From positions 310,001-374,000 of the forward strand of contig NZ_JAHCSG010000003.1 in the NCBI RefSeq assembly GCF_018474015.1: 64,000 nt of DNA. The letters run 5' to 3'. The position numbers and the translations under genes are program-made. The notes below the pieces were generated by a model. It was not told the origin of the DNA. It saw nothing but the letters and a program-made list of their open reading frames with translations, and did no database searches. How positions within the stretch are numbered: the first letter of the stretch is position 1; the number at the start of each line of letters is the position of its first letter. Positions 1-64,000 of the stretch are shown here, one piece after another. Origin of the DNA: Williamsia sp. CHRR-6 (lineage in GTDB: Bacteria > Actinomycetota > Actinomycetes > Mycobacteriales > Mycobacteriaceae).

Positions 1-342
1 CACGTTGGCTGCGTAGGCGATCTTGCCTTCCAGCGTTGCATCGGCGGCTTGGTCGCACGCGTCGCCGCACGCTTCGAGGTTCTTGACGATTCCGGCCAGG
101 CCGCCTTCGCCCGCAATCGCGTCGAAGTAGGCCTTCATCGCGTCGTGGACATCGCCCTCGATGACCGACCCCAACGCTCCAGCGGCATCCAACGTTTCCT
201 GCGCACTCTGCGAGACACCTTTGGCAGCCTTCGAATACGCCTTCGCCATGTCGCGCAGGGCATCCTCATCTGCCTCCGGCCAGGCATCGAGACCCAGAAA
301 CCCGATCACCCATTGCAGTGGTGCCGGCAGCTGCATGCCCAT
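1..342 (-). CDS. N-terminus of a T7SS-exported polymorphic toxin-like protein (partial, runs off left edge)
   Basis: Read on the minus strand from an ATG at 342, the frame stays open to position 1 (114 codons). The protein begins MGMQLPAPLQWVIGFLG and continues with LDAWPEADEDALRDMAKAY and a long helical stretch. A start of the type LP..L.W..G...WPE.DE..L..MA.A is, from family knowledge, the WXG100-like N-terminal domain of large ESX-exported proteins related to CpnT, whose C-termini often carry a toxin. The C-terminal domain lies outside the window, so the toxic activity is inference. Its ATG overlaps the stop of the upstream gene (ATGA), so translation is probably coupled. It is the last visible gene of the ESX-associated operon. 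Confidence 0.7.
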   Translation of the reverse strand, partial: MGMQLPAPLQWVIGFLGLDAWPEADEDALRDMAKAYSKAAKGVSQSAQETLDAAGALGSVIEGDVHDAMKAYFDAIAGEGGLAGIVKNLEACGDACDQAADATLEGKIAYAANV

Positions 343-659
343 CAGGCGCCGCCCCCGAATGATCCGGCGATGTCCTGATCTTGCGACTGGATCATCTCGG
401 CCGACCGGTGCACCATGGCGGCGGCGTCGACCAGCGCCTGATGTACCTCGGTGAGGTTCGCCATCGTCTGCTCACGCAGTGCCTCATAGCCGGGACCGAA
501 CGCCGAGCCCGGTTCGTCGTGGCCCCACACCTCGCTGCCCCTGCCGCCGACATCGGCGTGCAATCCGCTCATTGCCTCACCCGCGGTGGCTGCCGAGTCT
601 TCAAACCTGTTGCCCGACCGGTGCAGTCCCTCGATCGCGACCCGCAACACGTCGCTCAT
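342..659 (-). CDS. WXG100/EspC-like small secretion-associated protein
   Basis: This 105-aa protein looks like a helical hairpin with a central turn (SEVWGHDEPGSAFG) and a flexible Gly-rich tail. That layout fits the EspC-like (DUF2580) or WXG100 class of ESX substrates, which usually pair with a partner or act as export adaptor. It starts four bases inside the YbaB-like gene (ATGA overlap) and ends four bases inside the toxin-like gene, so the three are translated as a unit. I infer that it is the export partner of the downstream large protein. No classic YxxxD/E export signal is evident at its C-terminus. Confidence 0.65.
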   Translation of the reverse strand: MSDVLRVAIEGLHRSGNRFEDSAATAGEAMSGLHADVGGRGSEVWGHDEPGSAFGPGYEALREQTMANLTEVHQALVDAAAMVHRSAEMIQSQDQDIAGSFGGGA

Positions 660-1126
660 CGATAGTTCCTCTCGGAGTCGCCGTCGCCAGGCATAAACCG
701 CCGTTCCTCTGACTGCGGGCCCGCCATCGATGCCACAGCCTGCCCGGCCAGACCGGCGAGTTCAGGAATTCCTGCCAGCTTCTGCCGAATATTCGCCATA
801 CCGGTGGCCTCTTCGATGGCGGCGAGCTTCTCGTTCACCTGGGCCTGCACTTCGCGCGCCGCCTGCTGCGCGGTTTCGGCGATGCGTGAACCCAACGCTT
901 CGGGGCTCAGCTCGCTGTAGGCGTCGCGGTCGATGTCGACCTGGATGACCACACCGTTCGCATTCACCCACACCTCCACCAGGCGGTCGTACGACCGGGC
1001 GCTGGCCGTCAGCGCCAACGCCTGCGCCCGCAGCGCCGTCACCCGTTGCAGCATCGCGGTCACCTGCCCGCCCAGCGCATCGAGGCCATCCTGGGTGGGT
1101 TCGATGTCAGGGAACTCGTTGCTCAC
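656..1126 (-). CDS. YbaB/EbfC-family protein of an ESX locus
   Basis: The 156-aa protein has a coiled N-terminal helix (residues about 10-45), a short beta region (VEVWVNANGVVIQVDIDRDAY, about 49-69) and a second long helix rich in Glu and Gln. This is the tweezer fold of the YbaB/EbfC family. EspL-like members occur in ESX loci, where they are thought to bind DNA or stabilise partners. The start is a GTG at 1126, chosen because AGAGGA lies eight bases before it. The C-terminal 40 residues are low-complexity. The gene is separated from the upstream PPE-like gene by the 19-bp repeat array. Confidence 0.7.
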   Translation of the reverse strand: MSNEFPDIEPTQDGLDALGGQVTAMLQRVTALRAQALALTASARSYDRLVEVWVNANGVVIQVDIDRDAYSELSPEALGSRIAETAQQAAREVQAQVNEKLAAIEEATGMANIRQKLAGIPELAGLAGQAVASMAGPQSEERRFMPGDGDSERNYR

Positions 1127-1233
1127 GTTGCTGTTCCTCTCTCGAGATCGACGTGGCGGCTACGCGCCAATCTACTTCTCAGACGCAAACACCCGGCCCG
1201 TGGTTCCACCGGTCTGCGAAGCAGTCGGATTCA

Positions 1234-1335
1234 CTTGCACGGGCCGCCCCGGTTCGCACGGTCTGGGTTCGTTCGCACAGTCGGGTTCCGTTCGCACGCC
1301 GCATGCGCCGTGCGAAACGGCATGCGCCGTGCGAA
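1234..1335. repeat. 19-bp phased TTCGCACG array, copy 1
   Basis: TTCGCACG-type octamers start at 1253, 1272 (TTCGCACA) and 1291, exactly 19 bp apart, with a degenerate unit (CTTGCACG) at 1234 in the same phase. The orientation then flips: CGTGCGAA starts at 1309 and 1328, again 19 bp apart. The centre is TTCGCACG, two bases, GCATGC, two bases, CGTGCGAA (1291-1316). The array lies 13 bp past the stop codon of the PPE-like gene, between two genes transcribed in the same direction. Confidence 0.9.
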
Positions 1336-1347
1336 ACCACGACAAGT

Positions 1348-3129
1348 TCAGCGGAGGGGCGCACCCGTGCCGCCACCCCGAACGGGGCGGTCGTCGGTGG
1401 TGTCGAGGTTGAGGCCACCGATCACCGTCGGTGCCACCTCCTGCTCTCCGCCCACGATCTCCTCGCCGTTGGCCTTGGAGTTCAGGTAGCGGGCGGTCTT
1501 GTGGCCCTTACCTTCACCGCCCTCTCCGCCCGGCCGGGCACCGCCCATGGGCGCACCACCCATCGCCCCCGGCGCGCCAGGGCGACCGTTCTGCAATGCA
1601 GCCTGCTCAGCAGCCACCATCTTCTCCGCCGCACCCATCGCACCGGCGCGCGCCTGTAACGCCTTCTCTGCCGCCGCGGCACCACCGAGGCCACCACCAG
1701 CACCGCCGCCCCCGCCGCCTCCCTTGCCCATCGCGGCGGCTGCTTTCGCGGCGCGCTCGGCGGCAGCTTTCTCGGCATTGGCCAACGCACTCGCAGACCG
1801 GGTGGCGGCCGACCCTGCCCCCTTGCCTGCGCCGTTCAATCCCTTCGCCGCGTTACCTGCCTGAGACGCCGCCGACTGCGCAGCACCCGCCGGGTTCCCC
1901 GCCGCAGCCTTCGCCGCCGCCTGCTGAGCCGCCGCCGTCTTCGCCGCAGCCTCCTTCGCCACCGCATCGGCATTCGCAGCGCGCGTCAACTGCGCTGCGT
2001 TCTTCCCAGCGGCAGAAGTGGGCGTGCCACCAGTGCCCGTTGAACCGGGGCCCGACGGACCAGACGGCCCGGGCGAAGTCGACTGCAACGTCTTAGGGAT
2101 AGATGCCGCACCTTTGTTGCCCACCGGTTGTCCGGGCAACCCCATCGGCACCAGCGCGCCGACCGGGGACTGCGGATCAGGGATATTGCCCAACCTTGTC
2201 CCTGCTGCTGCGACCCCAGGGTTGTAACTGGCAGTGATTTGGGATCGTGCCCACTGCTCGATGTCGGCATTCTTCTTGGCGAACGCCGCGAAAGCAATCG
2301 TAGATCCCGCGTTTACCGAAGACTCCTTCGCGTCATCGAGCATCTTTTTCAGCTCGGCGAAACGCAGCTTATTGTTTTCCACGGTCCGGGACCAGCCGTC
2401 AATTACTCGACCGTTTGTGAAGGCCTGCTCCACGACTTTGTCGGATGTGTCAACAAAACCTTGCATACCGGACCGTATCGCATCCTTGGCTGTTCCCGTC
2501 CAGGATCCGTCCTGAAACAGTTTGTCGATCTCAGTGTGAAACTTACCCATCACGGCGTCGAGATCTCTCGTCACCTGCAGCCAGTTCTCGCCAAGGGCCC
2601 GAACTTTATCCGTTTCTGCCGGCTGCGACATAGCGTAACCCCAGTCAGTGAGCGCGCCCGCAGCTGCCTCGATGGTGACGTCACAGGGGAATCTTCCCGC
2701 GACAGGCGCCCTCATAGTCTTTGGATCACTCGACTTGACTGACGGCGACGTACTCCCGGATCCGACTTTCGGATATCCGCGCGCTGTATCGCTATTAGAA
2801 GCGAGGTGCCGAGCGTTCTCCTCATCTTGATCAGTAATTCGCAAACCAGCCTGGCGGACAGCATCGCGCATCTCGGTCATTGCGTCCGACAGTCGCTGAA
2901 GCGCAGAAATAAACACATCGGCTAGATCGGCTAGCGCTGTCTGAATATTTCTTGCAGAAACGAAGTCTCCAGCAGAGCCGGTGTCCTTCAGCCTCTGTGC
3001 GCTGTTTAGGATTTCAAGGAGCAAGACCGACGCCTCGTTGCATTGCCGACAAATCGCCCGTGCAGTCTCGGGATCAAACTTCATGGCCGAATCGGAGATT
3101 ATCTGCTGAAAAATATTGTGCTCGGTCAT
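1348..3129 (-). CDS. PPE/EspB-like helical ESX-associated protein with Ala/Gly-rich tail
   Basis: The 593-aa product has three parts. Residues 1-115 form an EspC-like helical region. Residues about 150-305 form a second helical domain carrying a W-x-G turn (GSWTGTAKDAI). From about 320 on there is a long Ala/Gly/Pro-rich, probably disordered region ending in a short ordered tail (GHKTARYLNSKANGEEIVGG). From family knowledge this resembles PPE- or EspB-like T7SS substrates that are bound by an EspG chaperone, and an EspG-like gene lies two genes upstream. The ATG at 3129 is preferred over a TTG one codon earlier. The N-terminal half is lower in GC than the surroundings, which suggests transfer or rapid divergence. 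The exact substrate class is uncertain. Confidence 0.65.
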   Translation of the reverse strand: MTEHNIFQQIISDSAMKFDPETARAICRQCNEASVLLLEILNSAQRLKDTGSAGDFVSARNIQTALADLADVFISALQRLSDAMTEMRDAVRQAGLRITDQDEENARHLASNSDTARGYPKVGSGSTSPSVKSSDPKTMRAPVAGRFPCDVTIEAAAGALTDWGYAMSQPAETDKVRALGENWLQVTRDLDAVMGKFHTEIDKLFQDGSWTGTAKDAIRSGMQGFVDTSDKVVEQAFTNGRVIDGWSRTVENNKLRFAELKKMLDDAKESSVNAGSTIAFAAFAKKNADIEQWARSQITASYNPGVAAAGTRLGNIPDPQSPVGALVPMGLPGQPVGNKGAASIPKTLQSTSPGPSGPSGPGSTGTGGTPTSAAGKNAAQLTRAANADAVAKEAAAKTAAAQQAAAKAAAGNPAGAAQSAASQAGNAAKGLNGAGKGAGSAATRSASALANAEKAAAERAAKAAAAMGKGGGGGGGAGGGLGGAAAAEKALQARAGAMGAAEKMVAAEQAALQNGRPGAPGAMGGAPMGGARPGGEGGEGKGHKTARYLNSKANGEEIVGGEQEVAPTVIGGLNLDTTDDRPVRGGGTGAPLR

Positions 3130-3145
3130 CAAAATCTACCTCTGT

Positions 3146-3832
3146 TTAATTTGCGCGCATCTGAATGGGCTTTCTGGGCAAGTACGGTAACACCGCGCGC
3201 GCTGCTCCGATAGCTTTCGAGCACGAGTCGAGGTCTCCTTGCCGATAAGCAATTACAGTCGAAACAGCCGTTCCGTAGAAGGTTCCCCAGACGACATTGC
3301 AGGTGGAGAAATTTTCACCATCGTCACCGTCGAGTTTATAGCTTGTTCCCAAGACATTCGATCCCAGTTCAATATTATTTTTCAGAATCTTTCTTCTCTC
3401 GCCGCCGGTCACCTCCGCAAGAGTAGATGCCTGGACACTAATCGTCAGACCAATCGACCCGCCGGTCTGGAATTCCTCACTCTGCATACTGCATGCCTGC
3501 AGGAATTTGTGTTGCCCTCCGAAGGCATTTTGCTTCCTTACCATTCCGAGGGCCTTGGTAACAGAGTCGGGCAGGAACTTACAAACGTAAGGAATTAGCC
3601 TGACGTATGGATTTCGATCTCCGGCTATAGTCGTGACAACACCGGTCATATCCTTGTTGGAGTTGACGTCCTCGATGGAGTCCTTCACCACACCGGCCGA
3701 GGTCGGGAGTTTCTCAACGCTGGGTGACCCATCTGAGCAGCCTGCCACCACCAGCACGGCTGTCACCGACACAGCGGCATATGCCGCCCTGAACCCGCGC
3801 CCGCACCGGGCCATCATGTCTCCTCTGTTCAT
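3146..3832 (-). CDS. Secreted lipoprotein (DUF3558-like)
   Basis: The protein (228 aa from the ATG at 3832) starts with a basic stretch, a hydrophobic core (AAYAAVSVTAVLVVAGC) and a lipobox ending in Cys, followed by SDGSPS. It should therefore be lipidated and anchored outside the membrane. The body contains paired cysteines (CKFLP, CSMQS, CNVVWG, CSKA), as in DUF3558-type actinobacterial lipoproteins. The start overlaps the stop of the EspG-like gene (ATGA at 3829-3832). A second possible start at 3814 has GAGGAG just upstream. Base composition is strikingly low here: 27 of 60 bases are G or C in 3301-3360. The role is unknown; the position suggests an accessory of the ESX cargo. Confidence 0.65.
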   Translation of the reverse strand: MNRGDMMARCGRGFRAAYAAVSVTAVLVVAGCSDGSPSVEKLPTSAGVVKDSIEDVNSNKDMTGVVTTIAGDRNPYVRLIPYVCKFLPDSVTKALGMVRKQNAFGGQHKFLQACSMQSEEFQTGGSIGLTISVQASTLAEVTGGERRKILKNNIELGSNVLGTSYKLDGDDGENFSTCNVVWGTFYGTAVSTVIAYRQGDLDSCSKAIGAARAVLPYLPRKPIQMRAN

Positions 3833-4623
3833 GCCGACACCACTGCGGCATCGTGTCGTTTCTTGGTCGCGTTGATCGCCTTGTTCAACAAGGTTGCGAG
3901 CTTCTTCCCGTCCACGCCGACCGCGAGGGCCGGGGTGTCCACCACAAGTGCGTAGCACCCGTCACCAGCCACATCGGCGATCTGGATTTCCTGTTTATGG
4001 GGCCGACGCCCATCAGCTATGGATCCGACCTGCACCGTTACATATGCGGCATACGCCTGCGGCAGATGAACAAACGCCGCGCCCGCGGTGTCGCGCCGAG
4101 CACGAGGCGACACGGACAACTCCGTCGTATTCAGCCAATTCTCGACGTCCATCGCAACATCTAGGTCCTGGGGTAGGCGCCCAGCGAAACCAGACAACGG
4201 GAGCGATGCCACCAGCCGCGACGTCCACGCCTCGAAATCCACGCGGGTCACCGTCACATCGCCACCGACAGAAACCACCAATCCCGGAGCCTGGCGAGCG
4301 ATGAACGCCGACTGCGACACCCCATCCCATGCCGAGTAGATCCTCGACAGCGTCGGCTCACGTTCAGTGTCTGACGATTCTGCACCCAGAATCTCAAAGC
4401 TGTACCGCGGCTTGGTGAATGCGGTGAATGCCGCTTCCTTCAACGCGGTGGACTCGGCCGCCAACTGGGCCAACAGTCGCTTGTCGGCCAACCGCGCCAG
4501 ATCACCGTTGTCGAAGTGCTCGGGACCGTCATAAGCGAATGCCGGGTATGGTGCGGCATCACGCTGCTCCCACAGCAGCCGAAACTCCCGCGTGGACAGC
4601 ACCCAGCTGTTCGCATCGGCCAT
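3829..4623 (-). CDS. EspG-family ESX secretion chaperone
   Basis: The roughly 264-aa cytosolic protein begins WVLSTREFRLLWE and has the alternating beta/alpha pattern of EspG proteins (SRIYSAWDGVSQSAFIAR, then GLVVSVGGDVTVTRVDFEAW). EspG proteins bind the helical tip of PE/PPE-type substrates and deliver them to the ESX membrane complex. An EspG next to a PPE-like gene and WXG100-like genes is the expected pairing. The ATG at 4623 overlaps the upstream stop (TGATG); a GTG one codon earlier is also possible. No core ESX genes (EccB-E, MycP) are in the window, so either they lie beyond the left edge or this is an orphan effector cassette. Confidence 0.8.
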   Translation of the reverse strand: MADANSWVLSTREFRLLWEQRDAAPYPAFAYDGPEHFDNGDLARLADKRLLAQLAAESTALKEAAFTAFTKPRYSFEILGAESSDTEREPTLSRIYSAWDGVSQSAFIARQAPGLVVSVGGDVTVTRVDFEAWTSRLVASLPLSGFAGRLPQDLDVAMDVENWLNTTELSVSPRARRDTAGAAFVHLPQAYAAYVTVQVGSIADGRRPHKQEIQIADVAGDGCYALVVDTPALAVGVDGKKLATLLNKAINATKKRHDAAVVSA

Positions 4624-5423
4624 CACTGCACACCTGCGGCGGGAAGGGCGGAATGGTAGAGGTTGTCGACGATCTCGCGCGATCGGCGTTCGCAGCCATC
4701 GATGTAGCCGACAAGTGCCTCGGGAACCGATCGGCGCAGCTGGGCAATGGTGGTCGTGCGTTCGACCGCGAGGTCATCGAGCCCCGTCGCTGCGGCGCGA
4801 ACACCACGCGCCAGCGCCTCGAGGAGTTCACCCACCTCACGCAGCGCCCCCGCATACGCTGTGATCGCAGCATCGAGTCGGTGCACCGCCTCGGCGATGT
4901 CGACTGCGGCAGATGCGTTGGGCTCCAAAGCATCCCACGATTCGACCGTCTCGATACGCCAGCGGGTACCGATGTCGAGCAGTTCCACCGACGCGGCAAC
5001 CCAGGCGGCCGCACAGACCCGAACCGCACCGGCGTCGACCCCGGCGAAACATTCCCGCAACCCCTCGAACGTCTGCGACGGCAGGAAGAATTTGGGAAGC
5101 GCAGCGACAACCTCGCTCGGGAACTGCTCACCGCTGGGCCACTGACTCCACCCGACCACATCCGTGGCCGCCAACACCGTCGACAGCTCGGTCAGCGCAG
5201 ATAGCGCGACCCCCCCCCGACGTGAAATCTCAGCCGAAAATTCAGCGCCCCTCGGCAAGGAGTGCACACCACGCAGAGAGGCCAGAGCCGAAGAATTCAC
5301 GACCAGACGACGCACACCTTCGCCAGCCTGCACCGACGGGCCCGCGATGAGGGCAGCCAGGGTGCGATCCACCGACTCCGACCCGCCACCGGCAACGCTT
5401 GCCAACGGTTCACCCGACGCCAT
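4623..5423 (-). CDS. ESX-associated protein of unknown function, first gene of the operon
   Basis: The 266-aa protein has an N-terminal region (about 1-125) of mixed structure and a C-terminal helical part with heptad-like Ala/Leu/Val repeats (about 150-255), so it may form a helical bundle like other ESX cargo. I do not recognise a named family. The ATG at 5423 is chosen because AAGGAG lies five bases before it. Codons for residues RRGG contain an uninterrupted run of nine G (nine C at 5210-5218 on the plus strand), a possible slippage site. It overlaps the EspG-like gene downstream and is divergent from acs. Confidence 0.6.
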   Translation of the reverse strand: MASGEPLASVAGGGSESVDRTLAALIAGPSVQAGEGVRRLVVNSSALASLRGVHSLPRGAEFSAEISRRGGVALSALTELSTVLAATDVVGWSQWPSGEQFPSEVVAALPKFFLPSQTFEGLRECFAGVDAGAVRVCAAAWVAASVELLDIGTRWRIETVESWDALEPNASAAVDIAEAVHRLDAAITAYAGALREVGELLEALARGVRAAATGLDDLAVERTTTIAQLRRSVPEALVGYIDGCERRSREIVDNLYHSALPAAGVQ

Positions 5424-5655
5424 CGACACTCCTTCGTCTTCTCCTGCTCAGACGTCCCCAGTCCACCCGTGGTTCCACCTCACCGGAAGTCGAAGAAATC
5501 CTAACCCGGCCGCACACCCTTGCGACTGGTGCCGAAGCGCCCGCGACACTCACATGTGCCGGGCCCACGGCCTGGCGACCTGACTGCAACCGTCTTCCAA
5601 CGTGACTACCCTCACCATGGAGAGCAGAGCCGCTTCGTCGAAAGGTGTTCCCGCG

Positions 5656-7611
5656 ATGTCCAGTGCGACCGACCAGCCGAGCCCGGCCCAGGCCTACCCG
5701 CCGCCGGCGGAGTTCGCGGCCGCGGCCATTGCCACGGCCGATCTCTACGACGAGGCCGACGCGGACCGACTGGCGTTCTGGGCCAAGCAGGCGCACCGGC
5801 TGCAGTGGGACACCGACTTCACCGACACCCTCGACTGGTCGGGTGCGCCGTTCGCGAAATGGTTCGTCGGCGGCAAGCTGAACGTGGCCGCCAACTGCCT
5901 GGACCGTCACGTCGAGGCAGGCAACGGCGACCGGGTGGCCATCCACTGGATCGGCGAGCCCGGCGACAGCCGCGACATCACCTACTCCCAGCTGCTGGGC
6001 GAGGTGAGCAAAGCCGCCAACCTCTTCACCGAGCTCGGCTTGCAGGCCGGCGATCGGGTGGCCGTCTACATGCCGATGGTCCCCGAGGCCATCGTCACCA
6101 TCCTGGCGTGCGCGCGACTGGGCCTGCCGCACTCCGTCGTCTTCGCCGGGTTCTCCGCAGGTGCCTTGCGCTCGCGCGTGGACGATGCGCAGGCCAAGCT
6201 GGTCGTCACCACCGACGGGCAGTTCCGGCGGGGTCAGCCGGCTCCACTGAAGGCCGCCGTCGACGAGGCGCTGGGCACCGGTGACACCGCGGCCGCATCG
6301 GTCGAGCACGTGCTGGTGGTCAAGCGCACCGGCCACGACCCCGACCTGAACTGGGTGGACGGGCGTGACCTGTGGTGGCACGACACGGTCGACAAGGCCG
6401 CAGACACCCACGCCTACACCGCATTCGACTCCGAGCACCCACTGTTTCTGCTCTACACCTCGGGCACCACCGGCAAGCCCAAAGGCATCCTGCACACCTC
6501 CGGCGGATACCTCACCCAGGTCAGCTACAGCTTCCACAACGTGTTCGACCACCGCCCCGAGACCGACGTGTTCTGGTGCGGCGCCGACATCGGCTGGGTG
6601 ACCGGGCACAGCTACCTGGTCTACGGGCCGCTGTCGAACGGGGCCACCGAGATCGTCTACGAGGGCACCCCCAACTCGCCCAACGAGCACCGGCACTTCG
6701 AGATCATCGAAAAATACGAGGTCACAACGTATTACATCGCGCCTACGCTGATCCGCACCTTCATGAAGTGGGGCCGGGAGATCCCCGACGCCCACGATCT
6801 GAGCTCGCTGCGACTGCTGGGCAGCGTGGGCGAACCGATCAACCCCGAAGCGTGGCGGTGGTATCGCAACGTGATCGGCGCCGACCGCTGCCCCATCGTC
6901 GACACGTGGTGGCAGACCGAGACCGGCGGCATGATGGTGTCCCCGCTCCCCGGGGTGACCGCCACCAAACCCGGCTCGGCCATGCGGCCGTTGCCCGGGA
7001 TCAGCGCGAAAATCGTTGACGACCAGGGCAATCCGGTCCCCACGGGCGAGCAGGGCTTCCTGGTGATCGACAAGCCGTGGCCGTCGATGCTGCGCGGCAT
7101 CTGGGGCGACAACGACCGCTACGTGGACACCTACTGGTCGCGGTTCGCCGAGCAGGGCTGGTACTTCGCCGGCGACGGCGCACGCTACGACGCCGACGGT
7201 GCGTTGTGGGTGCTGGGCCGCATCGATGACGTGATGAACGTGTCCGGGCACCGCATCTCCACCTCCGAGGTGGAATCCGCGCTGGTCAACCACCCCTCGG
7301 TGGCCGAGGCCGCGGTGATCGGCGCATCCGATGAGACCACCGGACAAGGCATCGTCGCATTCGTCATCCTGCGCGGCAACGCCACCGACACCGGCGACGC
7401 ACTGATCAAAGAGCTGCGTGATCAGGTGGCCGTCGACATCTCGCCGATCGCCAAGCCGCGCGAGATCTACGTCGTCCCAGAGCTCCCCAAGACCCGCAGC
7501 GGGAAAATCATGCGGCGCCTACTCAAAGACGTCGCCGAGGGCCGCGAACTGGGCGACACCTCCACGCTGGTCGATCCCACGGTCTTCGAGAACATCCGCA
7601 AGCAGAAGTAG
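5656..7611 (+). CDS. acs: Acetyl-CoA synthetase
   Basis: The enzyme forms acetyl-CoA from acetate, ATP and CoA through acetyl-AMP. The 651-residue length is typical. The adenylate-forming signature YTSGTTGKPKG, the WWQTETGG motif, the hinge region (GRIDDVMNVSGHRIS) and the C-terminal PKTRSGKIMRR with the catalytic, acetylation-regulated lysine are all present. The ATG at 5656 gives the usual N-terminus; in-frame starts at 5602 and 5617 would add up to 18 residues. It is the first gene of the block matching Rv3667-Rv3683 order and is divergent from the ESX operon. Confidence 0.95.
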   Translation: MSSATDQPSPAQAYPPPAEFAAAAIATADLYDEADADRLAFWAKQAHRLQWDTDFTDTLDWSGAPFAKWFVGGKLNVAANCLDRHVEAGNGDRVAIHWIGEPGDSRDITYSQLLGEVSKAANLFTELGLQAGDRVAVYMPMVPEAIVTILACARLGLPHSVVFAGFSAGALRSRVDDAQAKLVVTTDGQFRRGQPAPLKAAVDEALGTGDTAAASVEHVLVVKRTGHDPDLNWVDGRDLWWHDTVDKAADTHAYTAFDSEHPLFLLYTSGTTGKPKGILHTSGGYLTQVSYSFHNVFDHRPETDVFWCGADIGWVTGHSYLVYGPLSNGATEIVYEGTPNSPNEHRHFEIIEKYEVTTYYIAPTLIRTFMKWGREIPDAHDLSSLRLLGSVGEPINPEAWRWYRNVIGADRCPIVDTWWQTETGGMMVSPLPGVTATKPGSAMRPLPGISAKIVDDQGNPVPTGEQGFLVIDKPWPSMLRGIWGDNDRYVDTYWSRFAEQGWYFAGDGARYDADGALWVLGRIDDVMNVSGHRISTSEVESALVNHPSVAEAAVIGASDETTGQGIVAFVILRGNATDTGDALIKELRDQVAVDISPIAKPREIYVVPELPKTRSGKIMRRLLKDVAEGRELGDTSTLVDPTVFENIRKQK

Positions 7612-7717
7612 CGGCGGCTGGGCTCGTCCTCGACAAACCGTGAGGCGTTGAGAACGCGTTAAGATCATCGGCGGTGCGCCGGGAAGTCTGGTCGGCAACA
7701 CCTTTGTCATGCCGTAA

Positions 7718-8950
7718 GTGCGTGGCACCGACCAGGAGGCCGCCGCCATCACGTTCTCTCGACTGACCCCACCCAACCCGAGTGAGTTCGCGCGCTACCT
7801 GCGCACCGAGACGTTCGGTGGGATCGTGCTGCTCGCCGCCGCCGCAGTAGCGCTGGTGTGGGCCAACTCGCCGTGGTCGCATGCCTACATCTCGTTGCGG
7901 GACAGTCACATCGGCGTCGATGTGTTCAAACTCGACCTGACTGTCGGGCACTGGGCGCAAGAGGCGCTGCTGGCGGTGTTCTTCTTCGTTGCCGGCCTGG
8001 AACTCAAGCGCGAGATCGTGTTGGGCGAGTTGTCCGAGCGCAAACAGGCTCTGCTCCCCGCAGCGGCCGCGATCGGCGGGGTGGTGATACCGGTACTGAT
8101 CTGTCTGGGAATCGGTTGGGGCACCCCCGGGATCGAGAAGGCGTGGGCCATCCCGGCGGCCACCGACATCGCGTTCGCCCTCGGCGTGCTGGCGCTGGTC
8201 GGGTCTCGAATTCCATCCAGCGCGCGAGTGTTTCTGTTGGCGCTGGCGGTGGTCGACGACCTCATCGCCATCGCCATCATCGCCGTCGTGTTCACCGACA
8301 CCCTCAACCTGTGGGCATTGCTGGCAGCCGGCGCTTCCTTCCTTCTCTACTGGTGGCTGCAGCGAGCACGGGTCCGCTCGTCACTGATCTACGTGCCGCT
8401 CGCGGTGGTGGCCTGGGTCGCCACCTACAACGCGGGGATCCACGCGACCGTCGCCGGTGTGGCACTGGGCCTGCTGACTCGGGTACGTGCCGATCCGGGC
8501 GAGAACGACAGCCCGGGCGCTCGACTGGAGCACCGCATCCAGCCCATCTCGGCCGCGGTCTGCGTACCACTGTTCGCGCTGTTCGCCGCCGGCGTGCCGG
8601 TGACCAGCGAGGTGATGGGCGCCGTCTTCTCCGACCCCATCGCGCTGGGTGTGATGGTCGGGTTGGTGGTGGGCAAACCACTCGGCATTTTCGGGACCAG
8701 TTACGCGCTGCTAAAGATGGGGTTGGCGGACAAACCTGAGGGCTTTTTCACCCGAGATCTGGCAGCGGTGGCCATCCTCGGCGGTATCGGCTTCACCGTC
8801 AGCCTGCTGATCGCAGAGCTGGCCCTGCCGGTGGACCAAGCCGAACAGGCCAAGGCCGCGGTGCTGGTGGCCTCACTGGCGGCCTCGCTGGTCGGCTCGG
8901 CCGCGCTGGTGCGTCGAGGGCGGGTTCACAAACGACTTCTGGAGGAGTGA
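7718..8950 (+). CDS. nhaA: Na+/H+ antiporter NhaA
   Basis: About 400 residues with a dozen hydrophobic segments. The paired aspartates essential for ion exchange are in the segment LLALAVVDDLIAIAII, and VAGLELKREIVLGEL and GGIGFTVSLLIAELA are NhaA hallmarks. It exchanges Na+ for H+ at the inner membrane and helps pH and salt homeostasis. The only in-frame GTG (7718) is poorly placed for ribosome binding. A strong AGGAGG at 7734-7739 lies inside the frame, eight bases before an ATC codon (7748), so the true start is open. To my knowledge it is not part of the M. tuberculosis block. Confidence 0.92.
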   Translation: MRGTDQEAAAITFSRLTPPNPSEFARYLRTETFGGIVLLAAAAVALVWANSPWSHAYISLRDSHIGVDVFKLDLTVGHWAQEALLAVFFFVAGLELKREIVLGELSERKQALLPAAAAIGGVVIPVLICLGIGWGTPGIEKAWAIPAATDIAFALGVLALVGSRIPSSARVFLLALAVVDDLIAIAIIAVVFTDTLNLWALLAAGASFLLYWWLQRARVRSSLIYVPLAVVAWVATYNAGIHATVAGVALGLLTRVRADPGENDSPGARLEHRIQPISAAVCVPLFALFAAGVPVTSEVMGAVFSDPIALGVMVGLVVGKPLGIFGTSYALLKMGLADKPEGFFTRDLAAVAILGGIGFTVSLLIAELALPVDQAEQAKAAVLVASLAASLVGSAALVRRGRVHKRLLEE

Positions 8951-8956
8951 GAGTGC

Positions 8957-9646
8957 ATGCGCGGCAACCACTATCACCACTTGATATTCGGTGACCACGC
9001 ACTGGCCCGCCAACGCGACACCGGAAGCTACGCCGCCTACGGCGCGGCGACCGAACGCCCCGACGACGGACCCGATGCAGTCGGTGACCGTGAGATCGCG
9101 ATGTTCACAGCAGCTTTCGCGTTCCACATGGCCACCGTCAGCCCGGCCGGGTGGCCCTACATCCAATACCGCACCGGACCGGCCGGGTTCGTCCACCACC
9201 TGGGCGGCAACCGATTCGGGTTCGCCGATCACCACGGCAACGATCAGTTCGCCACGATCGGCAACATCGAATCCGACGCCGCCGCCCACCCCGAGATCAC
9301 CGGCGGTCGAGTGGCACTGTTCCTTGCCGATCACCCCCGACGCATCCGGGTGAAGATGTTCGGTCGCGCCACCGTGATCGACGCCGCCGCCGATCCCGCC
9401 CTCCTGGATCGGCTGGGCATCCTGCCCCACGGTGGCCGCATCGCCGCGCGCACCGAGCGGTCCATCGTCATCGACGTCGAAGCCGTCGACTGGAACTGCT
9501 CACGCAGCATGATCCCGCTGTACGACGCCGACTACGTCCGAGCGCTCAATGTCGCCCACGCCGAACAGTCCGCCGACCTGCAGGCCACGATCGACCGGCT
9601 CACCACCGAACTCGAGACGCTGAGGTCGCCGCGCGCAACGCCGTGA
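8957..9646 (+). CDS. Pyridoxamine 5'-phosphate oxidase-like (split-barrel) flavoprotein
   Basis: The 229-aa protein has the split beta-barrel pattern of FMN- or F420-binding PNPOx-like proteins (AFAFHMATVSPAGWPYIQYRTG, then NRFGFADHHGNDQFATIGNI and RVALFLADHPRRIRVKMFGRATVID). This group typically reduces or binds small substrates with a bound flavin; the substrate cannot be read from the sequence. The last 35 residues (LQATIDRLTTELETL) form a short coiled coil. The start lies six bases after the nhaA stop, with GGAGG inside the nhaA end, so the two genes are probably cotranscribed. Confidence 0.8.
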   Translation: MRGNHYHHLIFGDHALARQRDTGSYAAYGAATERPDDGPDAVGDREIAMFTAAFAFHMATVSPAGWPYIQYRTGPAGFVHHLGGNRFGFADHHGNDQFATIGNIESDAAAHPEITGGRVALFLADHPRRIRVKMFGRATVIDAAADPALLDRLGILPHGGRIAARTERSIVIDVEAVDWNCSRSMIPLYDADYVRALNVAHAEQSADLQATIDRLTTELETLRSPRATP

Positions 9647-9740
9647 ACACTTCACGACCGCCCGGGCAGTCGCCCACCACTGCACGTGGCACCATGAAGG
9701 CCGACACAAGCGAGGAATGATCTTCGATGGAGGAACCGCA

Positions 9741-10235
9741 GTGAGCCTGGACGACCGTGGACCCGCCGGCGTGAGCCGCGACGTCACCTCGATCCCACTG
9801 AGCGACCCGCACAACCCGGCCGAGCAGTCCATCGGTGGCCTGGTCAAAGATGCGACCGCCCAGATGTCGACGCTGCTGCGCGCCGAGGTGGAGCTGGCCA
9901 AGACCGAGCTGGTCGGCGAGGCCAAGAAGGCCGGGATCGGTACCGGGCTGATCGTCGTCGCGCTCACCCTGGCCCTGTACGCCAGCTTTTTCTTCTTCTT
10001 CTTCCTCGGTGAGCTGCTGGACGTGTGGCTGCCCCGGTGGGCTGCCTTCGGCATCGTCTTCCTCATCCTGCTGGTCGTGGTGATCGTCGCCGGGCTGCTG
10101 GGCTACCGCTTTTTCAAGAAGCTCACCGGACCCAAGAAGACCATCGCCTCGGTCAGCTCACTGACCTCGGTGCTGCCGGGCGACAAGGACGGTGCCCTCG
10201 ACGTCACGCTGACCAAAGCCGACCGCGGCCGCTGA
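9741..10235 (+). CDS. Actinobacterial holin-X-like membrane protein (Rv3669 position)
   Basis: A 164-aa protein with a soluble N-terminus, an amphipathic helix (LVKDATAQMSTLLRAEVELA) and two adjacent membrane segments, the first containing six consecutive Phe and the second rich in Val and Leu. This is the pattern of phage_holin_3_6 / holin-X proteins of actinobacteria, which are housekeeping membrane proteins rather than prophage lysis genes. The GTG at 9741 is preferred because GGAGG sits seven bases upstream; an ATG at 9717 is the alternative. It lies between acs and the EphE-like gene, as Rv3669 does. Confidence 0.75.
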   Translation: MSLDDRGPAGVSRDVTSIPLSDPHNPAEQSIGGLVKDATAQMSTLLRAEVELAKTELVGEAKKAGIGTGLIVVALTLALYASFFFFFFLGELLDVWLPRWAAFGIVFLILLVVVIVAGLLGYRFFKKLTGPKKTIASVSSLTSVLPGDKDGALDVTLTKADRGR

Positions 10236-10257
10236 CCGAACGCCACCCAACCCTGCG

Positions 10258-11199
10258 ATGACCGCCCCCGATCCGTCATCGGTGCGCTTCGAGGGTGACT
10301 GGACCCATCTCGACGTTCGCGCCAACGGGATCCGATTTCACGCCGTCGAATGCGGTACCGGCATCGCCGACCGTCCGCTGGTGTTGCTGCTGCACGGATT
10401 CGGCGAGTTCTGGTGGAGTTGGCGGCATCAGATGCCGCTGCTGGAGGCGGCCGGATACCGCGCGGTGGCGCTGGACCTACGCGGCTACGGCGACTCCGAC
10501 AAGCCGCCACGCGGGTACGACGGCTGGACCCTGGCCGGCGACACCAACGCATTGATCCGCTCACTGGGACACACCCGTGCCCACCTGGTGGGCCACGCCG
10601 ACGGCGGTCTGGTGTGTTGGGCTACCGCCACCTTGCACACCCGGGCGGTCGCCTCCATCACGGTGATCGGCTCCCCACACCCCCGCGCACTGCGAAAAGG
10701 AGTGTCGCGCAACACCGCCCAACGCAAGGCGTTCATGGGCGGATTCCTGGGCAACCAGCTGCCACGCTCAGCCGAGCGGACCCTCACCCGCGACGACGGC
10801 GCGTTCATCGCCGACATGTTCGCCCGCCAGACCGCGCCGCCGTGGCGACGAACCGACGACTACGCGATCACCGTCGAACACAACCGATCGGCGGTACAGA
10901 TCCCCGGTGTGGCCTACTGCAGCCTGGAGTACCGCCGCTGGGCGTTCCGGTCGCAGCTGCGACCCGACGGCTACAAGTTCATGAAGCTGATGGACCAGCG
11001 GTTGACCATCCCGACGCTGGCCCTGCGCGGAGCACTGGACCGCTACATGCTCGCCGAGACGGTCACCGACAGCCGCCCGTACGCCGCCAACTTCAGATAT
11101 GCCCAGATCGACGACGCCGGACACTATGCGCACCAGGAGAATCCGGGGCTGGTGCAGCAGCACCTGCAACGCCACCTGGACACGATGCTCTCCAGCTGA
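10258..11199 (+). CDS. Alpha/beta hydrolase of the EphE (Rv3670) type
   Basis: The 313-aa protein has the alpha/beta-hydrolase core: the HGFGEFWWSWRHQ oxyanion loop, the DLRGYGDSDKPPRGYDGW segment and a C-terminal histidine in DDAGHYAHQE. The group is annotated as epoxide hydrolase. At the nucleophile elbow, however, the sequence is G-H-A-D-G-G. The position that normally carries the nucleophile Asp or Ser (third of G-x-Nu-x-G) is Ala, with Asp one place later. The epoxide hydrolase function is therefore doubtful. It is convergent with marP, as in the M. tuberculosis order. Confidence 0.8.
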   Translation: MTAPDPSSVRFEGDWTHLDVRANGIRFHAVECGTGIADRPLVLLLHGFGEFWWSWRHQMPLLEAAGYRAVALDLRGYGDSDKPPRGYDGWTLAGDTNALIRSLGHTRAHLVGHADGGLVCWATATLHTRAVASITVIGSPHPRALRKGVSRNTAQRKAFMGGFLGNQLPRSAERTLTRDDGAFIADMFARQTAPPWRRTDDYAITVEHNRSAVQIPGVAYCSLEYRRWAFRSQLRPDGYKFMKLMDQRLTIPTLALRGALDRYMLAETVTDSRPYAANFRYAQIDDAGHYAHQENPGLVQQHLQRHLDTMLSS

Positions 11200-11214
11200 A
11201 CAGGTCTGACCGCG

Positions 11215-12411
11215 TCAGGACCGGATGCAGTTGTCGGTCCCCACCGCGGCGTCGCTGGTCTGCGCCGACCGCAACGCCGGTGCCACCTGTGCGGCAGTCA
11301 GCACGAACCCGGTCTCACTGCTGGTGTCCTCGGCCGCACCGAACACCACGCCGAGGACCTCGCCCGCGGAATTGATGAGTGGCCCACCAGAATTGCCCTG
11401 CCGGATGAGACCTCGCACGGTGTACACCTCGCGACGCACCTGAGCATCACGGTAGATGTTGGGACCCGACAGGTTGACCACCTCACGCACCCGTTGCGGG
11501 CTGGCCGTGAACGGACCGGCCTCGGGGTAGCCCAGTGCGATGGCGTCGGTGCCGGTGGGGGCGGCGCGACCCACGAACGACAGCGCCGGCACCGCGAGCC
11601 CGGGAACGGCCAGCACGGCGACATCGACGTCGCTGTCGAAGTAGATGACGCGGGCGGGCAACACCCGAGTGCCCGCGGTCACCTTCAGCGACCGCGTACC
11701 GGCCACCACGTGGGCGTTGGTCATCACCCGTTCGGCAGCGACCACGAATCCGCTGCCTTCCAGAGCCTGGTTGCAACTCGGTGCGACGCCCTCGATCTTG
11801 ACGACGCTCCGGCGCACCGAGGCGACCACCGGGTTGTCGGCCAACGCCATGTCGGGCGGGTCGACATTGGTGATGGGGGTGCGCCCGAACGGGCCGATGA
11901 CCTGCGGCAACCCGGAGTCGTCGAGCAGCGACCCGAAGTCGGCGGGGATCTTGCGCAGCCATTCTGGGGCCACCGAGTCGACACCCTTGAACACCGTCGA
12001 CCCGCTGACCGCCTCGGCCACCGCCGGCTCGGCGGAGCTGGACACCGGGATGGCCAGCAGCCAGCCCGCCACCAGCACCGCCACCGCCTGCAGCAGCGAC
12101 CCGATGGCGCTGTCGGTGCGACGCGCCCCGACCGACCGGATGCCGCTGCGCGCCGCACGTCCGAGCACCATGCCCGCGGCCTCACCGATGACCACCAGCA
12201 ACACCAGCAGCGTCACCCCCACCACCAGCCGCCACCGCCGGTCACCGATGTGGTCGATCACGTGCGGCGCCAACAGGATTCCCGCAAGTGCGCCGAGGAT
12301 GACGCCGAAGAACGCCAGACCTGAGGCCACCGCGCCCTGGCGGTAGCCCGACGACGCGGCGACCAGGGCCACGAAGATCACCCCGATGTCGAGCCAGGTG
12401 GATCCGCTCAT
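11215..12411 (-). CDS. marP: Membrane-anchored acid-resistance serine protease MarP
   Basis: The 398-aa protein has four N-terminal membrane segments (about residues 8-125) and a periplasmic chymotrypsin-like protease domain. The triad is visible as His234 (TNAHVV), Asp263 (SDVDVAVL) and Ser341 (QGNSGGPL). Cys213 and Cys395 match the disulfide known in the M. tuberculosis enzyme. MarP keeps cytosolic pH neutral in acid by processing cell-wall hydrolases. The ATG at 12411 overlaps the NUDIX stop (ATGA) and matches the family length. It is the last gene of a minus-strand run nth, thioredoxin-like, NUDIX, marP. Confidence 0.92.
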   Translation of the reverse strand: MSGSTWLDIGVIFVALVAASSGYRQGAVASGLAFFGVILGALAGILLAPHVIDHIGDRRWRLVVGVTLLVLLVVIGEAAGMVLGRAARSGIRSVGARRTDSAIGSLLQAVAVLVAGWLLAIPVSSSAEPAVAEAVSGSTVFKGVDSVAPEWLRKIPADFGSLLDDSGLPQVIGPFGRTPITNVDPPDMALADNPVVASVRRSVVKIEGVAPSCNQALEGSGFVVAAERVMTNAHVVAGTRSLKVTAGTRVLPARVIYFDSDVDVAVLAVPGLAVPALSFVGRAAPTGTDAIALGYPEAGPFTASPQRVREVVNLSGPNIYRDAQVRREVYTVRGLIRQGNSGGPLINSAGEVLGVVFGAAEDTSSETGFVLTAAQVAPALRSAQTSDAAVGTDNCIRS

Positions 12412-13169
12412 CGTTGACCCGCCCGTTCCAACATCTCCCCGAGGTCGCGAATGTCCTCGGTGTCCCAGGGTTGCGTCCAGCCGGCGGTGGTGAAGATGGC
12501 GTCGAGCAACCCACCGGTGAAACCCCACACCAGCATGTCGTTCACCCAGAACGCCGGGCCTCGATAAAGTCGGCCCCCCATGACCGACCGCTGCACCTGA
12601 AATCGGTTGTCCGGGTTCAACAGATCGGCCACCGGGATGCGCGCGACGGTGGCCGTCTCACCCGGATCGACCGCACGCACCGGCCCGGGCACCGGCCAGT
12701 GCGCCACGACCGGGATGACGTCGAACCCCGACGGTGGCACCGGAAACGAGGGCAACTGGGCCACCGGACGCACCTCGGCGGGGTCGAGAGCGGTCTCCTC
12801 CTGCGCCTCCCGCAGCGCGGTGCCCACCGGGAACACATCGCCAGGATCGCGGGCGCCGCCGGGGAACGCGACCTGACCGGCATGATTGCGCAGCGTGCGG
12901 GCACGTGCGGTCAACAACAGATCGGCGTCGGCGGGCGGCCCCGCCGCGTCACCGACGTCGGTCGAGCCGGCGAACAGCACCAGCACCGCGGCCGGTCGGC
13001 CGTTACGCATCAGTGCGGTCTGCAGGGCCGCAGCGCGGTTGTGAGGGCGAGCATCGACCGACTCGGTCACCCCGTGCACGCCAGTCGCCAACGGCCGCAA
13101 CCAGATCGGGATGTCCTCGACCGGCACCAGCGGCCCCGGCGCGGTGGTGGCCAGGTCGTCGGCGGTCAC
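12408..13169 (-). CDS. NUDIX hydrolase, CoA pyrophosphatase type
   Basis: The 253-aa protein has a NUDIX box, GGARDPGDVFPVGTALREAQ followed by EETAL, in which the first conserved Glu is replaced by Asp and the terminal Gly by Ala. The REAQEE metal-binding core is intact. The preceding LLTARARTLRNHAGQVAFPGG is typical of the CoA-pyrophosphatase subgroup (NudL-like), which splits CoA or its derivatives. It is overlapped by four bases on both sides (thioredoxin-like upstream, marP downstream), so the genes are translationally coupled. Confidence 0.85.
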   Translation of the reverse strand: MTADDLATTAPGPLVPVEDIPIWLRPLATGVHGVTESVDARPHNRAAALQTALMRNGRPAAVLVLFAGSTDVGDAAGPPADADLLLTARARTLRNHAGQVAFPGGARDPGDVFPVGTALREAQEETALDPAEVRPVAQLPSFPVPPSGFDVIPVVAHWPVPGPVRAVDPGETATVARIPVADLLNPDNRFQVQRSVMGGRLYRGPAFWVNDMLVWGFTGGLLDAIFTTAGWTQPWDTEDIRDLGEMLERAGQR

Positions 13170-13846
13170 CGCGCAACGCCGAGGTAGGTCGAGACGGCAT
13201 TCGACACCGCTTGTTCGTCGGAGAACACCGTGGGCAGCACCTTGGCGACACTGCCATCCGCTCGCAGCAGGATGCTCACCGGGTAGGCCCGGGGAGCCTG
13301 CAGAGCAGCCGCGATACGCGACTCGGTGTCCACCACCGACGGCAACCGCACCCCGAGGTCGGACAGCATGTCCAGCGCAAGGACCGGGTTCTCCGATCCC
13401 TCACGCGCCTGCACCGCCAACACCCGCACATCGGTACCCGCGCGTGCGGCGTAGGCGGCGATGGTGGGCAGCTCACGTCGACACGGCAGACACCACGGCG
13501 CCCAGAAATTGATCAGCGTGGGGGTACCGGCCAGCGCCGCACCGAGATCCACCGTCCCGGGGAACCCCAGGCACGGGGCACTGACCCCTCTCAGCGCTGC
13601 AGTCGCCGGTGGCGCCGCGGTCGCGCTCGGGCACGGTGCCAGGGCGGCGCGGGTCCGTGCCGCGGCCAGTGCACCGGCGTCGATCGGGGTGGGGGCACCG
13701 TCCACCGCGGACGGCGGACCGGCCGACAGCCCGCTGTCAGTGCCCTCGTCGCGGGGCCAGATGGCCACGATCAAGGCGATCACCACCACCAGGGCCGCGA
13801 TCGACCAGCGCACCGACGACGGGATGGACGACAGTCGAGTGATCAC
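13166..13846 (-). CDS. Membrane-anchored thioredoxin-like protein (TlpA/ResA type)
   Basis: The 226-aa protein has one N-terminal membrane anchor (IAALVVVIALIVAIW, about residues 15-29), a Pro/Ala-rich linker, and a thioredoxin domain with active site WAPWCLPCRREL. The anchored periplasmic topology and CxxC site suggest a role in thiol-disulfide exchange outside the membrane, for example in cytochrome maturation or disulfide repair. Two extra cysteines (APCPS and APCLG) lie in the linker before the domain. It follows nth and overlaps the NUDIX gene by four bases, as Rv3673c does in M. tuberculosis order. Confidence 0.85.
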   Translation of the reverse strand: MITRLSSIPSSVRWSIAALVVVIALIVAIWPRDEGTDSGLSAGPPSAVDGAPTPIDAGALAAARTRAALAPCPSATAAPPATAALRGVSAPCLGFPGTVDLGAALAGTPTLINFWAPWCLPCRRELPTIAAYAARAGTDVRVLAVQAREGSENPVLALDMLSDLGVRLPSVVDTESRIAAALQAPRAYPVSILLRADGSVAKVLPTVFSDEQAVSNAVSTYLGVAR

Positions 13847-13849
13847 ATC

Positions 13850-14578
13850 TCACATCCCGGCCAGGGCCAGCAGGTGTGGCGTCTCCGGACCCTTCACCAG
13901 CTTCGCCGCGGCCTCCTTGTCGGTGGGACCCTCCCCGAACGAGGGACAGTCGGTGGCCAGCACGCACACCCCGCAGGCGGGCTTCTTGGCGTGGCAGACC
14001 CGGCGGCCGTGGAAGATCACCCGATGCGACAGCTCGGTCCACTGTGTGCGTTCGATCAGCTCGCCGACCGCATGTTCGACCTTCACCGGGTCGGTCTCGG
14101 TGGTCCAGTTCCAGCGGCGCACCAGCCGGCCGAAATGGGTGTCGACCGTGATGCCCGGGACCCCGAAAGCATTGCCCAGCACCACGTTCGCTGTCTTGCG
14201 GCCGAACCCCGGCAGCGTCACCAGATCCTCGATACGACCTGGCACCTCACCGTCGAACCGTTCCAGCAGCGCCTGTCCCAGCCCGATGATCGAGGTCGCC
14301 TTGTTGCGGTAGAAGCCGGTCGAACGGATCAGCTCCTCGAGTTCGGTGCGGTCGGCGCCGGCGTAGGCCGCCGCGTCGGGGTAGCGGGCGAACAGCGCCG
14401 GGGTGACCATGTTGACCCGCACGTCGGTGCACTGCGCCGACAGGATCGTCGCCACCGACAGCTCGAGGGGGGTGGTGAAGTCGAGCTCGCAGTACACCTC
14501 GGGGAACGCCGTGGCCAGCGTGCGGTTCATCCGCCGGGCCCGACGCACCAGACCGGTGCGGGTCTTGTCCGTTTTCAC
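13850..14578 (-). CDS. nth: Endonuclease III (DNA glycosylase/AP lyase)
   Basis: The 242-aa protein is a bifunctional base-excision repair enzyme for oxidised pyrimidines. The helix-hairpin-helix [12 protein letters not shown] contains the Schiff-base lysine (K128), and Asp146 in TVDTHFGRL is the second catalytic residue. Four cysteines at 195, 202, 205 and 211 (C-x6-C-x2-C-x5-C) form the [4Fe-4S] site. The N-terminus ([21 protein letters not shown]) fits actinobacterial Nth. It is the first gene of the nth-to-marP operon. Confidence 0.95.
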
Positions 14579-14720
14579 CCCCTCAGACTACTGAGGACCG
14601 CCGGGAAGCATCGCCGCAGAAGTCGAGCACCACACCGAAAAGCTTCGGTCCGATAACACTTGGTCACGGCGCCGCCGTTCGAGACGAAGCCGAGACAATG
14701 GTGGTGTTGACTCCAGGATC

Positions 14721-14981
14721 ATGCACGGACTTGCAGTATTGCTCTTCCCGGCAGTGCTGATGCTCTTCGCACTGGTGATGGAGCGCATGGAAAACGAGGT
14801 CGATCAGGTGAGCGTCCACCGCGACCAGGTCGAGGAGTTCCTCGACCGCGCCGAACCCGATGAGATGACCACGCTGGCGGTCGACGGTTTTCCCGCTGCT
14901 CTCGAAGAGTTCCGCCACCGCCGCGACGCCCTGAACCACCCCAGCGATGAATCCGACGAACGGCCCAGCCGCGCCAGCTGA
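14721..14981 (+). CDS. Small single-pass membrane protein between nth and crp (Rv3675-like position)
   Basis: The 86-aa product has one N-terminal hydrophobic segment (LAVLLFPAVLMLFALVM, residues 4-20) followed by an acidic, helical cytosolic tail (MERMENEVDQVSVHRDQVEEFL). An AGGA sits just before the ATG. A stable hairpin four bases after the stop supports a real transcription unit. M. tuberculosis also has a small membrane protein gene between nth and crp. Its function is unknown. Confidence 0.6.
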   Translation: MHGLAVLLFPAVLMLFALVMERMENEVDQVSVHRDQVEEFLDRAEPDEMTTLAVDGFPAALEEFRHRRDALNHPSDESDERPSRAS

Positions 14982-14984
14982 CAA

Positions 14985-15007
14985 AACCCGCGCGTCGCTT
15001 GCGGGTT
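14985..15007 (+). terminator. Hairpin after the small membrane protein gene
   Basis: AACCCGC (14985-14991) pairs with GCGGGTT (15001-15007) around a nine-base loop, four bases after the stop codon. There is no strong T run, which is common in GC-rich actinobacteria. Confidence 0.5.
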
Positions 15008-15146
15008 CACCCTCGACCACGGTGATCTTGGCCGTAGGATCGTGTGTGGTGTGATCCACGCTGGCTGAGGAAATCGACAGCGCCGCGGTCACGTTCTCGT
15101 GGAGCGGGTGAGCGTTGCCCGCCAGCACCCTCGGAAAGGGGCGTAC

Positions 15147-15821
15147 GTGGAGGAAGTACTGGCCAGGGCCGGCATCTTTCAAGGAGTCGAGCCGAGTGCC
15201 GTTGCCGCACTGACCAAGCAGCTCCAGCCTGTGGATTTCCCGCGCGGTCACGTCATCTTCAACGAGGGCGAACCCGGAGACCGGCTCTACATCATCCTCA
15301 ACGGCAAGGTGAAGCTCGGCCGCCGCTCGCCGGATGGCCGCGAGAACCTGCTGACCATCATGGGCCCGTCGGACATGTTCGGCGAGCTGTCCATCTTCGA
15401 TCCGGGCCCACGCACGTCGTCGGCCACCACGGTGACCGAGGTGCGCGCGGTGTCGATGGACCGCGACGCCCTCAAGGCGTGGATCGCTGATCGGCCCGAG
15501 ATCGCCGATCAGCTGCTCCGAGTGTTGGCCCGTCGCCTGCGCCGCACCAACAACACCCTCGCCGACCTCATCTTCACCGATGTCCCCGGTCGCGTGGCCA
15601 AGCAGCTGCTGCAGCTGGCCCAACGGTTCGGCACCCAGGAGGGCGGCGCGCTGCGCGTCACCCATGACCTCACCCAGGAGGAAATCGCCCAGCTGGTCGG
15701 CGCCTCCCGTGAGACGGTCAACAAGGCTTTGGCCGACTTCGCTCAGCGTGGCTGGCTGCGCCTGGAGGGCAAGAGCGTGCTGATCGCCGACTCCGAGCGG
15801 CTGGCTCGTCGCGCCCGCTGA
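15147..15821 (+). CDS. crp: cAMP receptor protein-family regulator Crp
   Basis: The 224-aa protein starts at a GTG at 15147 with GGAAAGGGG before it. This gives the same length as M. tuberculosis Crp (Rv3676). It is nearly identical to that protein over the cyclic-nucleotide domain ([20 protein letters not shown], then [17 protein letters not shown], the phosphate-binding cassette) and the winged helix-turn-helix ([21 protein letters not shown]). It is a global regulator of carbon, respiration and stress genes. A longer reading from 15099 is not supported by homology. Confidence 0.96.
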
Positions 15822-15944
15822 CCCTGATTTTTCCGGTCCCACCTGGTCAGGTCAGCAGGTCGGCTCGCTGCCGCGAAAACGGTGGTCGTCCGTCCGGCCG
15901 GGTGCAGACGACATTGCAACCTCGACCTGTGCCATGGTCGTGAT

Positions 15945-17414
15945 GTGACACAACCCCATGCCCGACCGGCCACGTCTGTCTCCGGCACCGCCGATGACTC
16001 GTGGATCGGTGACGCATCGGCATTCGAGCTGGGTTCGGCCATCGGCGACGGACGCGTCAGCTCGCGTCGCGTCGTCGAGTTCCACATCGACATCCTGCGG
16101 GCGCGGTCGGATTTCGGGGCGATGGCGCGTGACCGGTTCGACGTCGCGCTTGCCGAGGCCGACGCTGTCGATGCGGGCCCGAAGTCGGCCGACCGGCCGC
16201 TGCTCGGGGTGCCCTGCACCATCAAAGAGTCGATCCCGGTTGCCGGAATGCCGCACACCGCCGGATTGTCCAGCCGCATCGGGGTCATCGCCGACTCCGA
16301 TGCGCTTGCCGTGCAACGTCTTCGCGACGCCGGTGCCATCATCGTGGGTGTCACCAACACCGCCGAGCTGTGTCTGGGCATCGAGAGCACCAACCGCGTG
16401 TACGGCCGAACCTCCAATCCCTATGACAAGAACCGGGTCTCGGGCGGTTCGTCCGGCGGTGAGGGTTGCGCCATCGGCGCCGGCGGCATCCCGTTCGGTC
16501 TCGGCGGCGACACCGGCGGTTCCATCCGCATCCCGTCGTTCTACTGCGGCGTGTTCGGGCACAAGCCTTCTCCTGGTCTGGTGCCTGCCAACGAGTCGAT
16601 CCCGTCACTGGCCAGAGGCGACGAGGTCGACCTCCTCGAGACGCTCGGGCCGATGGCGCGACGAGGCTCCGACCTGATGCCCCTGCTGCAGGTGCTGGCC
16701 GCCGATCCCGACGGACGTCGTTGTGGCACGGTCGAATCGGTGGCACTTGAGGGCCTGCGGGTGGTCATTCCCACGAAGTCGAGCTATCTACGTCCGATGG
16801 ACCGGTCGGTGCGTGACGCCCGTGACGCCGCCGGACGAGCACTCGCCGACCGCGGTGCCGACGTGGTGTGGCAGCCCCTGCCGGCGATGCGCACGGTGAT
16901 CGCGAGCTATCTGATGGAGCTGCGCCGCCACGCGGGTACCTCGGTGATGAGCCTGTTCGACTCGTTCGGCGACCGCCCGCGGCATCGAACCCCGGCGCTG
17001 TTGCGCGCCAACAGCGTTCAACTGCAGCTGGCGATGATCGGCGATCGACTGCCCGAGCTGTTGCCCGGCCCGGCGCGATCACTGATCGACCGGTACGCAC
17101 GCGAGCTCGCCGAGGAGGTGGCCGCCGCCATCGGCGAGGGTGGCGTGATGCTGCACCCGCCGCCACCGCAACCCGCACCGCTGCACAACCGAACCCTGGC
17201 CCGACCATGGCTGTTCGGCGGTGCCGCGGTCTTCAACATGCTGGGGATGGCGGTCACGCAGGTCCCGATCGGGTTCAGCCCGCGCAACCTTCCGGTCGGT
17301 GTGCAGGTCGCTTCACAACCCGGGAACGACCACGTCACCATTGCCGTCGCACTGGAACTGGAGAAGGCGTTCGGCGGGTGGGTTCCACCGCACGCGGTCG
17401 CGGCGCGGCAGTAG
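15945..17414 (+). CDS. Amidase-signature family hydrolase
   Basis: The protein (about 489 aa from the GTG at 15945) carries the amidase signature: catalytic Lys in GVPCTIKESI, the Gly/Ser-rich VSGGSSGGEGCAI with the cis-Ser, and the nucleophile Ser in GGDTGGSIRIPS. The late segment AVTQVPIGFSPRNLPVGVQV is also typical. It hydrolyses an amide bond; the substrate is not evident. Start choice is uncertain, since an upstream GTG at 15882 would add 21 residues. Together with the oxidoreductase gene it interrupts the crp-metallo-beta-lactamase gene pair of the conserved block. Confidence 0.85.
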   Translation: MTQPHARPATSVSGTADDSWIGDASAFELGSAIGDGRVSSRRVVEFHIDILRARSDFGAMARDRFDVALAEADAVDAGPKSADRPLLGVPCTIKESIPVAGMPHTAGLSSRIGVIADSDALAVQRLRDAGAIIVGVTNTAELCLGIESTNRVYGRTSNPYDKNRVSGGSSGGEGCAIGAGGIPFGLGGDTGGSIRIPSFYCGVFGHKPSPGLVPANESIPSLARGDEVDLLETLGPMARRGSDLMPLLQVLAADPDGRRCGTVESVALEGLRVVIPTKSSYLRPMDRSVRDARDAAGRALADRGADVVWQPLPAMRTVIASYLMELRRHAGTSVMSLFDSFGDRPRHRTPALLRANSVQLQLAMIGDRLPELLPGPARSLIDRYARELAEEVAAAIGEGGVMLHPPPPQPAPLHNRTLARPWLFGGAAVFNMLGMAVTQVPIGFSPRNLPVGVQVASQPGNDHVTIAVALELEKAFGGWVPPHAVAARQ

Positions 17415-17424
17415 CGTGGCCGGG

Positions 17425-18330
17425 GTGACCGATCCGACCGATCCCGCCCCGCCGACATCCTCGCCCCCGCTGCGCATCGGGGTGATCGGCGGCGGGCCGT
17501 GGGCCCGCGAAACCCACATCCCGGCTCTCGCCGCGCATCCCGGCGTCACCCTGACCGGGGTGTGGACCCGCCGACCAGCGGCCGCCGCTGAACTCCCCAC
17601 GCCCCGATTCGACTCGGTGGAAGCCTTGTTCGAGGCGTGCGACGCGGTGTCGTTCGCGGTGCCGCCGCAGGTGCAGGCGCAGGTGGCCATCGCGGCGGCC
17701 CGGGCCGGCAAACACGTCATCCTCGACAAGCCGATCGCCGGGGACCTGGACACCGCCCGCGCACTCGCAACGGCCATCGCCGAGGCCGACGTGCGATCCG
17801 TTGTCACTTTCACGCGTCGATTCGCCCCGGAGACAAAGCAATTCGTGGCTGCAGCCCGAGCCGGGCGGTACGGGGGCGGGATGGCCCGCTGGATCTCCGG
17901 GGCGCTGCTGGCCGAGAAGTACGCCGGGTCGCAGTGGCGTCACGATCACGGCGCCATCCTCGACATCGGACCCCACGTGTTCGATCTGCTCGACGCTGCC
18001 CTGGGTCCGATCACCGCGGTGGTCGACGCCTGCCACGTCGGTGACGGAGATCTGTGGCAGGTCACCCTCGATCACCAGACCGGTGCCACCTCGGTGGCGC
18101 AGATGGCTCTGAAGGTCCCGGCCCGGCCGACGGTCAACGAGTTCTCCGTCCACGGGGTGGACGGCGTGGTGTCGCTGACCGGCCGCGTGACCGAGTCACC
18201 GGCGTGTTTTGCGGTGTTGATCGACGAGTTCCTCGCCGCCGTGGCCACCGGCACCGAGCACGAGCTGAACGTGCAACGGGGACTTCACATCCAGCAGATC
18301 ATCGAGTCGGTGCGCGACCGCGTCCGCTGA
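17425..18330 (+). CDS. Gfo/Idh/MocA-family NAD(P)-dependent oxidoreductase
   Basis: The protein has an N-terminal Rossmann fold (RIGVIGGGPWARETHIPAL) and the family motif GKHVILDKPIAGD, which corresponds to the EKP catalytic segment with Asp-Lys-Pro. A C-terminal beta-sheet domain includes HDHGAILDIGPHVFDLLD. Such enzymes oxidise sugars, inositols or related cyclic substrates. It starts ten bases after the amidase stop, so the two probably work together. GTG codons at 17416 and 17425 are both possible starts. Confidence 0.82.
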   Translation: MTDPTDPAPPTSSPPLRIGVIGGGPWARETHIPALAAHPGVTLTGVWTRRPAAAAELPTPRFDSVEALFEACDAVSFAVPPQVQAQVAIAAARAGKHVILDKPIAGDLDTARALATAIAEADVRSVVTFTRRFAPETKQFVAAARAGRYGGGMARWISGALLAEKYAGSQWRHDHGAILDIGPHVFDLLDAALGPITAVVDACHVGDGDLWQVTLDHQTGATSVAQMALKVPARPTVNEFSVHGVDGVVSLTGRVTESPACFAVLIDEFLAAVATGTEHELNVQRGLHIQQIIESVRDRVR

Positions 18331-18351
18331 GCCAGACGTATCCTCGTGTCC

Positions 18352-19176
18352 ATGGCCGTCCCGCTACATCCCGCCTACGAGACACCGCGCGCGGTCACCC
18401 CGTTCGCCACGGTGGTGTTGTGCCGCAACCCGGGTGTGATGGAACTCGAAGGCACCAACACCTGGATCCTGCGCGCGCCTGGTGCCGACCACAGCGTGGT
18501 GGTCGATCCCGGGCCGCGTAAACATCGCGAACACCTCGACGCGGTGCTGGAGGTGGCCGGGCCGGTGGCCCTGGTGTTGATCACCCACCGCCACCGCGAC
18601 CACACCGACGCCATCGGACGGTTCCACAAGCGCTCCGGCGCACCGGTGCGCGCCCGCGAGCGCACCCATTGCCGAGACGGGGGACGCCTGGTCGATCGTG
18701 AGGTGATCGAGGCCGCTGGTCTGCGCATCACCGTGCTGCACACTCCCGGCCACACGCTGGATTCGGTGAGTTTCTTGGTCGAACACGTCGCCGACGACGG
18801 CATCACCCACCGCGCCGTGGTCACCGGCGACACGATATTAGGTAGCGGCACAACGGTTCTCGATCCCAAGGACGGGACCCTGCGCGACTACCTGAACTCG
18901 ATCAACCGGCTGATCGTGGAGGCTGACGGCGCGGTGGTGCTGCCTGGACACGGACCCGATCACCCCGACCTGGGACCGGTGGCCCGGTACTACAAGAAGC
19001 ACCGCGAGGACCGCATCGACCAGATCCGCGCGGTGCTCGACGAACTGGACATCACCGCGGCCCAAGCGAAACCGATGAAGATCGTCCGTCGGGTCTATGC
19101 CGACGTGGACAAGAAACTGTGGCCGGCGGCGCGGATGTCGGTGAAGGCACAGCTGGAGTACCTCGCCGACGCGTGA
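18352..19176 (+). CDS. Metallo-beta-lactamase fold hydrolase (Rv3677c/LACTB2-like)
   Basis: The 274-aa protein has the metal site ITHRHRDHTD (H-x-H-x-D-H), a second histidine in LHTPGHTLDSVSF, an aspartate in VVTGDTILGSG and a histidine in LPGHGPDH. The C-terminal helical tail (RARRVYADVDKKLWPAARMSV type, here IVRRVYADVDKKLWP) is typical of the LACTB2/ribonuclease-like subgroup. The likely role is hydrolysis of an ester or phosphodiester; the substrate is unknown. Here it is on the plus strand, whereas its M. tuberculosis counterpart is on the strand opposite crp. Confidence 0.85.
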   Translation: MAVPLHPAYETPRAVTPFATVVLCRNPGVMELEGTNTWILRAPGADHSVVVDPGPRKHREHLDAVLEVAGPVALVLITHRHRDHTDAIGRFHKRSGAPVRARERTHCRDGGRLVDREVIEAAGLRITVLHTPGHTLDSVSFLVEHVADDGITHRAVVTGDTILGSGTTVLDPKDGTLRDYLNSINRLIVEADGAVVLPGHGPDHPDLGPVARYYKKHREDRIDQIRAVLDELDITAAQAKPMKIVRRVYADVDKKLWPAARMSVKAQLEYLADA

Positions 19177-19208
19177 ACTCCCCAGTCGCGGCTGTGAACG
19201 CGTGCCGA

Positions 19209-19676
19209 TCAGGCGATCTCGACGATCAGCTCGACCTCGACCGGGGAACCCATCGGCAGCTCGGCCACGCCGGCCGCCGAGCGGGCATGCTGCCCGGCGG
19301 GTCCGAAGATCTCTCCGATCAGGTTGGACGCACCGTTGATGACCCCGGGCTGACCGGTGAAACCTGGTGCCGAGGCCACGAACCCGACCAGTTTGACCAC
19401 GCGGGTCACCGAGTCGATGTCGACCAGCGCATGCACGGCGGCGAGTGCGTTGAGCGCGCACAGCCGGGCCGCATCGTGCGCCTGTTCGGGTTTGACGATG
19501 CCCTCGGCACCCTCGTGCACTTTGCCGTGCACGGTCAGCTCACCGTTCGACATCGGTAGCTGCCCGGAGGTGAAGACCAGGTTGCCCGACTGCACCGCAG
19601 GCAGATACACCCCGAGCGGGGCCACCACCTTCGGCAGTTCGATGCCCAGCTCGGCCAACCGCTGCGACCAGGACAC
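19209..19676 (-). CDS. RidA-family protein
   Basis: The 155-aa protein is of the YjgF/YER057c/UK114 (RidA) family: GVYLPAVQSGNLVFTSGQLPM at the start, the AARLCALNALAAVHA helix, and SPVEVELIVEIA at the end. Classic RidA has an Arg in the last third that binds the imine/enamine carboxylate. Here that position, within GQHARSAAGVAELPMG, retains an Arg. It removes reactive enamine intermediates from PLP enzymes. The start is a GTG at 19676, seven bases after the upstream stop. Confidence 0.85.
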   Translation of the reverse strand: MSWSQRLAELGIELPKVVAPLGVYLPAVQSGNLVFTSGQLPMSNGELTVHGKVHEGAEGIVKPEQAHDAARLCALNALAAVHALVDIDSVTRVVKLVGFVASAPGFTGQPGVINGASNLIGEIFGPAGQHARSAAGVAELPMGSPVEVELIVEIA

Positions 19677-19682
19677 GACCGA

Positions 19683-19847
19683 TCAGCCCTTCGGCCGCTT
19701 GAGATAGGCGACGTGCTGCTCGCCGGTAGGGCCGGGCAACACACTGACCAGTTCCCATCCGTCGACACCCCAGGTGTCGAGGATCTGTTTGGTGGCGTGG
19801 GTCAGCAGCGGCACCGTGGCGTACTCCCACGCGGTCAGTTCAGTCAT
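19683..19847 (-). CDS. 54-aa conserved small protein upstream of ridA (DUF4177-like)
   Basis: An ATG at 19847 opens a 55-codon frame that begins MTELTAWEYATVPLLTHATK, continues with a segment containing WGVDGWELVSVLPG, and ends HVAYLKRPKG. The WEYATVPL and GVDGWELVSV motifs are typical of the small DUF4177-like fold. A reading frame of this size occupies the same place (Rv3678A) in M. tuberculosis. It is only six bases from ridA and surely cotranscribed with it. Function unknown. Confidence 0.8.
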   Translation of the reverse strand: MTELTAWEYATVPLLTHATKQILDTWGVDGWELVSVLPGPTGEQHVAYLKRPKG

Positions 19848-19926
19848 GGCTTCACCCTATCGCCGGTGGAGGTGAGCTTCGACGCGATCGGCCGGTCGCA
19901 AACGCGGCGATGGATATGGTTGGTGG

Positions 19927-20949
19927 GTGTCCACCCCTGAATCCCCTGCCGAGGCGAGCTCGGTCGGCTGGCCCGACTCGGCTCGGTCAGCGCGTCTGCA
20001 TTTCGTGTCCGGCAAGGGCGGGACCGGAAAGACCACGATGGCCGCAGCCCTGGCCCTGGCGCTGGCCGGGTCGGGCAACAAGGTGCTCCTGGTCGAATGC
20101 GAAGGGCGCCAGGGCATCGCCCAGCTGTTCGACATCCCGCCGCTGCCGCCCACCGAGACCAAGGTGGCCACCGCCGAGGGCGGCGGGTCGGTCAACGCGC
20201 TGGCCCTCGACATCGAGCACGCGCTGCTGGAATACCTCGACATGTTCTACAACCTGGGCTTCGCGGGGCGGGCGATGCGCCGCATCGGTGCCATCGACTT
20301 CGTGACGACGGTGGCGCCCGGCCTACGGGACGTGTTGGTGACCGGCAAGATCAAGGAATGCGTGGTGCGCACCGATTCCTCGGGCACCCCGGTCTACGAC
20401 GCAGTGGTCGTCGATGCCCCACCGACGGGCCGCATCGGCAACTTCCTCGACGTCACCACCGCGATGAGTGATCTGACCAAGACCGGGCCCATCCGCAACC
20501 AGAGTGACGGCGTGGCCAACCTGCTGCACTCGTCGCAGACGGCGGTGCACCTGGTGACCCTCCTGGAGGCCATGCCCATCCAGGAGACCATCGAGGCCAT
20601 CGCCGAGCTGCGCGCGAAGAAGCTTCCGGTCGGGGCGCTGATCGTCAACCGGGTGGCCCCCACTCGGCTGCCCGACGATGCGGTCGACGCGATCGCCGAG
20701 GGCGTGGTGGACGCGGCCCGCATCGCCGAAGGCATCGCCGCCGCCGGACTCCCCCTGTCCGAACCCGACCTGGAGGGACTGTTGACCGAGGTCATCGAGC
20801 ACGCCACCCGCGTGCAGGCCCAGCAGGTGGCCAAATCCGAACTCGACGAGGTGGAGGTGGCCGGTCTGGAGATCCCCGCCTTCGATTCCGGCATCGACCT
20901 CGGTGCCATCTATGAGATCGCCGACCAGCTCGAACGGGCGGGTGCCTGA
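19927..20949 (+). CDS. Get3/ArsA-type ATPase, first of a pair (Rv3679-like)
   Basis: The 340-aa P-loop ATPase has the deviant Walker [20 protein letters not shown] with the signature lysine and a Walker B-like [10 protein letters not shown]. It lacks the hydrophobic groove insert of eukaryotic Get3. The mycobacterial homologue pairs with its neighbour in a heteromeric complex, reported as BagA/BagB and linked to tolerance of nitric oxide and toxic metabolites rather than arsenite export. It starts at a GTG and its stop overlaps the start of the second ATPase gene (TGATG). Confidence 0.88.
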
Positions 20950-22049
20950 TGGCTGCAGTGCTGAAGATGGCCGAAGTGTTGGCCTCGGCGGAGACGAAGG
21001 TCGTCATCTGCTGCGGCGCAGGCGGCGTGGGCAAGACGACCACGGCGGCGGCGATGGCGGTGTACGCCGCCGAGCAGGGTCGCACGGTGGTGGTGTTGAC
21101 CATCGACCCGGCGCGTCGACTCGCGCAGTCGTTGGGGATGAGCGAGCTGACCAACACCCCGCAGCCGGTGGCCATCGAGGGTTCGGGGTCGCTGCACGCG
21201 ATGATGCTGGACATGCGCCGCACCTTCGACGAGATGGTTATGCAGTACTCGTCCACGCCCGCAGCGGCCGAGGCGGTGATGGCCAACTCGTTCTACCAAA
21301 CCGTGGCGACATCGTTCTCCGGCACGCAGGAGTACATGGCGATGGAGAAGCTGGGCCAGCTGCTCGAGCTCGACACCTGGGATCTGATCATCGTCGACAC
21401 CCCGCCGTCGCGGAACGCGCTGGACTTCCTCGATGCCCCGTCTCGCCTGGGATCGTTCATGGGTGGCCGCCTGATGAAGCTGCTGATGGGCGGCGGCCGC
21501 GGCGTGGGTCGAGTGGTCACCGGGGTGGTCGGGTTGGCCATGCGTGGGGTGTCGACCATCGTCGGCAGCGACACCCTGCGGGACGTGTCGACGTTTGTGC
21601 AGTCCTTGGATGCGATGTTCGGCGGCTTCCAGGAGCGCGCCGAGAAGACCTACGACATGCTCAAACGGCCGGGAACGCAGTTCGTGGTGGTGGCCTCGGC
21701 CGAACCCGATGCGCTGCGGGAAGCCGCGTTCTTCGTCGACCGGTTGTCCGAGGAGAAGATGCCGTTGGCCGGGTTGGTGCTCAACCGCACTCGCCCCAAC
21801 CTGACGTCGATCTCGGCTGATGCCGCCCGTACCGCGCTGCCGAAGGTGACCGACGAGCTGGCTGCCGCGGCGCTACAGATTCACGCCGAACGCACCACCA
21901 CCGGTCAACGCCAGCTGCAACTGCTCAAGCGTTTCACCGCCTCGCACCCGGCGGTGAAGATCGTCGGTGTGCCGTCGCTGCCGTTCGAGGTGGCCGACAT
22001 GACTGCGCTCAAAGCCGTGGGTGAGCAACTCGTCGGTGGGCAGAATTGA
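20949..22049 (+). CDS. Get3/ArsA-type ATPase, second of a pair (Rv3680-like)
   Basis: The 366-aa partner has Walker [19 protein letters not shown], in which the signature lysine of the deviant P-loop (GKGGxGKT) is replaced by Ala, and Walker [18 protein letters not shown]. Loss of the signature Lys in one subunit suggests the two ATPases are not equivalent. Segment [21 protein letters not shown] is Gly-rich and hydrophobic and could contact a membrane or client. It is coupled to the first ATPase gene by overlapping stop and start and ends at a strong hairpin. Confidence 0.88.
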
Positions 22050-22080
22050 CGCGACCGGGCCCTTTCGGACCCGGTCGCGT
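22049..22080. terminator. Strong hairpin between convergent ATPase and whiB4 genes
   Basis: ACGCGACCGGG (22049-22059) pairs perfectly with CCCGGTCGCGT (22070-22080), with a ten-base loop. It begins right at the ATPase stop codon region and lies six bases from the whiB4 stop, so it can end transcription from both sides. Confidence 0.8.
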
Positions 22081-22085
22081 TCGTC

Positions 22086-22400
22086 TCAGACGGCGTCGGC
22101 GTGGCGGCGGCGCTGGTTCTCGAAGAACTCGCCCCACGAGGTGACCTCGGGGTGCTGGCGCAGCAACGCGCGGCGCTGACGTTCGGTCAGTCCACCCCAC
22201 ACTCCGAACTCGACGCGGTTGTCCAGGGCATCGGCACCGCATTCGAGCTGAACCGGGCAGTGGCGACAGATGGTGGCGGCCTTGCGCTGAGCGGCTCCGC
22301 GGACGAACAACTCGTCGGGGTCGGTACCCCGGCATCGGGCCTGGGACACCCAGGCCAGTCGCATATCCGTTTCTCCGGTGGTCACTGCAGCGTTTGCCAT
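22086..22400 (-). CDS. whiB4: WhiB4-like redox-sensing transcription factor
   Basis: The 104-aa protein has four cysteines at positions 23, 45, 48 and 54 (C-x21-C-x2-C-x5-C) that bind a [4Fe-4S] cluster, followed by the WhiB turn GVWGGLTERQRRALL and a basic tail (NQRRRHADAV). Its place between the paired ATPases and ponA2 matches Rv3681c (whiB4), an oxygen- and redox-responsive DNA-binding regulator. The ATG at 22400 is chosen because GGGGAA lies six bases before it; longer readings add an unlikely Cys-rich extension. Confidence 0.92.
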   Translation of the reverse strand: MANAAVTTGETDMRLAWVSQARCRGTDPDELFVRGAAQRKAATICRHCPVQLECGADALDNRVEFGVWGGLTERQRRALLRQHPEVTSWGEFFENQRRRHADAV

Positions 22401-22473
22401 GGGATTCCCCGTCCTGCTCAGTTCATCGCAACAAGCCGCGGAGCGCTCTCCGCCACTTTCACCCTGGAATGTT

Positions 22474-22486
22474 ATGTGAGTCACAT
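22474..22486. promoter_or_regulatory. Perfect 13-bp palindrome in the whiB4-ponA2 intergenic region
   Basis: ATGTGAGTCACAT is a perfect inverted repeat around a central G, located 74 bp before whiB4 and about 100 bp before ponA2, which are divergent. The half-site TGTGA resembles a Crp half-site, but the spacing (1 bp rather than 6) is wrong for Crp, so the binder is unknown. Confidence 0.45.
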
Positions 22487-22587
22487 TCGGTACATCAATC
22501 TAGGTATGCACGGGATCGGGAGTCAAGTCGACAGAACGGAAAAACTGGGACATGTGTTGCGGTCCCGGCGACCCGTATCCTGTGGGC

Positions 22588-25062
22588 GTGTCAGAACAAA
22601 CCCCACGCTTCCCGCGCCCCCGGTCCATCGCGATCCTGGCGGGCTGCTGCGTGCTGGCGGGCGTGCTGGTGGCCGCACTGCTGTTCCCGGTGGCCGGTGG
22701 CCTGGGTCTGGTGACCAATCGTGCCGCGACCACCGTGGAGAACTCGTCGACCGAGTTGCTCGACGGCACCGTTCCCGAGGTCTCCACCATGACCGACTCG
22801 ACCGGCGCCCCGATCGCTTACCTCTATGACCAGCGGCGCGTGCAGGTCGGGTACGACGACATCTCCCCGGACATGATCCGCGCGATCATCTCCATCGAGG
22901 ACAAGCGTTTCCTCGAACATGACGGCGTGGACTGGAAGGGCACAATCCGCGCGTTCCTGAAGAACTCGTCATCGGGCGAGGTGCAACAGGGTGCGTCCAC
23001 GCTGGATCAGCAGTACATCAAGAACTACCAGCTGCTGGTGCTGGCGCGCACCGAGTCCGACCGCGAGGCCGCCGTGGCCACCACGCCCGCGCGCAAGCTG
23101 CGTGAGGTGCGCATGGCGCTCAACCTCGAGCAGACGCTGACCGATCAGATCATGCGGGACAAGAACATCAGCCGCTCAGCCGCCAAGCAGGAGGCCAAGA
23201 AGGAGATCGTCACCCGCTACCTCAACATCGTCCCGTTCGGCAACGGCGCCTACGGTATCGAGGCTGCGGCCCGGACGTACTTCAACAAGTCGGCCAAGGA
23301 GCTGACCGTGCCCGAGTCGGCGATGCTGGCCGGCATGGTGCAGTCGTCCTCGGCGCTGAACCCCTACACCAACGAGGCCGGGGTCCGGGAACGCCGAGAC
23401 ATCGTGCTGGACACCATGAAAGAGAACTTCCCGACGCGGGCGGCAGAGTTCGAGGCAGACAAGGCCAAGCCGCTGGGTGTGTTGCCGCAACCGCAGTCGC
23501 TGCCGCAGGGGTGCATCTCGGCCGGCGACAACGGATTCTTCTGTGACTACGCACTGCAGTTCCTGGCCGAGAACGGCATCAACCGTGACGCCGTGCTGCG
23601 TGGTGGGTACACGATCCGCACCACGCTCGACCCTCAGGTCCAGGCGTCGACCAAGGCCGCGGTGCAGGCGGTGGCCCCGCCGGATCTGACCGGGATCGCC
23701 AACGTGATGAACGTGATCCGGCCGGGCACCAACTCTCACGACATCCTGGCGATGACGTCCAACCGGGAGTACGGCTTGGATCAGGGTCGACAGCAAACCG
23801 TTCAGCCGCAGCCGTATTCGATGGTCGGTGATGGGGCGGGCTCGATCTTCAAGATCTTCACCGTGGCCGCAGCGATGGAGAAGGGCCTCGGAGCGTCGGC
23901 CACCTTGGACGTGCCCGCCACGTACCAGGCTCAAGGCCTCGGTAGCAGCGGCGGCGTCAACGGATGCCCGGCCAACACCTACTGCGTGAAGAACGACGGC
24001 AAGTACCCGCGCACCATGTCGATCACCAATGCCCTTGCGCAGTCACCGAACACGGCGTTCGTCAAGCTGATCCAGGAAGTGGGCGTGTCGGCGACCGTGG
24101 ACATGGCCGTGAAGCTGGGCATGCGGTCCTACACCCAGCCCGGCACCTCGGGACAGGGTGATCAGAGCCTGGCCGACTACGTCAAGGCGGGCAACTTCGG
24201 GTCATTCACGTTGGGGCCCAACGCAGTCAACCCGTTGGAGTTGTCCAACGTGGCGGCCACCCTGGCCTCGCACGGCATGTGGTGCCCACCCAACCCGATC
24301 GCGTCGATCACCGCCAAGAAGCGGGATCGCAACGGCAACAACGTCATCGGCGCCGATGGCAAGCCCGAGATGGCCCCGGTGCCCTTCACCCCACCCAAGT
24401 GTGAGCAGGTTGTGGAGCCCGGTCTGGCCGACACGCTGGCCAACGCCATGTCCGCCGACGACCGTGGCGGGGGCACCTCCGCGGGCGCCGCCCGCTCCAC
24501 CGGATGGTCGCTGCCGGTGGCGGCCAAGACGGGAACCACTGAGGCCCACCGGTCCTCGGCGTTCCTCGGCTTCACCAACAACTACGCCGGAGCCACCTAC
24601 ATCTACGGCGACTCGACCAGCCCCGGCGACATCTGCTCGTCTCCGTTGCGCCAGTGCAACGGCGGCGACCTCTACGGCGGGTACGAGCCGGCACGCACCT
24701 GGTACAGCGCCATCCTGCCGGTGGTCGACAAGTTCGGACCCACCGCGCTTCCGCCGATCGACGATCGCTTCCAGAACGGCAGCGACGCCGGTCGGGTCCC
24801 CAGCGTTATCGGACTGAGCGAGTCCGAGGCCACCCAACGTCTCCAGGACGCAGGCTTCAAGGTGGACCCGCAGTACACCACCAGCAGCGCAGCCGCCGGG
24901 ACGGTCACCGGGACGGCCCCGTCGACCTCGGCCATCCCGGGGAGCACCATCACGCTGTACCTCAGCGACGGCAAAGCCAAGCCGCGCGGTCCACGGCTGC
25001 CTCCGGTCACCATCCAGGTGCCCGGGGTGGGTCCGATCGTGATCCCCGGCAGCGGCGGCTGA
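22588..25062 (+). CDS. ponA2: Bifunctional penicillin-binding protein PonA2 with PASTA domain
   Basis: The class A PBP of about 824 aa polymerises and crosslinks peptidoglycan. It has one N-terminal membrane anchor (IAILAGCCVLAGVLVAALLF), a transglycosylase domain with IEDKRFLEHDGVD and GASTLDQQYIKNY, and a transpeptidase domain with SIFK (S-x-x-K), SPN and KTGTT. One C-terminal PASTA domain (VPSVIGLSESEATQRLQDAG) is followed by a Pro-rich tail. The GTG at 22588 gives a normal cytoplasmic tail. Position next to whiB4 matches Rv3682. Confidence 0.93.
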   Translation: MSEQTPRFPRPRSIAILAGCCVLAGVLVAALLFPVAGGLGLVTNRAATTVENSSTELLDGTVPEVSTMTDSTGAPIAYLYDQRRVQVGYDDISPDMIRAIISIEDKRFLEHDGVDWKGTIRAFLKNSSSGEVQQGASTLDQQYIKNYQLLVLARTESDREAAVATTPARKLREVRMALNLEQTLTDQIMRDKNISRSAAKQEAKKEIVTRYLNIVPFGNGAYGIEAAARTYFNKSAKELTVPESAMLAGMVQSSSALNPYTNEAGVRERRDIVLDTMKENFPTRAAEFEADKAKPLGVLPQPQSLPQGCISAGDNGFFCDYALQFLAENGINRDAVLRGGYTIRTTLDPQVQASTKAAVQAVAPPDLTGIANVMNVIRPGTNSHDILAMTSNREYGLDQGRQQTVQPQPYSMVGDGAGSIFKIFTVAAAMEKGLGASATLDVPATYQAQGLGSSGGVNGCPANTYCVKNDGKYPRTMSITNALAQSPNTAFVKLIQEVGVSATVDMAVKLGMRSYTQPGTSGQGDQSLADYVKAGNFGSFTLGPNAVNPLELSNVAATLASHGMWCPPNPIASITAKKRDRNGNNVIGADGKPEMAPVPFTPPKCEQVVEPGLADTLANAMSADDRGGGTSAGAARSTGWSLPVAAKTGTTEAHRSSAFLGFTNNYAGATYIYGDSTSPGDICSSPLRQCNGGDLYGGYEPARTWYSAILPVVDKFGPTALPPIDDRFQNGSDAGRVPSVIGLSESEATQRLQDAGFKVDPQYTTSSAAAGTVTGTAPSTSAIPGSTITLYLSDGKAKPRGPRLPPVTIQVPGVGPIVIPGSGG

Positions 25063-25077
25063 TCGCAGTCAACTGAG

Positions 25078-25101
25078 CCCGCCCCACACCTGGGGCGGGC
25101 C
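25078..25101 (+). terminator. Hairpin after ponA2
   Basis: GCCCGCCCC (25078-25086) pairs perfectly with GGGGCGGGC (25093-25101) around a six-base loop, 16 bases past the ponA2 stop and before the next gene's promoter-like TATCCT. Confidence 0.7.
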
Positions 25102-25115
25102 GCTATCCTGAGCAG

Positions 25116-26123
25116 ATGCTTCAGGTCGACAAATTCCGCTCTGCTCGTGCCGCCGCGTCCGGGGTCGGCCTCACCGGATCTGCGCGGGTGGTGGTGGCGG
25201 GTGCGGCGACGGCCGCGGCCGGGCTGGCCTACGCGACGCTGATCGAACGCAACGCCTTCACCCTGCGCCACCGCACGATGTCGGTGCTGGAGCCGGGGTC
25301 GGCGACTCTGCGGGTGCTGCACATCAGCGACCTGCACATGCTGCCCGGGCAGCGGTTGAAGCAGGCGTGGGTGGCCGAGCTGGCCTCACTGGAACCCGAC
25401 CTGGTCGTCAACACCGGGGACAACCTGGCCCATCCGCAGGCGGTCCCGTCGGTCATCCAGGCGTTGGACGGGTTGTTGTCGCGACCGGGGCTGTTCGTGT
25501 TCGGCTCCAACGACTATTTCGGGCCCACCAAGAAGAACCCGCTGAAGTACTTCGACAAGAACCACAAGCGGGTGCACGGCGATCCGCTGCCGTGGCAAGA
25601 CCTGCGCGCGGCGTTCACCGAGCGTGGCTGGTTGGACGCCACCCACACCATCCGTGAGCTGGAGGTGGCCGGGGTGCGCATCGCCGCGGCGGGTGTGGAC
25701 GACCCGCACCTCAAACGGGATCGGTATGAGACGGTGGCCGGGCGTCCGAACCCGTTGGCGCACCTGCGGTTGGGGCTCACCCATTCACCCGAGCCGCGGG
25801 TGCTCGACCAGTTCGCCGCCGACGGCTACGACCTGGTGGTGGCCGGACACACTCACGGTGGGCAGCTGTGTCTGCCGTTCTACGGGGCGTTGGTGACCAA
25901 CTGCGACATCGACCGGTCGCGGGTGAAGGGGCCCTCGACCTGGGGCGCGTCGATGAAGCTGCACGTGAGCGCGGGCCTGGGTACCTCGCCGTATGCACCG
26001 GCCCGGTTCTGCTGCCGACCTGAGGCCACGCTGCTCACGCTCACCCCGGTGAGCCACGGTGATGCCGACGTCGAGGAGGAGCAGTCGTTGCCGCCGCTGA
26101 CCGCCGGGCTGCAGCGCGGCTGA
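25116..26123 (+). CDS. Metallophosphoesterase (Rv3683-like)
   Basis: The 335-aa protein has an N-terminal hydrophobic stretch (VVVAGAATAAAGLAYATLI) that probably anchors it. The calcineurin-like metal motifs follow: LHISDLHMLPG, VNTGDNLAH, GSNDYFG and VVAGHTHGGQLCLPFYG. The usual GNH[DE] motif reads GSND, so its histidine is absent, a feature of this subgroup. The substrate is unknown, perhaps a phosphodiester in lipid or nucleotide metabolism. It is the last protein gene of the Rv3667-Rv3683-like block. Confidence 0.85.
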   Translation: MLQVDKFRSARAAASGVGLTGSARVVVAGAATAAAGLAYATLIERNAFTLRHRTMSVLEPGSATLRVLHISDLHMLPGQRLKQAWVAELASLEPDLVVNTGDNLAHPQAVPSVIQALDGLLSRPGLFVFGSNDYFGPTKKNPLKYFDKNHKRVHGDPLPWQDLRAAFTERGWLDATHTIRELEVAGVRIAAAGVDDPHLKRDRYETVAGRPNPLAHLRLGLTHSPEPRVLDQFAADGYDLVVAGHTHGGQLCLPFYGALVTNCDIDRSRVKGPSTWGASMKLHVSAGLGTSPYAPARFCCRPEATLLTLTPVSHGDADVEEEQSLPPLTAGLQRG

Positions 26124-26200
26124 TCGGGTCGTGACCTGCCGATTTAGTTCGATCCCGACCTGAGCGGTAGGCTGGGTTCGGCTGTTCGCGAGGACAACCA

Positions 26201-26274
26201 CGGGGTGTGGCGCAGCTTGGTAGCGTGCTTCGTTCGGGACGAAGAGGTCGTGGGTTCGAATCCCGCCACCCCGA
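26201..26274 (+). tRNA. tRNA-Pro, anticodon CGG
   Basis: A full cloverleaf is visible: acceptor CGGGGTG/CACCCCG, D arm GCGC/GCGT, anticodon stem CTTCG/CGAAG with loop TTCGGGA (anticodon CGG, reading CCG), five-base variable loop AGGTC, and T arm GTGGG-TTCGAAT-CCCGC with one G-T pair. No CCA is encoded. It sits directly after the phosphoesterase gene, where M. tuberculosis also has a proline tRNA. Confidence 0.95.
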
Positions 26275-26333
26275 CACAGAGGAGATGGGCGACGCCCTGA
26301 TCCGACCATGGATGTGTTGGTTGAGACACAGCA

Positions 26334-26367
26334 GAGGCCCTGGCCAGGGAAACCTGGTCAGGGCCTC
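26334..26367 (+). terminator. Terminator hairpin of tRNA-Pro
   Basis: GAGGCCCTG-g-CCAGG pairs with CCTGG-t-CAGGGCCTC around the loop GAAA, a 15-bp stem with one internal mismatch, 60 bases past the tRNA and followed by CTCGTTTC. Confidence 0.8.
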
Positions 26368-26520
26368 CTCGTTTCGCCCGGTGCCCGCTTACGCAGCGTT
26401 CAGTCGACGGTCGGCACCGCCGCTGGCCCTACCAGCGGAGGGACTCACTCCCCCGTCGTCGCTCGCGACCAGTTCGCTGACGCGTTGGCCGACAGCACGT
26501 GCCCAGACTTACTGGGGTAA

Positions 26521-26545
26521 TGGCACTTTCGGCACGAAAGTGCCA
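26521..26545. promoter_or_regulatory. 25-bp palindrome upstream of the P450 operon
   Basis: TGGCACTTTC (26521-26530) and GAAAGTGCCA (26536-26545) are perfect inverted arms around GGCAC, about 150 bp before the ferredoxin reductase start. A second imperfect element, GTAGTT-N13-AACTAC (26607-26631), lies closer to the gene. Either may be an operator; no regulator gene is adjacent. The stretch GGCACTTTCGGCAC differs from the DosR pattern GGGNCNNNNGNCCC at two places. Confidence 0.45.
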
Positions 26546-26697
26546 GCGCCGGGGTGATCACGACATAACGGGCGATACCGGGTCGAGGCGGCCTTGTGAC
26601 CTTTTTGTAGTTCATTAGCCCCGGTAACTACGTAGGGTGTTTGTTGTATAGCGCAAGTTTTCCCGATACGAATCGGCCAACTGGACTGGAGACCAAG

Positions 26698-27858
26698 ATG
26701 AATTCTATTGGCGTACAGCAAGTTTTGATCATCGGAGCATCCGCGTCTGGCACCACCACTGCAGAAGCTCTGCGCCGCAAGGGCTTCACCGGGCAGATCA
26801 CATTGCTCGGGGACGAAACGCACGCACCGTACGATCGTCCGCCGCTGTCCAAGCAGTTCCTGGCCGGCGAATGGGATCTCGACAAGATCGCTCTCCGCAG
26901 CCCTGATCGTCTTGCCGAGCTCGATCTCGACATTCGCGAAGGTGATCCCGCCGTCTCCCTCGACGCCGCCAACCGAACCGTCACCACCCGCTCAGGTGCA
27001 CAGCTGTCAGCAGACGCCATCGTCATCGCGACCGGCGTCACCGCCCGCGACTTGGGTTGGTCTGACGTGTACAGCGTGCGCACCGTCGACGACTCCCGAC
27101 GGTTGCGTTCGGCGGTGACGCAGGGTTCGCGTGCTGTCGTCGTCGGGTGTGGAGTGCTCGGATCCGAGATCGGCGCCACCCTGCACAAGCTCGGTGCCGA
27201 CGTGAGCATCGTGGGACCAGAGCCCGTGCTGATGGCCGGCCCCTTGGGCGCCACCGTCGGCAACGAGTTGTCGGAGATGCACCGCGCCCACGGAGTCGAT
27301 CTGCGGTGTGGAGTAGGTGTGGTCAACGTCGACGGCGGACACACGGTCACCCTCGCCGACGACTCTGACCTCAACGCCGACGTCGTGGTGTCCGCTGTCG
27401 GCTCCACCCCGGCCACCGACTGGCTCGCCGGAAGTGGACTAGAGGTTGACAACGGCGTGGTCTGCGATTCGCAGTGCCGGGCGGCCGATGGCGTATACGC
27501 AGTAGGCGACGTCGCTCGTTGGTTCCATCCCGGCCGGGGCGCGCTGATGCGCTTGGAGAATCGGACCAACGCCACCGAACAGGCCCAGGTGGTGGCCGCG
27601 AACATCCTCGGCGACGAGGTCGAGTACGCACCCATCCCCTACTTCTGGACCACGCAGTTCGACGCCACCATCCAGGTGCATGGAACCGTCACGCCCACCG
27701 GTGACACGAAGATCGTCGATGGAGATACCGCCTCTGGGCGCTTTGTCGCCGAGCACCACGACGACGGCGCCCTGCACGCGGTCATCGGCTGGAACATGGC
27801 CAAGCAGGCCCGCCAGCGCCGCGCCAACCTCAGCGTCGCGACCAACGCCCGCGCCTGA
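26698..27858 (+). CDS. FAD-dependent ferredoxin reductase for P450s
   Basis: The 386-aa protein is of the rhodocoxin/putidaredoxin reductase class: an FAD-binding N-terminus (VLIIGASASGTTTAEALR), YDRPPLSKQFL, an NAD(P)-binding Rossmann motif (AVVVGCGVLGSEIGATL), and the FAD C-terminal motif DGVYAVGDVARW. It should pass electrons from NAD(P)H to the 3Fe-4S ferredoxins downstream. Two classic GxGxxG Gly positions are replaced (GASASG, GCGVLG), the first being less usual. The ATG at 26698 follows GGAG. It is the only reductase for two P450-ferredoxin pairs in the operon. Confidence 0.9.
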   Translation: MNSIGVQQVLIIGASASGTTTAEALRRKGFTGQITLLGDETHAPYDRPPLSKQFLAGEWDLDKIALRSPDRLAELDLDIREGDPAVSLDAANRTVTTRSGAQLSADAIVIATGVTARDLGWSDVYSVRTVDDSRRLRSAVTQGSRAVVVGCGVLGSEIGATLHKLGADVSIVGPEPVLMAGPLGATVGNELSEMHRAHGVDLRCGVGVVNVDGGHTVTLADDSDLNADVVVSAVGSTPATDWLAGSGLEVDNGVVCDSQCRAADGVYAVGDVARWFHPGRGALMRLENRTNATEQAQVVAANILGDEVEYAPIPYFWTTQFDATIQVHGTVTPTGDTKIVDGDTASGRFVAEHHDDGALHAVIGWNMAKQARQRRANLSVATNARA

Positions 27859-27963
27859 AGGGCCTGACGCTCTGGCCACCCCCAAGCCCTGCGGTCAGTG
27901 TTTGCGTCACCGTCGACGCGGTTCGCCATTGCCGATGAAGCGCAGCTGACCAGAGCCATCCAC

Positions 27964-28216
27964 ATCCGTCATCGACTCGAAGCCCCGAGAACGATGTCAC
28001 GACACGAAAGGTAGATACGAGATGAAGGTCATCCTCGACCAAGACAAGTGCGTCGCCTCTGGCCAGTGCGTCATGGCCGCCCCCGAGGTGTTCGACCAGC
28101 GAGACGAGGACGGCATCGCCGTACTCCTCGGCGACGACTTCGACGAGAGCGAACGACCCAACGTCGAGCAAGCCGCCTCCGTCTGCCCGGCACTGGCCAT
28201 CCGCATCGCCGAAGGC
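27964..28216 (+). repeat. 253-bp direct repeat, copy A (ferredoxin gene and its leader)
   Basis: Bases 27964-28216 match 29501-29753 with a single difference (28021 G versus 29558 A, just before the start codon). The repeat covers 58 bp of leader including the GAAAGG ribosome site and all but the last codons of the ferredoxin gene. Confidence 0.95.
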
Positions 28217-28222
28217 ACATAG
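28022..28222 (+). CDS. 3Fe-4S ferredoxin A
   Basis: The 66-aa acidic ferredoxin has cysteines at 10, 16 and 55 (C-x5-C and C-P), the ligand set of a [3Fe-4S] cluster, as in ferredoxins that serve CYP105-type P450s. It starts MKVILDQDKCVASGQCVM. It lies 55 bases before the first P450 gene and is near-identical to the second ferredoxin; only the last residue differs (T versus E). It should accept electrons from the upstream reductase. Confidence 0.95.
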   Translation: MKVILDQDKCVASGQCVMAAPEVFDQRDEDGIAVLLGDDFDESERPNVEQAASVCPALAIRIAEGT

Positions 28223-28277
28223 CCGGCGATTGTCCCCGGACCCCAGTACCACCCCGGACCCTAGTAAGGAGCCTCAC

Positions 28278-29486
28278 ATGACCGCGTCCACCAATGCCGA
28301 GACGGTTCATCCCTTCCCGATGAAGCGCGCCACCAAGTGCCCGTTCGATCCGCCGCCCGAGCTGCAAGCGCTGCAGGATGAAACCCGAGTAGCCGCGGTG
28401 GAGCTTCCCGACGGCCGTCAGGCCCGGTTGCTGACCCGATACGACGATCAGCGCGCGATTCTCAACGACCCTCGCGTGTCGTCCGACGTGACCATGGTCG
28501 GTCACCCGAACCACGTGCCGACCGGCAATGCGCCGCTGAGCTTCTTGTTCATGGACGACCCCGAGCACGCCCGCATGCGGCGCATGGTCACCGCACCCTT
28601 CATGATCAAGCGCATCCGGGCGATGCGGCCGGCGGTGCAACGTATCGTCGACGAGCAGATCGATTCTCTGCTCGCCGGACCCAAGCCGGTGGATCTCGTG
28701 CAGGCGTTCACCCTGCCCGTCCCATCACTGGTCATCAGCGATTTGCTGGGCGTTCCCTACAACGACCACGAGCTGTTCCAGCACAACAGCCAGACCATCA
28801 TCAAGCGCACGTCGACGCCAGAGCAGCGTCGGCAGGCACAGCACGCCCTCCTGGAGTACCTGACGTCGCTTGTGGAGGCCAAGATTGCCGAACCTGCTGA
28901 CGATGTGATCTCGCAGCTCGGCAAACGCGTTACCTCCGGTGAGCTGACCACGAAGAATGCCGCCGAAGTCGGCGTCCTGCTGCTGCTCGCGGGTCACGAG
29001 ACCACCGCGAACATGATGGCTTTGGGCACCGCTGTGCTGCTGCAGCACCCCGACCAGTTGGCCCTGCTCCAAGCCGAGGACAACGCCGACGTCGTCCCCA
29101 GTGCTGTCGAAGAACTCCTTCGTTACCTGACCATCACCCACAACGCCCGGCGCCGCGTGGCGACCGAGGACATCGACATCGCCGACACCACCATCCGCGA
29201 GGGTGAAGGCGTACTGATGCCCGCCGACATTGCCAACCGTGATCCCGAGGTGTTCGACAACGCCGACACCCTCGACCTGCGCCGCGACGCCCGTGGTCAC
29301 GTGGCCTTTGGATTCGGCCCCCACCAATGCCTCGGACAGCCCCTCGCACGTCTGGAACTCGAGGTCGTCTACGGCACCCTCTACCGGCGAATCCCCACCC
29401 TGAAACTCGCCACCGATGTCGAGAAACTGCCGTTCAAGCACGACGGCGCCGTATACGGCGTCTACGAGCTACCCGTCACCTGGTGA
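28278..29486 (+). CDS. Cytochrome P450 A (CYP105-like)
   Basis: The 402-aa soluble P450 has the I-helix oxygen-activation motif LLLAGHETTANMMALG, the EELLR helix K motif (E-x-x-R), and the heme loop FGFGPHQCLGQPLARLEL with the thiolate at Cys351. Bacterial class I P450s of this kind hydroxylate lipophilic substrates, drugs or xenobiotics; the substrate cannot be deduced. The ATG at 28278 follows AAGGAG. It is paralogous to the second P450, with stretches near the I helix almost identical at DNA level, so the pair arose by tandem duplication. Confidence 0.94.
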   Translation: MTASTNAETVHPFPMKRATKCPFDPPPELQALQDETRVAAVELPDGRQARLLTRYDDQRAILNDPRVSSDVTMVGHPNHVPTGNAPLSFLFMDDPEHARMRRMVTAPFMIKRIRAMRPAVQRIVDEQIDSLLAGPKPVDLVQAFTLPVPSLVISDLLGVPYNDHELFQHNSQTIIKRTSTPEQRRQAQHALLEYLTSLVEAKIAEPADDVISQLGKRVTSGELTTKNAAEVGVLLLLAGHETTANMMALGTAVLLQHPDQLALLQAEDNADVVPSAVEELLRYLTITHNARRRVATEDIDIADTTIREGEGVLMPADIANRDPEVFDNADTLDLRRDARGHVAFGFGPHQCLGQPLARLELEVVYGTLYRRIPTLKLATDVEKLPFKHDGAVYGVYELPVTW

Positions 29487-29500
29487 CCGGCACCACTCAT

Positions 29501-29753
29501 ATCCGTCATCGACTCGAAGCCCCGAGAACGATGTCACGACACGAAAGGTAGATACGAAATGAAGGTCATCCTCGACCAAGACAAGTGCGTCGCCTCTGGC
29601 CAGTGCGTCATGGCCGCCCCCGAGGTGTTCGACCAGCGAGACGAGGACGGCATCGCCGTACTCCTCGGCGACGACTTCGACGAGAGCGAACGACCCAACG
29701 TCGAGCAAGCCGCCTCCGTCTGCCCGGCACTGGCCATCCGCATCGCCGAAGGC
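29501..29753 (+). repeat. 253-bp direct repeat, copy B (ferredoxin gene and its leader)
   Basis: It matches 27964-28216 at an offset of 1537 bp with one mismatch. Recombination between the copies would delete P450 A and leave one ferredoxin. The near-identity of the two copies, compared with the diverged P450s, suggests recent gene conversion or duplication. Confidence 0.95.
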
Positions 29754-29759
29754 GAATGA
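29559..29759 (+). CDS. 3Fe-4S ferredoxin B
   Basis: This 66-aa protein is identical to ferredoxin A through residue 65 and ends in Glu instead of Thr. It has the same cluster ligands (Cys10, Cys16, Cys55). It begins 72 bases after the P450 A stop and ends 33 bases before P450 B. The two identical ferredoxins mean either can serve either P450. Confidence 0.95.
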   Translation: MKVILDQDKCVASGQCVMAAPEVFDQRDEDGIAVLLGDDFDESERPNVEQAASVCPALAIRIAEGE

Positions 29760-29792
29760 CCCAGCCGTACCTCCAACACGAAAGGCTTCGTG

Positions 29793-31022
29793 ATGAGCAC
29801 CGAAACTCAGGCCGCAGCATCGAACACCGGCCAGTTGAACGGCGTCCGCTACCCGCTGGACAAGGACGCGAGGTGCCCATTTCATCCAGCGCAGGAACTG
29901 CGTGACCTTCAGGCCGAGCAGCGCGTCGCCGAGGCGACGCTGCCGCTCGGTCAGAAGGTGCACATGTTCACCCGCTACGACGACCAGCGTGCTTTGCTCG
30001 GTGATCCGCGGGTCTCGGCTGACGTGAGCAACCCGCTGCACCCCAACCATGTCGGGGGGTCGATCACGCCGTTGAGTTTTCTGTTCAAGGACGACCCCGA
30101 ACACGCGCGCCTGCGGCGAATGCTCACCTCGACCTTCACCGTCAAGCGGGTCCAGGCGATGCGGCCCGCGGTGCAACGCATCGTCGACCACCAAATCGAC
30201 CAGATGCTTGCCGGGCCCAATCCTGTCGACTTCGTGCAGGCATTCGCGCTTCCCGTCCCGTCTCTGGTCATCAGTGAACTGCTCGGCGTGCCTTACGAGG
30301 ATCACGAGGACTTTCAAAAGAACAGCAGTACCATCCTGCGTCGTACGGCCACGCCGGACGAGCGCGCCGCAGCCCGCGGGGCCATCTTCGACTACCTGAC
30401 CACGCTGATGAAGTCGAAGGAAAACGACGCTCACGACGACGTGTTGTCGATGCTCGGGGGGCGGGTGACCAGCGGTGAACTCACCCCGAATGACGCCGCC
30501 ATGATGGGTGTGTTGCTGCTGCTCGCCGGTCACGAGACCACCGCGAACATGATGGCTTTGGGCACCGCAGTGCTCCTACAGCACCCCGACCAGCTGGCCC
30601 TGCTGCAGGCCGAGGACAACCACGCGATCATCCCCTCCGCGATCGAGGAACTGCTTCGGTACTTGACCATCGTCCACGATGGCTTGCGCCGGGTCGCCAC
30701 CGAGGACTTCGAGCTCGCCGACACCACCGTTCGTGCCGGTGAGGGAGTGATGGCACCGATCGAACTCGCCAACCGCGATCCCGAGATCTTCGACAACCCC
30801 GACGATCTCGATCTACGTCGCGACGCCCGTCGCCACGTGGCCTTCGGCTTCGGTCCCCACCAGTGCCTCGGTCAGCCACTGGCACGCCTGGAACTCGACG
30901 TCGTCTACAGCACGCTCTACCGGCGGATCCCCACGCTGGCTCTGGCCACCGACCTCGAGCGACTGCCGTTCAAAAACGACGCAGCCATCTACGGGGTTCA
31001 CGAGATGCCGGTCACCTGGTAG
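29793..31022 (+). CDS. Cytochrome P450 B (CYP105-like)
   Basis: The 409-aa P450 has LLLAGHETTANMMALG, EELLRYLTIVHDGLRRVA and FGFGPHQCLGQPLARLEL with Cys358 as heme ligand. The N-terminus and substrate-recognition loops differ from P450 A (for example THNARRR versus VHDGLRR after helix K), so substrate preference probably differs. The ATG at 29793 is preferred to a GTG one codon earlier. It ends the P450 operon and is convergent with the first Acg-like gene. Confidence 0.94.
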   Translation: MSTETQAAASNTGQLNGVRYPLDKDARCPFHPAQELRDLQAEQRVAEATLPLGQKVHMFTRYDDQRALLGDPRVSADVSNPLHPNHVGGSITPLSFLFKDDPEHARLRRMLTSTFTVKRVQAMRPAVQRIVDHQIDQMLAGPNPVDFVQAFALPVPSLVISELLGVPYEDHEDFQKNSSTILRRTATPDERAAARGAIFDYLTTLMKSKENDAHDDVLSMLGGRVTSGELTPNDAAMMGVLLLLAGHETTANMMALGTAVLLQHPDQLALLQAEDNHAIIPSAIEELLRYLTIVHDGLRRVATEDFELADTTVRAGEGVMAPIELANRDPEIFDNPDDLDLRRDARRHVAFGFGPHQCLGQPLARLELDVVYSTLYRRIPTLALATDLERLPFKNDAAIYGVHEMPVTW

Positions 31023-31107
31023 GACGCTGCTGGCGCGGCATCCAGACGGTACGGGTGTGACGACAACGCAGTGGTGCCACGGCGATCCGGTGGGCTCATC
31101 CGTCAGC

Positions 31108-32184
31108 TCACACCCCGCGTAGCAACGGCCACAGCGGGACCGGCGCGGCGAAGAGTTGGCCGAGCTGCATGTCGAGGTCCTCGTCGTAGATGTCGTCGAC
31201 CGGTCGCCGATTCGAGCGGGGCAGGACGACCTCACCACGCGCTGTGCCCACCCGCACCAAGACCTGCGGAAAGCGGCCCACGCGGTGTGGGTCTCCGCCC
31301 GCCGCGCACAGCATGGCTCGAGACGCAGGCAATTCCGTCACATCCGAGACCACACAGGTCGCCAGTCCGCGCATCTGTGCTTCCACCAGGATCGCCGACA
31401 GCGCTACGCCACAGGCGATGTGGTCGGCGGGCTCATCGCCGGTGGTGTCCAGGACGAGTATCTGCGCCGCGTCGTCTTCGGTGGCCGGCGCACCGGCCCG
31501 GATGACCCGGGGGAAGCTCCGGCCCACCAGCAGCGCGTCGTACTCGTTGTCGGTGAGCAGGGAGGTGGCCGGTACTCCCTCGACACTTGACACCGTTGTT
31601 CCTGTCCACCAACTCAGTTCGCTGTGGTAGCGCCAATCGGAGGACCGCTCCAGATCGTTGAGGCGCGAGGCCTCAGCCACTGCCGCCAGGTGTGACACCT
31701 GAACCTGCGAGAACGCCACCGGACCTGTGTCGGTCAGCTCCGAGAGCGCGGCGGTGAACTCGTCGAAGTCGACCGGCGCGTCCATCGGCAGCCGGTGGGA
31801 GAACCGCTCGGTGATGGCGCGTACACGCCGGTCGGCCGACGGACTCACCACCTGTCTCCTCGCCATCTGCACCCTCGCGATGTGATCGGGCTGCGACGGA
31901 TCGGGCAGCACAGTGATAGCCGCCGACCACCCGGCCGCATCGAGCGCCATGCGCAGATGGTCCAGGGCGACACCGAGACTGATGCGATACTCCCGACCGG
32001 TCGGATCAGCGCAGGCCAGTCGACGTTGAGGCACCCCGAACAAGTGGAGCGCCGCATTCGAGCGCACCCACCGCCAGGGTTGGCTGTTGTGCAGTGACGG
32101 CGCCAGACCGGCCACCCGCACCGCCTCGATGATCACTTCATGGGTGGGGAGGTCGAGGGCATCGATCTCGCTCGCCTCAGTCAT
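31108..32184 (-). CDS. Acg-family nitroreductase-fold protein 1
   Basis: The 358-aa protein has the double nitroreductase fold of M. tuberculosis Acg/Rv3131: LAPSLHNSQPWRWV near the N-terminus, REYRISLGVALDHLRMAL, ITERFSHRLPMD and a C-terminal GLATCVVSDVTELPASR. Several family members have a lid that blocks substrate access and may store or sequester flavin rather than reduce nitro compounds. Family members belong to the DosR regulon, and DosR-like boxes lie before this operon. Its start overlaps the end of the second Acg-like gene by eight bases. Confidence 0.85.
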   Translation of the reverse strand: MTEASEIDALDLPTHEVIIEAVRVAGLAPSLHNSQPWRWVRSNAALHLFGVPQRRLACADPTGREYRISLGVALDHLRMALDAAGWSAAITVLPDPSQPDHIARVQMARRQVVSPSADRRVRAITERFSHRLPMDAPVDFDEFTAALSELTDTGPVAFSQVQVSHLAAVAEASRLNDLERSSDWRYHSELSWWTGTTVSSVEGVPATSLLTDNEYDALLVGRSFPRVIRAGAPATEDDAAQILVLDTTGDEPADHIACGVALSAILVEAQMRGLATCVVSDVTELPASRAMLCAAGGDPHRVGRFPQVLVRVGTARGEVVLPRSNRRPVDDIYDEDLDMQLGQLFAAPVPLWPLLRGV

Positions 32185-33193
32185 CGTCGTCCCCGAGCTC
32201 GAGAACCTCGTCGACCGGGCGCCGCGACGAGGTGGCGGGCAACCCAGGGACCTGATGAGCACCCAGCCGGATCAGTACCTGCGGGTGCAGGAATCGCCGC
32301 CCGAGTTCGGCAGGTATGGCCTTGCGTAACAGCTTTCGGCTGTCGGGATCCTGGATCACATGGGTCACCGTGCAGCTGGCCAGCCCGGCCGCCGTGGCCG
32401 CCAACAGCACCTCCGACATCAATTCACCAGTGCGAAGCCATAACTCGGGTGAATCGACCGCGGTGCACAGCATCAGCCAGGTGCTCTCGTCGAGAGTGGC
32501 ACCGCCGGCTTGCAGGGTGCCCAGCGGGAAGTCACGGCCGATCACCCCGCGCGCGGTCACACCATCGGGTAACAGGCTCGGCGGGATGCCCTCGTAGGGA
32601 CGGTCATGGCCGGCCCACCAGTGGATCTCGTTCTGATACACCGAGTCGTAGCGATGGATGGCCGCACTGACCCTGGCTGCCCCACTCACCAGCATCCGTG
32701 CGTCGTCACCGAGACGGTAGACCGACACCCCGAGCGCGGCCGACGCGGCCGACGACGAGGGCAACAGATCCCCCAACGGCGCTCGGCGAAACGGCCGACG
32801 GTCGGTGTGGCGTTCGGTGATCGCGCGGGCCATCGCGGTGGTCCGCGCGTCGGGTCGCGCACCCCACGTCATCCCCACGGTGGCGATCGATGAACCCGGC
32901 GCCCCGGCCGGGAACCGGCCGATGGTGGTCTCAATCCCCTCGACCGCCAACGCAACCGTCAGATGATGAAGGACCGCACCACAACTCATGATCAGCTGAC
33001 GTCCGTAGGGATCGGTGCGCAACAGCCGGGTGGCATCGGGGTAGAGGTCCAGCCGGTCATCGCGCAGCCGCCACTTCCACGGCTGCGAGTTGTGCACCGA
33101 CGGTGCGTGGCAGGCCATCTCGACACTACGGGTCACCACCTCGCGGTCGACGTGACCGGAATCAGCGGCAGACAGCAGTTGCGTGGTCATCAT
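32177..33193 (-). CDS. Acg-family nitroreductase-fold protein 2
   Basis: The 338-aa paralogue begins with CHAPSVHNSQPWKWRL and has GRQLIMSCGAVLHHLTVAL, ITERHTDRRPFRRAPL and a C-terminal LASCTVTHVIQDPDSRKLL. The HNSQPW motif near the start defines the Acg/Rv2032/Rv3131 group. The ATG at 33193 (ATGATG) follows GAGGAG. It lies 22 bases after the Rv1733c-like gene and overlaps the first Acg-like gene, so the three form one operon. Its tail ends in four aspartates. Confidence 0.85.
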   Translation of the reverse strand: MMTTQLLSAADSGHVDREVVTRSVEMACHAPSVHNSQPWKWRLRDDRLDLYPDATRLLRTDPYGRQLIMSCGAVLHHLTVALAVEGIETTIGRFPAGAPGSSIATVGMTWGARPDARTTAMARAITERHTDRRPFRRAPLGDLLPSSSAASAALGVSVYRLGDDARMLVSGAARVSAAIHRYDSVYQNEIHWWAGHDRPYEGIPPSLLPDGVTARGVIGRDFPLGTLQAGGATLDESTWLMLCTAVDSPELWLRTGELMSEVLLAATAAGLASCTVTHVIQDPDSRKLLRKAIPAELGRRFLHPQVLIRLGAHQVPGLPATSSRRPVDEVLELGDDDD

Positions 33194-33215
33194 CGAGCTC
33201 CTCGGGTGGGTGGGA

Positions 33216-33779
33216 TCAGGTGGCGGCATCGAGGTCGGCGGTGGCCCATTGGATGGCCCAGTCGCGATACCGTCTGCGGTCGAACGTGATTCGGATCAGC
33301 CGCAGCACGAGGACGGTCGCGGTGATGAGTACGACCGCCACGCTCAGGCCCGCCAGGCCCGCCTGGACAAGTGCCGCCGAATGCGACAACGGGGGTTGGG
33401 TGGCCCCACCGTCCGCGTCGATCCAGATGGTGCGGTGCACCCCGCGGCGGTCGCCCAGCTCGGCGACGATCGGCGCGGTGTGGACGGTGCCGTCGGCCGA
33501 TCGCCACGTGGCCGAGACGGTGTCGGAGCTGCGGGCCGGGTTGTCGAGCAGGGTCGCCTCTGTCTGATGACGCTGGGCGTGTTGGCGATCCGACACGACC
33601 GTGGCGTTCTCGTGGACCCAACCACCCACCACGAACACCATCGGCGAGACCACCAGGGCCAGCGCCACCATGGCGAGCACCACCAGCGACTCGAGTCGAT
33701 CGATGCCACGCACCAGCGGGTTGCGCCCGGCGTGTAGTAACCGCCACAGGTGCATTTCGCGAGCGATCGTGGTGACCAT
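33216..33779 (-). CDS. Rv1733c-like two-pass membrane protein
   Basis: The 187-aa protein starts with NPLVRGIDRLESLVVLAMVALALVV, the hallmark of the Rv1733c family (RxxDRxE then a membrane segment), followed by an extracellular beta-rich region of about 90 residues and a second membrane segment (AALVQAGLAGLSVAVVLITATVLVL) with a basic tail. In M. tuberculosis the family is strongly DosR-induced; its molecular role is unknown. The ATG at 33779 is chosen; a GTG at 33830 is possible but would sit close to the DosR-like boxes. Confidence 0.82.
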   Translation of the reverse strand: MVTTIAREMHLWRLLHAGRNPLVRGIDRLESLVVLAMVALALVVSPMVFVVGGWVHENATVVSDRQHAQRHQTEATLLDNPARSSDTVSATWRSADGTVHTAPIVAELGDRRGVHRTIWIDADGGATQPPLSHSAALVQAGLAGLSVAVVLITATVLVLRLIRITFDRRRYRDWAIQWATADLDAAT

Positions 33780-33839
33780 GGCGCCAACGCTAGGGATCGC
33801 CCACCGCGCGTCCCCAGTGTGCAAGGCCACCGGTGTAGG

Positions 33840-33875
33840 TGGACCTAGGCACCTGCGGCAAGGGACGAAAGTCCC
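33840..33875. promoter_or_regulatory. Two DosR-box-like palindromes before the Rv1733c-acg operon
   Basis: GGGACGAAAGTCCC (33862-33875) fits the DosR consensus core GGGAC-N4-GTCCC exactly. TGGACCTAGGCACC (33840-33853) fits it with one symmetric mismatch at each end. The two are 22 bp apart, start to start, and lie 60-100 bp before the ATG at 33779. Tandem boxes two helical turns apart are typical of strongly DosR-dependent promoters. Confidence 0.75.
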
Positions 33876-33889
33876 CGCGGCGCCATCGC

Positions 33890-36156
<2,267 letters not shown>

Positions 36157-36198
36157 AAGTCCAGAGTAGCCCCGTTCGCCCCGACCGGGGCCCACTGC

Positions 36199-37212
36199 TC
36201 AGAACTCGAAGACCACCCGCGCGGGCACCGTGCCCGCCAGGACGTCACTGATCGACTCGTTCACCTCGTCGAGCTTGCGTGTCTGGCTGACGATGGTGGT
36301 GCGCCCGGCCGCGTGCAGGGCGAACACGTCGGCCAGATCGTTGCGGGTACCCACGATGGATCCGATGATCGATTTGCCGTTGATGACGGTGTCGAAGATG
36401 GGGACGTTCATCGCGCCGTTGTCAGCCGGCAGCGCCACACACACCAGCCGTCCGCCGCGCCGCAGCGACCGGTAGGCCTGGTCGAAGGAGATCGGGTTGA
36501 CCGCCAACGCGATGGCCACATCGGCGCCACCGAGTTCCTCGATCTGCTCGGCCGGATCGCGGGTGGCCGCGTTGACCACATGGTCGGCCCCGAGTTCGCG
36601 GGCCATCTGCAACTTGCTGTCCTCGATGTCGACGGCGATCACGATGGCCCCCATCGCGCGGGCATACTGCACCGCGAGATGACCCAACCCGCCGATCCCG
36701 AACACCGCGACGGTCTCCGCCGGAGCCACCTTGGCCACCTTCACCGCCTTGTAGGTGGTCACGCCCGCGCACGACAGCGGGCCGGCATCCACCGACGACA
36801 CCCCGTCGGGCACCGGCGTGGCGAATGAGGCGTTGACCGCAGCGAACTCGGCGAACGAACCGTTGACCGAGTAGCCCGAGTTGCGTTGCGCAGCGCACAG
36901 CGTCTCCCACCCGGAGATGCATTCCCGGCATTCACCGCAGGCGTATCCCAGCCATGCGATGGCCACTCGATCACCCACGGCACGGTTGGTGACGCGCGCG
37001 CCGATCTCCACGATGTGACCGATCCCCTCGTGGCCGGGGATGAACGGCGGAACCGGCCGCACCGGCCAATCCCCATGTGCGGCATGGATGTCGGTGTGAC
37101 ACAACCCGGTGGTCTCCATCTGCACCAGGACCTCGTCGGGGCCGATCTCGGGAACCGGTACGTCCTGGATCTCCAGTGGCTTGTCGAAGGCGGTGACTAC
37201 AGCAGCTTTCAT
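36199..37212 (-). CDS. Zinc-dependent alcohol dehydrogenase (AdhP type)
   Basis: The 337-aa medium-chain dehydrogenase has the catalytic zinc ligands Cys (TTGLCHTDIHA) and His-Glu (IPGHEGIGHIVE), the structural zinc set CGECRECISGWETLC, and a Rossmann motif VFGIGGLGHLAVQYA. It interconverts primary alcohols and aldehydes with NAD+. The ATG at 37212 follows AGGAG. It sits between the aldehyde dehydrogenase and dosR genes in the same direction, so alcohol oxidation and hypoxia signalling share a transcription unit. Confidence 0.93.
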   Translation of the reverse strand: MKAAVVTAFDKPLEIQDVPVPEIGPDEVLVQMETTGLCHTDIHAAHGDWPVRPVPPFIPGHEGIGHIVEIGARVTNRAVGDRVAIAWLGYACGECRECISGWETLCAAQRNSGYSVNGSFAEFAAVNASFATPVPDGVSSVDAGPLSCAGVTTYKAVKVAKVAPAETVAVFGIGGLGHLAVQYARAMGAIVIAVDIEDSKLQMARELGADHVVNAATRDPAEQIEELGGADVAIALAVNPISFDQAYRSLRRGGRLVCVALPADNGAMNVPIFDTVINGKSIIGSIVGTRNDLADVFALHAAGRTTIVSQTRKLDEVNESISDVLAGTVPARVVFEF

Positions 37213-37312
37213 GACGAACTCCTCAATGTGACACAACGATTCGAATGCAACGTGGGGGCACACGGGCGTCCCACCCCTCCGAGGGTGTGGACCCCGCTTC
37301 ACACGACCCGGT

Positions 37313-38833
37313 TCAGAACAGCCCCATCGGCTCCGGGTCGTAGCTGACGAGCAGATTCTTGGTCTGGCTGTAGTGGTCGAGCATCATCGCGTGGTTCTCC
37401 CGGCCGATGCCCGAGATCTTGTAACCACCGAACGCCGCCCCCGCCGGGTACTGGTGGTAGCAGTTCACCCACACCCGACCCGCCTGGATCGCCCGGCCCA
37501 TCTCGTATGCGCGGTTGCCGTTTCGCGTCCACACCCCCGCGCCGAGGCCGTAGAGGCTGTCGTTGGCGATGGCCAGCGCTTCGGCGTCGTCACGAAAGGT
37601 GGTGACGGCCAACACGGGTCCGAAGATCTCCTCCTGGAAAACCCGCATGTGGTTGTCCCCGCGCAGCACCGTGGGCTCGAAGTAGTAGCCGCCGGCGAAT
37701 TCACCGGGCATGGTGGCCCGCCGGCCACCGATGAGCACCTCGGCACCCTCGTCGATCCCGATCTGGACGTAGGAGCTGATCTTGTCCAACTGCGCTGAAC
37801 TGACCTGCGGTCCGAGTTGGGTCTGCAGGTCCAGCGGGTTGCCCTGCCGGATCGCGGCGATACGGTCGAGGCAGCGGGCCATGAAGTCGTCGTAGATCTC
37901 CTCGGCGATCAACGCCCGCGACGGACAGGTACACACCTCACCCTTGTTGAAGGCGTAGAGCACCAGGCCCTCGACGGCTTTGTCGAGGAAGGTGTCGTCG
38001 TGGTCCAGCACGTCGGCGAAGAAGATGTTGGGCGACTTGCCGCCTAGTTCCACCGTCGAGGGGATCAACGCCTGCGCGGCGTACTGCATGATCAGTCGAC
38101 CGGTGGTGGTCTCGCCGGTGAAGGCGATCTTGGCGATGCGACCGCTGGTGGCCAGCGCTTTGCCGATCTCGGCGCCGGGACCGGTCACCACGTTGATCAG
38201 ACCCGGGCGGATGACGTCCTCGATGACCTCCATCAGCTTCAGGATCGACCACGGTGTGGGCGAGGCCGGCTTGAGCACCACGCAGTTACCTGCGGCGAGG
38301 GCAGGCGCCAACTTCCACGCCGCCATCAGCAGCGGGAAGTTGAACGGGATGATCTGCCCGACCACGCCGAGCGGCTCGCGAAAGTGGTACGCCACGGTCT
38401 GTTTGTCGATCTCGGTGGAGCGACCCTCTTCGGCTCGGATGGCGGCGGCGAAATACCGAAAGTGGTCCACCACCAACGGGATGTCGGCGTTCAGGGTCTC
38501 GCGGATAGGTTTGCCGTTCTCCCACGTCTCGGCGACGGCCAGCATGTAGGCACTCTCCTCGATCGCCTCAGCGATGGCGGTGAGCACCGCGGCGCGGCGG
38601 GTCGCCGACTGATCGGCCCACGCGTCCTTGGCGGCGTGGGCGGCGTCGAGGGCCAACTCGACGTCAGCGGCGGTGGAGTCGGCCACCTCGGTGATGGCGC
38701 GACCGGTCGCCGGCGCGAGGTCGGTGCGGTAGCGTCCCTCGGTCGGGGCGATCCACTTGCCACCGATGAAGTTGTCGTAGCGCGGGGCCACGCTGACCAG
38801 GCTGTCGGGTGCTCCGGGTGCGGTGTAGATCAT
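37313..38833 (-). CDS. NAD-dependent aldehyde dehydrogenase (AcoD/ExaC class)
   Basis: The 506-aa enzyme has the cofactor segment [21 protein letters not shown], the catalytic Glu in [12 protein letters not shown] and the nucleophile Cys in [14 protein letters not shown]. It oxidises acetaldehyde-like substrates to the acid. With the alcohol dehydrogenase it completes oxidation of alcohol to carboxylate, feeding acetyl-CoA synthetase. Tandem DosR-like boxes lie 70-104 bp upstream of its ATG, and it is the first gene of the run to dosS. Confidence 0.93.
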
Positions 38834-38902
38834 GACGGTGCTCCTCGCTGGACGACACGTGCTTCGTCCTTCGAGTACAGCCCCGCCCGCGCCCGGCCCC
38901 CA

Positions 38903-38937
38903 GGGCCAAAGGTCCCCGGAAGTGGGCCTTCGGCCCC
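38903..38937. promoter_or_regulatory. Two DosR-box-like palindromes before the aldehyde dehydrogenase-adh-dosRS operon
   Basis: GGGCCAAAGGTCCC (38903-38916) and GGGCCTTCGGCCCC (38924-38937) both fit GGGNCNNNNGNCCC without mismatch. They start 21 bp apart, matching the spacing of the pair at 33840-33875. They suggest autoregulation of dosRS together with the dehydrogenases. Confidence 0.7.
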
Positions 38938-38981
38938 CGTGAGTGAATTGTGACCGCCGCAGGTCTAAATTCCCTCACGGG
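38936..38981. repeat. 46-bp palindromic element, copy 1, at the 3' end of the ABC permease gene
   Basis: CCCGTGAG (38936-38943) pairs perfectly with CTCACGGG (38974-38981); inner bases GAATT/AATTC and GACC/GGT extend the stem. It lies immediately past the permease stop (38982-38984). Its ends match the element at 61768-61813: CCCGTGAGTGA and TTGTG on one arm, CACGGG on the other. It may terminate the ABC operon. Confidence 0.75.
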
Positions 38982-39911
38982 TCAGCTGACGATGTCCTTG
39001 CGGTCGAACCACCAGAACGCCGCCCCGAACAACACCGCCGCGTAGATCAGCGCCAACCCGACGCCCTTGGCCATGTCGTCGTAGACGATGGTGGAGTCCA
39101 ACGCGTCGATCCAGGACAACTGATAGTGGGTGGGCAGATACTGCCGGTAGGGGTCGAGCGCCGAGATGGCGTCGAGGATGTTCGACAGTATGACCAGCAT
39201 GGTCGCCCCGCCGACCGCCCCCAGCGGGGCATCGGTGAGCACGCTGAGTCCAAATGCGAACCCGGCCACCACCAGCGACTGCACCAGCGTGTACGCGACC
39301 ACGAGAGCCAGTCGCAGCAGGGTCTGTCCGGTGGTGAACGTGCCGCCGGTGGGTGACTGCGCCGGCGACCAGCCGAAGAACAGACCACCGATCACGTAGG
39401 CCCACAACGGCAACGCGATCAGGGCGGCGGCGCTGGTGGCCAGACCCACGATCAGCTTCTGCCGCAACAGATGTGCGCGACGCACCGGGATGAGCAGCAG
39501 ATAACGCAGCGACGACCAGCCCGCCTCACCGGCGACGGTGTCGCCGGTGAACAACGCCACCAACACCGTCAACAGGAACGACCCGGCCGCGAACTCGGTG
39601 AACAACGCGAAGTTGGCGGCACTGTCGGTGGCCAGGGTCGCCAGCGCCGAGGCCTGCCGACCGTTGCCGTTGTCGGCGTTCGCACCGCCCCCACTCAACG
39701 AGAACGCCACCGCGATGATCGGCGGCAAGACCAACAACAGCAGCGCCGCGATCTGGGTGCGGCGCCGGCGCAGCTGCCGGGACAACTCCACCCGCAGGCT
39801 CAGCGTGGCCGACGGACAGAATTCGACCGGGGCCACCGGGCCGAGGGACTCGAGTCGGTCGTGCACACCCTTGCGGGTGGCCGCCACCGGGACCGATGCC
39901 TTGTCGCTCAT
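38982..39911 (-). CDS. ABC transporter permease
   Basis: The 309-aa protein has six hydrophobic segments of ABC-2 type permeases: first IAALLLLVLPPIIAVAFSLS, then FLLTVLVALFTGDTVAGEAGW, with the cytoplasmic loop SSLRYLLLIPVRRAHLLRQKL. The loop with conserved Gly-Glu (GDTVAGE) is common in ABC-2 permeases next to the ATPase contact. Its ATG overlaps the stop of the hydrolase-ATPase fusion gene (ATGA), and it is almost certainly the membrane partner of that ATPase. Cargo unknown. Confidence 0.85.
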   Translation of the reverse strand: MSDKASVPVAATRKGVHDRLESLGPVAPVEFCPSATLSLRVELSRQLRRRRTQIAALLLLVLPPIIAVAFSLSGGGANADNGNGRQASALATLATDSAANFALFTEFAAGSFLLTVLVALFTGDTVAGEAGWSSLRYLLLIPVRRAHLLRQKLIVGLATSAAALIALPLWAYVIGGLFFGWSPAQSPTGGTFTTGQTLLRLALVVAYTLVQSLVVAGFAFGLSVLTDAPLGAVGGATMLVILSNILDAISALDPYRQYLPTHYQLSWIDALDSTIVYDDMAKGVGLALIYAAVLFGAAFWWFDRKDIVS

Positions 39912-42502
39912 CGTGATTCATCTCCGATCAAGTCCAGGAACGCATCCTCGAGATGCCGCCGCGACTCCACCACCGTCGCGCTGATCCCGGCTGCAGCCAA
40001 CACCTCACGCGCCCGATCGACGTCGCTGACCGACAGGGTGCTGGACGCGGCCCCGGCCAAAGCGTCGACGGTGCCCGCCGAGATGAGCCGTCCCTTGTGC
40101 ATGACCACCACGTGACTGCAGGTCTGTTCCACCTCCGAGAGCAGGTGACTCGACACCACCACGGTGCGCCCGGTGGCGGCGTATCGCCGCATCACCTCAC
40201 GCATCTCGGCGATCTGTGGTGGGTCGAGACCGTTGGTGGGTTCGTCGAGGATCAGCAGCTCAGGCAGCCCCAGCATCGCCTGGGCGATGGCCAGTCGCTG
40301 CCGCATGCCCTGGCTGTACTTGCGCACCTTGCGGTCCACCGACGCACCCAGCCCGGCGATCTCCAGGGCGGTCTCGAAGTCGGCCTCGGCCATCGGCCGG
40401 CCGGTGGCCGCCCAGTACAGGGTGAGGTTGGCCCGTCCACTCAGGTGCGGCAGCATGCCCGGCCCCTCGATGAACGCCCCCACCCGGGCCAGTACCGAGG
40501 CACCCGGGCGCACCGGCTCGCCGAACAACTCGATGCTTCCTGAGCTGGGACTGATCAGGCCCACGATCATCCGCAGCACCGTGGTCTTGCCTGCCCCGTT
40601 GGGTCCCAGCAGACCGACCACCTGCCCGGCCGACACGGTGAACGACACGTCGTCGACGGCACGGTAGGAGTCGCCGTACTCCTTGCTCAGACCCCGGACC
40701 ACGATGGGGGTGCGTGCAGCGGCATCGCGACGCTCGCCGACCTCCCGGCGCACGCTGTCCTCAGTTGCGTTGCGGCGCCTGTTGATCCAGCGCACCACCA
40801 CGATGAACCCGGCCATCGCCAGCACACCGGCCAGCGGCCACCGCCACGGGATGGGGGTGGAGGACTCGCTGCCGGTCAAGGTCGAGAGCGTGACGTTGGG
40901 CGAGTCGAGCGCCACGGTGTACGAGCGGGCGTCGACCGGTAGGCGGTAGCCGAGGTCGGTGGTCGAGACCTGCACGGCCAGGCGATGACCCGAGCCCACC
41001 GTGCGGACCACCGAGGGCAACGCCACGGTGACCGCGCGCGGCAGCCCGGGGGTGAGATCGGTGAGCCGGACCGGGGTGACCAACCCCGACGGCTGGGTGC
41101 GGCGACCGTCGGGGGCCACGTCGATCAGGGACACGAACAGGGTGGCGTCGGTGGTGGTGGTCGGGGTGATCACCAGCCGCACACTCGAGGACCCACCCAG
41201 CAACGCCGAATCATTCAACCGAGGCGAGGTGAAGGTGGCCACCTGTCCGGGGATGGCCGACAACGCCCCCGCCGCCCCACCGAATGTGGATGCGGCCGAC
41301 AGCAATCCCCCGATGCCGGGCACTGCGGTGATGGCTGCGATGGTGCCCGCCGCCGGAGCGTTGATCACCTGAGCCGGACCGTCGAGGGCGATCAGACGGG
41401 CCCGCTGCGCGTCGGCCAGCGAGGTGGCGCTGACCCGTTTGGGCTCGGACCGTCCGGTCGCGGTGGACACCGAGCCGTCGGGAACCTCCACCGAGAATCC
41501 GCCGTTGGCCGGCGCGTCGGACCGGGCCAGTGTGCGCGCGAACCACGACCGGACCGCCGCGGTCGGGGTGCCGCCGGGTTGGTCGTGTCCGCCGATCCGC
41601 CACTGCATACGCACCGGGGTGCCGGCAGCCCGGATGCCGAACGCGTTGCGGACGGCCTGATCGATCGGGAACAACGAATCCTGTTGCCCCTGCGTGAGCA
41701 GGGTGGGCGCGGTGATCCGGTTCAGGATGCTCGCCGGGCTGGAGGCGGCCATCAGTTGCTGCAGCTGTGCGTCGGGTGTGCCTGCGGCAGCCGACCGCTG
41801 GTAGGCCGCGCAGACATCGGGTGCGAACCGGCCGCAGCCGTCGGGGGTGGGGAGCGCGGCGGCCTGGGCGAACAAGGCCCCGGCCCAGAACTGTTTGAAC
41901 ACACCGGGTTCGGCTCCCAACGACGGGAACAGGGCCTGCGACAACGAGTTCCAGGTGATGTCGGCGGCCACCGCATCCACCCGTCGGTCGTATCCCGCGG
42001 TGAGCAGCGCCAGTGCACCGCCGTAGGAGGCGCCGGCGATCCCCACCCGCGGATCGCCGGGCGCGTCGCGGCGCACCTGCGGCATGGTGGCCAGGCGGTC
42101 GATGATCTTGCGCGCGTCGGCCACCTCGTAGTCGGGGGCATCGAGGTGGATCGACCCACCCGAGGCGCCGAACCCGCGAGCGGTGTAGGTGACCACCACG
42201 TAGCCCGCACGTGCCAGCGAGCGGGCCTGCCCGGTGAGGTCGCTCTTGCTGCCCCCGAATCCGTGGGCCAGGATCACCGCGGGCGCGGGGGTGGAGCGCG
42301 GCAGGAACAGATCCGCGTCCAGGGTGACCGGAAGTCCGGCCTCGGGTACCCCGTCGATGCGCATCTGCTGCTCGGTCAACGACGCCGTGTCGTCACCGGA
42401 CACCGCGAACGACACCGATCCGATCACCACCACCAGCACGATCACCGCCGAGAGCGCCCACCATCGGCGGCGACCGGCGAGAAACGATCGGATCCCCCTC
42501 AT
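39908..42502 (-). CDS. Fusion of an extracytoplasmic alpha/beta hydrolase with an ABC transporter ATPase
   Basis: The 864-aa protein begins with a basic stretch and a membrane segment (ALSAVIVLVVVIGSVSFAV, residues 17-35). An X-Pro dipeptidyl-peptidase/CocE-like hydrolase follows (about 50-560) with HGFGGSK, nucleophile Ser159 in IAGASYGG, QGQQDSLFPID and a C-terminal jelly-roll domain. A second membrane segment (WPLAGVLAMAGFIVVVRWI) leads to an ABC ATPase: GPNGAGKTT near 635-642, YSQGMRQRLAIAQ and LLILDEPTNGLDPP. The two membrane passes place the hydrolase outside and the ATPase inside. The permease gene follows with a four-base overlap. Confidence 0.9.
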   Translation of the reverse strand: MRGIRSFLAGRRRWWALSAVIVLVVVIGSVSFAVSGDDTASLTEQQMRIDGVPEAGLPVTLDADLFLPRSTPAPAVILAHGFGGSKSDLTGQARSLARAGYVVVTYTARGFGASGGSIHLDAPDYEVADARKIIDRLATMPQVRRDAPGDPRVGIAGASYGGALALLTAGYDRRVDAVAADITWNSLSQALFPSLGAEPGVFKQFWAGALFAQAAALPTPDGCGRFAPDVCAAYQRSAAAGTPDAQLQQLMAASSPASILNRITAPTLLTQGQQDSLFPIDQAVRNAFGIRAAGTPVRMQWRIGGHDQPGGTPTAAVRSWFARTLARSDAPANGGFSVEVPDGSVSTATGRSEPKRVSATSLADAQRARLIALDGPAQVINAPAAGTIAAITAVPGIGGLLSAASTFGGAAGALSAIPGQVATFTSPRLNDSALLGGSSSVRLVITPTTTTDATLFVSLIDVAPDGRRTQPSGLVTPVRLTDLTPGLPRAVTVALPSVVRTVGSGHRLAVQVSTTDLGYRLPVDARSYTVALDSPNVTLSTLTGSESSTPIPWRWPLAGVLAMAGFIVVVRWINRRRNATEDSVRREVGERRDAAARTPIVVRGLSKEYGDSYRAVDDVSFTVSAGQVVGLLGPNGAGKTTVLRMIVGLISPSSGSIELFGEPVRPGASVLARVGAFIEGPGMLPHLSGRANLTLYWAATGRPMAEADFETALEIAGLGASVDRKVRKYSQGMRQRLAIAQAMLGLPELLILDEPTNGLDPPQIAEMREVMRRYAATGRTVVVSSHLLSEVEQTCSHVVVMHKGRLISAGTVDALAGAASSTLSVSDVDRAREVLAAAGISATVVESRRHLEDAFLDLIGDESR

Positions 42503-42655
42503 CGATCCATCATGCGCTACGCGTGCGGGCGCGCGTTACCCACCCCGGCCTGCGGAGATGGTCGGGGAGATCGGTCGCCACGGTGCGTCGACCAGGATCG
42601 TGTGGTAGGCGTGAACCACCCGGTGCAGCATCGAGCCGGCGACGAGAGGACATGG

Positions 42656-44179
42656 GTGAAAGACCAGACCGGGGCGAGAGACCAGGCCCGAATGTGGCGG
42701 CGAATCCATCGAACGGTGACCCGGTGGGTGTCGGCCACCGATCGCCGGATCTTCGACTCGGTGGCCGCGTCCTCGCATCCGGTGATCGACGTCGTGATGC
42801 TGCGACTGACCCAGGCGGCCACGTTCTCGCGGCTGTGGATGGTGATCGCGGCGGGGATGTGGTTGTTCGGGGGACCCGCACACCGACGCGCTGCCGTACG
42901 CGGGATGGCCAGCGTGGCGGTCAGCAGCCTGGTGACCAACCAGGGGGCCAAGCGACTACGCGGCCGTCGGCGTCCCGACCACAGAGACGTCCCTGTCCAG
43001 CGCAAACCGCGACGGATGCCAACGTCGAGCTCGATGCCCTCGGGCCATTCGGCCAGCGCCGCGGCGTTCGCGGTCGGGGTGTACCTCGAACACCGACCGA
43101 CCGGGCGACTGCTCGCCCCGTTGGCCGCGGCGGTCGGGGTGTCGCGGGTGGCCACGGGGGCGCACTACCCCAGCGACGTGGTGGTCGGCGGTGCGCTGGG
43201 CGGCGGCCTGGCCGCAGCGCTGAGCAAGGTGGTCAAACCCAAGCGGCGCCGTGTCTTCGAGCCGGCCCCGTCGACGATCGCATCCCCGGTGGACACCGAC
43301 GGCACGGGCATCGTCGCCGTCGTCAACCCGGCCTCGGGCAGCGGCACCGGCTTTCGCATCATCGAACAGATCCGGCGCGACCTGCCCGGGGTGGAGATCG
43401 TCACCCTCGATGAGCCCGGCGCCTTGGTCGCGACGCTGACCGAGGTGGCACAGCGGGCCACGGTCCTCGCGGTCGGTGGGGGCGACGGTTCGGTGGCTGC
43501 CGGTGCCACCGTGGCCTTGAAGACCGGTCGACCACTGGCGGTGTTCCCGGGCGGCACGTTCAACAACTTCGCGCGCGACATCGGTTGTGCCACCGTCGAT
43601 GACACCGTCGAGATGATCCGTGGCGGTCACCTCGCCCGGGTGGACGTGGGCAACCTCAACGGCGACCGGATCTTCATCAACACCGCCAGCATCGGCGCCT
43701 ACCCACGGTTCGTGCGGCAACGCCAGAAGCTGGAACACCGCATCGGCAAACCGTTGGCCGCAGCGTGGGCCACGCTGTACATGCTGCTGCACGACACACC
43801 GGTCCGGCTCAGCGTCGACGGCCGGTTGATGAACGTCACGATGCTGTTCATCGGCACCTCGGAGTACTCCACCGCCGAGTTCACCGCCCTGCACCGACCC
43901 CGGCTCGACGACGGCGTACTGGACATGCGCATCCTGCGCGTGGACCGAAAGTTCGCCCGCCTCCGGGTGTTCGGTGCCCTGATGGCAAATCAGCTCGACC
44001 GGTATGGCTACTACCACCAGCGGGTCACCACCGGCGTACGCATCCAGGCCATCGACGGCCCGACCGTGGTGGCCCTCGACGGCGAGATCGGACAGGAGTA
44101 TCGGTCGGCGGTGTTCACCGTCGAACCCAGCGCGTTGACCGTGTTCGGTCACAACGGAAACGGCGACCGCCACCGCTGA
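42656..44179 (+). CDS. PAP2 phosphatase-diacylglycerol kinase fusion
   Basis: The protein (about 507 aa) has an N-terminal PAP2 lipid phosphatase domain with all three motifs: KRLRGRRRP (K-x6-RP), PSGHSAS and SRVATGAHYPSD (SR-x5-H-x3-D). From about residue 215 there is a DagK/YegS-type lipid kinase domain with VVNPASGSGTG, AVGGGDGSV and FPGGTFNNFA. One chain thus holds a lipid phosphate phosphatase and a lipid kinase, possibly cycling phosphatidic acid and diacylglycerol or a polyprenyl analogue. The GTG at 42656 is chosen because AGAGGA is five bases upstream; other in-frame starts exist. Confidence 0.85.
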   Translation: MKDQTGARDQARMWRRIHRTVTRWVSATDRRIFDSVAASSHPVIDVVMLRLTQAATFSRLWMVIAAGMWLFGGPAHRRAAVRGMASVAVSSLVTNQGAKRLRGRRRPDHRDVPVQRKPRRMPTSSSMPSGHSASAAAFAVGVYLEHRPTGRLLAPLAAAVGVSRVATGAHYPSDVVVGGALGGGLAAALSKVVKPKRRRVFEPAPSTIASPVDTDGTGIVAVVNPASGSGTGFRIIEQIRRDLPGVEIVTLDEPGALVATLTEVAQRATVLAVGGGDGSVAAGATVALKTGRPLAVFPGGTFNNFARDIGCATVDDTVEMIRGGHLARVDVGNLNGDRIFINTASIGAYPRFVRQRQKLEHRIGKPLAAAWATLYMLLHDTPVRLSVDGRLMNVTMLFIGTSEYSTAEFTALHRPRLDDGVLDMRILRVDRKFARLRVFGALMANQLDRYGYYHQRVTTGVRIQAIDGPTVVALDGEIGQEYRSAVFTVEPSALTVFGHNGNGDRHR

Positions 44180-44200
44180 ACCGAGAGGTTGCGCGCGCGA

Positions 44201-45655
44201 TCAGCGGGCGATCAGGTGGTCGTCTTCCTTGAAGGACTTGGCGATCTTGCGGAAGGTGAAGCTGAATCCGGGGAACATCGCGATGACATGCCCGGATTTC
44301 GACTGATACCAGCTGTGGCAGCCACCGCTCTTCCACACGGTGCCTTCCATCTCGTGGTGCACCATCTCGGTGTAGCGCTTCTCGGCCGCCTCGCGCACCT
44401 CGATGGTGCGGGCGTGCTGCTTTCGCACCTTGTCGATGGCAGTCATGATGTATTCCATCTGCGCCTCGATGACGAAGATCGCCGAGGTGTGCCCGATCCC
44501 GGTGTTGGGGCCGGTGACGATGAACAGGTTGGGGAACGACGGGATGGCCGTGCCGATGTAGGCGTGCGGGTACTCCGACCACGTCTCGCTGAGCTTGGCG
44601 CCGTCGCGACCGATGACCGGGTAGGAGATGACGCCGTCGGTGGCGTCGTATCCGGTGGACCACACCAGTAGGTCGAGGTCGATGTGCTCGCCGCTGGTGG
44701 TGATCAGACCGGTCTCGGTCACCTCTTTGATGCCGTCGTTCTTGTCGTGCAGCGTCGAGTTGGGGGCGGCGATGGCCGGGTAGAGCGTGTTGGACAGGAT
44801 GATCCGCTTGCACCCGATGGTGTAGTCGGGGGTGAGCTTGGCCCGCAACACCGGGTCGGCGATCTGCCGGTCGAGCAGCTTGAGCGCCTTGCGCCCGGCC
44901 ACGAAGTTCAGGGCCGTCCGCGAGTACTTGAAACCCACGATGCGGGTCTCGAGGCCGAAGTAGATGGCGGTGCGGATGGCGCGGTAGATCGCGGTGATCC
45001 CCAGCAGCTTGCGCTGCCAGGCGGTGAACTTCCGGTCTGGCCGCGGCATCACCCAGTGCGGCGTGCGCTGGAAGATGTGTAGCTGCTTCACCTCGGGTTG
45101 GATGGCCGGGATGATCTGGGCGGCGCTGGCCCCGCTGCCCACGATGGCAACGGTCTTGCCGGTGTGGTCGTAGGTGTGGTCCCAGTCGTTGGTGTGAAAC
45201 TGCTTGCCGCGGAACTTCTCACGACCGGGGAACGGCGGGATGACCGGTGTGCTCAGCGGGCCGGTGGCGTTGATGACGAACTGCGCGCGGAACTCGCCCT
45301 TGGTGGTCTCGATCGCCCAGGCGTTGTCCACCCACTCGATCTTCTCCACGTTGGCGCTGGTGACGGTCCGCTCGCGCAGCCCGTGCTTGTCGATGACGTG
45401 CTTGGTGTACTCCTCGAGTTCGTCGCGCTCGGCGAACATCTGTGACCACTGGTACGGCTCTGATGCGATGGAGTACAGCGGTGACTGAACGTCCACCGCG
45501 GCGCCGGGATAGGTGTTCTGCATCCACGTCCCGCCCATGAACTCACGCCGCTCGAGGATGATGAAGTCGTCGATACCTCGTTTGAGCAGGTTGATGGCAG
45601 CGCACTGCCCGCCGAACCCGCTGCCGATGATGATCACCTGATGTTCCTGCGCCAT
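44201..45655 (-). CDS. Flavin-binding monooxygenase, Baeyer-Villiger type
   Basis: The 484-aa enzyme has two Rossmann motifs (IIIGSGFGGQCAAINLL for FAD; VAIVGSGASAAQII for NADPH) and, between them, FRGKQFHTNDWDH. The latter fits the Baeyer-Villiger monooxygenase fingerprint F-x-G-x3-H-x3-W-[PD]. It inserts oxygen next to a ketone or oxidises a soft heteroatom; the substrate is unknown. The late motif LLVWSTGYDATDG is typical of the class. It is divergent from a TetR gene at 45800, which may control it. Confidence 0.92.
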   Translation of the reverse strand: MAQEHQVIIIGSGFGGQCAAINLLKRGIDDFIILERREFMGGTWMQNTYPGAAVDVQSPLYSIASEPYQWSQMFAERDELEEYTKHVIDKHGLRERTVTSANVEKIEWVDNAWAIETTKGEFRAQFVINATGPLSTPVIPPFPGREKFRGKQFHTNDWDHTYDHTGKTVAIVGSGASAAQIIPAIQPEVKQLHIFQRTPHWVMPRPDRKFTAWQRKLLGITAIYRAIRTAIYFGLETRIVGFKYSRTALNFVAGRKALKLLDRQIADPVLRAKLTPDYTIGCKRIILSNTLYPAIAAPNSTLHDKNDGIKEVTETGLITTSGEHIDLDLLVWSTGYDATDGVISYPVIGRDGAKLSETWSEYPHAYIGTAIPSFPNLFIVTGPNTGIGHTSAIFVIEAQMEYIMTAIDKVRKQHARTIEVREAAEKRYTEMVHHEMEGTVWKSGGCHSWYQSKSGHVIAMFPGFSFTFRKIAKSFKEDDHLIAR

Positions 45656-45799
45656 GCCGAAATGGTATCGGACTAGCAACGTTGTCGGATACGCCTGAGA
45701 GTCGGCTCGGCCCGCCTCCCTAGACTCGACGTACCGGGCACAGGTCGGCCGGTGGGTCGCAGCGCCCGTCAAGAACGGTGGAACAGAGGTTGGGAACGG

Positions 45800-46426
45800 G
45801 TGGGGCGACGATACGGCGGGGTCGAACAGGAAGATCGCCGGCAGCTGCGACGTCAGGCGTTGCTCGAAGCCGGGCTCGAGGAGTTCGGGACCCGTGGCTA
45901 CCAACGCGTCACCGTCAAACAGATCTGTGAGCGGGCCGGACTGACCCAGCGCTACTTCTACGAGTCGTTCACCGACCGTGAAGCCCTGCTGGTCGGGGTG
46001 TACGACTCGATCACCGCGACCGTCCGCGAACGCACCCAGGCCGCGATCGACGTGGACTCTCCGCTGGAGACGATGATCGACACGGCGCTGACGGTGTTCG
46101 TGGAACTGCTCACCTCTGATCGTCGTCGCGCCCGCATCATGCTGCTCGAGGTGATCGGGGTGAGCCCGGAGCTGGAGGCGCGCCGCTACCGCGTGATCCA
46201 CGGATTCGCCGATCTGATCGTGGCGGCCGCCACGGCCCGACCCGGGGTGACCCTGGAGCCGGAGATGGCCCACCACGCGGCCGTCGGCCTGGTGGGCGCG
46301 GTGAATCAGCTGCTGGTGGACTGGGAACTCGGCGGGGGCGTGGGCGACATCGGCGTGATCCTGCAGGTATGTCGAAAGATGTTCGCGGCCATGTTCACCC
46401 TGATCGCGGCGACCGAGACCGCCTGA
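45800..46426 (+). CDS. TetR-family regulator divergent from the monooxygenase gene
   Basis: The roughly 208-aa protein has a TetR helix-turn-helix near the N-terminus (VTVKQICERAGLTQRYFYESFTDREALL) and a helical ligand domain. The start is uncertain: GTG at 45800 or a further upstream GTG at 45752. It faces the Baeyer-Villiger-type gene across about 145 bp, the usual layout for a local repressor. It is convergent with the next TetR gene, whose stop is only one base away. Confidence 0.82.
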   Translation: MGRRYGGVEQEDRRQLRRQALLEAGLEEFGTRGYQRVTVKQICERAGLTQRYFYESFTDREALLVGVYDSITATVRERTQAAIDVDSPLETMIDTALTVFVELLTSDRRRARIMLLEVIGVSPELEARRYRVIHGFADLIVAAATARPGVTLEPEMAHHAAVGLVGAVNQLLVDWELGGGVGDIGVILQVCRKMFAAMFTLIAATETA

Positions 46427-46427
46427 T

Positions 46428-47027
46428 CTAGAGGCCTGCGGCCTCCAACAGGTGGATCAGGACCGTCACCGAAGCCTCGACCCGGGCCGGGTCGGGGTCG
46501 GCCAGCCAGTGCAGCACGATCCCGTCGAAGGTGGCCGAGGCCAGGGCGGCCAGCGCGGGCAGGCCGCCGGGGACCGTCGCCTCGATCTCGGCGGCGAACG
46601 GCTGCAGCTGCCGTTGCGCCTCCTGCAGATACAGCCGGTATTGCCGAGTGGCGAGGTCGCGCAGCTTGGGTGAACGCAACGCGTAGACGGTGATGTCGTA
46701 GGCGGCGAGCTGCCGGATGGGATCGTCGGTGACCACCGATTGCAGGGCAGCCCTGAGGGTTTGCGCAACAGTGCCACCTGAGCTGCGCACCCCTTCGGTG
46801 GCCTCGTTGATCTCGGCGAGGATGGCCTTCACCGCTTCTTCGAGCAACTCGTCTTTGTCGGCGAACCAGTAGTGCACCTGGCCCTGCTGCACGCCGGCTT
46901 CCTCGGCGATGCGCCGAGTGGTCGCGGCCTGGGTTCCGTCCCGGGACAACACCCGCAACGCGGCCTCGATGAGCAACTGCCGAGTCCCCTCGGACGACTT
47001 CTTGCGGTTTCGCCGCGGCTCGGACAT
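46428..47027 (-). CDS. TetR-family regulator, likely repressor of the SDR-monooxygenase operon
   Basis: The 199-aa protein begins with a basic stretch (PRRNRKKSSEGT) and a TetR DNA-binding domain (ATTRRIAEEAGVQQGQVHYWFADKDEL). The C-terminal domain belongs to the group of TetR proteins with the LATRQYRLYLQEAQRQ helix. It is divergent from the SDR gene, and a perfect palindrome sits between them. The product of the oxidised substrate or a related ligand may release it; this is inference. Confidence 0.85.
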   Translation of the reverse strand: MSEPRRNRKKSSEGTRQLLIEAALRVLSRDGTQAATTRRIAEEAGVQQGQVHYWFADKDELLEEAVKAILAEINEATEGVRSSGGTVAQTLRAALQSVVTDDPIRQLAAYDITVYALRSPKLRDLATRQYRLYLQEAQRQLQPFAAEIEATVPGGLPALAALASATFDGIVLHWLADPDPARVEASVTVLIHLLEAAGL

Positions 47028-47128
47028 GGGGTCAGATTACAAAGCGCCGATCGTGGCCCCGTCGCCGATCACGGCGAGGCAACGATCGTCGGATGCCTGT
47101 TGATCGAGACGCACCCCCCGGGGTATCC

Positions 47129-47148
47129 TTTAGGTCAGTTGACCTAAA
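47129..47148. promoter_or_regulatory. Perfect 20-bp operator-like palindrome between TetR and SDR genes
   Basis: TTTAGGTCAGTTGACCTAAA has perfect nine-base arms around GT, 102 bp before the TetR start and 97 bp before the SDR start. Its size and position fit a TetR operator controlling both promoters. The downstream leader (47149-47244) contains several short near-repeats of CACCCACCAGAGACCAC type. Confidence 0.75.
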
Positions 47149-47244
47149 CAGACGACCTGCTCAGCCGGGCACCAGCCCACCAGAGACCACCCGCCGAGAG
47201 ACCACCCACCCAGAGACCACCAGAACGACATCCAAGGAGTACCG

Positions 47245-48090
47245 ATGAGCACCACGCGTTACGCATTGATCACCGGAGCGGCCGGCGGAATCGGTCTGGA
47301 GGTCGCCCGTCGGATGGCACGTCGCGGCTACACGGTCGTGGCCGTGGAGCGCGACATCGAGCTGGCCACCACTGCGGCCGAGCGGATCGGAGCCTCCTCG
47401 GTCCCGGTGGCCTGCGACCTGTCCGATCGCGACTCAACGGCCGCGCTGGCCGAGAGGATCCGGACCGAATGGGCCGACGCGCTCGAGGTGGCCTTCCTCA
47501 ACGCGGGCATCATCATCCCCGGCAAGGTCGTCGACATCGCCCCCGAGATCATCGACAAGCACCTCACGATCATGCTCAACAGCACCACCGTGTTGGCCCA
47601 GGCCGCCGCCACGGTGATGGTCGCCCGCGGTCGCGGCGCGATCGTCGCGACGGTCTCCCACGGCGGCATCCTGGCGCTGCCGGGTTCGGCCCCCTACTCG
47701 GCGGCCAAGGCTGGTCTACGCGCGTTCTTGACCGCGCTCCACCACGAGGTGCGTGAGGCCGGGGTGAGCGTCTCGGCCCTGTTCCCCAGCGCGGTCGACA
47801 CCCCGATGCTCGAGCACGAGGCGGCCTCCGGCGGGAGCACGCTCAACTTCATCGGCAAGATCAGCACCATCGACGATGTCGCCGACGCCTTCGACGAGGC
47901 GCTGCGCACCGGCAAGCCGGAGCTCCACATCCCCCGTGGCGATGGACTGTTCGTCGCGTTGATGCAGTCCTTCCCGCGCATCGCACGAAAGCTCATGCCC
48001 TACGCCGAGCAGCTCGGCGCCAAGGGCCGCGACCGCTACCTCGCCCAGGTGGCCGAGCGTGATCGTCTGCGCCCCAACGTGAATGCGTGA
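47245..48090 (+). CDS. Short-chain dehydrogenase/reductase
   Basis: The 281-aa enzyme is a classical SDR: TGAAGGIGLEVARRM (cofactor), FLNAGIIIPG (N-A-G), the catalytic Ser in VSHGG, and Y-x3-K in APYSAAKAGLRAF. The preference for NAD or NADP is not clear; VERDIEL after the second beta strand suggests NAD. The family oxidises or reduces alcohols, including steroids and lipids. The ATG follows CAAGGAG. It is 54 bases before the flavin monooxygenase gene and likely in one operon with it. Confidence 0.9.
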   Translation: MSTTRYALITGAAGGIGLEVARRMARRGYTVVAVERDIELATTAAERIGASSVPVACDLSDRDSTAALAERIRTEWADALEVAFLNAGIIIPGKVVDIAPEIIDKHLTIMLNSTTVLAQAAATVMVARGRGAIVATVSHGGILALPGSAPYSAAKAGLRAFLTALHHEVREAGVSVSALFPSAVDTPMLEHEAASGGSTLNFIGKISTIDDVADAFDEALRTGKPELHIPRGDGLFVALMQSFPRIARKLMPYAEQLGAKGRDRYLAQVAERDRLRPNVNA

Positions 48091-48144
48091 CCGCGATGAA
48101 TCGCTCCGCCCGAGCCCATCCGCCCCCGTTCGAAAGGACCTGAC

Positions 48145-49521
48145 ATGACCACCCAGCTCACCGACCGCTCGTCCGCCGTCGCCATCATCGGTGCCGGCCC
48201 GGCCGGCCTGTCCGCCGCCCGTATGTTCACCAACCTCGGCATCGACTACGACCATTTCGAGCGCCACACCGGCGTCGGCGGGCTGTGGGACATCGACAAC
48301 CCGGGCACCCCGATGTACGAGTCGGCTCACTTCATCTCCTCGCGTGACGTGTCGGGCTTCTTTGACTTCCCCATGCCGAAGACCTACGGCGACTACCCCA
48401 CCCGGCTCGAGGTCTTGCAGTACACGAAGGACTTCGCCGAGACCTTCGGGCTGTCCGAGAAGATCACCTTTGCTACAGCCATCGAATCGGTGGTCGCCGA
48501 CGGCGACACGTGGATCGTCACCGCGACGAACGGCACCGCCGGCCGCTACCGCGCGGTGGTCTGCGCGACCGGGACCAACTGGTTCCCCAAGTCGCCCACG
48601 CATCCAGGACAGTTCAACGGCGAGGTCCGCCACTCCAGCACCCATCGCGCGGCGAATGAGTTCGCGGGCAAGCGCGTCCTGATCGTCGGACTGGGCAACT
48701 CCGGCGCCGACATCGCCTGCGACGCAGCGCAAAACGCCGAACGCGCATTCATCAGCGTGCGCCGCGGATACCACATCATCCCCAAGCACGTCCTGGGCGT
48801 GCCGGCGGACACGCTCGACGAGACCGGCCAGTTCCTGCCCCGATGGATCGAGCGTCCCCTGATGACCGGTGCTCTGAAACTGCTGGTCGGAGACGTCACC
48901 CGGTGGGGTCTGCCCAAGCCCGATCACAAGCTATTCGAAAGCCACCCGCTGCTCAACTCGCAACTGCTGCACCACCTTCAGCACGGCGACATCCACGCCA
49001 AGGGCGATGTGGAGCGTTTCGACGGCGATCACGTGGTCTTCACCGACGGTAGCCGCGAGGAGATCGACGTCGTCATCTACGCGACGGGCTACACGATGGC
49101 CATCCCCTACGTCGACGACCAGTGTTTCGAATGGTCGGGCACCCGTCCCGACCAGTACCTGACCGCGTTCAACCGCAAGCACAAGAACCTGTTCACGCTG
49201 GGCTACCTCGAGGTGAACTCCAGTGCCTACACCCTGTTCGACAACATCTCGAACGTGGTGGGGCAGTACCTCAAAGCCCAGCAGGACCGACCCGAGGTGG
49301 CCGAGGCGTTCGACCACGCGATCGCCACGCACCGTCCGGACCTGACCGGCGGCCTCAGGTTGGTCGACTCCGATCGCCACGCGAACTACGTCGACGCCAA
49401 GACCTACAAGAAGGTGTTGGCCCGCGTGCGCGCGAAGTTCGGGTTCAGCGACCTGACCCCCGGTCAGTTCGACGCCATCATGAAGAACGCGGTCGAGAGC
49501 CGACAGCCCGCATCGGTGTGA
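48145..49521 (+). CDS. Flavin-containing monooxygenase-like protein
   Basis: The 458-aa protein has FAD-binding AIIGAGPAGLSAARMF, HTGVGGLWDIDNPG, the second Rossmann motif LIVGLGNSGADIACDA and VIYATGYTMAIPY near the end. This is the flavin-containing monooxygenase layout. The identifying motif reads F-N-G-E-V-R-H-S-S-T-H, so the final aromatic of F-x-G-x3-H-x3-[YF] is His here. It probably oxidises N- or S-containing substrates. It is paired with the SDR gene and followed by a strong hairpin. Confidence 0.88.
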   Translation: MTTQLTDRSSAVAIIGAGPAGLSAARMFTNLGIDYDHFERHTGVGGLWDIDNPGTPMYESAHFISSRDVSGFFDFPMPKTYGDYPTRLEVLQYTKDFAETFGLSEKITFATAIESVVADGDTWIVTATNGTAGRYRAVVCATGTNWFPKSPTHPGQFNGEVRHSSTHRAANEFAGKRVLIVGLGNSGADIACDAAQNAERAFISVRRGYHIIPKHVLGVPADTLDETGQFLPRWIERPLMTGALKLLVGDVTRWGLPKPDHKLFESHPLLNSQLLHHLQHGDIHAKGDVERFDGDHVVFTDGSREEIDVVIYATGYTMAIPYVDDQCFEWSGTRPDQYLTAFNRKHKNLFTLGYLEVNSSAYTLFDNISNVVGQYLKAQQDRPEVAEAFDHAIATHRPDLTGGLRLVDSDRHANYVDAKTYKKVLARVRAKFGFSDLTPGQFDAIMKNAVESRQPASV

Positions 49522-49538
49522 CACCTGGCAGCAGGCGA

Positions 49539-49565
49539 CCCCCGGAACCGGTCTGGTTCCGGGGG
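49539..49565 (+). terminator. GC-rich hairpin after the monooxygenase gene
   Basis: CCCCCGGAACC (49539-49549) pairs perfectly with GGTTCCGGGGG (49555-49565) around the loop GGTCT, 17 bases after the stop. There is a small T-rich tail downstream (GTCCTTC). Confidence 0.75.
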
Positions 49566-49600
49566 GCGTCGGTCCTTCGAGGTCTGGCAGACTTTCACCC

Positions 49601-50056
49601 ATGACCACGTCGCCCCGACGCATCGCCTTCATCCAGGCCACCTGGCATCGCAGCATCGTCGATCAGGCGCGGGACGGATTCATCGAACAGCTCGCCGCGT
49701 TGGGTCGTCCCCGACACGACATCGACGTGTTCGAGGTGCCGGGCGCCTTCGAGATTCCCCTGGCCGCACAACGTCTCGCCCGCAGCGGCGACTACGAGGC
49801 GATCGTGGGGGCGGGTCTGGTCGTCGACGGCGGCATCTACCGCCACGACTTCGTGGCCACCGCCGTGATCGACGGACTGATGCGGGTCCAGCTCGACACC
49901 GACGTGCCGGTGTTCTCGGTGGTGCTCACCCCCCACCACTTCCACGAACACGACGAACACCAGACCTACTTCACCGAGCACTTCCTGAAGAAGGGTGCCG
50001 AGGCCGCATCGGCTGTCGTGCGATCGCTGCAGCCACTCACCCCGATCACCCCGTGA
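49601..50056 (+). CDS. ribH2: Lumazine synthase, RibH2 type
   Basis: The 151-aa protein condenses the ribityl-pyrimidine with dihydroxybutanone phosphate to 6,7-dimethyl-8-ribityllumazine, the flavin precursor. It resembles the decameric RibH2 group known from Brucella and rhizobia: RIAFIQATWHRSIVDQ, VFEVPGAFEIPLAAQRLA, VVDGGIYRHDFVATAVIDGLM and the His-rich VVLTPHHFHEHDEHQ with the catalytic His. No other riboflavin genes are near, so it is not in the standard rib operon. It sits next to two flavin monooxygenase genes. Confidence 0.9.
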   Translation: MTTSPRRIAFIQATWHRSIVDQARDGFIEQLAALGRPRHDIDVFEVPGAFEIPLAAQRLARSGDYEAIVGAGLVVDGGIYRHDFVATAVIDGLMRVQLDTDVPVFSVVLTPHHFHEHDEHQTYFTEHFLKKGAEAASAVVRSLQPLTPITP

Positions 50057-50216
50057 CGGCCGCCCCCGGGTGATCGCCGCCGCCTGGGGCACCCGACAGA
50101 ACGCAATCCGGGGTGAACTCCCGGGAACGTCGCGTTGATCGTGCGCACCACGATGCCGACCGTTCCCCTAGTATTTGTGCACTTGCCCGGCAATGAACAA
50201 CAGATGGGGGACGCCC

Positions 50217-50840
50217 GTGGCCGAACTGGTCGAGCACTCCAAGCGCATCGTCGAAGCCCGATTACAGAACTCGTCGATCCGCGCAATCTCCGGGTCGATG
50301 GTCTCCTACCTCGGTGAAGTCGGGTTCAAGTCAGCTGGTTTCGGTGGCGGCGCCGGGGTGCTGGCCGGGCTGAAGCAGCGGGCGACCGGCGAGAGTCTGT
50401 CGTTGATGGAATGCACCGGCAACGGGGTGGTGCACCTGGCCGTCGACGGGCAGTACGTGACGGTGCTGCCACTGAACAACGAGACCCTGCAGGTCGAGTC
50501 GCAGCAGCTGTTGGCGATGGCAGGCAACCTGCAGACCAACGTCACCTTCGCCGGACTCGGCGGGATGAGTTCGGGTCAGGGCCTGTTCACCACCACTGTC
50601 ACCGGTACCGGCCAGGTGGCGTTGCTCTCGGCGGGCGGGCCGCTGATCCACCTGGAGGTCAACCCGAATCTGCCGCTGGTCGTGGACCCCGATGCGTTCG
50701 TGGCCGCGAAAGGTCAACTACAGCAATCGTTTGTCACCGATGTCAGCTGGCGCGACGCGGTCGGTGCGGGCGGGGGCGAGGCGTTCTCGCTGCGGTGGCA
50801 AGGCCACGGCGTGGTGTCCATCCAACCGGCGGAACGGTGA
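50217..50840 (+). CDS. AIM24-family protein 1
   Basis: The roughly 207-aa protein is of the AIM24/TIGR00266-like beta-helix family: an internal beta-roll with repeated Gly turns (GGMSSGQGLFTTTVTGTGQVALLS) and LVVDPDAFVA near residue 165, then SWRDAVGAGGGEAFSLRWQGHG. Its biochemical role is not established. The GTG at 50217 is chosen for the GGGGGA before it; an ATG at 50193 is the alternative. Its stop overlaps the next gene's GTG. Confidence 0.82.
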   Translation: MAELVEHSKRIVEARLQNSSIRAISGSMVSYLGEVGFKSAGFGGGAGVLAGLKQRATGESLSLMECTGNGVVHLAVDGQYVTVLPLNNETLQVESQQLLAMAGNLQTNVTFAGLGGMSSGQGLFTTTVTGTGQVALLSAGGPLIHLEVNPNLPLVVDPDAFVAAKGQLQQSFVTDVSWRDAVGAGGGEAFSLRWQGHGVVSIQPAER

Positions 50841-51535
50841 TCGACATGGTCTTCGAGAAGGTCAACAGCAAAGTCGTCAAGGTCGACATCGGGCGCGCGG
50901 GCGGCGTGGTGGCCCGCAAGGGCGCGATGCTGTTCTACACCGGCGCAATCACTTTCGCACCGCACGGGATGCCCGGCGGCGGAGCGGGGATGGGGGCCAT
51001 CGGCGGGATCGCCGGCCGCATGATGGCCGGTGAACACGAACGCACCATGCTGGCCCAGGGAATGGGCGAGGTGCACTACGGCTTTCGTGGACTTGCCGTC
51101 CACGTCGTCGACATGCCGCAGGGCGGGACGTTGATGGCTGACGCCTCTCGCCTGCTCGGGCACACCGCGGGGCTGCAGTCCTCGGTGGTCAGCGTGCAAG
51201 CGCAAGGTGGTGGTGGCGGAGGCGGTCTGCGCGGCGCCCTACGCGGTGCGGCCACCGGTGTGTTGACCGGCAACGGCTTGATGACCACGCAACTGCAGGG
51301 TGCCGGTGCGGTGGTGCTCCTCGCTCACGGTGAGGTGATGGAGTTGCGGGTGGGACAGCATCCGGTGGTGGTCGACCCGCAGGCCTTCGTCGGAACGTGG
51401 GGAAACGTTGCCGTGCAAATGAAGTCAGCGTTGAGTTGGCGCGACGCGGTGGGCCGTGGCTCTGGTGAAGCCATGCAACTGCACTGCACCGGCGACGGCA
51501 TCGTCTTCGTCCAGGCATCCGAACAGAAGTTGTGA
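50837..51535 (+). CDS. AIM24-family protein 2
   Basis: The roughly 232-aa paralogue contains KGAMLFYTGAITFAPHG, a Gly/Met-rich loop (GMPGGGAGMGAIGGIAGRMM), LTGNGLMTTQLQGAGAVVLLAHG and VVVDPQAFVGTW, followed by SWRDAVGRGSGEAMQLHCTG. The GTG at 50837 overlaps the previous stop (GTGA); an ATG at 50846 would shorten it by three residues. A seven-Gly run lies at GGGGGGGLRG. It is ten bases from the third copy. Confidence 0.82.
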   Translation: MIDMVFEKVNSKVVKVDIGRAGGVVARKGAMLFYTGAITFAPHGMPGGGAGMGAIGGIAGRMMAGEHERTMLAQGMGEVHYGFRGLAVHVVDMPQGGTLMADASRLLGHTAGLQSSVVSVQAQGGGGGGGLRGALRGAATGVLTGNGLMTTQLQGAGAVVLLAHGEVMELRVGQHPVVVDPQAFVGTWGNVAVQMKSALSWRDAVGRGSGEAMQLHCTGDGIVFVQASEQKL

Positions 51536-51545
51536 GGGACTGTCC

Positions 51546-52298
51546 ATGAGCACTGTGCTGAATCCGTCGCAACTTGTCGGTCGCGACAACATCCCCGGCA
51601 ACACCTACGCTTACTACCTGAACCTGGAGAAGCCCTGGATCATGTCCAAGGGCGCGATGATCGCCTACTACGGGCAGATGCAGTTCACCGCGCTGATGCA
51701 GGGTCTGCGCGCTGGGATGTTGGGCCACCTGGCCGGCACCGTCAGCGCCCCGATGTACATGGGCAACTTCGTCATTGCCCAGGGCCAGGGCGTCCTGATC
51801 ATCGGTGACCGTGGCTACGACATCAACTCCTACGATCTCGACGCAGGCAACCTCACGATCCGCGCGGCCAACCTGTTGGCCTTCGAGCCGGGCCTGGAAC
51901 TCAAGCAGTCGATCGTGCCGGGATTTCTCACGCTACTGGGCACCGGAACGTTCCTGGCCTCGTCCAACGGGCCGGTGATGTTCGCCGAACCGCCGCTGCG
52001 GGTGGACCCGCAGGCGTTGGTGGGCTGGGCTGACTGTCCGTCGCCAAGTCACCACTACGACCAGAACTGGATCAACGGTTTCATGGCGGCCGGTGCGGCG
52101 ATGATGGGCGCCGGCAGCGGTGAGGAGCAGCAGTTCGACTTCACCGGTGCCGGAACAGTTCTCATCCAGTCCACCGAAAAGATCATCAATGATGTCGACA
52201 TCGTGCGGACCATCGAGGCCCAGATCCCCGGGCTGTCGCAGGCCGGACTGCAGTCGGTGATCGCCCGCGCACGCGCCAACCTGCAGCAGCAGCAGTAG
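51546..52298 (+). CDS. AIM24-family protein 3
   Basis: The 250-aa third paralogue has KGAMIAYYGQMQFTALMQG, GVLIIGDRGYDINSYDLDAG, LLGTGTFLASSNGPVMF and LRVDPQALVGWADCPSPSHH, followed by a helical Gln-rich tail ending in four Gln. The ATG follows GAGGGA. It has diverged most and carries the Cys-His segment (DCPSPSHHYD) in place of SWRDAVG. The 19-bp repeat array begins three bases after its stop. Confidence 0.82.
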   Translation: MSTVLNPSQLVGRDNIPGNTYAYYLNLEKPWIMSKGAMIAYYGQMQFTALMQGLRAGMLGHLAGTVSAPMYMGNFVIAQGQGVLIIGDRGYDINSYDLDAGNLTIRAANLLAFEPGLELKQSIVPGFLTLLGTGTFLASSNGPVMFAEPPLRVDPQALVGWADCPSPSHHYDQNWINGFMAAGAAMMGAGSGEEQQFDFTGAGTVLIQSTEKIINDVDIVRTIEAQIPGLSQAGLQSVIARARANLQQQQ

Positions 52299-52301
52299 CT
52301 C

Positions 52302-52479
52302 CTCGCACGGTCGGCTGCAGTTCGCACGCCCACCACCCGTTCGCACGGAAGGTTGCCGCTCGCACGCTCACCACCCGTTCGCACGGTCGGCTCCAGTTCG
52401 CACGGTGCATGCAGCGTGCGAACTGCACGCCACCGTGCGAATGTGCTGACACCGTGCGAACAGCGGCGAGGCGTGCGAG
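52302..52479. repeat. 19-bp phased TTCGCACG array, copy 2
   Basis: Six forward octamers start at 52302, 52321, 52340, 52359, 52378 and 52397, each 19 bp apart; those at 52302 and 52359 read CTCGCACG. Four inverted octamers start at 52415, 52434, 52453 and 52472, again 19 bp apart (the last CGTGCGAG). The 11-base spacers vary. The centre (52397-52422) has the same TTCGCACG, two bases, GCATGC, two bases, CGTGCGAA layout as the array at 1291-1316. It fills the gap between an AIM24 gene and a convergent fluC gene. Confidence 0.95.
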
Positions 52480-52485
52480 ACAAGC

Positions 52486-52857
52486 TCAGCCGAGAAGGTG
52501 ACCCGCGCCGAGTCCGATCGCGCACGCCAGCAGGGACAGCAGCAGGTTCGCGCCGCCAAAGGCGACGGCGGCACCGGTACGACCAGTCCGCAGCAGGGTG
52601 ACGGTCTCCACGCTGACAGTGCTGAAAGTGGTGTAGCCGCCGCAGAATCCGGTTCCCACCAGGCTCAGCCACGTGCGGTCGGCGTGGCCGGCTGCCACTA
52701 TCCCGGCGATCAGACCGATCAGCATCGACCCGGTGACGTTGACCAGCAGCACCTGCCAGGGCGTGGTCCACCGAAAGCGGTGGACGAGTTCGCCGTCGAC
52801 CACGAACCGCGCCACCGCCCCCAGCGAGCCGGCCAGGGCGACCCACACCCCGATCAT
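52486..52857 (-). CDS. Fluoride channel subunit FluC/CrcB (1)
   Basis: The roughly 123-aa protein has four membrane segments, with VNVTGSMLIGLI (Asn of the fluoride path) and GFCGGYTTFSTVSVE (the Phe-box/Na+ region). FluC proteins form dual-topology dimers that expel fluoride. Here two different genes lie side by side, consistent with a heterodimer of fixed opposite topologies. The ATG at 52857 overlaps the stop of the upstream fluC (ATGA). Confidence 0.92.
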   Translation of the reverse strand: MIGVWVALAGSLGAVARFVVDGELVHRFRWTTPWQVLLVNVTGSMLIGLIAGIVAAGHADRTWLSLVGTGFCGGYTTFSTVSVETVTLLRTGRTGAAVAFGGANLLLSLLACAIGLGAGHLLG

Positions 52858-53300
52858 CGGCGCCGACCCGTACGCCACAGACCTACCGTCCGGCGGCCCG
52901 CGAGATAGCCCAGTGCCGCCCCCGCGAGCCCCACTGAGACGGTGGCGATCACGTAGCCCACCGCCGGCAGCCAGTGCCCGTCGGCGATCAGCCGGTCAGT
53001 TTCCAACGCAAACGCGCTATAGGTGGTCAGTGATCCACAGAACCCCACGCCCACGAGTAGCCGGGCCTGCAGCCGAGCACCCGTGTCGTCACCGAGGCCG
53101 ACGAGGGTGGCCGCCAACAGACCGAGGATGAACGACCCGATGGCATTGACTCCGATTGTCGCCCACGGCCACTCGCCGCGAGCGGCAGGCAGTGCCGTCT
53201 CCGCGCCGTAACGCACAGCGGTGCCTGCCAGACCACCTACGAACACCAGCGCCAGCAGTGGCCAATGCAGGTGTCGTGGGCGATGGGTCTTGTCAGGCAC
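52854..53300 (-). CDS. Fluoride channel subunit FluC/CrcB (2)
   Basis: The 148-aa protein has four membrane segments, VNAIGSFILGLLAA and GFCGSLTTYSAFALE. The Phe position of the filter motif is Tyr here (TTYS versus TTFS), which is seen in one half of heterodimeric pairs. N- and C-termini are strongly basic (DKTHRPRHLHW; RRTVGLWRTGRRR), which should fix its topology. It is 26 bases from ohr, leaving no room for a fluoride riboswitch directly upstream. Confidence 0.9.
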   Translation of the reverse strand: MPDKTHRPRHLHWPLLALVFVGGLAGTAVRYGAETALPAARGEWPWATIGVNAIGSFILGLLAATLVGLGDDTGARLQARLLVGVGFCGSLTTYSAFALETDRLIADGHWLPAVGYVIATVSVGLAGAALGYLAGRRTVGLWRTGRRR

Positions 53301-53326
53301 CGCTACACGCTAGTGGACTGCCGCGA

Positions 53327-53758
53327 TCAGACGCGAGCGGTCACCTTCTGCTCGATGTTGCCCTTGGTGGCCTTGGAGTACGGGCAGAAGGCGTGCGCGG
53401 CGGCGGCCATCGCGTCGGCGTCGGCCTGGCTGGCGCCGGGGATCAGCACGTCGATGTCGGCGGTGAGACCGAAACCGCCATCGGCGGGATCCTTGCCGAT
53501 GCCGATGGTCACGTTCACCTCGGCGTTGTCGGGCACCTTGTGGCCGGCCTGACCGGCGGTGGCGCGCAAAGCACCCATGAAGCAGGCGGCGTACCCAGCC
53601 GAGAACAGTTCCTCAGGGTTGCTGCCCTCGCCGCTGCCACCGAGTTCCTTCGGCGGACGCAGGTCGAGATCGATCTGACCGGTGGCCGAGTAGACCTGGC
53701 CGTCCCGGCCGCCGCCGGTGGCCTTGGAGGAGATTGTGTACGCGGTCTCGATGCTCAT
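53327..53758 (-). CDS. ohr: Organic hydroperoxide resistance protein Ohr
   Basis: The 143-aa thiol peroxidase has its two redox cysteines at 59 (GYAACFMGAL) and 125 (HAFCPYSKAT), with Glu50 and Arg18 (GGGRDGQ) as catalytic partners. It reduces organic hydroperoxides using lipoylated partners. The ATG at 53758 follows GAAAGGAC. A perfect palindrome CCTTTCGAAAGG (53768-53779) overlaps the ribosome site and could be a regulatory target. No OhrR gene is nearby. Confidence 0.93.
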   Translation of the reverse strand: MSIETAYTISSKATGGGRDGQVYSATGQIDLDLRPPKELGGSGEGSNPEELFSAGYAACFMGALRATAGQAGHKVPDNAEVNVTIGIGKDPADGGFGLTADIDVLIPGASQADADAMAAAAHAFCPYSKATKGNIEQKVTARV

Positions 53759-53826
53759 ACGTGCTGTCCTTTCGAAAGGGGGTTACGTGGAGAGAACGTC
53801 GCAGACAGCGCAGTTTGTTCCGGCAC

Positions 53827-54447
53827 TCACGGCCGGAACTTCATCGGTTCCGGTAGCCACTGATTGACGCTGCGCCGCAACGTGAACAGAGCGCACAGCA
53901 CCAACGCGCCGAACTGGGTCCAGCCCAGGACCGGGGCCAGGACCGAGGTGGAGTCGTAACTGAACAGCAGGTCGAGGCCGACCGGGATGGCGATCAGCGT
54001 GATCACCACCAACGCCAGGAAGAAGCTGCGCACGTTGCGGCTGTGACGACGCCCGATGGCGGTGAGCAGCGGATACTGCAGGGCAATCACCACGCCGATG
54101 CCCACCAACATCACCGGCGGGAAAGTCTCCGACAGCGAGCGCGCCTGCTCGGGCGTGATGGTGCCCTGCGGATCACCCGGCGCCGACGATTCCATCCGGA
54201 TCCGCAGCGCATCAGAGATGGACCCGAGGTCGAGCAGACCCAGGATCATCACCACCAGTCCCGCGCCCGCCGACACCAGCCACAACAGGTAGGCGTGGTG
54301 CAGCGCGGTGGGTGGCGGACCGATCTCCTCGGGCCGAGAGTCACGGTCGGCGGAGGTCCGCCCGGCGGCGATGGCCGCGAGGTCCATGGCGTCGAGCTCA
54401 GCCATGCTGGGCACGCGGTCGGGATCGTCGGGGCCGGTGGGGTTCAT
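53827..54447 (-). CDS. Four-pass membrane protein of unknown function
   Basis: The roughly 206-aa protein has an acidic N-terminus (MNPTGPDDPDRVPSMAELDAMDLA), a first membrane segment (AYLLWLVSAGAGLVVMILGLL), an extracellular loop with PQGTITPEQARSLSE, then three more segments (VMLVGIGVVIALQYPLL, FFLALVVITLIAIPVGL, LGWTQFGALVLCALFTL). Such tetraspan proteins are common in mycolic-acid actinobacteria; I do not recognise a function. It is 13 bases downstream of asd. Confidence 0.7.
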   Translation of the reverse strand: MNPTGPDDPDRVPSMAELDAMDLAAIAAGRTSADRDSRPEEIGPPPTALHHAYLLWLVSAGAGLVVMILGLLDLGSISDALRIRMESSAPGDPQGTITPEQARSLSETFPPVMLVGIGVVIALQYPLLTAIGRRHSRNVRSFFLALVVITLIAIPVGLDLLFSYDSTSVLAPVLGWTQFGALVLCALFTLRRSVNQWLPEPMKFRP

Positions 54448-54460
54448 GGCGCAGCGGTCC

Positions 54461-56749
<2,289 letters not shown>

Positions 56750-56878
56750 GCCGGCCTACCTCCGCTGTCTGCGCGCCATGCCTGCTCAGTGAGCGGCCCC
56801 GAACAATCGCTCATCACCATACCGCCACCATGACGACGGTCCGATGGCCGCGACGGGTCGGGGCCTACGATCGACGTC

Positions 56879-58183
56879 GTGTCGCACACCAGCACCGCCG
56901 ACGCCCCCACCGCCGGCGAACCGATCGCCGCCTCCGCGGCTCAACGCCTTGCCTCGTTGGTGGGGCGTCATCGCGATTGGTTGACCCCGGTGCTGATCTT
57001 CCTGGGCATCCGCGCGCTGAGTGTCACCACGCTGGCCTACTTCGCCGACGTGCGCGGCGGAACGGTGCGCGGACACCTGTCGGACTGGGACGGCAAGTGG
57101 ATGCTGGCCATCGCGCAGTACGGCTACAACCGGGTGCCCTACTCGCAGGTGGACGCACGTGGGCTGCGCGACGACAACACCCCGTACGCATTCTTTCCCG
57201 GATACCCGATGCTGGTCGGGCTGGTGGACAAGCTTCCGGGGTTCTCCACCTACGGGGCGGCGATGACGGTCAACCTGGTGGCTGGAAGTCTGGGCGCAGT
57301 GGGAGCAGCTCGCCTGGGTGCGTTGTGTGCCGCCCGTATGGCCGCTCGCGCACGGCGCCGACCGGGCTGGTTCACCGACTCCATGCCGTTCTCGGCACGG
57401 GTGTCGACGTGGCTGACCGCGCGCACCGACGCCGACCCGGTCGACCCGCGTCGCGTGGGGCTCATCCTGGTGGTGCTGTTCTCCGCCGCCCCGATGGGTG
57501 TGGTGCTGTCGATGGCGTACACCGAGGCCCTGTTCTGCGCGTTGACGGTGTGGGCGCTGGTGGCCGTGATGGAAAGGCGTTGGCTGCTGGCCGGACTCAC
57601 CGCGATGGGCGCCGGGCTGACCCGCCCCACCTCGGTGGTCATCGTGGGCGTGGTGATGCTGGCCGCGCTCGTGGCCGTGCGCGAGGGACCGCGCGTCTGG
57701 GCGGCGCTCGCGTTGAGCCCGCTGGGCTACCTGGGCTACCTGGCGGTGGTGTGGCACCACACGGGCAGCCCCACCGGCTGGTTCACCATCCAGACCCGCG
57801 GCTGGGACACGCGATTCGACTTCGGTTCGGCTACAAAGGAATTCGTGCGCTACGCCTTGACCAGCTCCGCTGAGGTGGCGGTGGTGGCCAGCGCCTGGAT
57901 CATCATCGCCAGCGTGGCGCTGGTGGCGGTGGCCGTCTGGGAGCGAATGCCGTGGCCGGTGCTGCTCTACGGCACGCTGCTGGTGGCGTCGATCATCGCT
58001 TCCAGCGGGCTGATGATGAGTCGACCACGTCTGCTGCTCCCGGCCTTCGTCCTGCTCATCCCGGCCGCGATCGCGCTGGCCCGCAGCCGGTTGTCCACCC
58101 AGATCTGGGTGCTGGCATCGGTCATCGCCCTGAGTTGCTGGTTCGGGGCGCACATGTTGACGGTGTACCCGCACGCCATCTGA
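56879..58183 (+). CDS. PIG-V-like membrane mannosyltransferase-type protein
   Basis: The 434-aa protein has about ten membrane segments and the PIG-V/GT76-like motifs: SDWDGKWMLAIAQYGY, the FFPGYPMLVGLV loop and MAYTEALFCALTVWALV with Tyr-Thr-Glu, followed by LTRPTS. Such polyprenol-dependent transferases add mannose or related sugars to lipids or proteins on the outer face of the membrane. It starts at GTG 56879, divergent from lysC. The acceptor is unknown. A riboswitch and terC follow on the same strand. Confidence 0.8.
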   Translation: MSHTSTADAPTAGEPIAASAAQRLASLVGRHRDWLTPVLIFLGIRALSVTTLAYFADVRGGTVRGHLSDWDGKWMLAIAQYGYNRVPYSQVDARGLRDDNTPYAFFPGYPMLVGLVDKLPGFSTYGAAMTVNLVAGSLGAVGAARLGALCAARMAARARRRPGWFTDSMPFSARVSTWLTARTDADPVDPRRVGLILVVLFSAAPMGVVLSMAYTEALFCALTVWALVAVMERRWLLAGLTAMGAGLTRPTSVVIVGVVMLAALVAVREGPRVWAALALSPLGYLGYLAVVWHHTGSPTGWFTIQTRGWDTRFDFGSATKEFVRYALTSSAEVAVVASAWIIIASVALVAVAVWERMPWPVLLYGTLLVASIIASSGLMMSRPRLLLPAFVLLIPAAIALARSRLSTQIWVLASVIALSCWFGAHMLTVYPHAI

Positions 58184-58225
58184 TCGGCTCGCTCGACCGG
58201 TGCCGGGACGTCGCGCCTCCGGTAT

Positions 58226-58325
58226 CCTTGGCGACGAGGGGAGTATCCCGTCGCCTGTAGGTCGTCAATACGGCTCATTCGTGTGAGCCCGGCCTACGGG
58301 GCGCCACCGGCGCGGGAGAGACCTC
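58226..58325 (+). promoter_or_regulatory. yybP-ykoY (manganese) riboswitch upstream of terC
   Basis: The leader has the conserved pieces of the yybP-ykoY aptamer: GAGGGGAGTATCCC, GTCGTCAATACGG, CCCGGCCTACGGGG and GAGACCTC, in that order. GAGG at the 5' side can close stem P1 with CCTC (58322-58325). A TATCCT (58223-58228) just before it may be the -10 element. This class binds Mn2+ and controls TerC/MntP-type genes. Confidence 0.88.
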
Positions 58326-58362
58326 ACGGATCGGACCATGTGTCCACGCAAACCCGTGAGGT
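58321..58362 (+). promoter_or_regulatory. Anti-ribosome-site hairpin between the riboswitch and terC
   Basis: ACCTCACGG (58321-58329) is perfectly complementary to CCGTGAGGT (58354-58362), which contains the terC ribosome site (GAGG, six bases before the ATG at 58368). The CCTC at 58322-58325 also belongs to riboswitch stem P1. The two pairings exclude each other, so ligand binding should free the ribosome site: a translational ON switch. Confidence 0.7.
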
Positions 58363-58367
58363 GCTTG

Positions 58368-59387
58368 ATGAATGTTCCACTCTGGGCATGGCTGGCGGTC
58401 ATCGGTGTCATCGCCGCCATGCTGCTGATCGACCTGTTCGCCCACCGCACCGCTCATGTCATCGGTCTTCGCGAGGCCGCCCTGTGGTCGGTCTTCTGGG
58501 TGACCTGTGGTGTCGCTTTCGGTGGGGTCATCTGGGCGGTGTACGGCGCCGAACTCGGCCAGCAATACTTCGCGGGCTATCTCATCGAGAAGTCCCTGGC
58601 CGTGGACAACGTGTTCGTGTGGGCGATCATCTTCGCCTTCTTCGCGGTGCCACGAGAAGTACAGCACCGCGTGCTGTTCTACGGCGTGGTGGGCGCGTTG
58701 GTCTTCCGCGGCATCTTCATCGCCGGTGGAGCCGTGCTGATCGACCGCTTCGCCTGGGTGCTCTACCTGTTCGCCGTGTTCCTGGTGTTCACCGGGATCA
58801 AGATGGCGGTTCAGCGGGACAGCCACATCGACCCGTCCACGTCGCGCACGCTGCGACTGTTCCGCCGCGTCATCCCGATGACCGACGCGTATCACGGGCA
58901 GCGGTTCCTGATCCGGCGCGCCGGCGTGCTCATGGCCACGCCACTGCTCGCGGTGTTGGTGCTGGTGGAGATCACCGACGTGATCTTCGCCGTCGACTCC
59001 ATCCCGGCGATCTTCGCGGTCACCGACGAAGCGTTCCTGGTGTTCACCGCCAACGCCTTCGCCATCCTGGGTCTGCGTGCGATGTACTTCCTACTCGCCG
59101 ACGTCATCCACCGATTCGTCTACCTCAAGGTGGGACTGGCCCTGGTGCTGGTGTGGGTGGGCGTGAAGATGGCCCTGAAGGTGGATGTCTTCTACATCCC
59201 GACGGTCATCTCGCTGGCCGTGATCATCACGATCATCGGTGCGTCGGTCATCGCGAGCCTGCTCGCCACGCGCGGACAACAGCGTCGACCGCTGGCCGCG
59301 CCGGCCTCATCGCCCTTCCGGGTGGCAACCGCGGACGAAGAGGCCCAGCTCGAGCCACTGTGGCGCCGGTCGACCGCTGATCGATGA
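58368..59387 (+). CDS. TerC-family membrane protein (manganese exporter type)
   Basis: The 339-aa protein has about nine membrane segments with the TerC motifs EKSLAVDNVFVWAII and VEITDVIFAVDSIPAIFAVT, whose acidic residues line the metal path. TerC/Alx proteins are linked to Mn2+ efflux and loading of exported enzymes. The ATG at 58368 has GAGG six bases before it. An in-frame ATG at 58338 lies inside the regulatory hairpin and lacks a ribosome site. The Mn2+ riboswitch upstream supports the metal role. A polar tail of about 40 residues ends the protein. Confidence 0.92.
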   Translation: MNVPLWAWLAVIGVIAAMLLIDLFAHRTAHVIGLREAALWSVFWVTCGVAFGGVIWAVYGAELGQQYFAGYLIEKSLAVDNVFVWAIIFAFFAVPREVQHRVLFYGVVGALVFRGIFIAGGAVLIDRFAWVLYLFAVFLVFTGIKMAVQRDSHIDPSTSRTLRLFRRVIPMTDAYHGQRFLIRRAGVLMATPLLAVLVLVEITDVIFAVDSIPAIFAVTDEAFLVFTANAFAILGLRAMYFLLADVIHRFVYLKVGLALVLVWVGVKMALKVDVFYIPTVISLAVIITIIGASVIASLLATRGQQRRPLAAPASSPFRVATADEEAQLEPLWRRSTADR

Positions 59388-59392
59388 TTGGG

Positions 59393-59426
59393 CGAACCCC
59401 GGGGAGTACGTTCTCGCCGGGGTTCG
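59393..59426. terminator. Hairpin between convergent terC and TetR genes
   Basis: CGAACCCCGG (59393-59402) pairs perfectly with CCGGGGTTCG (59417-59426) around a 14-base loop, six bases past the terC stop and nine bases before the TetR stop. It can serve both directions. Confidence 0.8.
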
Positions 59427-59434
59427 TTCGCGTC

Positions 59435-60166
59435 TCAGCGACCCGCCCGGGCCTCGAATCCGTCGCAGAGCAACTCCACCCCGTCGTCGAGGCGACGGCG
59501 GAGGTCGGTGATGCCGTTGTCGTGGCCCAGCCCGCGCAGCGTCGCCACGCGGGGGAACGCGGCCAGTTCGGCGGCGGTGGTCTCGCGGGCGTCGAGTACG
59601 GCCACGAGATCACCGTCGAGTGCGGCATCTGCGGTGCTGCGCAACAACTCACCGGCCACCGAGGTCAGCGCGACCCCCTGCACGAAACTCCACAGGGTCA
59701 CCGTCATCTCGGCCGCCCGCACCGGGGTCACGTCCAGCTGCGCGAACGCGGCCATCATCCAGTCCAGGCATCCCAGGCTGGCCGCACCCATGCTGTGTCG
59801 GGGCGAGGAGTAGGCCAGCACCACCCACGGATGTCGTTGGTAGAGCGTCCAATCGATGTCGGTGGCGATGCGCACGCATTCACGCCAGTGTCGATGACCC
59901 ACCACGGCGGCGGCGTCGCGGTGATCGGTGGGGACCGGGGCGCCGGGCATCTCGTGGGGGTAGGGGAAACGCGCGCCCACCGCCTCGGTCATGGCGGTCA
60001 GCAGGGCGTCCTTGTCGGCCACATGGCGGTAGAGCGACATGGCGCCTACGCCGAGACGGTCGGCGATGGCGCGCATGGTGACCGCGGCGAAGCCGTCGGC
60101 GTCGGCGATGTCGATGGCCGCGTCGACGATCGCTGCCCGGGTCAGGCGCGGTTGGGAAGATGTCAT
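59435..60166 (-). CDS. TetR-family repressor of the adjacent MFS pump
   Basis: The 243-aa protein has the HTH VTMRAIADRLGVGAMSLYRHVADKDALL and a C-terminal domain of the TetR_C (tetracycline-repressor-like) group (SMGAASLGCLDWMMAAFAQLD; LWSFVQGVALTSVAGE). It is divergent from an EmrB/QacA-type transporter with a 13-bp inverted repeat in the gap. I infer it represses the pump and itself, released by a pump substrate. Confidence 0.88.
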   Translation of the reverse strand: MTSSQPRLTRAAIVDAAIDIADADGFAAVTMRAIADRLGVGAMSLYRHVADKDALLTAMTEAVGARFPYPHEMPGAPVPTDHRDAAAVVGHRHWRECVRIATDIDWTLYQRHPWVVLAYSSPRHSMGAASLGCLDWMMAAFAQLDVTPVRAAEMTVTLWSFVQGVALTSVAGELLRSTADAALDGDLVAVLDARETTAAELAAFPRVATLRGLGHDNGITDLRRRLDDGVELLCDGFEARAGR

Positions 60167-60188
60167 TTGCTCACATGGTAACGGTTGG

Positions 60189-60223
60189 GTACGTTGTACG
60201 CATCCACAACGCGTACGCCGTAC
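60189..60223. promoter_or_regulatory. Operator-like inverted repeat between TetR and MFS genes
   Basis: GTACGTTGTACGC (60189-60201) and GCGTACGCCGTAC (60211-60223) are inverted arms with 11 of 13 positions complementary and a nine-base spacer. The arms contain four GTACG/CGTAC half-sites. It lies 23 bp before the TetR start and 44 bp before the MFS start. Confidence 0.7.
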
Positions 60224-60266
60224 GCGCAGGTGACAGACCTGTCACCACCTGAGCAAGGAGCCTGTG

Positions 60267-61778
60267 ATGAGTACCGCCGCGCCGCACACCGAGGGACTGA
60301 CCCCCGGATCCGGCGCTCCCCGAACCGACCCCCGGGCCTGGCTGGGCCTGGCGATCATGACCCTGCCGGTGCTGCTTGTGGCGATGGACTTCTCCATCCT
60401 CTACCTGGCCATGCCCACCATCACCACTGCACTCAACCCTTCTGCGGCCGAACAACTCTGGATTCTCGACATCTACGGGTTCCTGATCGCCGGCCTGCTG
60501 ATCACCATGGGCAACATCGGCGACCGCTTCGGTCGCCGGCGCGTACTTCTCACCGGAGCAACTGTTTTCGGTGTCGCCTCGGTCATCGCCGCCCTCGCCC
60601 CGACCGCCGAGGTCTTGATCGGCGCCCGGGCCCTGATGGGTATCGGTGGGGCCACCCTGATGCCGGCCACCCTGTCGTTGATCACCAACATGTTCCCCGA
60701 CGCCAAGGCCCGGTCGCTGGCCATCGGCGTGTGGACGGCATGTTTCGCAGGCGGCTCGGCGGTGGGCCCGGTGATCGGCGGGGTGATGCTGCATCACTTC
60801 TGGTGGGGTTCGGTGTTCCTGCTCAACGTCCCGGTGATCGCATTGCTGTTGGTGTTCGCGCCCCGATTGGTACCCGAATACCGTTCCGGCACAACGGCAC
60901 CCTTTGACGTCACCGGCGTGGTGCTCTCGTTGGCGGGCATCCTGCCGCTGGTCTACGCGATCAAACACCTCGCCGCCGAGGGCCTCGACGCCACCGCGGT
61001 CATCACCGGCGTGATCGGGGTGGTCGCGCTGGCCGCGTTCTTCCGCCAGCAGCAGACCGCGAAACATCCACTGCTACAGCTCAACCTGTTCCGTAGCCCC
61101 ATCTTCTCCTCAGCCATCCTGGCCGCCCTGGTGTGCATGATGGCGCTGGGCGCCACGTCCTATCTCACCGGCATCTATCTGCAGTCGGTCCTGAACCACG
61201 ACGTGTTGGCCGCGGCACTGGCTGGTATCCCGGCGGCAGTGTCGGTGGCGGTGTTCTCCTTGGGCGCCGCACGGATCGGAGCCTGGTTGGGAACCCGACT
61301 GGCGTTCGTCGCCGCGCTGGCGGTCTCTGCGACAGGCAACCTGGCGCTGTTGCTGCTGGGCACCGACACCCCCGTCTGGATCTACCTGGCCGCCACCACC
61401 GTCGCCGGCGTGGGCTACGGCGTCATCTTCAGCCTGGTGTCGGAGGTGGCGATCGCCGCCGCACCGCCTGAGCGCGCCGGTGCCGCATCGGGCATCTCGG
61501 AGACCAGCTTCGAGCTGGGTACGTCGTTGGGGCTGGCGCTGATCGGATCGCTGGCCACCGTGGTCTACCGCAGCCACGCCGACGGTCGCCCGTTCTCCGA
61601 CACCCTGGGCGAGACCCTGAAACGGGCCCGCGAGATCGGGTCGACGCGCGGCGCCGACCTGGCCGAGACCGCCCGGGTGGCCTTTGTCGACGGCCTGCAC
61701 GTGGCCGCGGCGACCGCCGCCGGGCTACTGCTGGCGACCGCCGTCGTCATCGCGTGTGTGCTCCGCACCCGTGAGTGA
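60267..61778 (+). CDS. MFS multidrug efflux transporter (EmrB/QacA, DHA2 type)
   Basis: The 503-aa protein has about 14 membrane segments. Motif A is present (GNIGDRFGRRRVLLTGA), as are a motif C-like GGSAVGPVIGGVMLHHFWWGS and MDFSILYLAMPTI in the first helix with the Asp typical of DHA2 pumps. It should exchange drugs or other lipophilic compounds for protons. The ATG at 60267 follows AAGGAG. Its stop codon lies inside the palindromic element at 61768-61813. The divergent TetR gene is its probable regulator. Confidence 0.92.
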   Translation: MSTAAPHTEGLTPGSGAPRTDPRAWLGLAIMTLPVLLVAMDFSILYLAMPTITTALNPSAAEQLWILDIYGFLIAGLLITMGNIGDRFGRRRVLLTGATVFGVASVIAALAPTAEVLIGARALMGIGGATLMPATLSLITNMFPDAKARSLAIGVWTACFAGGSAVGPVIGGVMLHHFWWGSVFLLNVPVIALLLVFAPRLVPEYRSGTTAPFDVTGVVLSLAGILPLVYAIKHLAAEGLDATAVITGVIGVVALAAFFRQQQTAKHPLLQLNLFRSPIFSSAILAALVCMMALGATSYLTGIYLQSVLNHDVLAAALAGIPAAVSVAVFSLGAARIGAWLGTRLAFVAALAVSATGNLALLLLGTDTPVWIYLAATTVAGVGYGVIFSLVSEVAIAAAPPERAGAASGISETSFELGTSLGLALIGSLATVVYRSHADGRPFSDTLGETLKRAREIGSTRGADLAETARVAFVDGLHVAAATAAGLLLATAVVIACVLRTRE

Positions 61779-61813
61779 TTGTGGAGGGCCCGCCCTCCAA
61801 ACTCGCGCACGGG
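61768..61813. repeat. 46-bp palindromic element, copy 2, at the 3' end of the MFS gene
   Basis: CCCGTG (61768-61773) pairs with CACGGG (61808-61813), and GGAGGG with CCCTCC at the inner end. The 5' arm reads CCCGTGAGTGA-TTGTG, the same as in the element at 38936-38981 apart from one extra A there. The MFS stop codon (61776-61778) lies within the arm. It may act as a terminator. Confidence 0.75.
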
Positions 61814-61826
61814 CGCGTAGCGCATA

Positions 61827-62405
61827 ATGGGCTGCATGCATGAGATCTTCGAAAAGCGTTGGAGCGCACGTGGCCTCGATCCGGCAGCCACCATCCCGGC
61901 GTCTGATGTGGCCGAGATCCTCGACGCGGCGCGCTGGGCGCCCACCTGGGGCGGCACCCAGCCGGTCCGGATGATCGTGGGCGTGCGCGGCGACGAGGTC
62001 TTCGACGCGATCGCGGCCACCCTGGCCCCAGGCAACGACTGGGCGTTGTCAGCATCGGCGCTGGTCCTGATGACCACCCGGGCCGACGCCGAGGACGAGA
62101 ACGCACACACCTACGGGGCGGTCGACCTGGGTCTGGCCGCTGCACAGCTGATCCTGCAGGCCACTGCCCTGGGATACACCGCGCACCCGATGGCCGGCTT
62201 CGAGTCGGGCCTGGCCGTGGAGACGTTCGAGATCCCGGCCGGACATCGTCCGCTGCTGGTGGTGTCGATCGGGTCGCTGGCCGATCCGGCCACCCTCAGC
62301 CCGAAGATCCAGGCCCGTGACACCAAGGAACGCACCCGGCTGCCGCTGACCGAGGTCGCCTTCGGGGCTCACTGGGGACGTCCGACCCCGCTGCTGGAGC
62401 CCTGA
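61827..62405 (+). CDS. FMN-dependent nitroreductase-family protein
   Basis: The 192-aa protein has the compact nitroreductase fold: EIFEKRWSARGLDP (FMN phosphate site Arg-Ser-Ala-Arg), ILDAARWAPTWGGTQPVRMIV, GAVDLGLAAAQLILQATALG and a C-terminal RTRLPLTEVAF. Such enzymes use NAD(P)H to reduce nitro groups, quinones or enones. The start may be at 61827 or at the ATG three codons later (61836). It lies 49 bases past the MFS gene, separated from it by the palindromic element. Confidence 0.85.
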   Translation: MGCMHEIFEKRWSARGLDPAATIPASDVAEILDAARWAPTWGGTQPVRMIVGVRGDEVFDAIAATLAPGNDWALSASALVLMTTRADAEDENAHTYGAVDLGLAAAQLILQATALGYTAHPMAGFESGLAVETFEIPAGHRPLLVVSIGSLADPATLSPKIQARDTKERTRLPLTEVAFGAHWGRPTPLLEP

Positions 62406-62481
62406 ACCATCGGCCCTGGCCTGCGGTCTGTGTCGACGAAACCATTTGGCCGGGTCACAGCGCGGGAGTATCGTGACCGAC

Positions 62482-62523
62482 GTGCGGCGTGACCTCCTTC
62501 TCGGTTGCCGCGGCGGGGTCTGA
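62482..62523 (+). CDS. Leucine-rich leader peptide of leuA
   Basis: A GTG opens a 13-codon frame, MRRDLLLGCRGGV, with three Leu codons in a row (CTC CTT CTC), then a stop. It sits 70 bases before leuA. CCGCGGC (62508-62514), at the end of the peptide frame, pairs with GCCGCGG (62539-62545) to form a hairpin. A stalled ribosome on the Leu codons would alter that hairpin, the logic of attenuation. TTGGCC (62445-62450) and TATCGT (62469-62474) may be its promoter. Confidence 0.7.
   Translation: MRRDLLLGCRGGV

Positions 62524-64000
<1,477 letters not shown>

Follow-up and report, generated by a model that had tools for sequence, protein, structure and literature searches.

Why does one eight-base word stand ten times in strict phase, in two facing series, between two convergent genes? 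The question arises in the window, the 64,000-nucleotide stretch of the Williamsia sp. CHRR-6 genome that was analysed as a whole. A first-pass annotation had described a ten-unit array at an exact 19-bp pitch that flips its orientation around GCATGC and fills the gap between its neighbours almost to the base. The array is real and this anatomy holds: six forward and four inverted octamers are present, every step within an orientation is 19 bp, the dyad lies at 52407-52412 with a step of 18, and 3 + 6 bases are spare from stop codon to stop codon. A small correction concerns the octamer itself, which is exactly TTCGCACG in seven of the ten units and reads CTCGCACG at 52302, 52359 and 52472. 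The features are as follows.

51555..52298, plus strand: AIM24-domain gene (PF01987), stop 3 nt ahead of the array, start from our own gene call
52302..52404, plus strand: forward arm, six octamers (52302, 52321, 52340, 52359, 52378, 52397) at 19-bp pitch
52397..52422, no strand: central 26-bp imperfect palindrome TTCGCACG-GTGCATGCAG-CGTGCGAA, octamer-to-octamer step 18
52415..52479, minus strand: reverse arm, four inverted octamers (52415, 52434, 52453, 52472) at 19-bp pitch
52486..52878, minus strand: CrcB-like gene (PF02537), convergent, stop 6 nt past the array
1234..1335 (L047:3035-3136), no strand: second array of the same family, forward octamers at 1234, 1253, 1272 and 1291, inverted ones at 1309 and 1328, 19/18 geometry, GCATGC centre

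The array family in the source genome

The second array was absent from the first-pass annotation and was also missed by our strict ladder detector. This motif-agnostic search, which requires at least two forward 8-mers at a constant pitch of 15-30 followed by at least two inverted ones at equal pitch, found the 52302-52479 array once in the 64-kb window and gave nothing in five dinucleotide shuffles. Beside the second array (window ~1348-2631, minus strand; L047:3149-4432) and beside arrays near L051:3227-4825 and L052:1189-3132 are encoded three otherwise different proteins whose C-terminal 100 residues are 94-95% identical, as though gene conversion had homogenised them. These three proteins have no Pfam match and are ESX-associated in appearance by eye.

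Throughout the source genome (4.0 Mb, 14 contigs), two TTCGCACG octamers 19 apart occur 43 times, and the reversed control occurs not once. Grouped, they form 14 arrays of 19/18 geometry, distributed over 13 intergenic regions. The first-pass annotation had made its reading depend on phased arrays recurring in this or related genomes, and further arrays are present in both. Counted by phase, the units number 72 forward and 60 reverse in 15 rows, a region broken by a contig end having been entered twice and counted as one. The dyad step is 18 in 13 cases and 37 in two, as if one unit had decayed there, and GCATGC stands at the centre of 11 of the 14 arrays.

Of 792 spacer positions compared between neighbouring units, 363 differ. 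Between loci the spacers are saturated, being no more alike (mean best match 2.81) than after permutation of columns (2.81, range 2.58-2.95); those of one arm resemble each other (4.7 mismatches, compared with 6.3 after permutation), a trace of tandem duplication. The octamers are exact in 77 of 132 units, with 0.53 mismatches on average, and 95 of the 96 same-strand neighbour steps of up to 30 bp are exactly 19, the other being 20. A pitch so constant across such variable spacers supports the selection on spacing that had been claimed from the window alone. Recent copying does not explain the shared word, since octamer and pitch persist across loci whose spacers are saturated. The same saturation speaks against recent copying of whole arrays, and the simplest explanation is that word and spacing are under constraint.

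Several observations on the individual arrays stand apart from this. The first T of the octamer is C in 14 of 57 forward units and in 4 of 45 reverse ones, and the seventh C is T in 11 of 45 reverse units and in 1 of 57 forward ones (source-genome arrays, for example L042, L044, L049 and L050); on hand reading, a link of this strand asymmetry to gene orientation looked inconsistent. One array, built as a higher-order tandem repeat of 140 bp, is interrupted by an assembly break (G000:C2:1-342 and G000:C8:94145-94308, G000 being the source genome). At L049:2900-3500, two ladders lie upstream of a nadB-like gene, between divergent genes; in relatives (for example L113 and L117) the gene immediately ahead of the nadB-like one lies on the same strand, and a local rearrangement is possible. 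A TPP riboswitch (L046:2153-2267, minus strand) adjoins the thiE array locus. On the 3' side of thiE (L104, L105, L107, L110, L111), a short conserved leader-peptide-like frame of the MxRxxVVxRRSGV type and then a G+C hairpin precede the next gene, attenuator-like in appearance by eye.

Placement and range of the ladders

A unit lies within 40 nt of a gene 3' end in 11 of the 13 source-genome regions, compared with 26% of intergenic bases. Over 31 regions of the genus, scored on our own codon-usage gene calls with some hand readings, 15 gene pairs are convergent, 13 tandem and 3 divergent; with 16 of 31 regions tandem or divergent, convergent-only placement is ruled out. The convergent share expected from 802 sampled gene pairs is 18.8%, giving an enrichment of p 1.8e-4 by pairs and 4e-7 by bases, which comes from the relatives (11/18); the source genome alone has 4/13 (p 0.22). 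In this scoring, L043a was called tandem by hand, a decayed VOC-like frame ending just ahead of it; a tRNA was taken as the right neighbour of L041; and L079 was entered as convergent although the longer piece L154 gave a different right-hand call. The Pseudonocardia locus L074, an in-gene cluster (L077:4653), the second clusters of L033 and L080, and duplicate fetches were left out of the count.

A degenerate pattern consisting of the dyad plus one unit, searched in one genome per species (84,980), gave 14 loci, a count that may leave out the window's own record: 12 in Williamsia, one in Pseudonocardia and one in Curtobacterium. The Curtobacterium locus (L081) fits the degenerate pattern and not the detector, and was rejected. 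Exact two-unit matches are present in six of the eight Williamsia genomes, the source genome included; those in genera g26 and g6 (L031, L032) have no ladder and were taken as chance. A phage origin was likewise discarded, the one viral contig with a two-unit match being without a ladder. At orthologous sites the arrays are absent: the thiE locus has an array in none of seven relatives, and the AIM24-crcB gap consists of a bare 14 bases in G001 and holds a ladder of another word, GTTGGGCA at 21 bp, in G007.

Ladders built on other words were found by the detector in intergenic DNA of several relatives, namely G007 (ACGCGGCA at pitch 19, CAGTTGGG at 21), G002, which is W. serinedens (ACGCTCCG at 19, CGAGCGTG at 21), and G005 (AGCGTGC at 21). 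In genus g9 (G015, 540 kb), AATCCGT, TCCGTTCG and CGTGTCGC form ladders at pitch 19, two more ladders have pitch 20 and one has pitch 29; the shuffles run beside these other-word ladders gave none. The detector returned no ladder in 120-140 kb each of G016, G022, G031 and G035, three matches at pitch 15-27 in G010, two of them in genes, and one match, in a gene, in 325 kb drawn from a mix of 20 family genomes (four below 3 kb). We made no use of matches in genes at pitch 15-30 in L077 (two), L162, L173, L226, L231 (one), L245 (two) and L255 (one), nor of L231:19380 (pitch 15, outside a called gene). In W. serinedens, TTCGCC-type repeats lie on either side of a TTCGCACG ladder in a single intergenic region (L163:16460-17080), and separate strong GACGAGAGCCCCC hairpins adjoin both stop codons there, as read by eye.

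AbiEi-like genes and their flanking words

Two arrays of the source genome flank a single gene, G000:C1:856229-857179 (L044), with homology to AbiEi_1 and AbiEi_4. Its protein-coding neighbours specify ribosomal L33 and DUF520, with tRNA genes between, and no AbiEii nucleotidyltransferase was present among these Pfam-tested neighbours. W. deligens has the same layout, an AbiEi-like gene between two TTCGCACG ladders; relative to the source genome, its YajQ (DUF520) and ribosomal L33 are 88-89% identical, the genes farther out 58-85% and the AbiEi-like protein 51%. In genus g9, an AbiEi-like gene that scores just under the Pfam cut-off stands between two ladders of other words, and on the one Pseudonocardia contig that the ladder pattern returned, the ladder is followed by an AbiEi-like gene, whose other side has related repeats.

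An alignment of 17 family members gave, at E of 0.1 or below, AbiEi_4 in 7, REase_MTES_1575 in 7 and DUF559 in 6; several Pfam matches are at or below the cut-off. The family profile matches PDB 3hrl, an endonuclease-like protein, over the C-terminal part (E 4e-4). We take the REase/DUF559-type domain to be of the PD-(D/E)XK type. The L044 protein alone matches AbiEi models only, and its REase half is predicted from the family alignment.

Most family members carry repeats of their own in their flanks, often as opposite arms to the left and right of the gene. The source-genome paralog on C8 (G000:C8:5008-5694) has TCGACCGTGCCGA-type units at 22 bp, five on the left and three inverted on the right; that at C1:868 has CCGCCCACTCGAC-type units at 21 bp, two inverted on the left and five on the right. 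Family genes of G007 have GTGTTGGGCC (21 bp) and GGCACGGTCGGCGG (22 bp) arms, a family gene on a Tsukamurella plasmid has GTGGGGGA at ~19-21 bp, and the ortholog in G001, a genome without exact TTCGCACG pairs, has TTCGCACC/TTCGCATC in its flanks. The words, read by eye, appear to drift with protein identity at the YajQ/tRNA-Tyr locus: proteins 51-53% identical go with TTCGCACG or TTCGCACC, 45% with the TTCGCC type, and 34% (Tsukamurella) with GTGGGGGA.

The association was put in numbers by a flank test that required at least three phased units in a 300-bp flank or at least two 11-mers common to both flanks, criteria that were set after the flanks had been viewed. By this test, 16 of 20 family genes, eight of the 20 being orthologs at one locus, were positive; the failing ones were L264, L267, L270 and L271. 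With the four ladder-found genes removed, the remaining 16 came from protein search or random sampling without use of ladders, and 12 of them were positive as against 104 of 791 control genes, the control flanks including coding DNA (Fisher p 5.1e-8). Taken singly, the shared 11-mer was seen in 10/16 versus 167/791 and phased units in 6/16 versus 29/791. An earlier version using 9-mers, before word length was changed and the criteria were combined, had given at least six shared inverted 9-mers in 10/20 versus 35/791 and at least three phased units in 9/20 versus 29/791. The L203/L204 gene, available as two fetched pieces, was left out, and the right flank of G004b (L272) comprised only 57 bases.

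If a flank word is also a dispersed word, the one beside the C8 paralog should recur as phased arrays elsewhere in the source genome. The search for TCGACCGTGCCGA, with at most three mismatches allowed in 26 fixed bases, gave 91 phased pairs in 23 clusters, with none for the reversed control. Two clusters are the flanks of the C8 gene itself and 21 lie elsewhere at the 22-bp pitch (the p22 family); six of these 21 have both orientations, five strictly forward then reverse and one mixed, and 15 have one orientation only. The word of the third paralog recurs once, as four phased units at L046:32-95 on a different contig from the gene, and at one place each in G007 and G002.

Evidence for specificity in the DNA examined from other genomes is mixed. 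In 400 kb of G007, where the crcB ladder has a related word, the L136 word pair does not recur; that of L273 occurs nowhere in 200 kb of G005 and once in G007; that of L145 is found at two places in G007 and also at two in G002. Five genomes contain the TTCGCC word pair, and the L201 word recurs at two more places in G016 and at one in G031. In W. serinedens, TTCGCACG ladders are present even though the ortholog there has mainly TTCGCC repeats in its flanks. G003 (W. herbipolensis) has kept the arrays, and its ortholog contains an in-frame stop. G007, with no exact TTCGCACG pair, has one protein match in two overlapping frames with stops.

Interpretation, rival explanations and known systems

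Among the options offered by the first-pass annotation, the cooperative protein array fares best. We consider it somewhat probable that the ladders are arrays bound by cognate AbiEi/REase-type proteins, and that the array in the window is a dispersed copy of the cis component of a two-part system. Its trans component would be fast-evolving proteins combining an AbiEi-type winged helix with a REase_MTES_1575/DUF559-type domain, each with its own short non-palindromic word repeated serially at a fixed pitch of 19-22 bp, often in two facing arms. Here the word would be TTCGCACG, the pitch 19 and the cognate gene G000:C1:856229-857179, between its two TTCGCACG ladders. Protein units may bind each octamer as a head-to-tail row from either side, touching neighbours one pitch away, until both arms meet at the dyad with a special contact at the 18-bp step. 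Lying mostly just behind stop codons, the arrays could form a boundary or roadblock between transcription units. Alternatively or additionally, they may be sites through which the element spreads, with a selfish benefit to the nuclease-type gene as in REP/RAYT. Of the parts of this reading, the cognacy of protein and word is quite probable, and the boundary role is tentative and rather doubtful.

The bidirectional terminator that had also been suggested from the window we regard as unlikely. It would have the transcript zip into a ladder of eight-base stems, a rung every 19 nt, that ends both convergent transcripts, and a bound protein is not excluded by it. The genus-wide excess of convergent pairs and the closeness to gene 3' ends suit such a role, as do the recurrence of the same ladder anatomy with many different words and the stable RNA fold of the 52302-52479 array (z -5.5 and -6.1 on the two strands); the 1234-1335 array, however, folds unremarkably (z -0.8 and -1.3). 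The proposed RNA or cruciform ladder of eight-base stems itself is not supported by comparison between copies. Although 32 of 52 nested rungs depart from the consensus, none does so with a matching change in its partner, and pairing is at the permuted level for octamers as well as for spacers. The central palindromes (27 sequences) have no covariation over shuffles, and their position next to the octamer is paired in 9 and unpaired in 18. A consensus scan at the 52302-52479 array found no G+C stem-loop with a T run in 51900-52900, and Rfam at the gathering threshold, over the window and 12 array loci, returned only tRNAs and one TPP riboswitch. Moreover, a hairpin needs neither one octamer at 13 regions nor a rigid pitch, and W. 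serinedens already has the separate hairpins beside its stops at L163. What stands of the suggestion is the convergent bias across the genus; against it are the non-significant bias in the source genome and the tandem and divergent regions. As the two-armed form occurs at convergent, tandem and divergent places alike, a DNA element fits better than an RNA element.

Two further explanations accept a DNA element and deny it the proposed partner or function. The arrays might be plain dispersed intergenic repeats of a REP- or MITE-like kind without host function, spread by some enzyme and tolerated behind genes. Their dispersed and lineage-limited occurrence, their absence from orthologous sites (thiE in the seven relatives, the bare AIM24-crcB gap of G001) and the tolerance of gene 3' space for inserts would all be expected of such repeats. 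The copies, however, have only octamer, centre and pitch in common, their saturated spacers speaking against recent copying of the shared word, and the Y1 (RAYT) transposase is absent from all eight Williamsia genomes; we judge this explanation improbable. Somewhat less probable still is that AbiEi/REase genes merely favour repeat-rich intergenic regions and that the arrays are sites of some other protein. Arrays and genes are also found apart, G003 keeps its arrays beside a broken gene, and the words of several genes are not clearly genome-specific in other genomes. Against this, searching with the flank word uncovered dispersed arrays for each of the two further paralogs of the source genome, and flank repeats are found in only 104 of the 791 control genes. 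Binding by cognate proteins is the reading we prefer.

In its widest form, that reading would define an undescribed class of genome element, for which we see the case from sequence comparison as evenly balanced. AbiEi-winged-helix/REase families would each have a private non-palindromic word, set in phased arrays (19-22 bp pitch) that surround the family gene itself and also stand behind genes at tens of sites, and would co-evolve with it word by word in Mycobacteriales and Pseudonocardia. A single genome would then contain several orthogonal protein-array pairs, partitioning transcription units or propagating selfishly.

Known systems resemble the ladders in part. The antitoxin of AbiE type IV toxin-antitoxin systems, AbiEi, binds inverted repeats cooperatively, and the AbiEi_4/AbiEi_1 homology relates the present proteins to it; unlike AbiE, they have a nuclease-type C-terminal region according to the family alignment, sites throughout the genome and no AbiEii among the Pfam-tested neighbours of L044. 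The iterons of plasmid origins are direct repeats near 19-22 bp pitch with a variable number of units. The ladders share these properties, but differ from iterons in occupying many chromosomal places, often with two inverted arms and at gene 3' ends; no Rep gene was present among the Pfam-tested neighbours of the arrays. Mycobacterial TRIT elements, a name found in PMC3526491, are intrinsic terminators. Like TRIT and the clustered-hairpin terminators described in PMC8355165, the ladders lie behind stop codons and have two complementary arms; in contrast to both, they have no T-tract (scan of the window array), no pairing-preserving changes, a fixed pitch and a shared word. Within the open-access literature, taken at the level of titles and opening lines of abstracts together with passages of PMC5217627, PMC3526491 and PMC8355165, and with subscription and MTES_1575-domain work aside, neither such arrays nor a pairing of AbiEi/REase genes with arrays is described.

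The closest likeness is to REP/BIME sequences with their RAYT genes (REPtrons), which are likewise dispersed intergenic repeats in inverted arrangement that also flank the gene of a presumed cognate nuclease-like protein. The REPtron-type arrangement is seen in the L044 gene with its TTCGCACG ladders and in the C8 gene with its TCGACCGTGCCGA arrays and 21 further places. In REP sequences a GTAG or CGTC tag, named in PMC3733652, marks one end of a short hairpin. In the ladders, by contrast, a non-palindromic word is repeated directly every 19-22 bp; no GTAG- or CGTC-tagged hairpin was found in the position table of units and centres, and the Y1 transposase (PF01797) was detected in 0 of 8 Williamsia genomes, with 5 of 14 control genomes positive. 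Membership of REP/RAYT was rejected on these two defining features. The pairing of ladder and protein is best read as REPtron-like in logic but probably unrelated. If this is true, the uncharacterised AbiEi_4 plus REase_MTES_1575/DUF559 protein family would gain a DNA partner, and the word beside each gene would be a readable code that tells where else in the genome its protein acts. Many natural protein-word pairs would become available for studying the evolution of DNA specificity at fixed spacing, and the ladders would be either another case of the REP/RAYT logic, unrelated to the first, or sequence-specific elements of one class that mark boundaries at gene ends.
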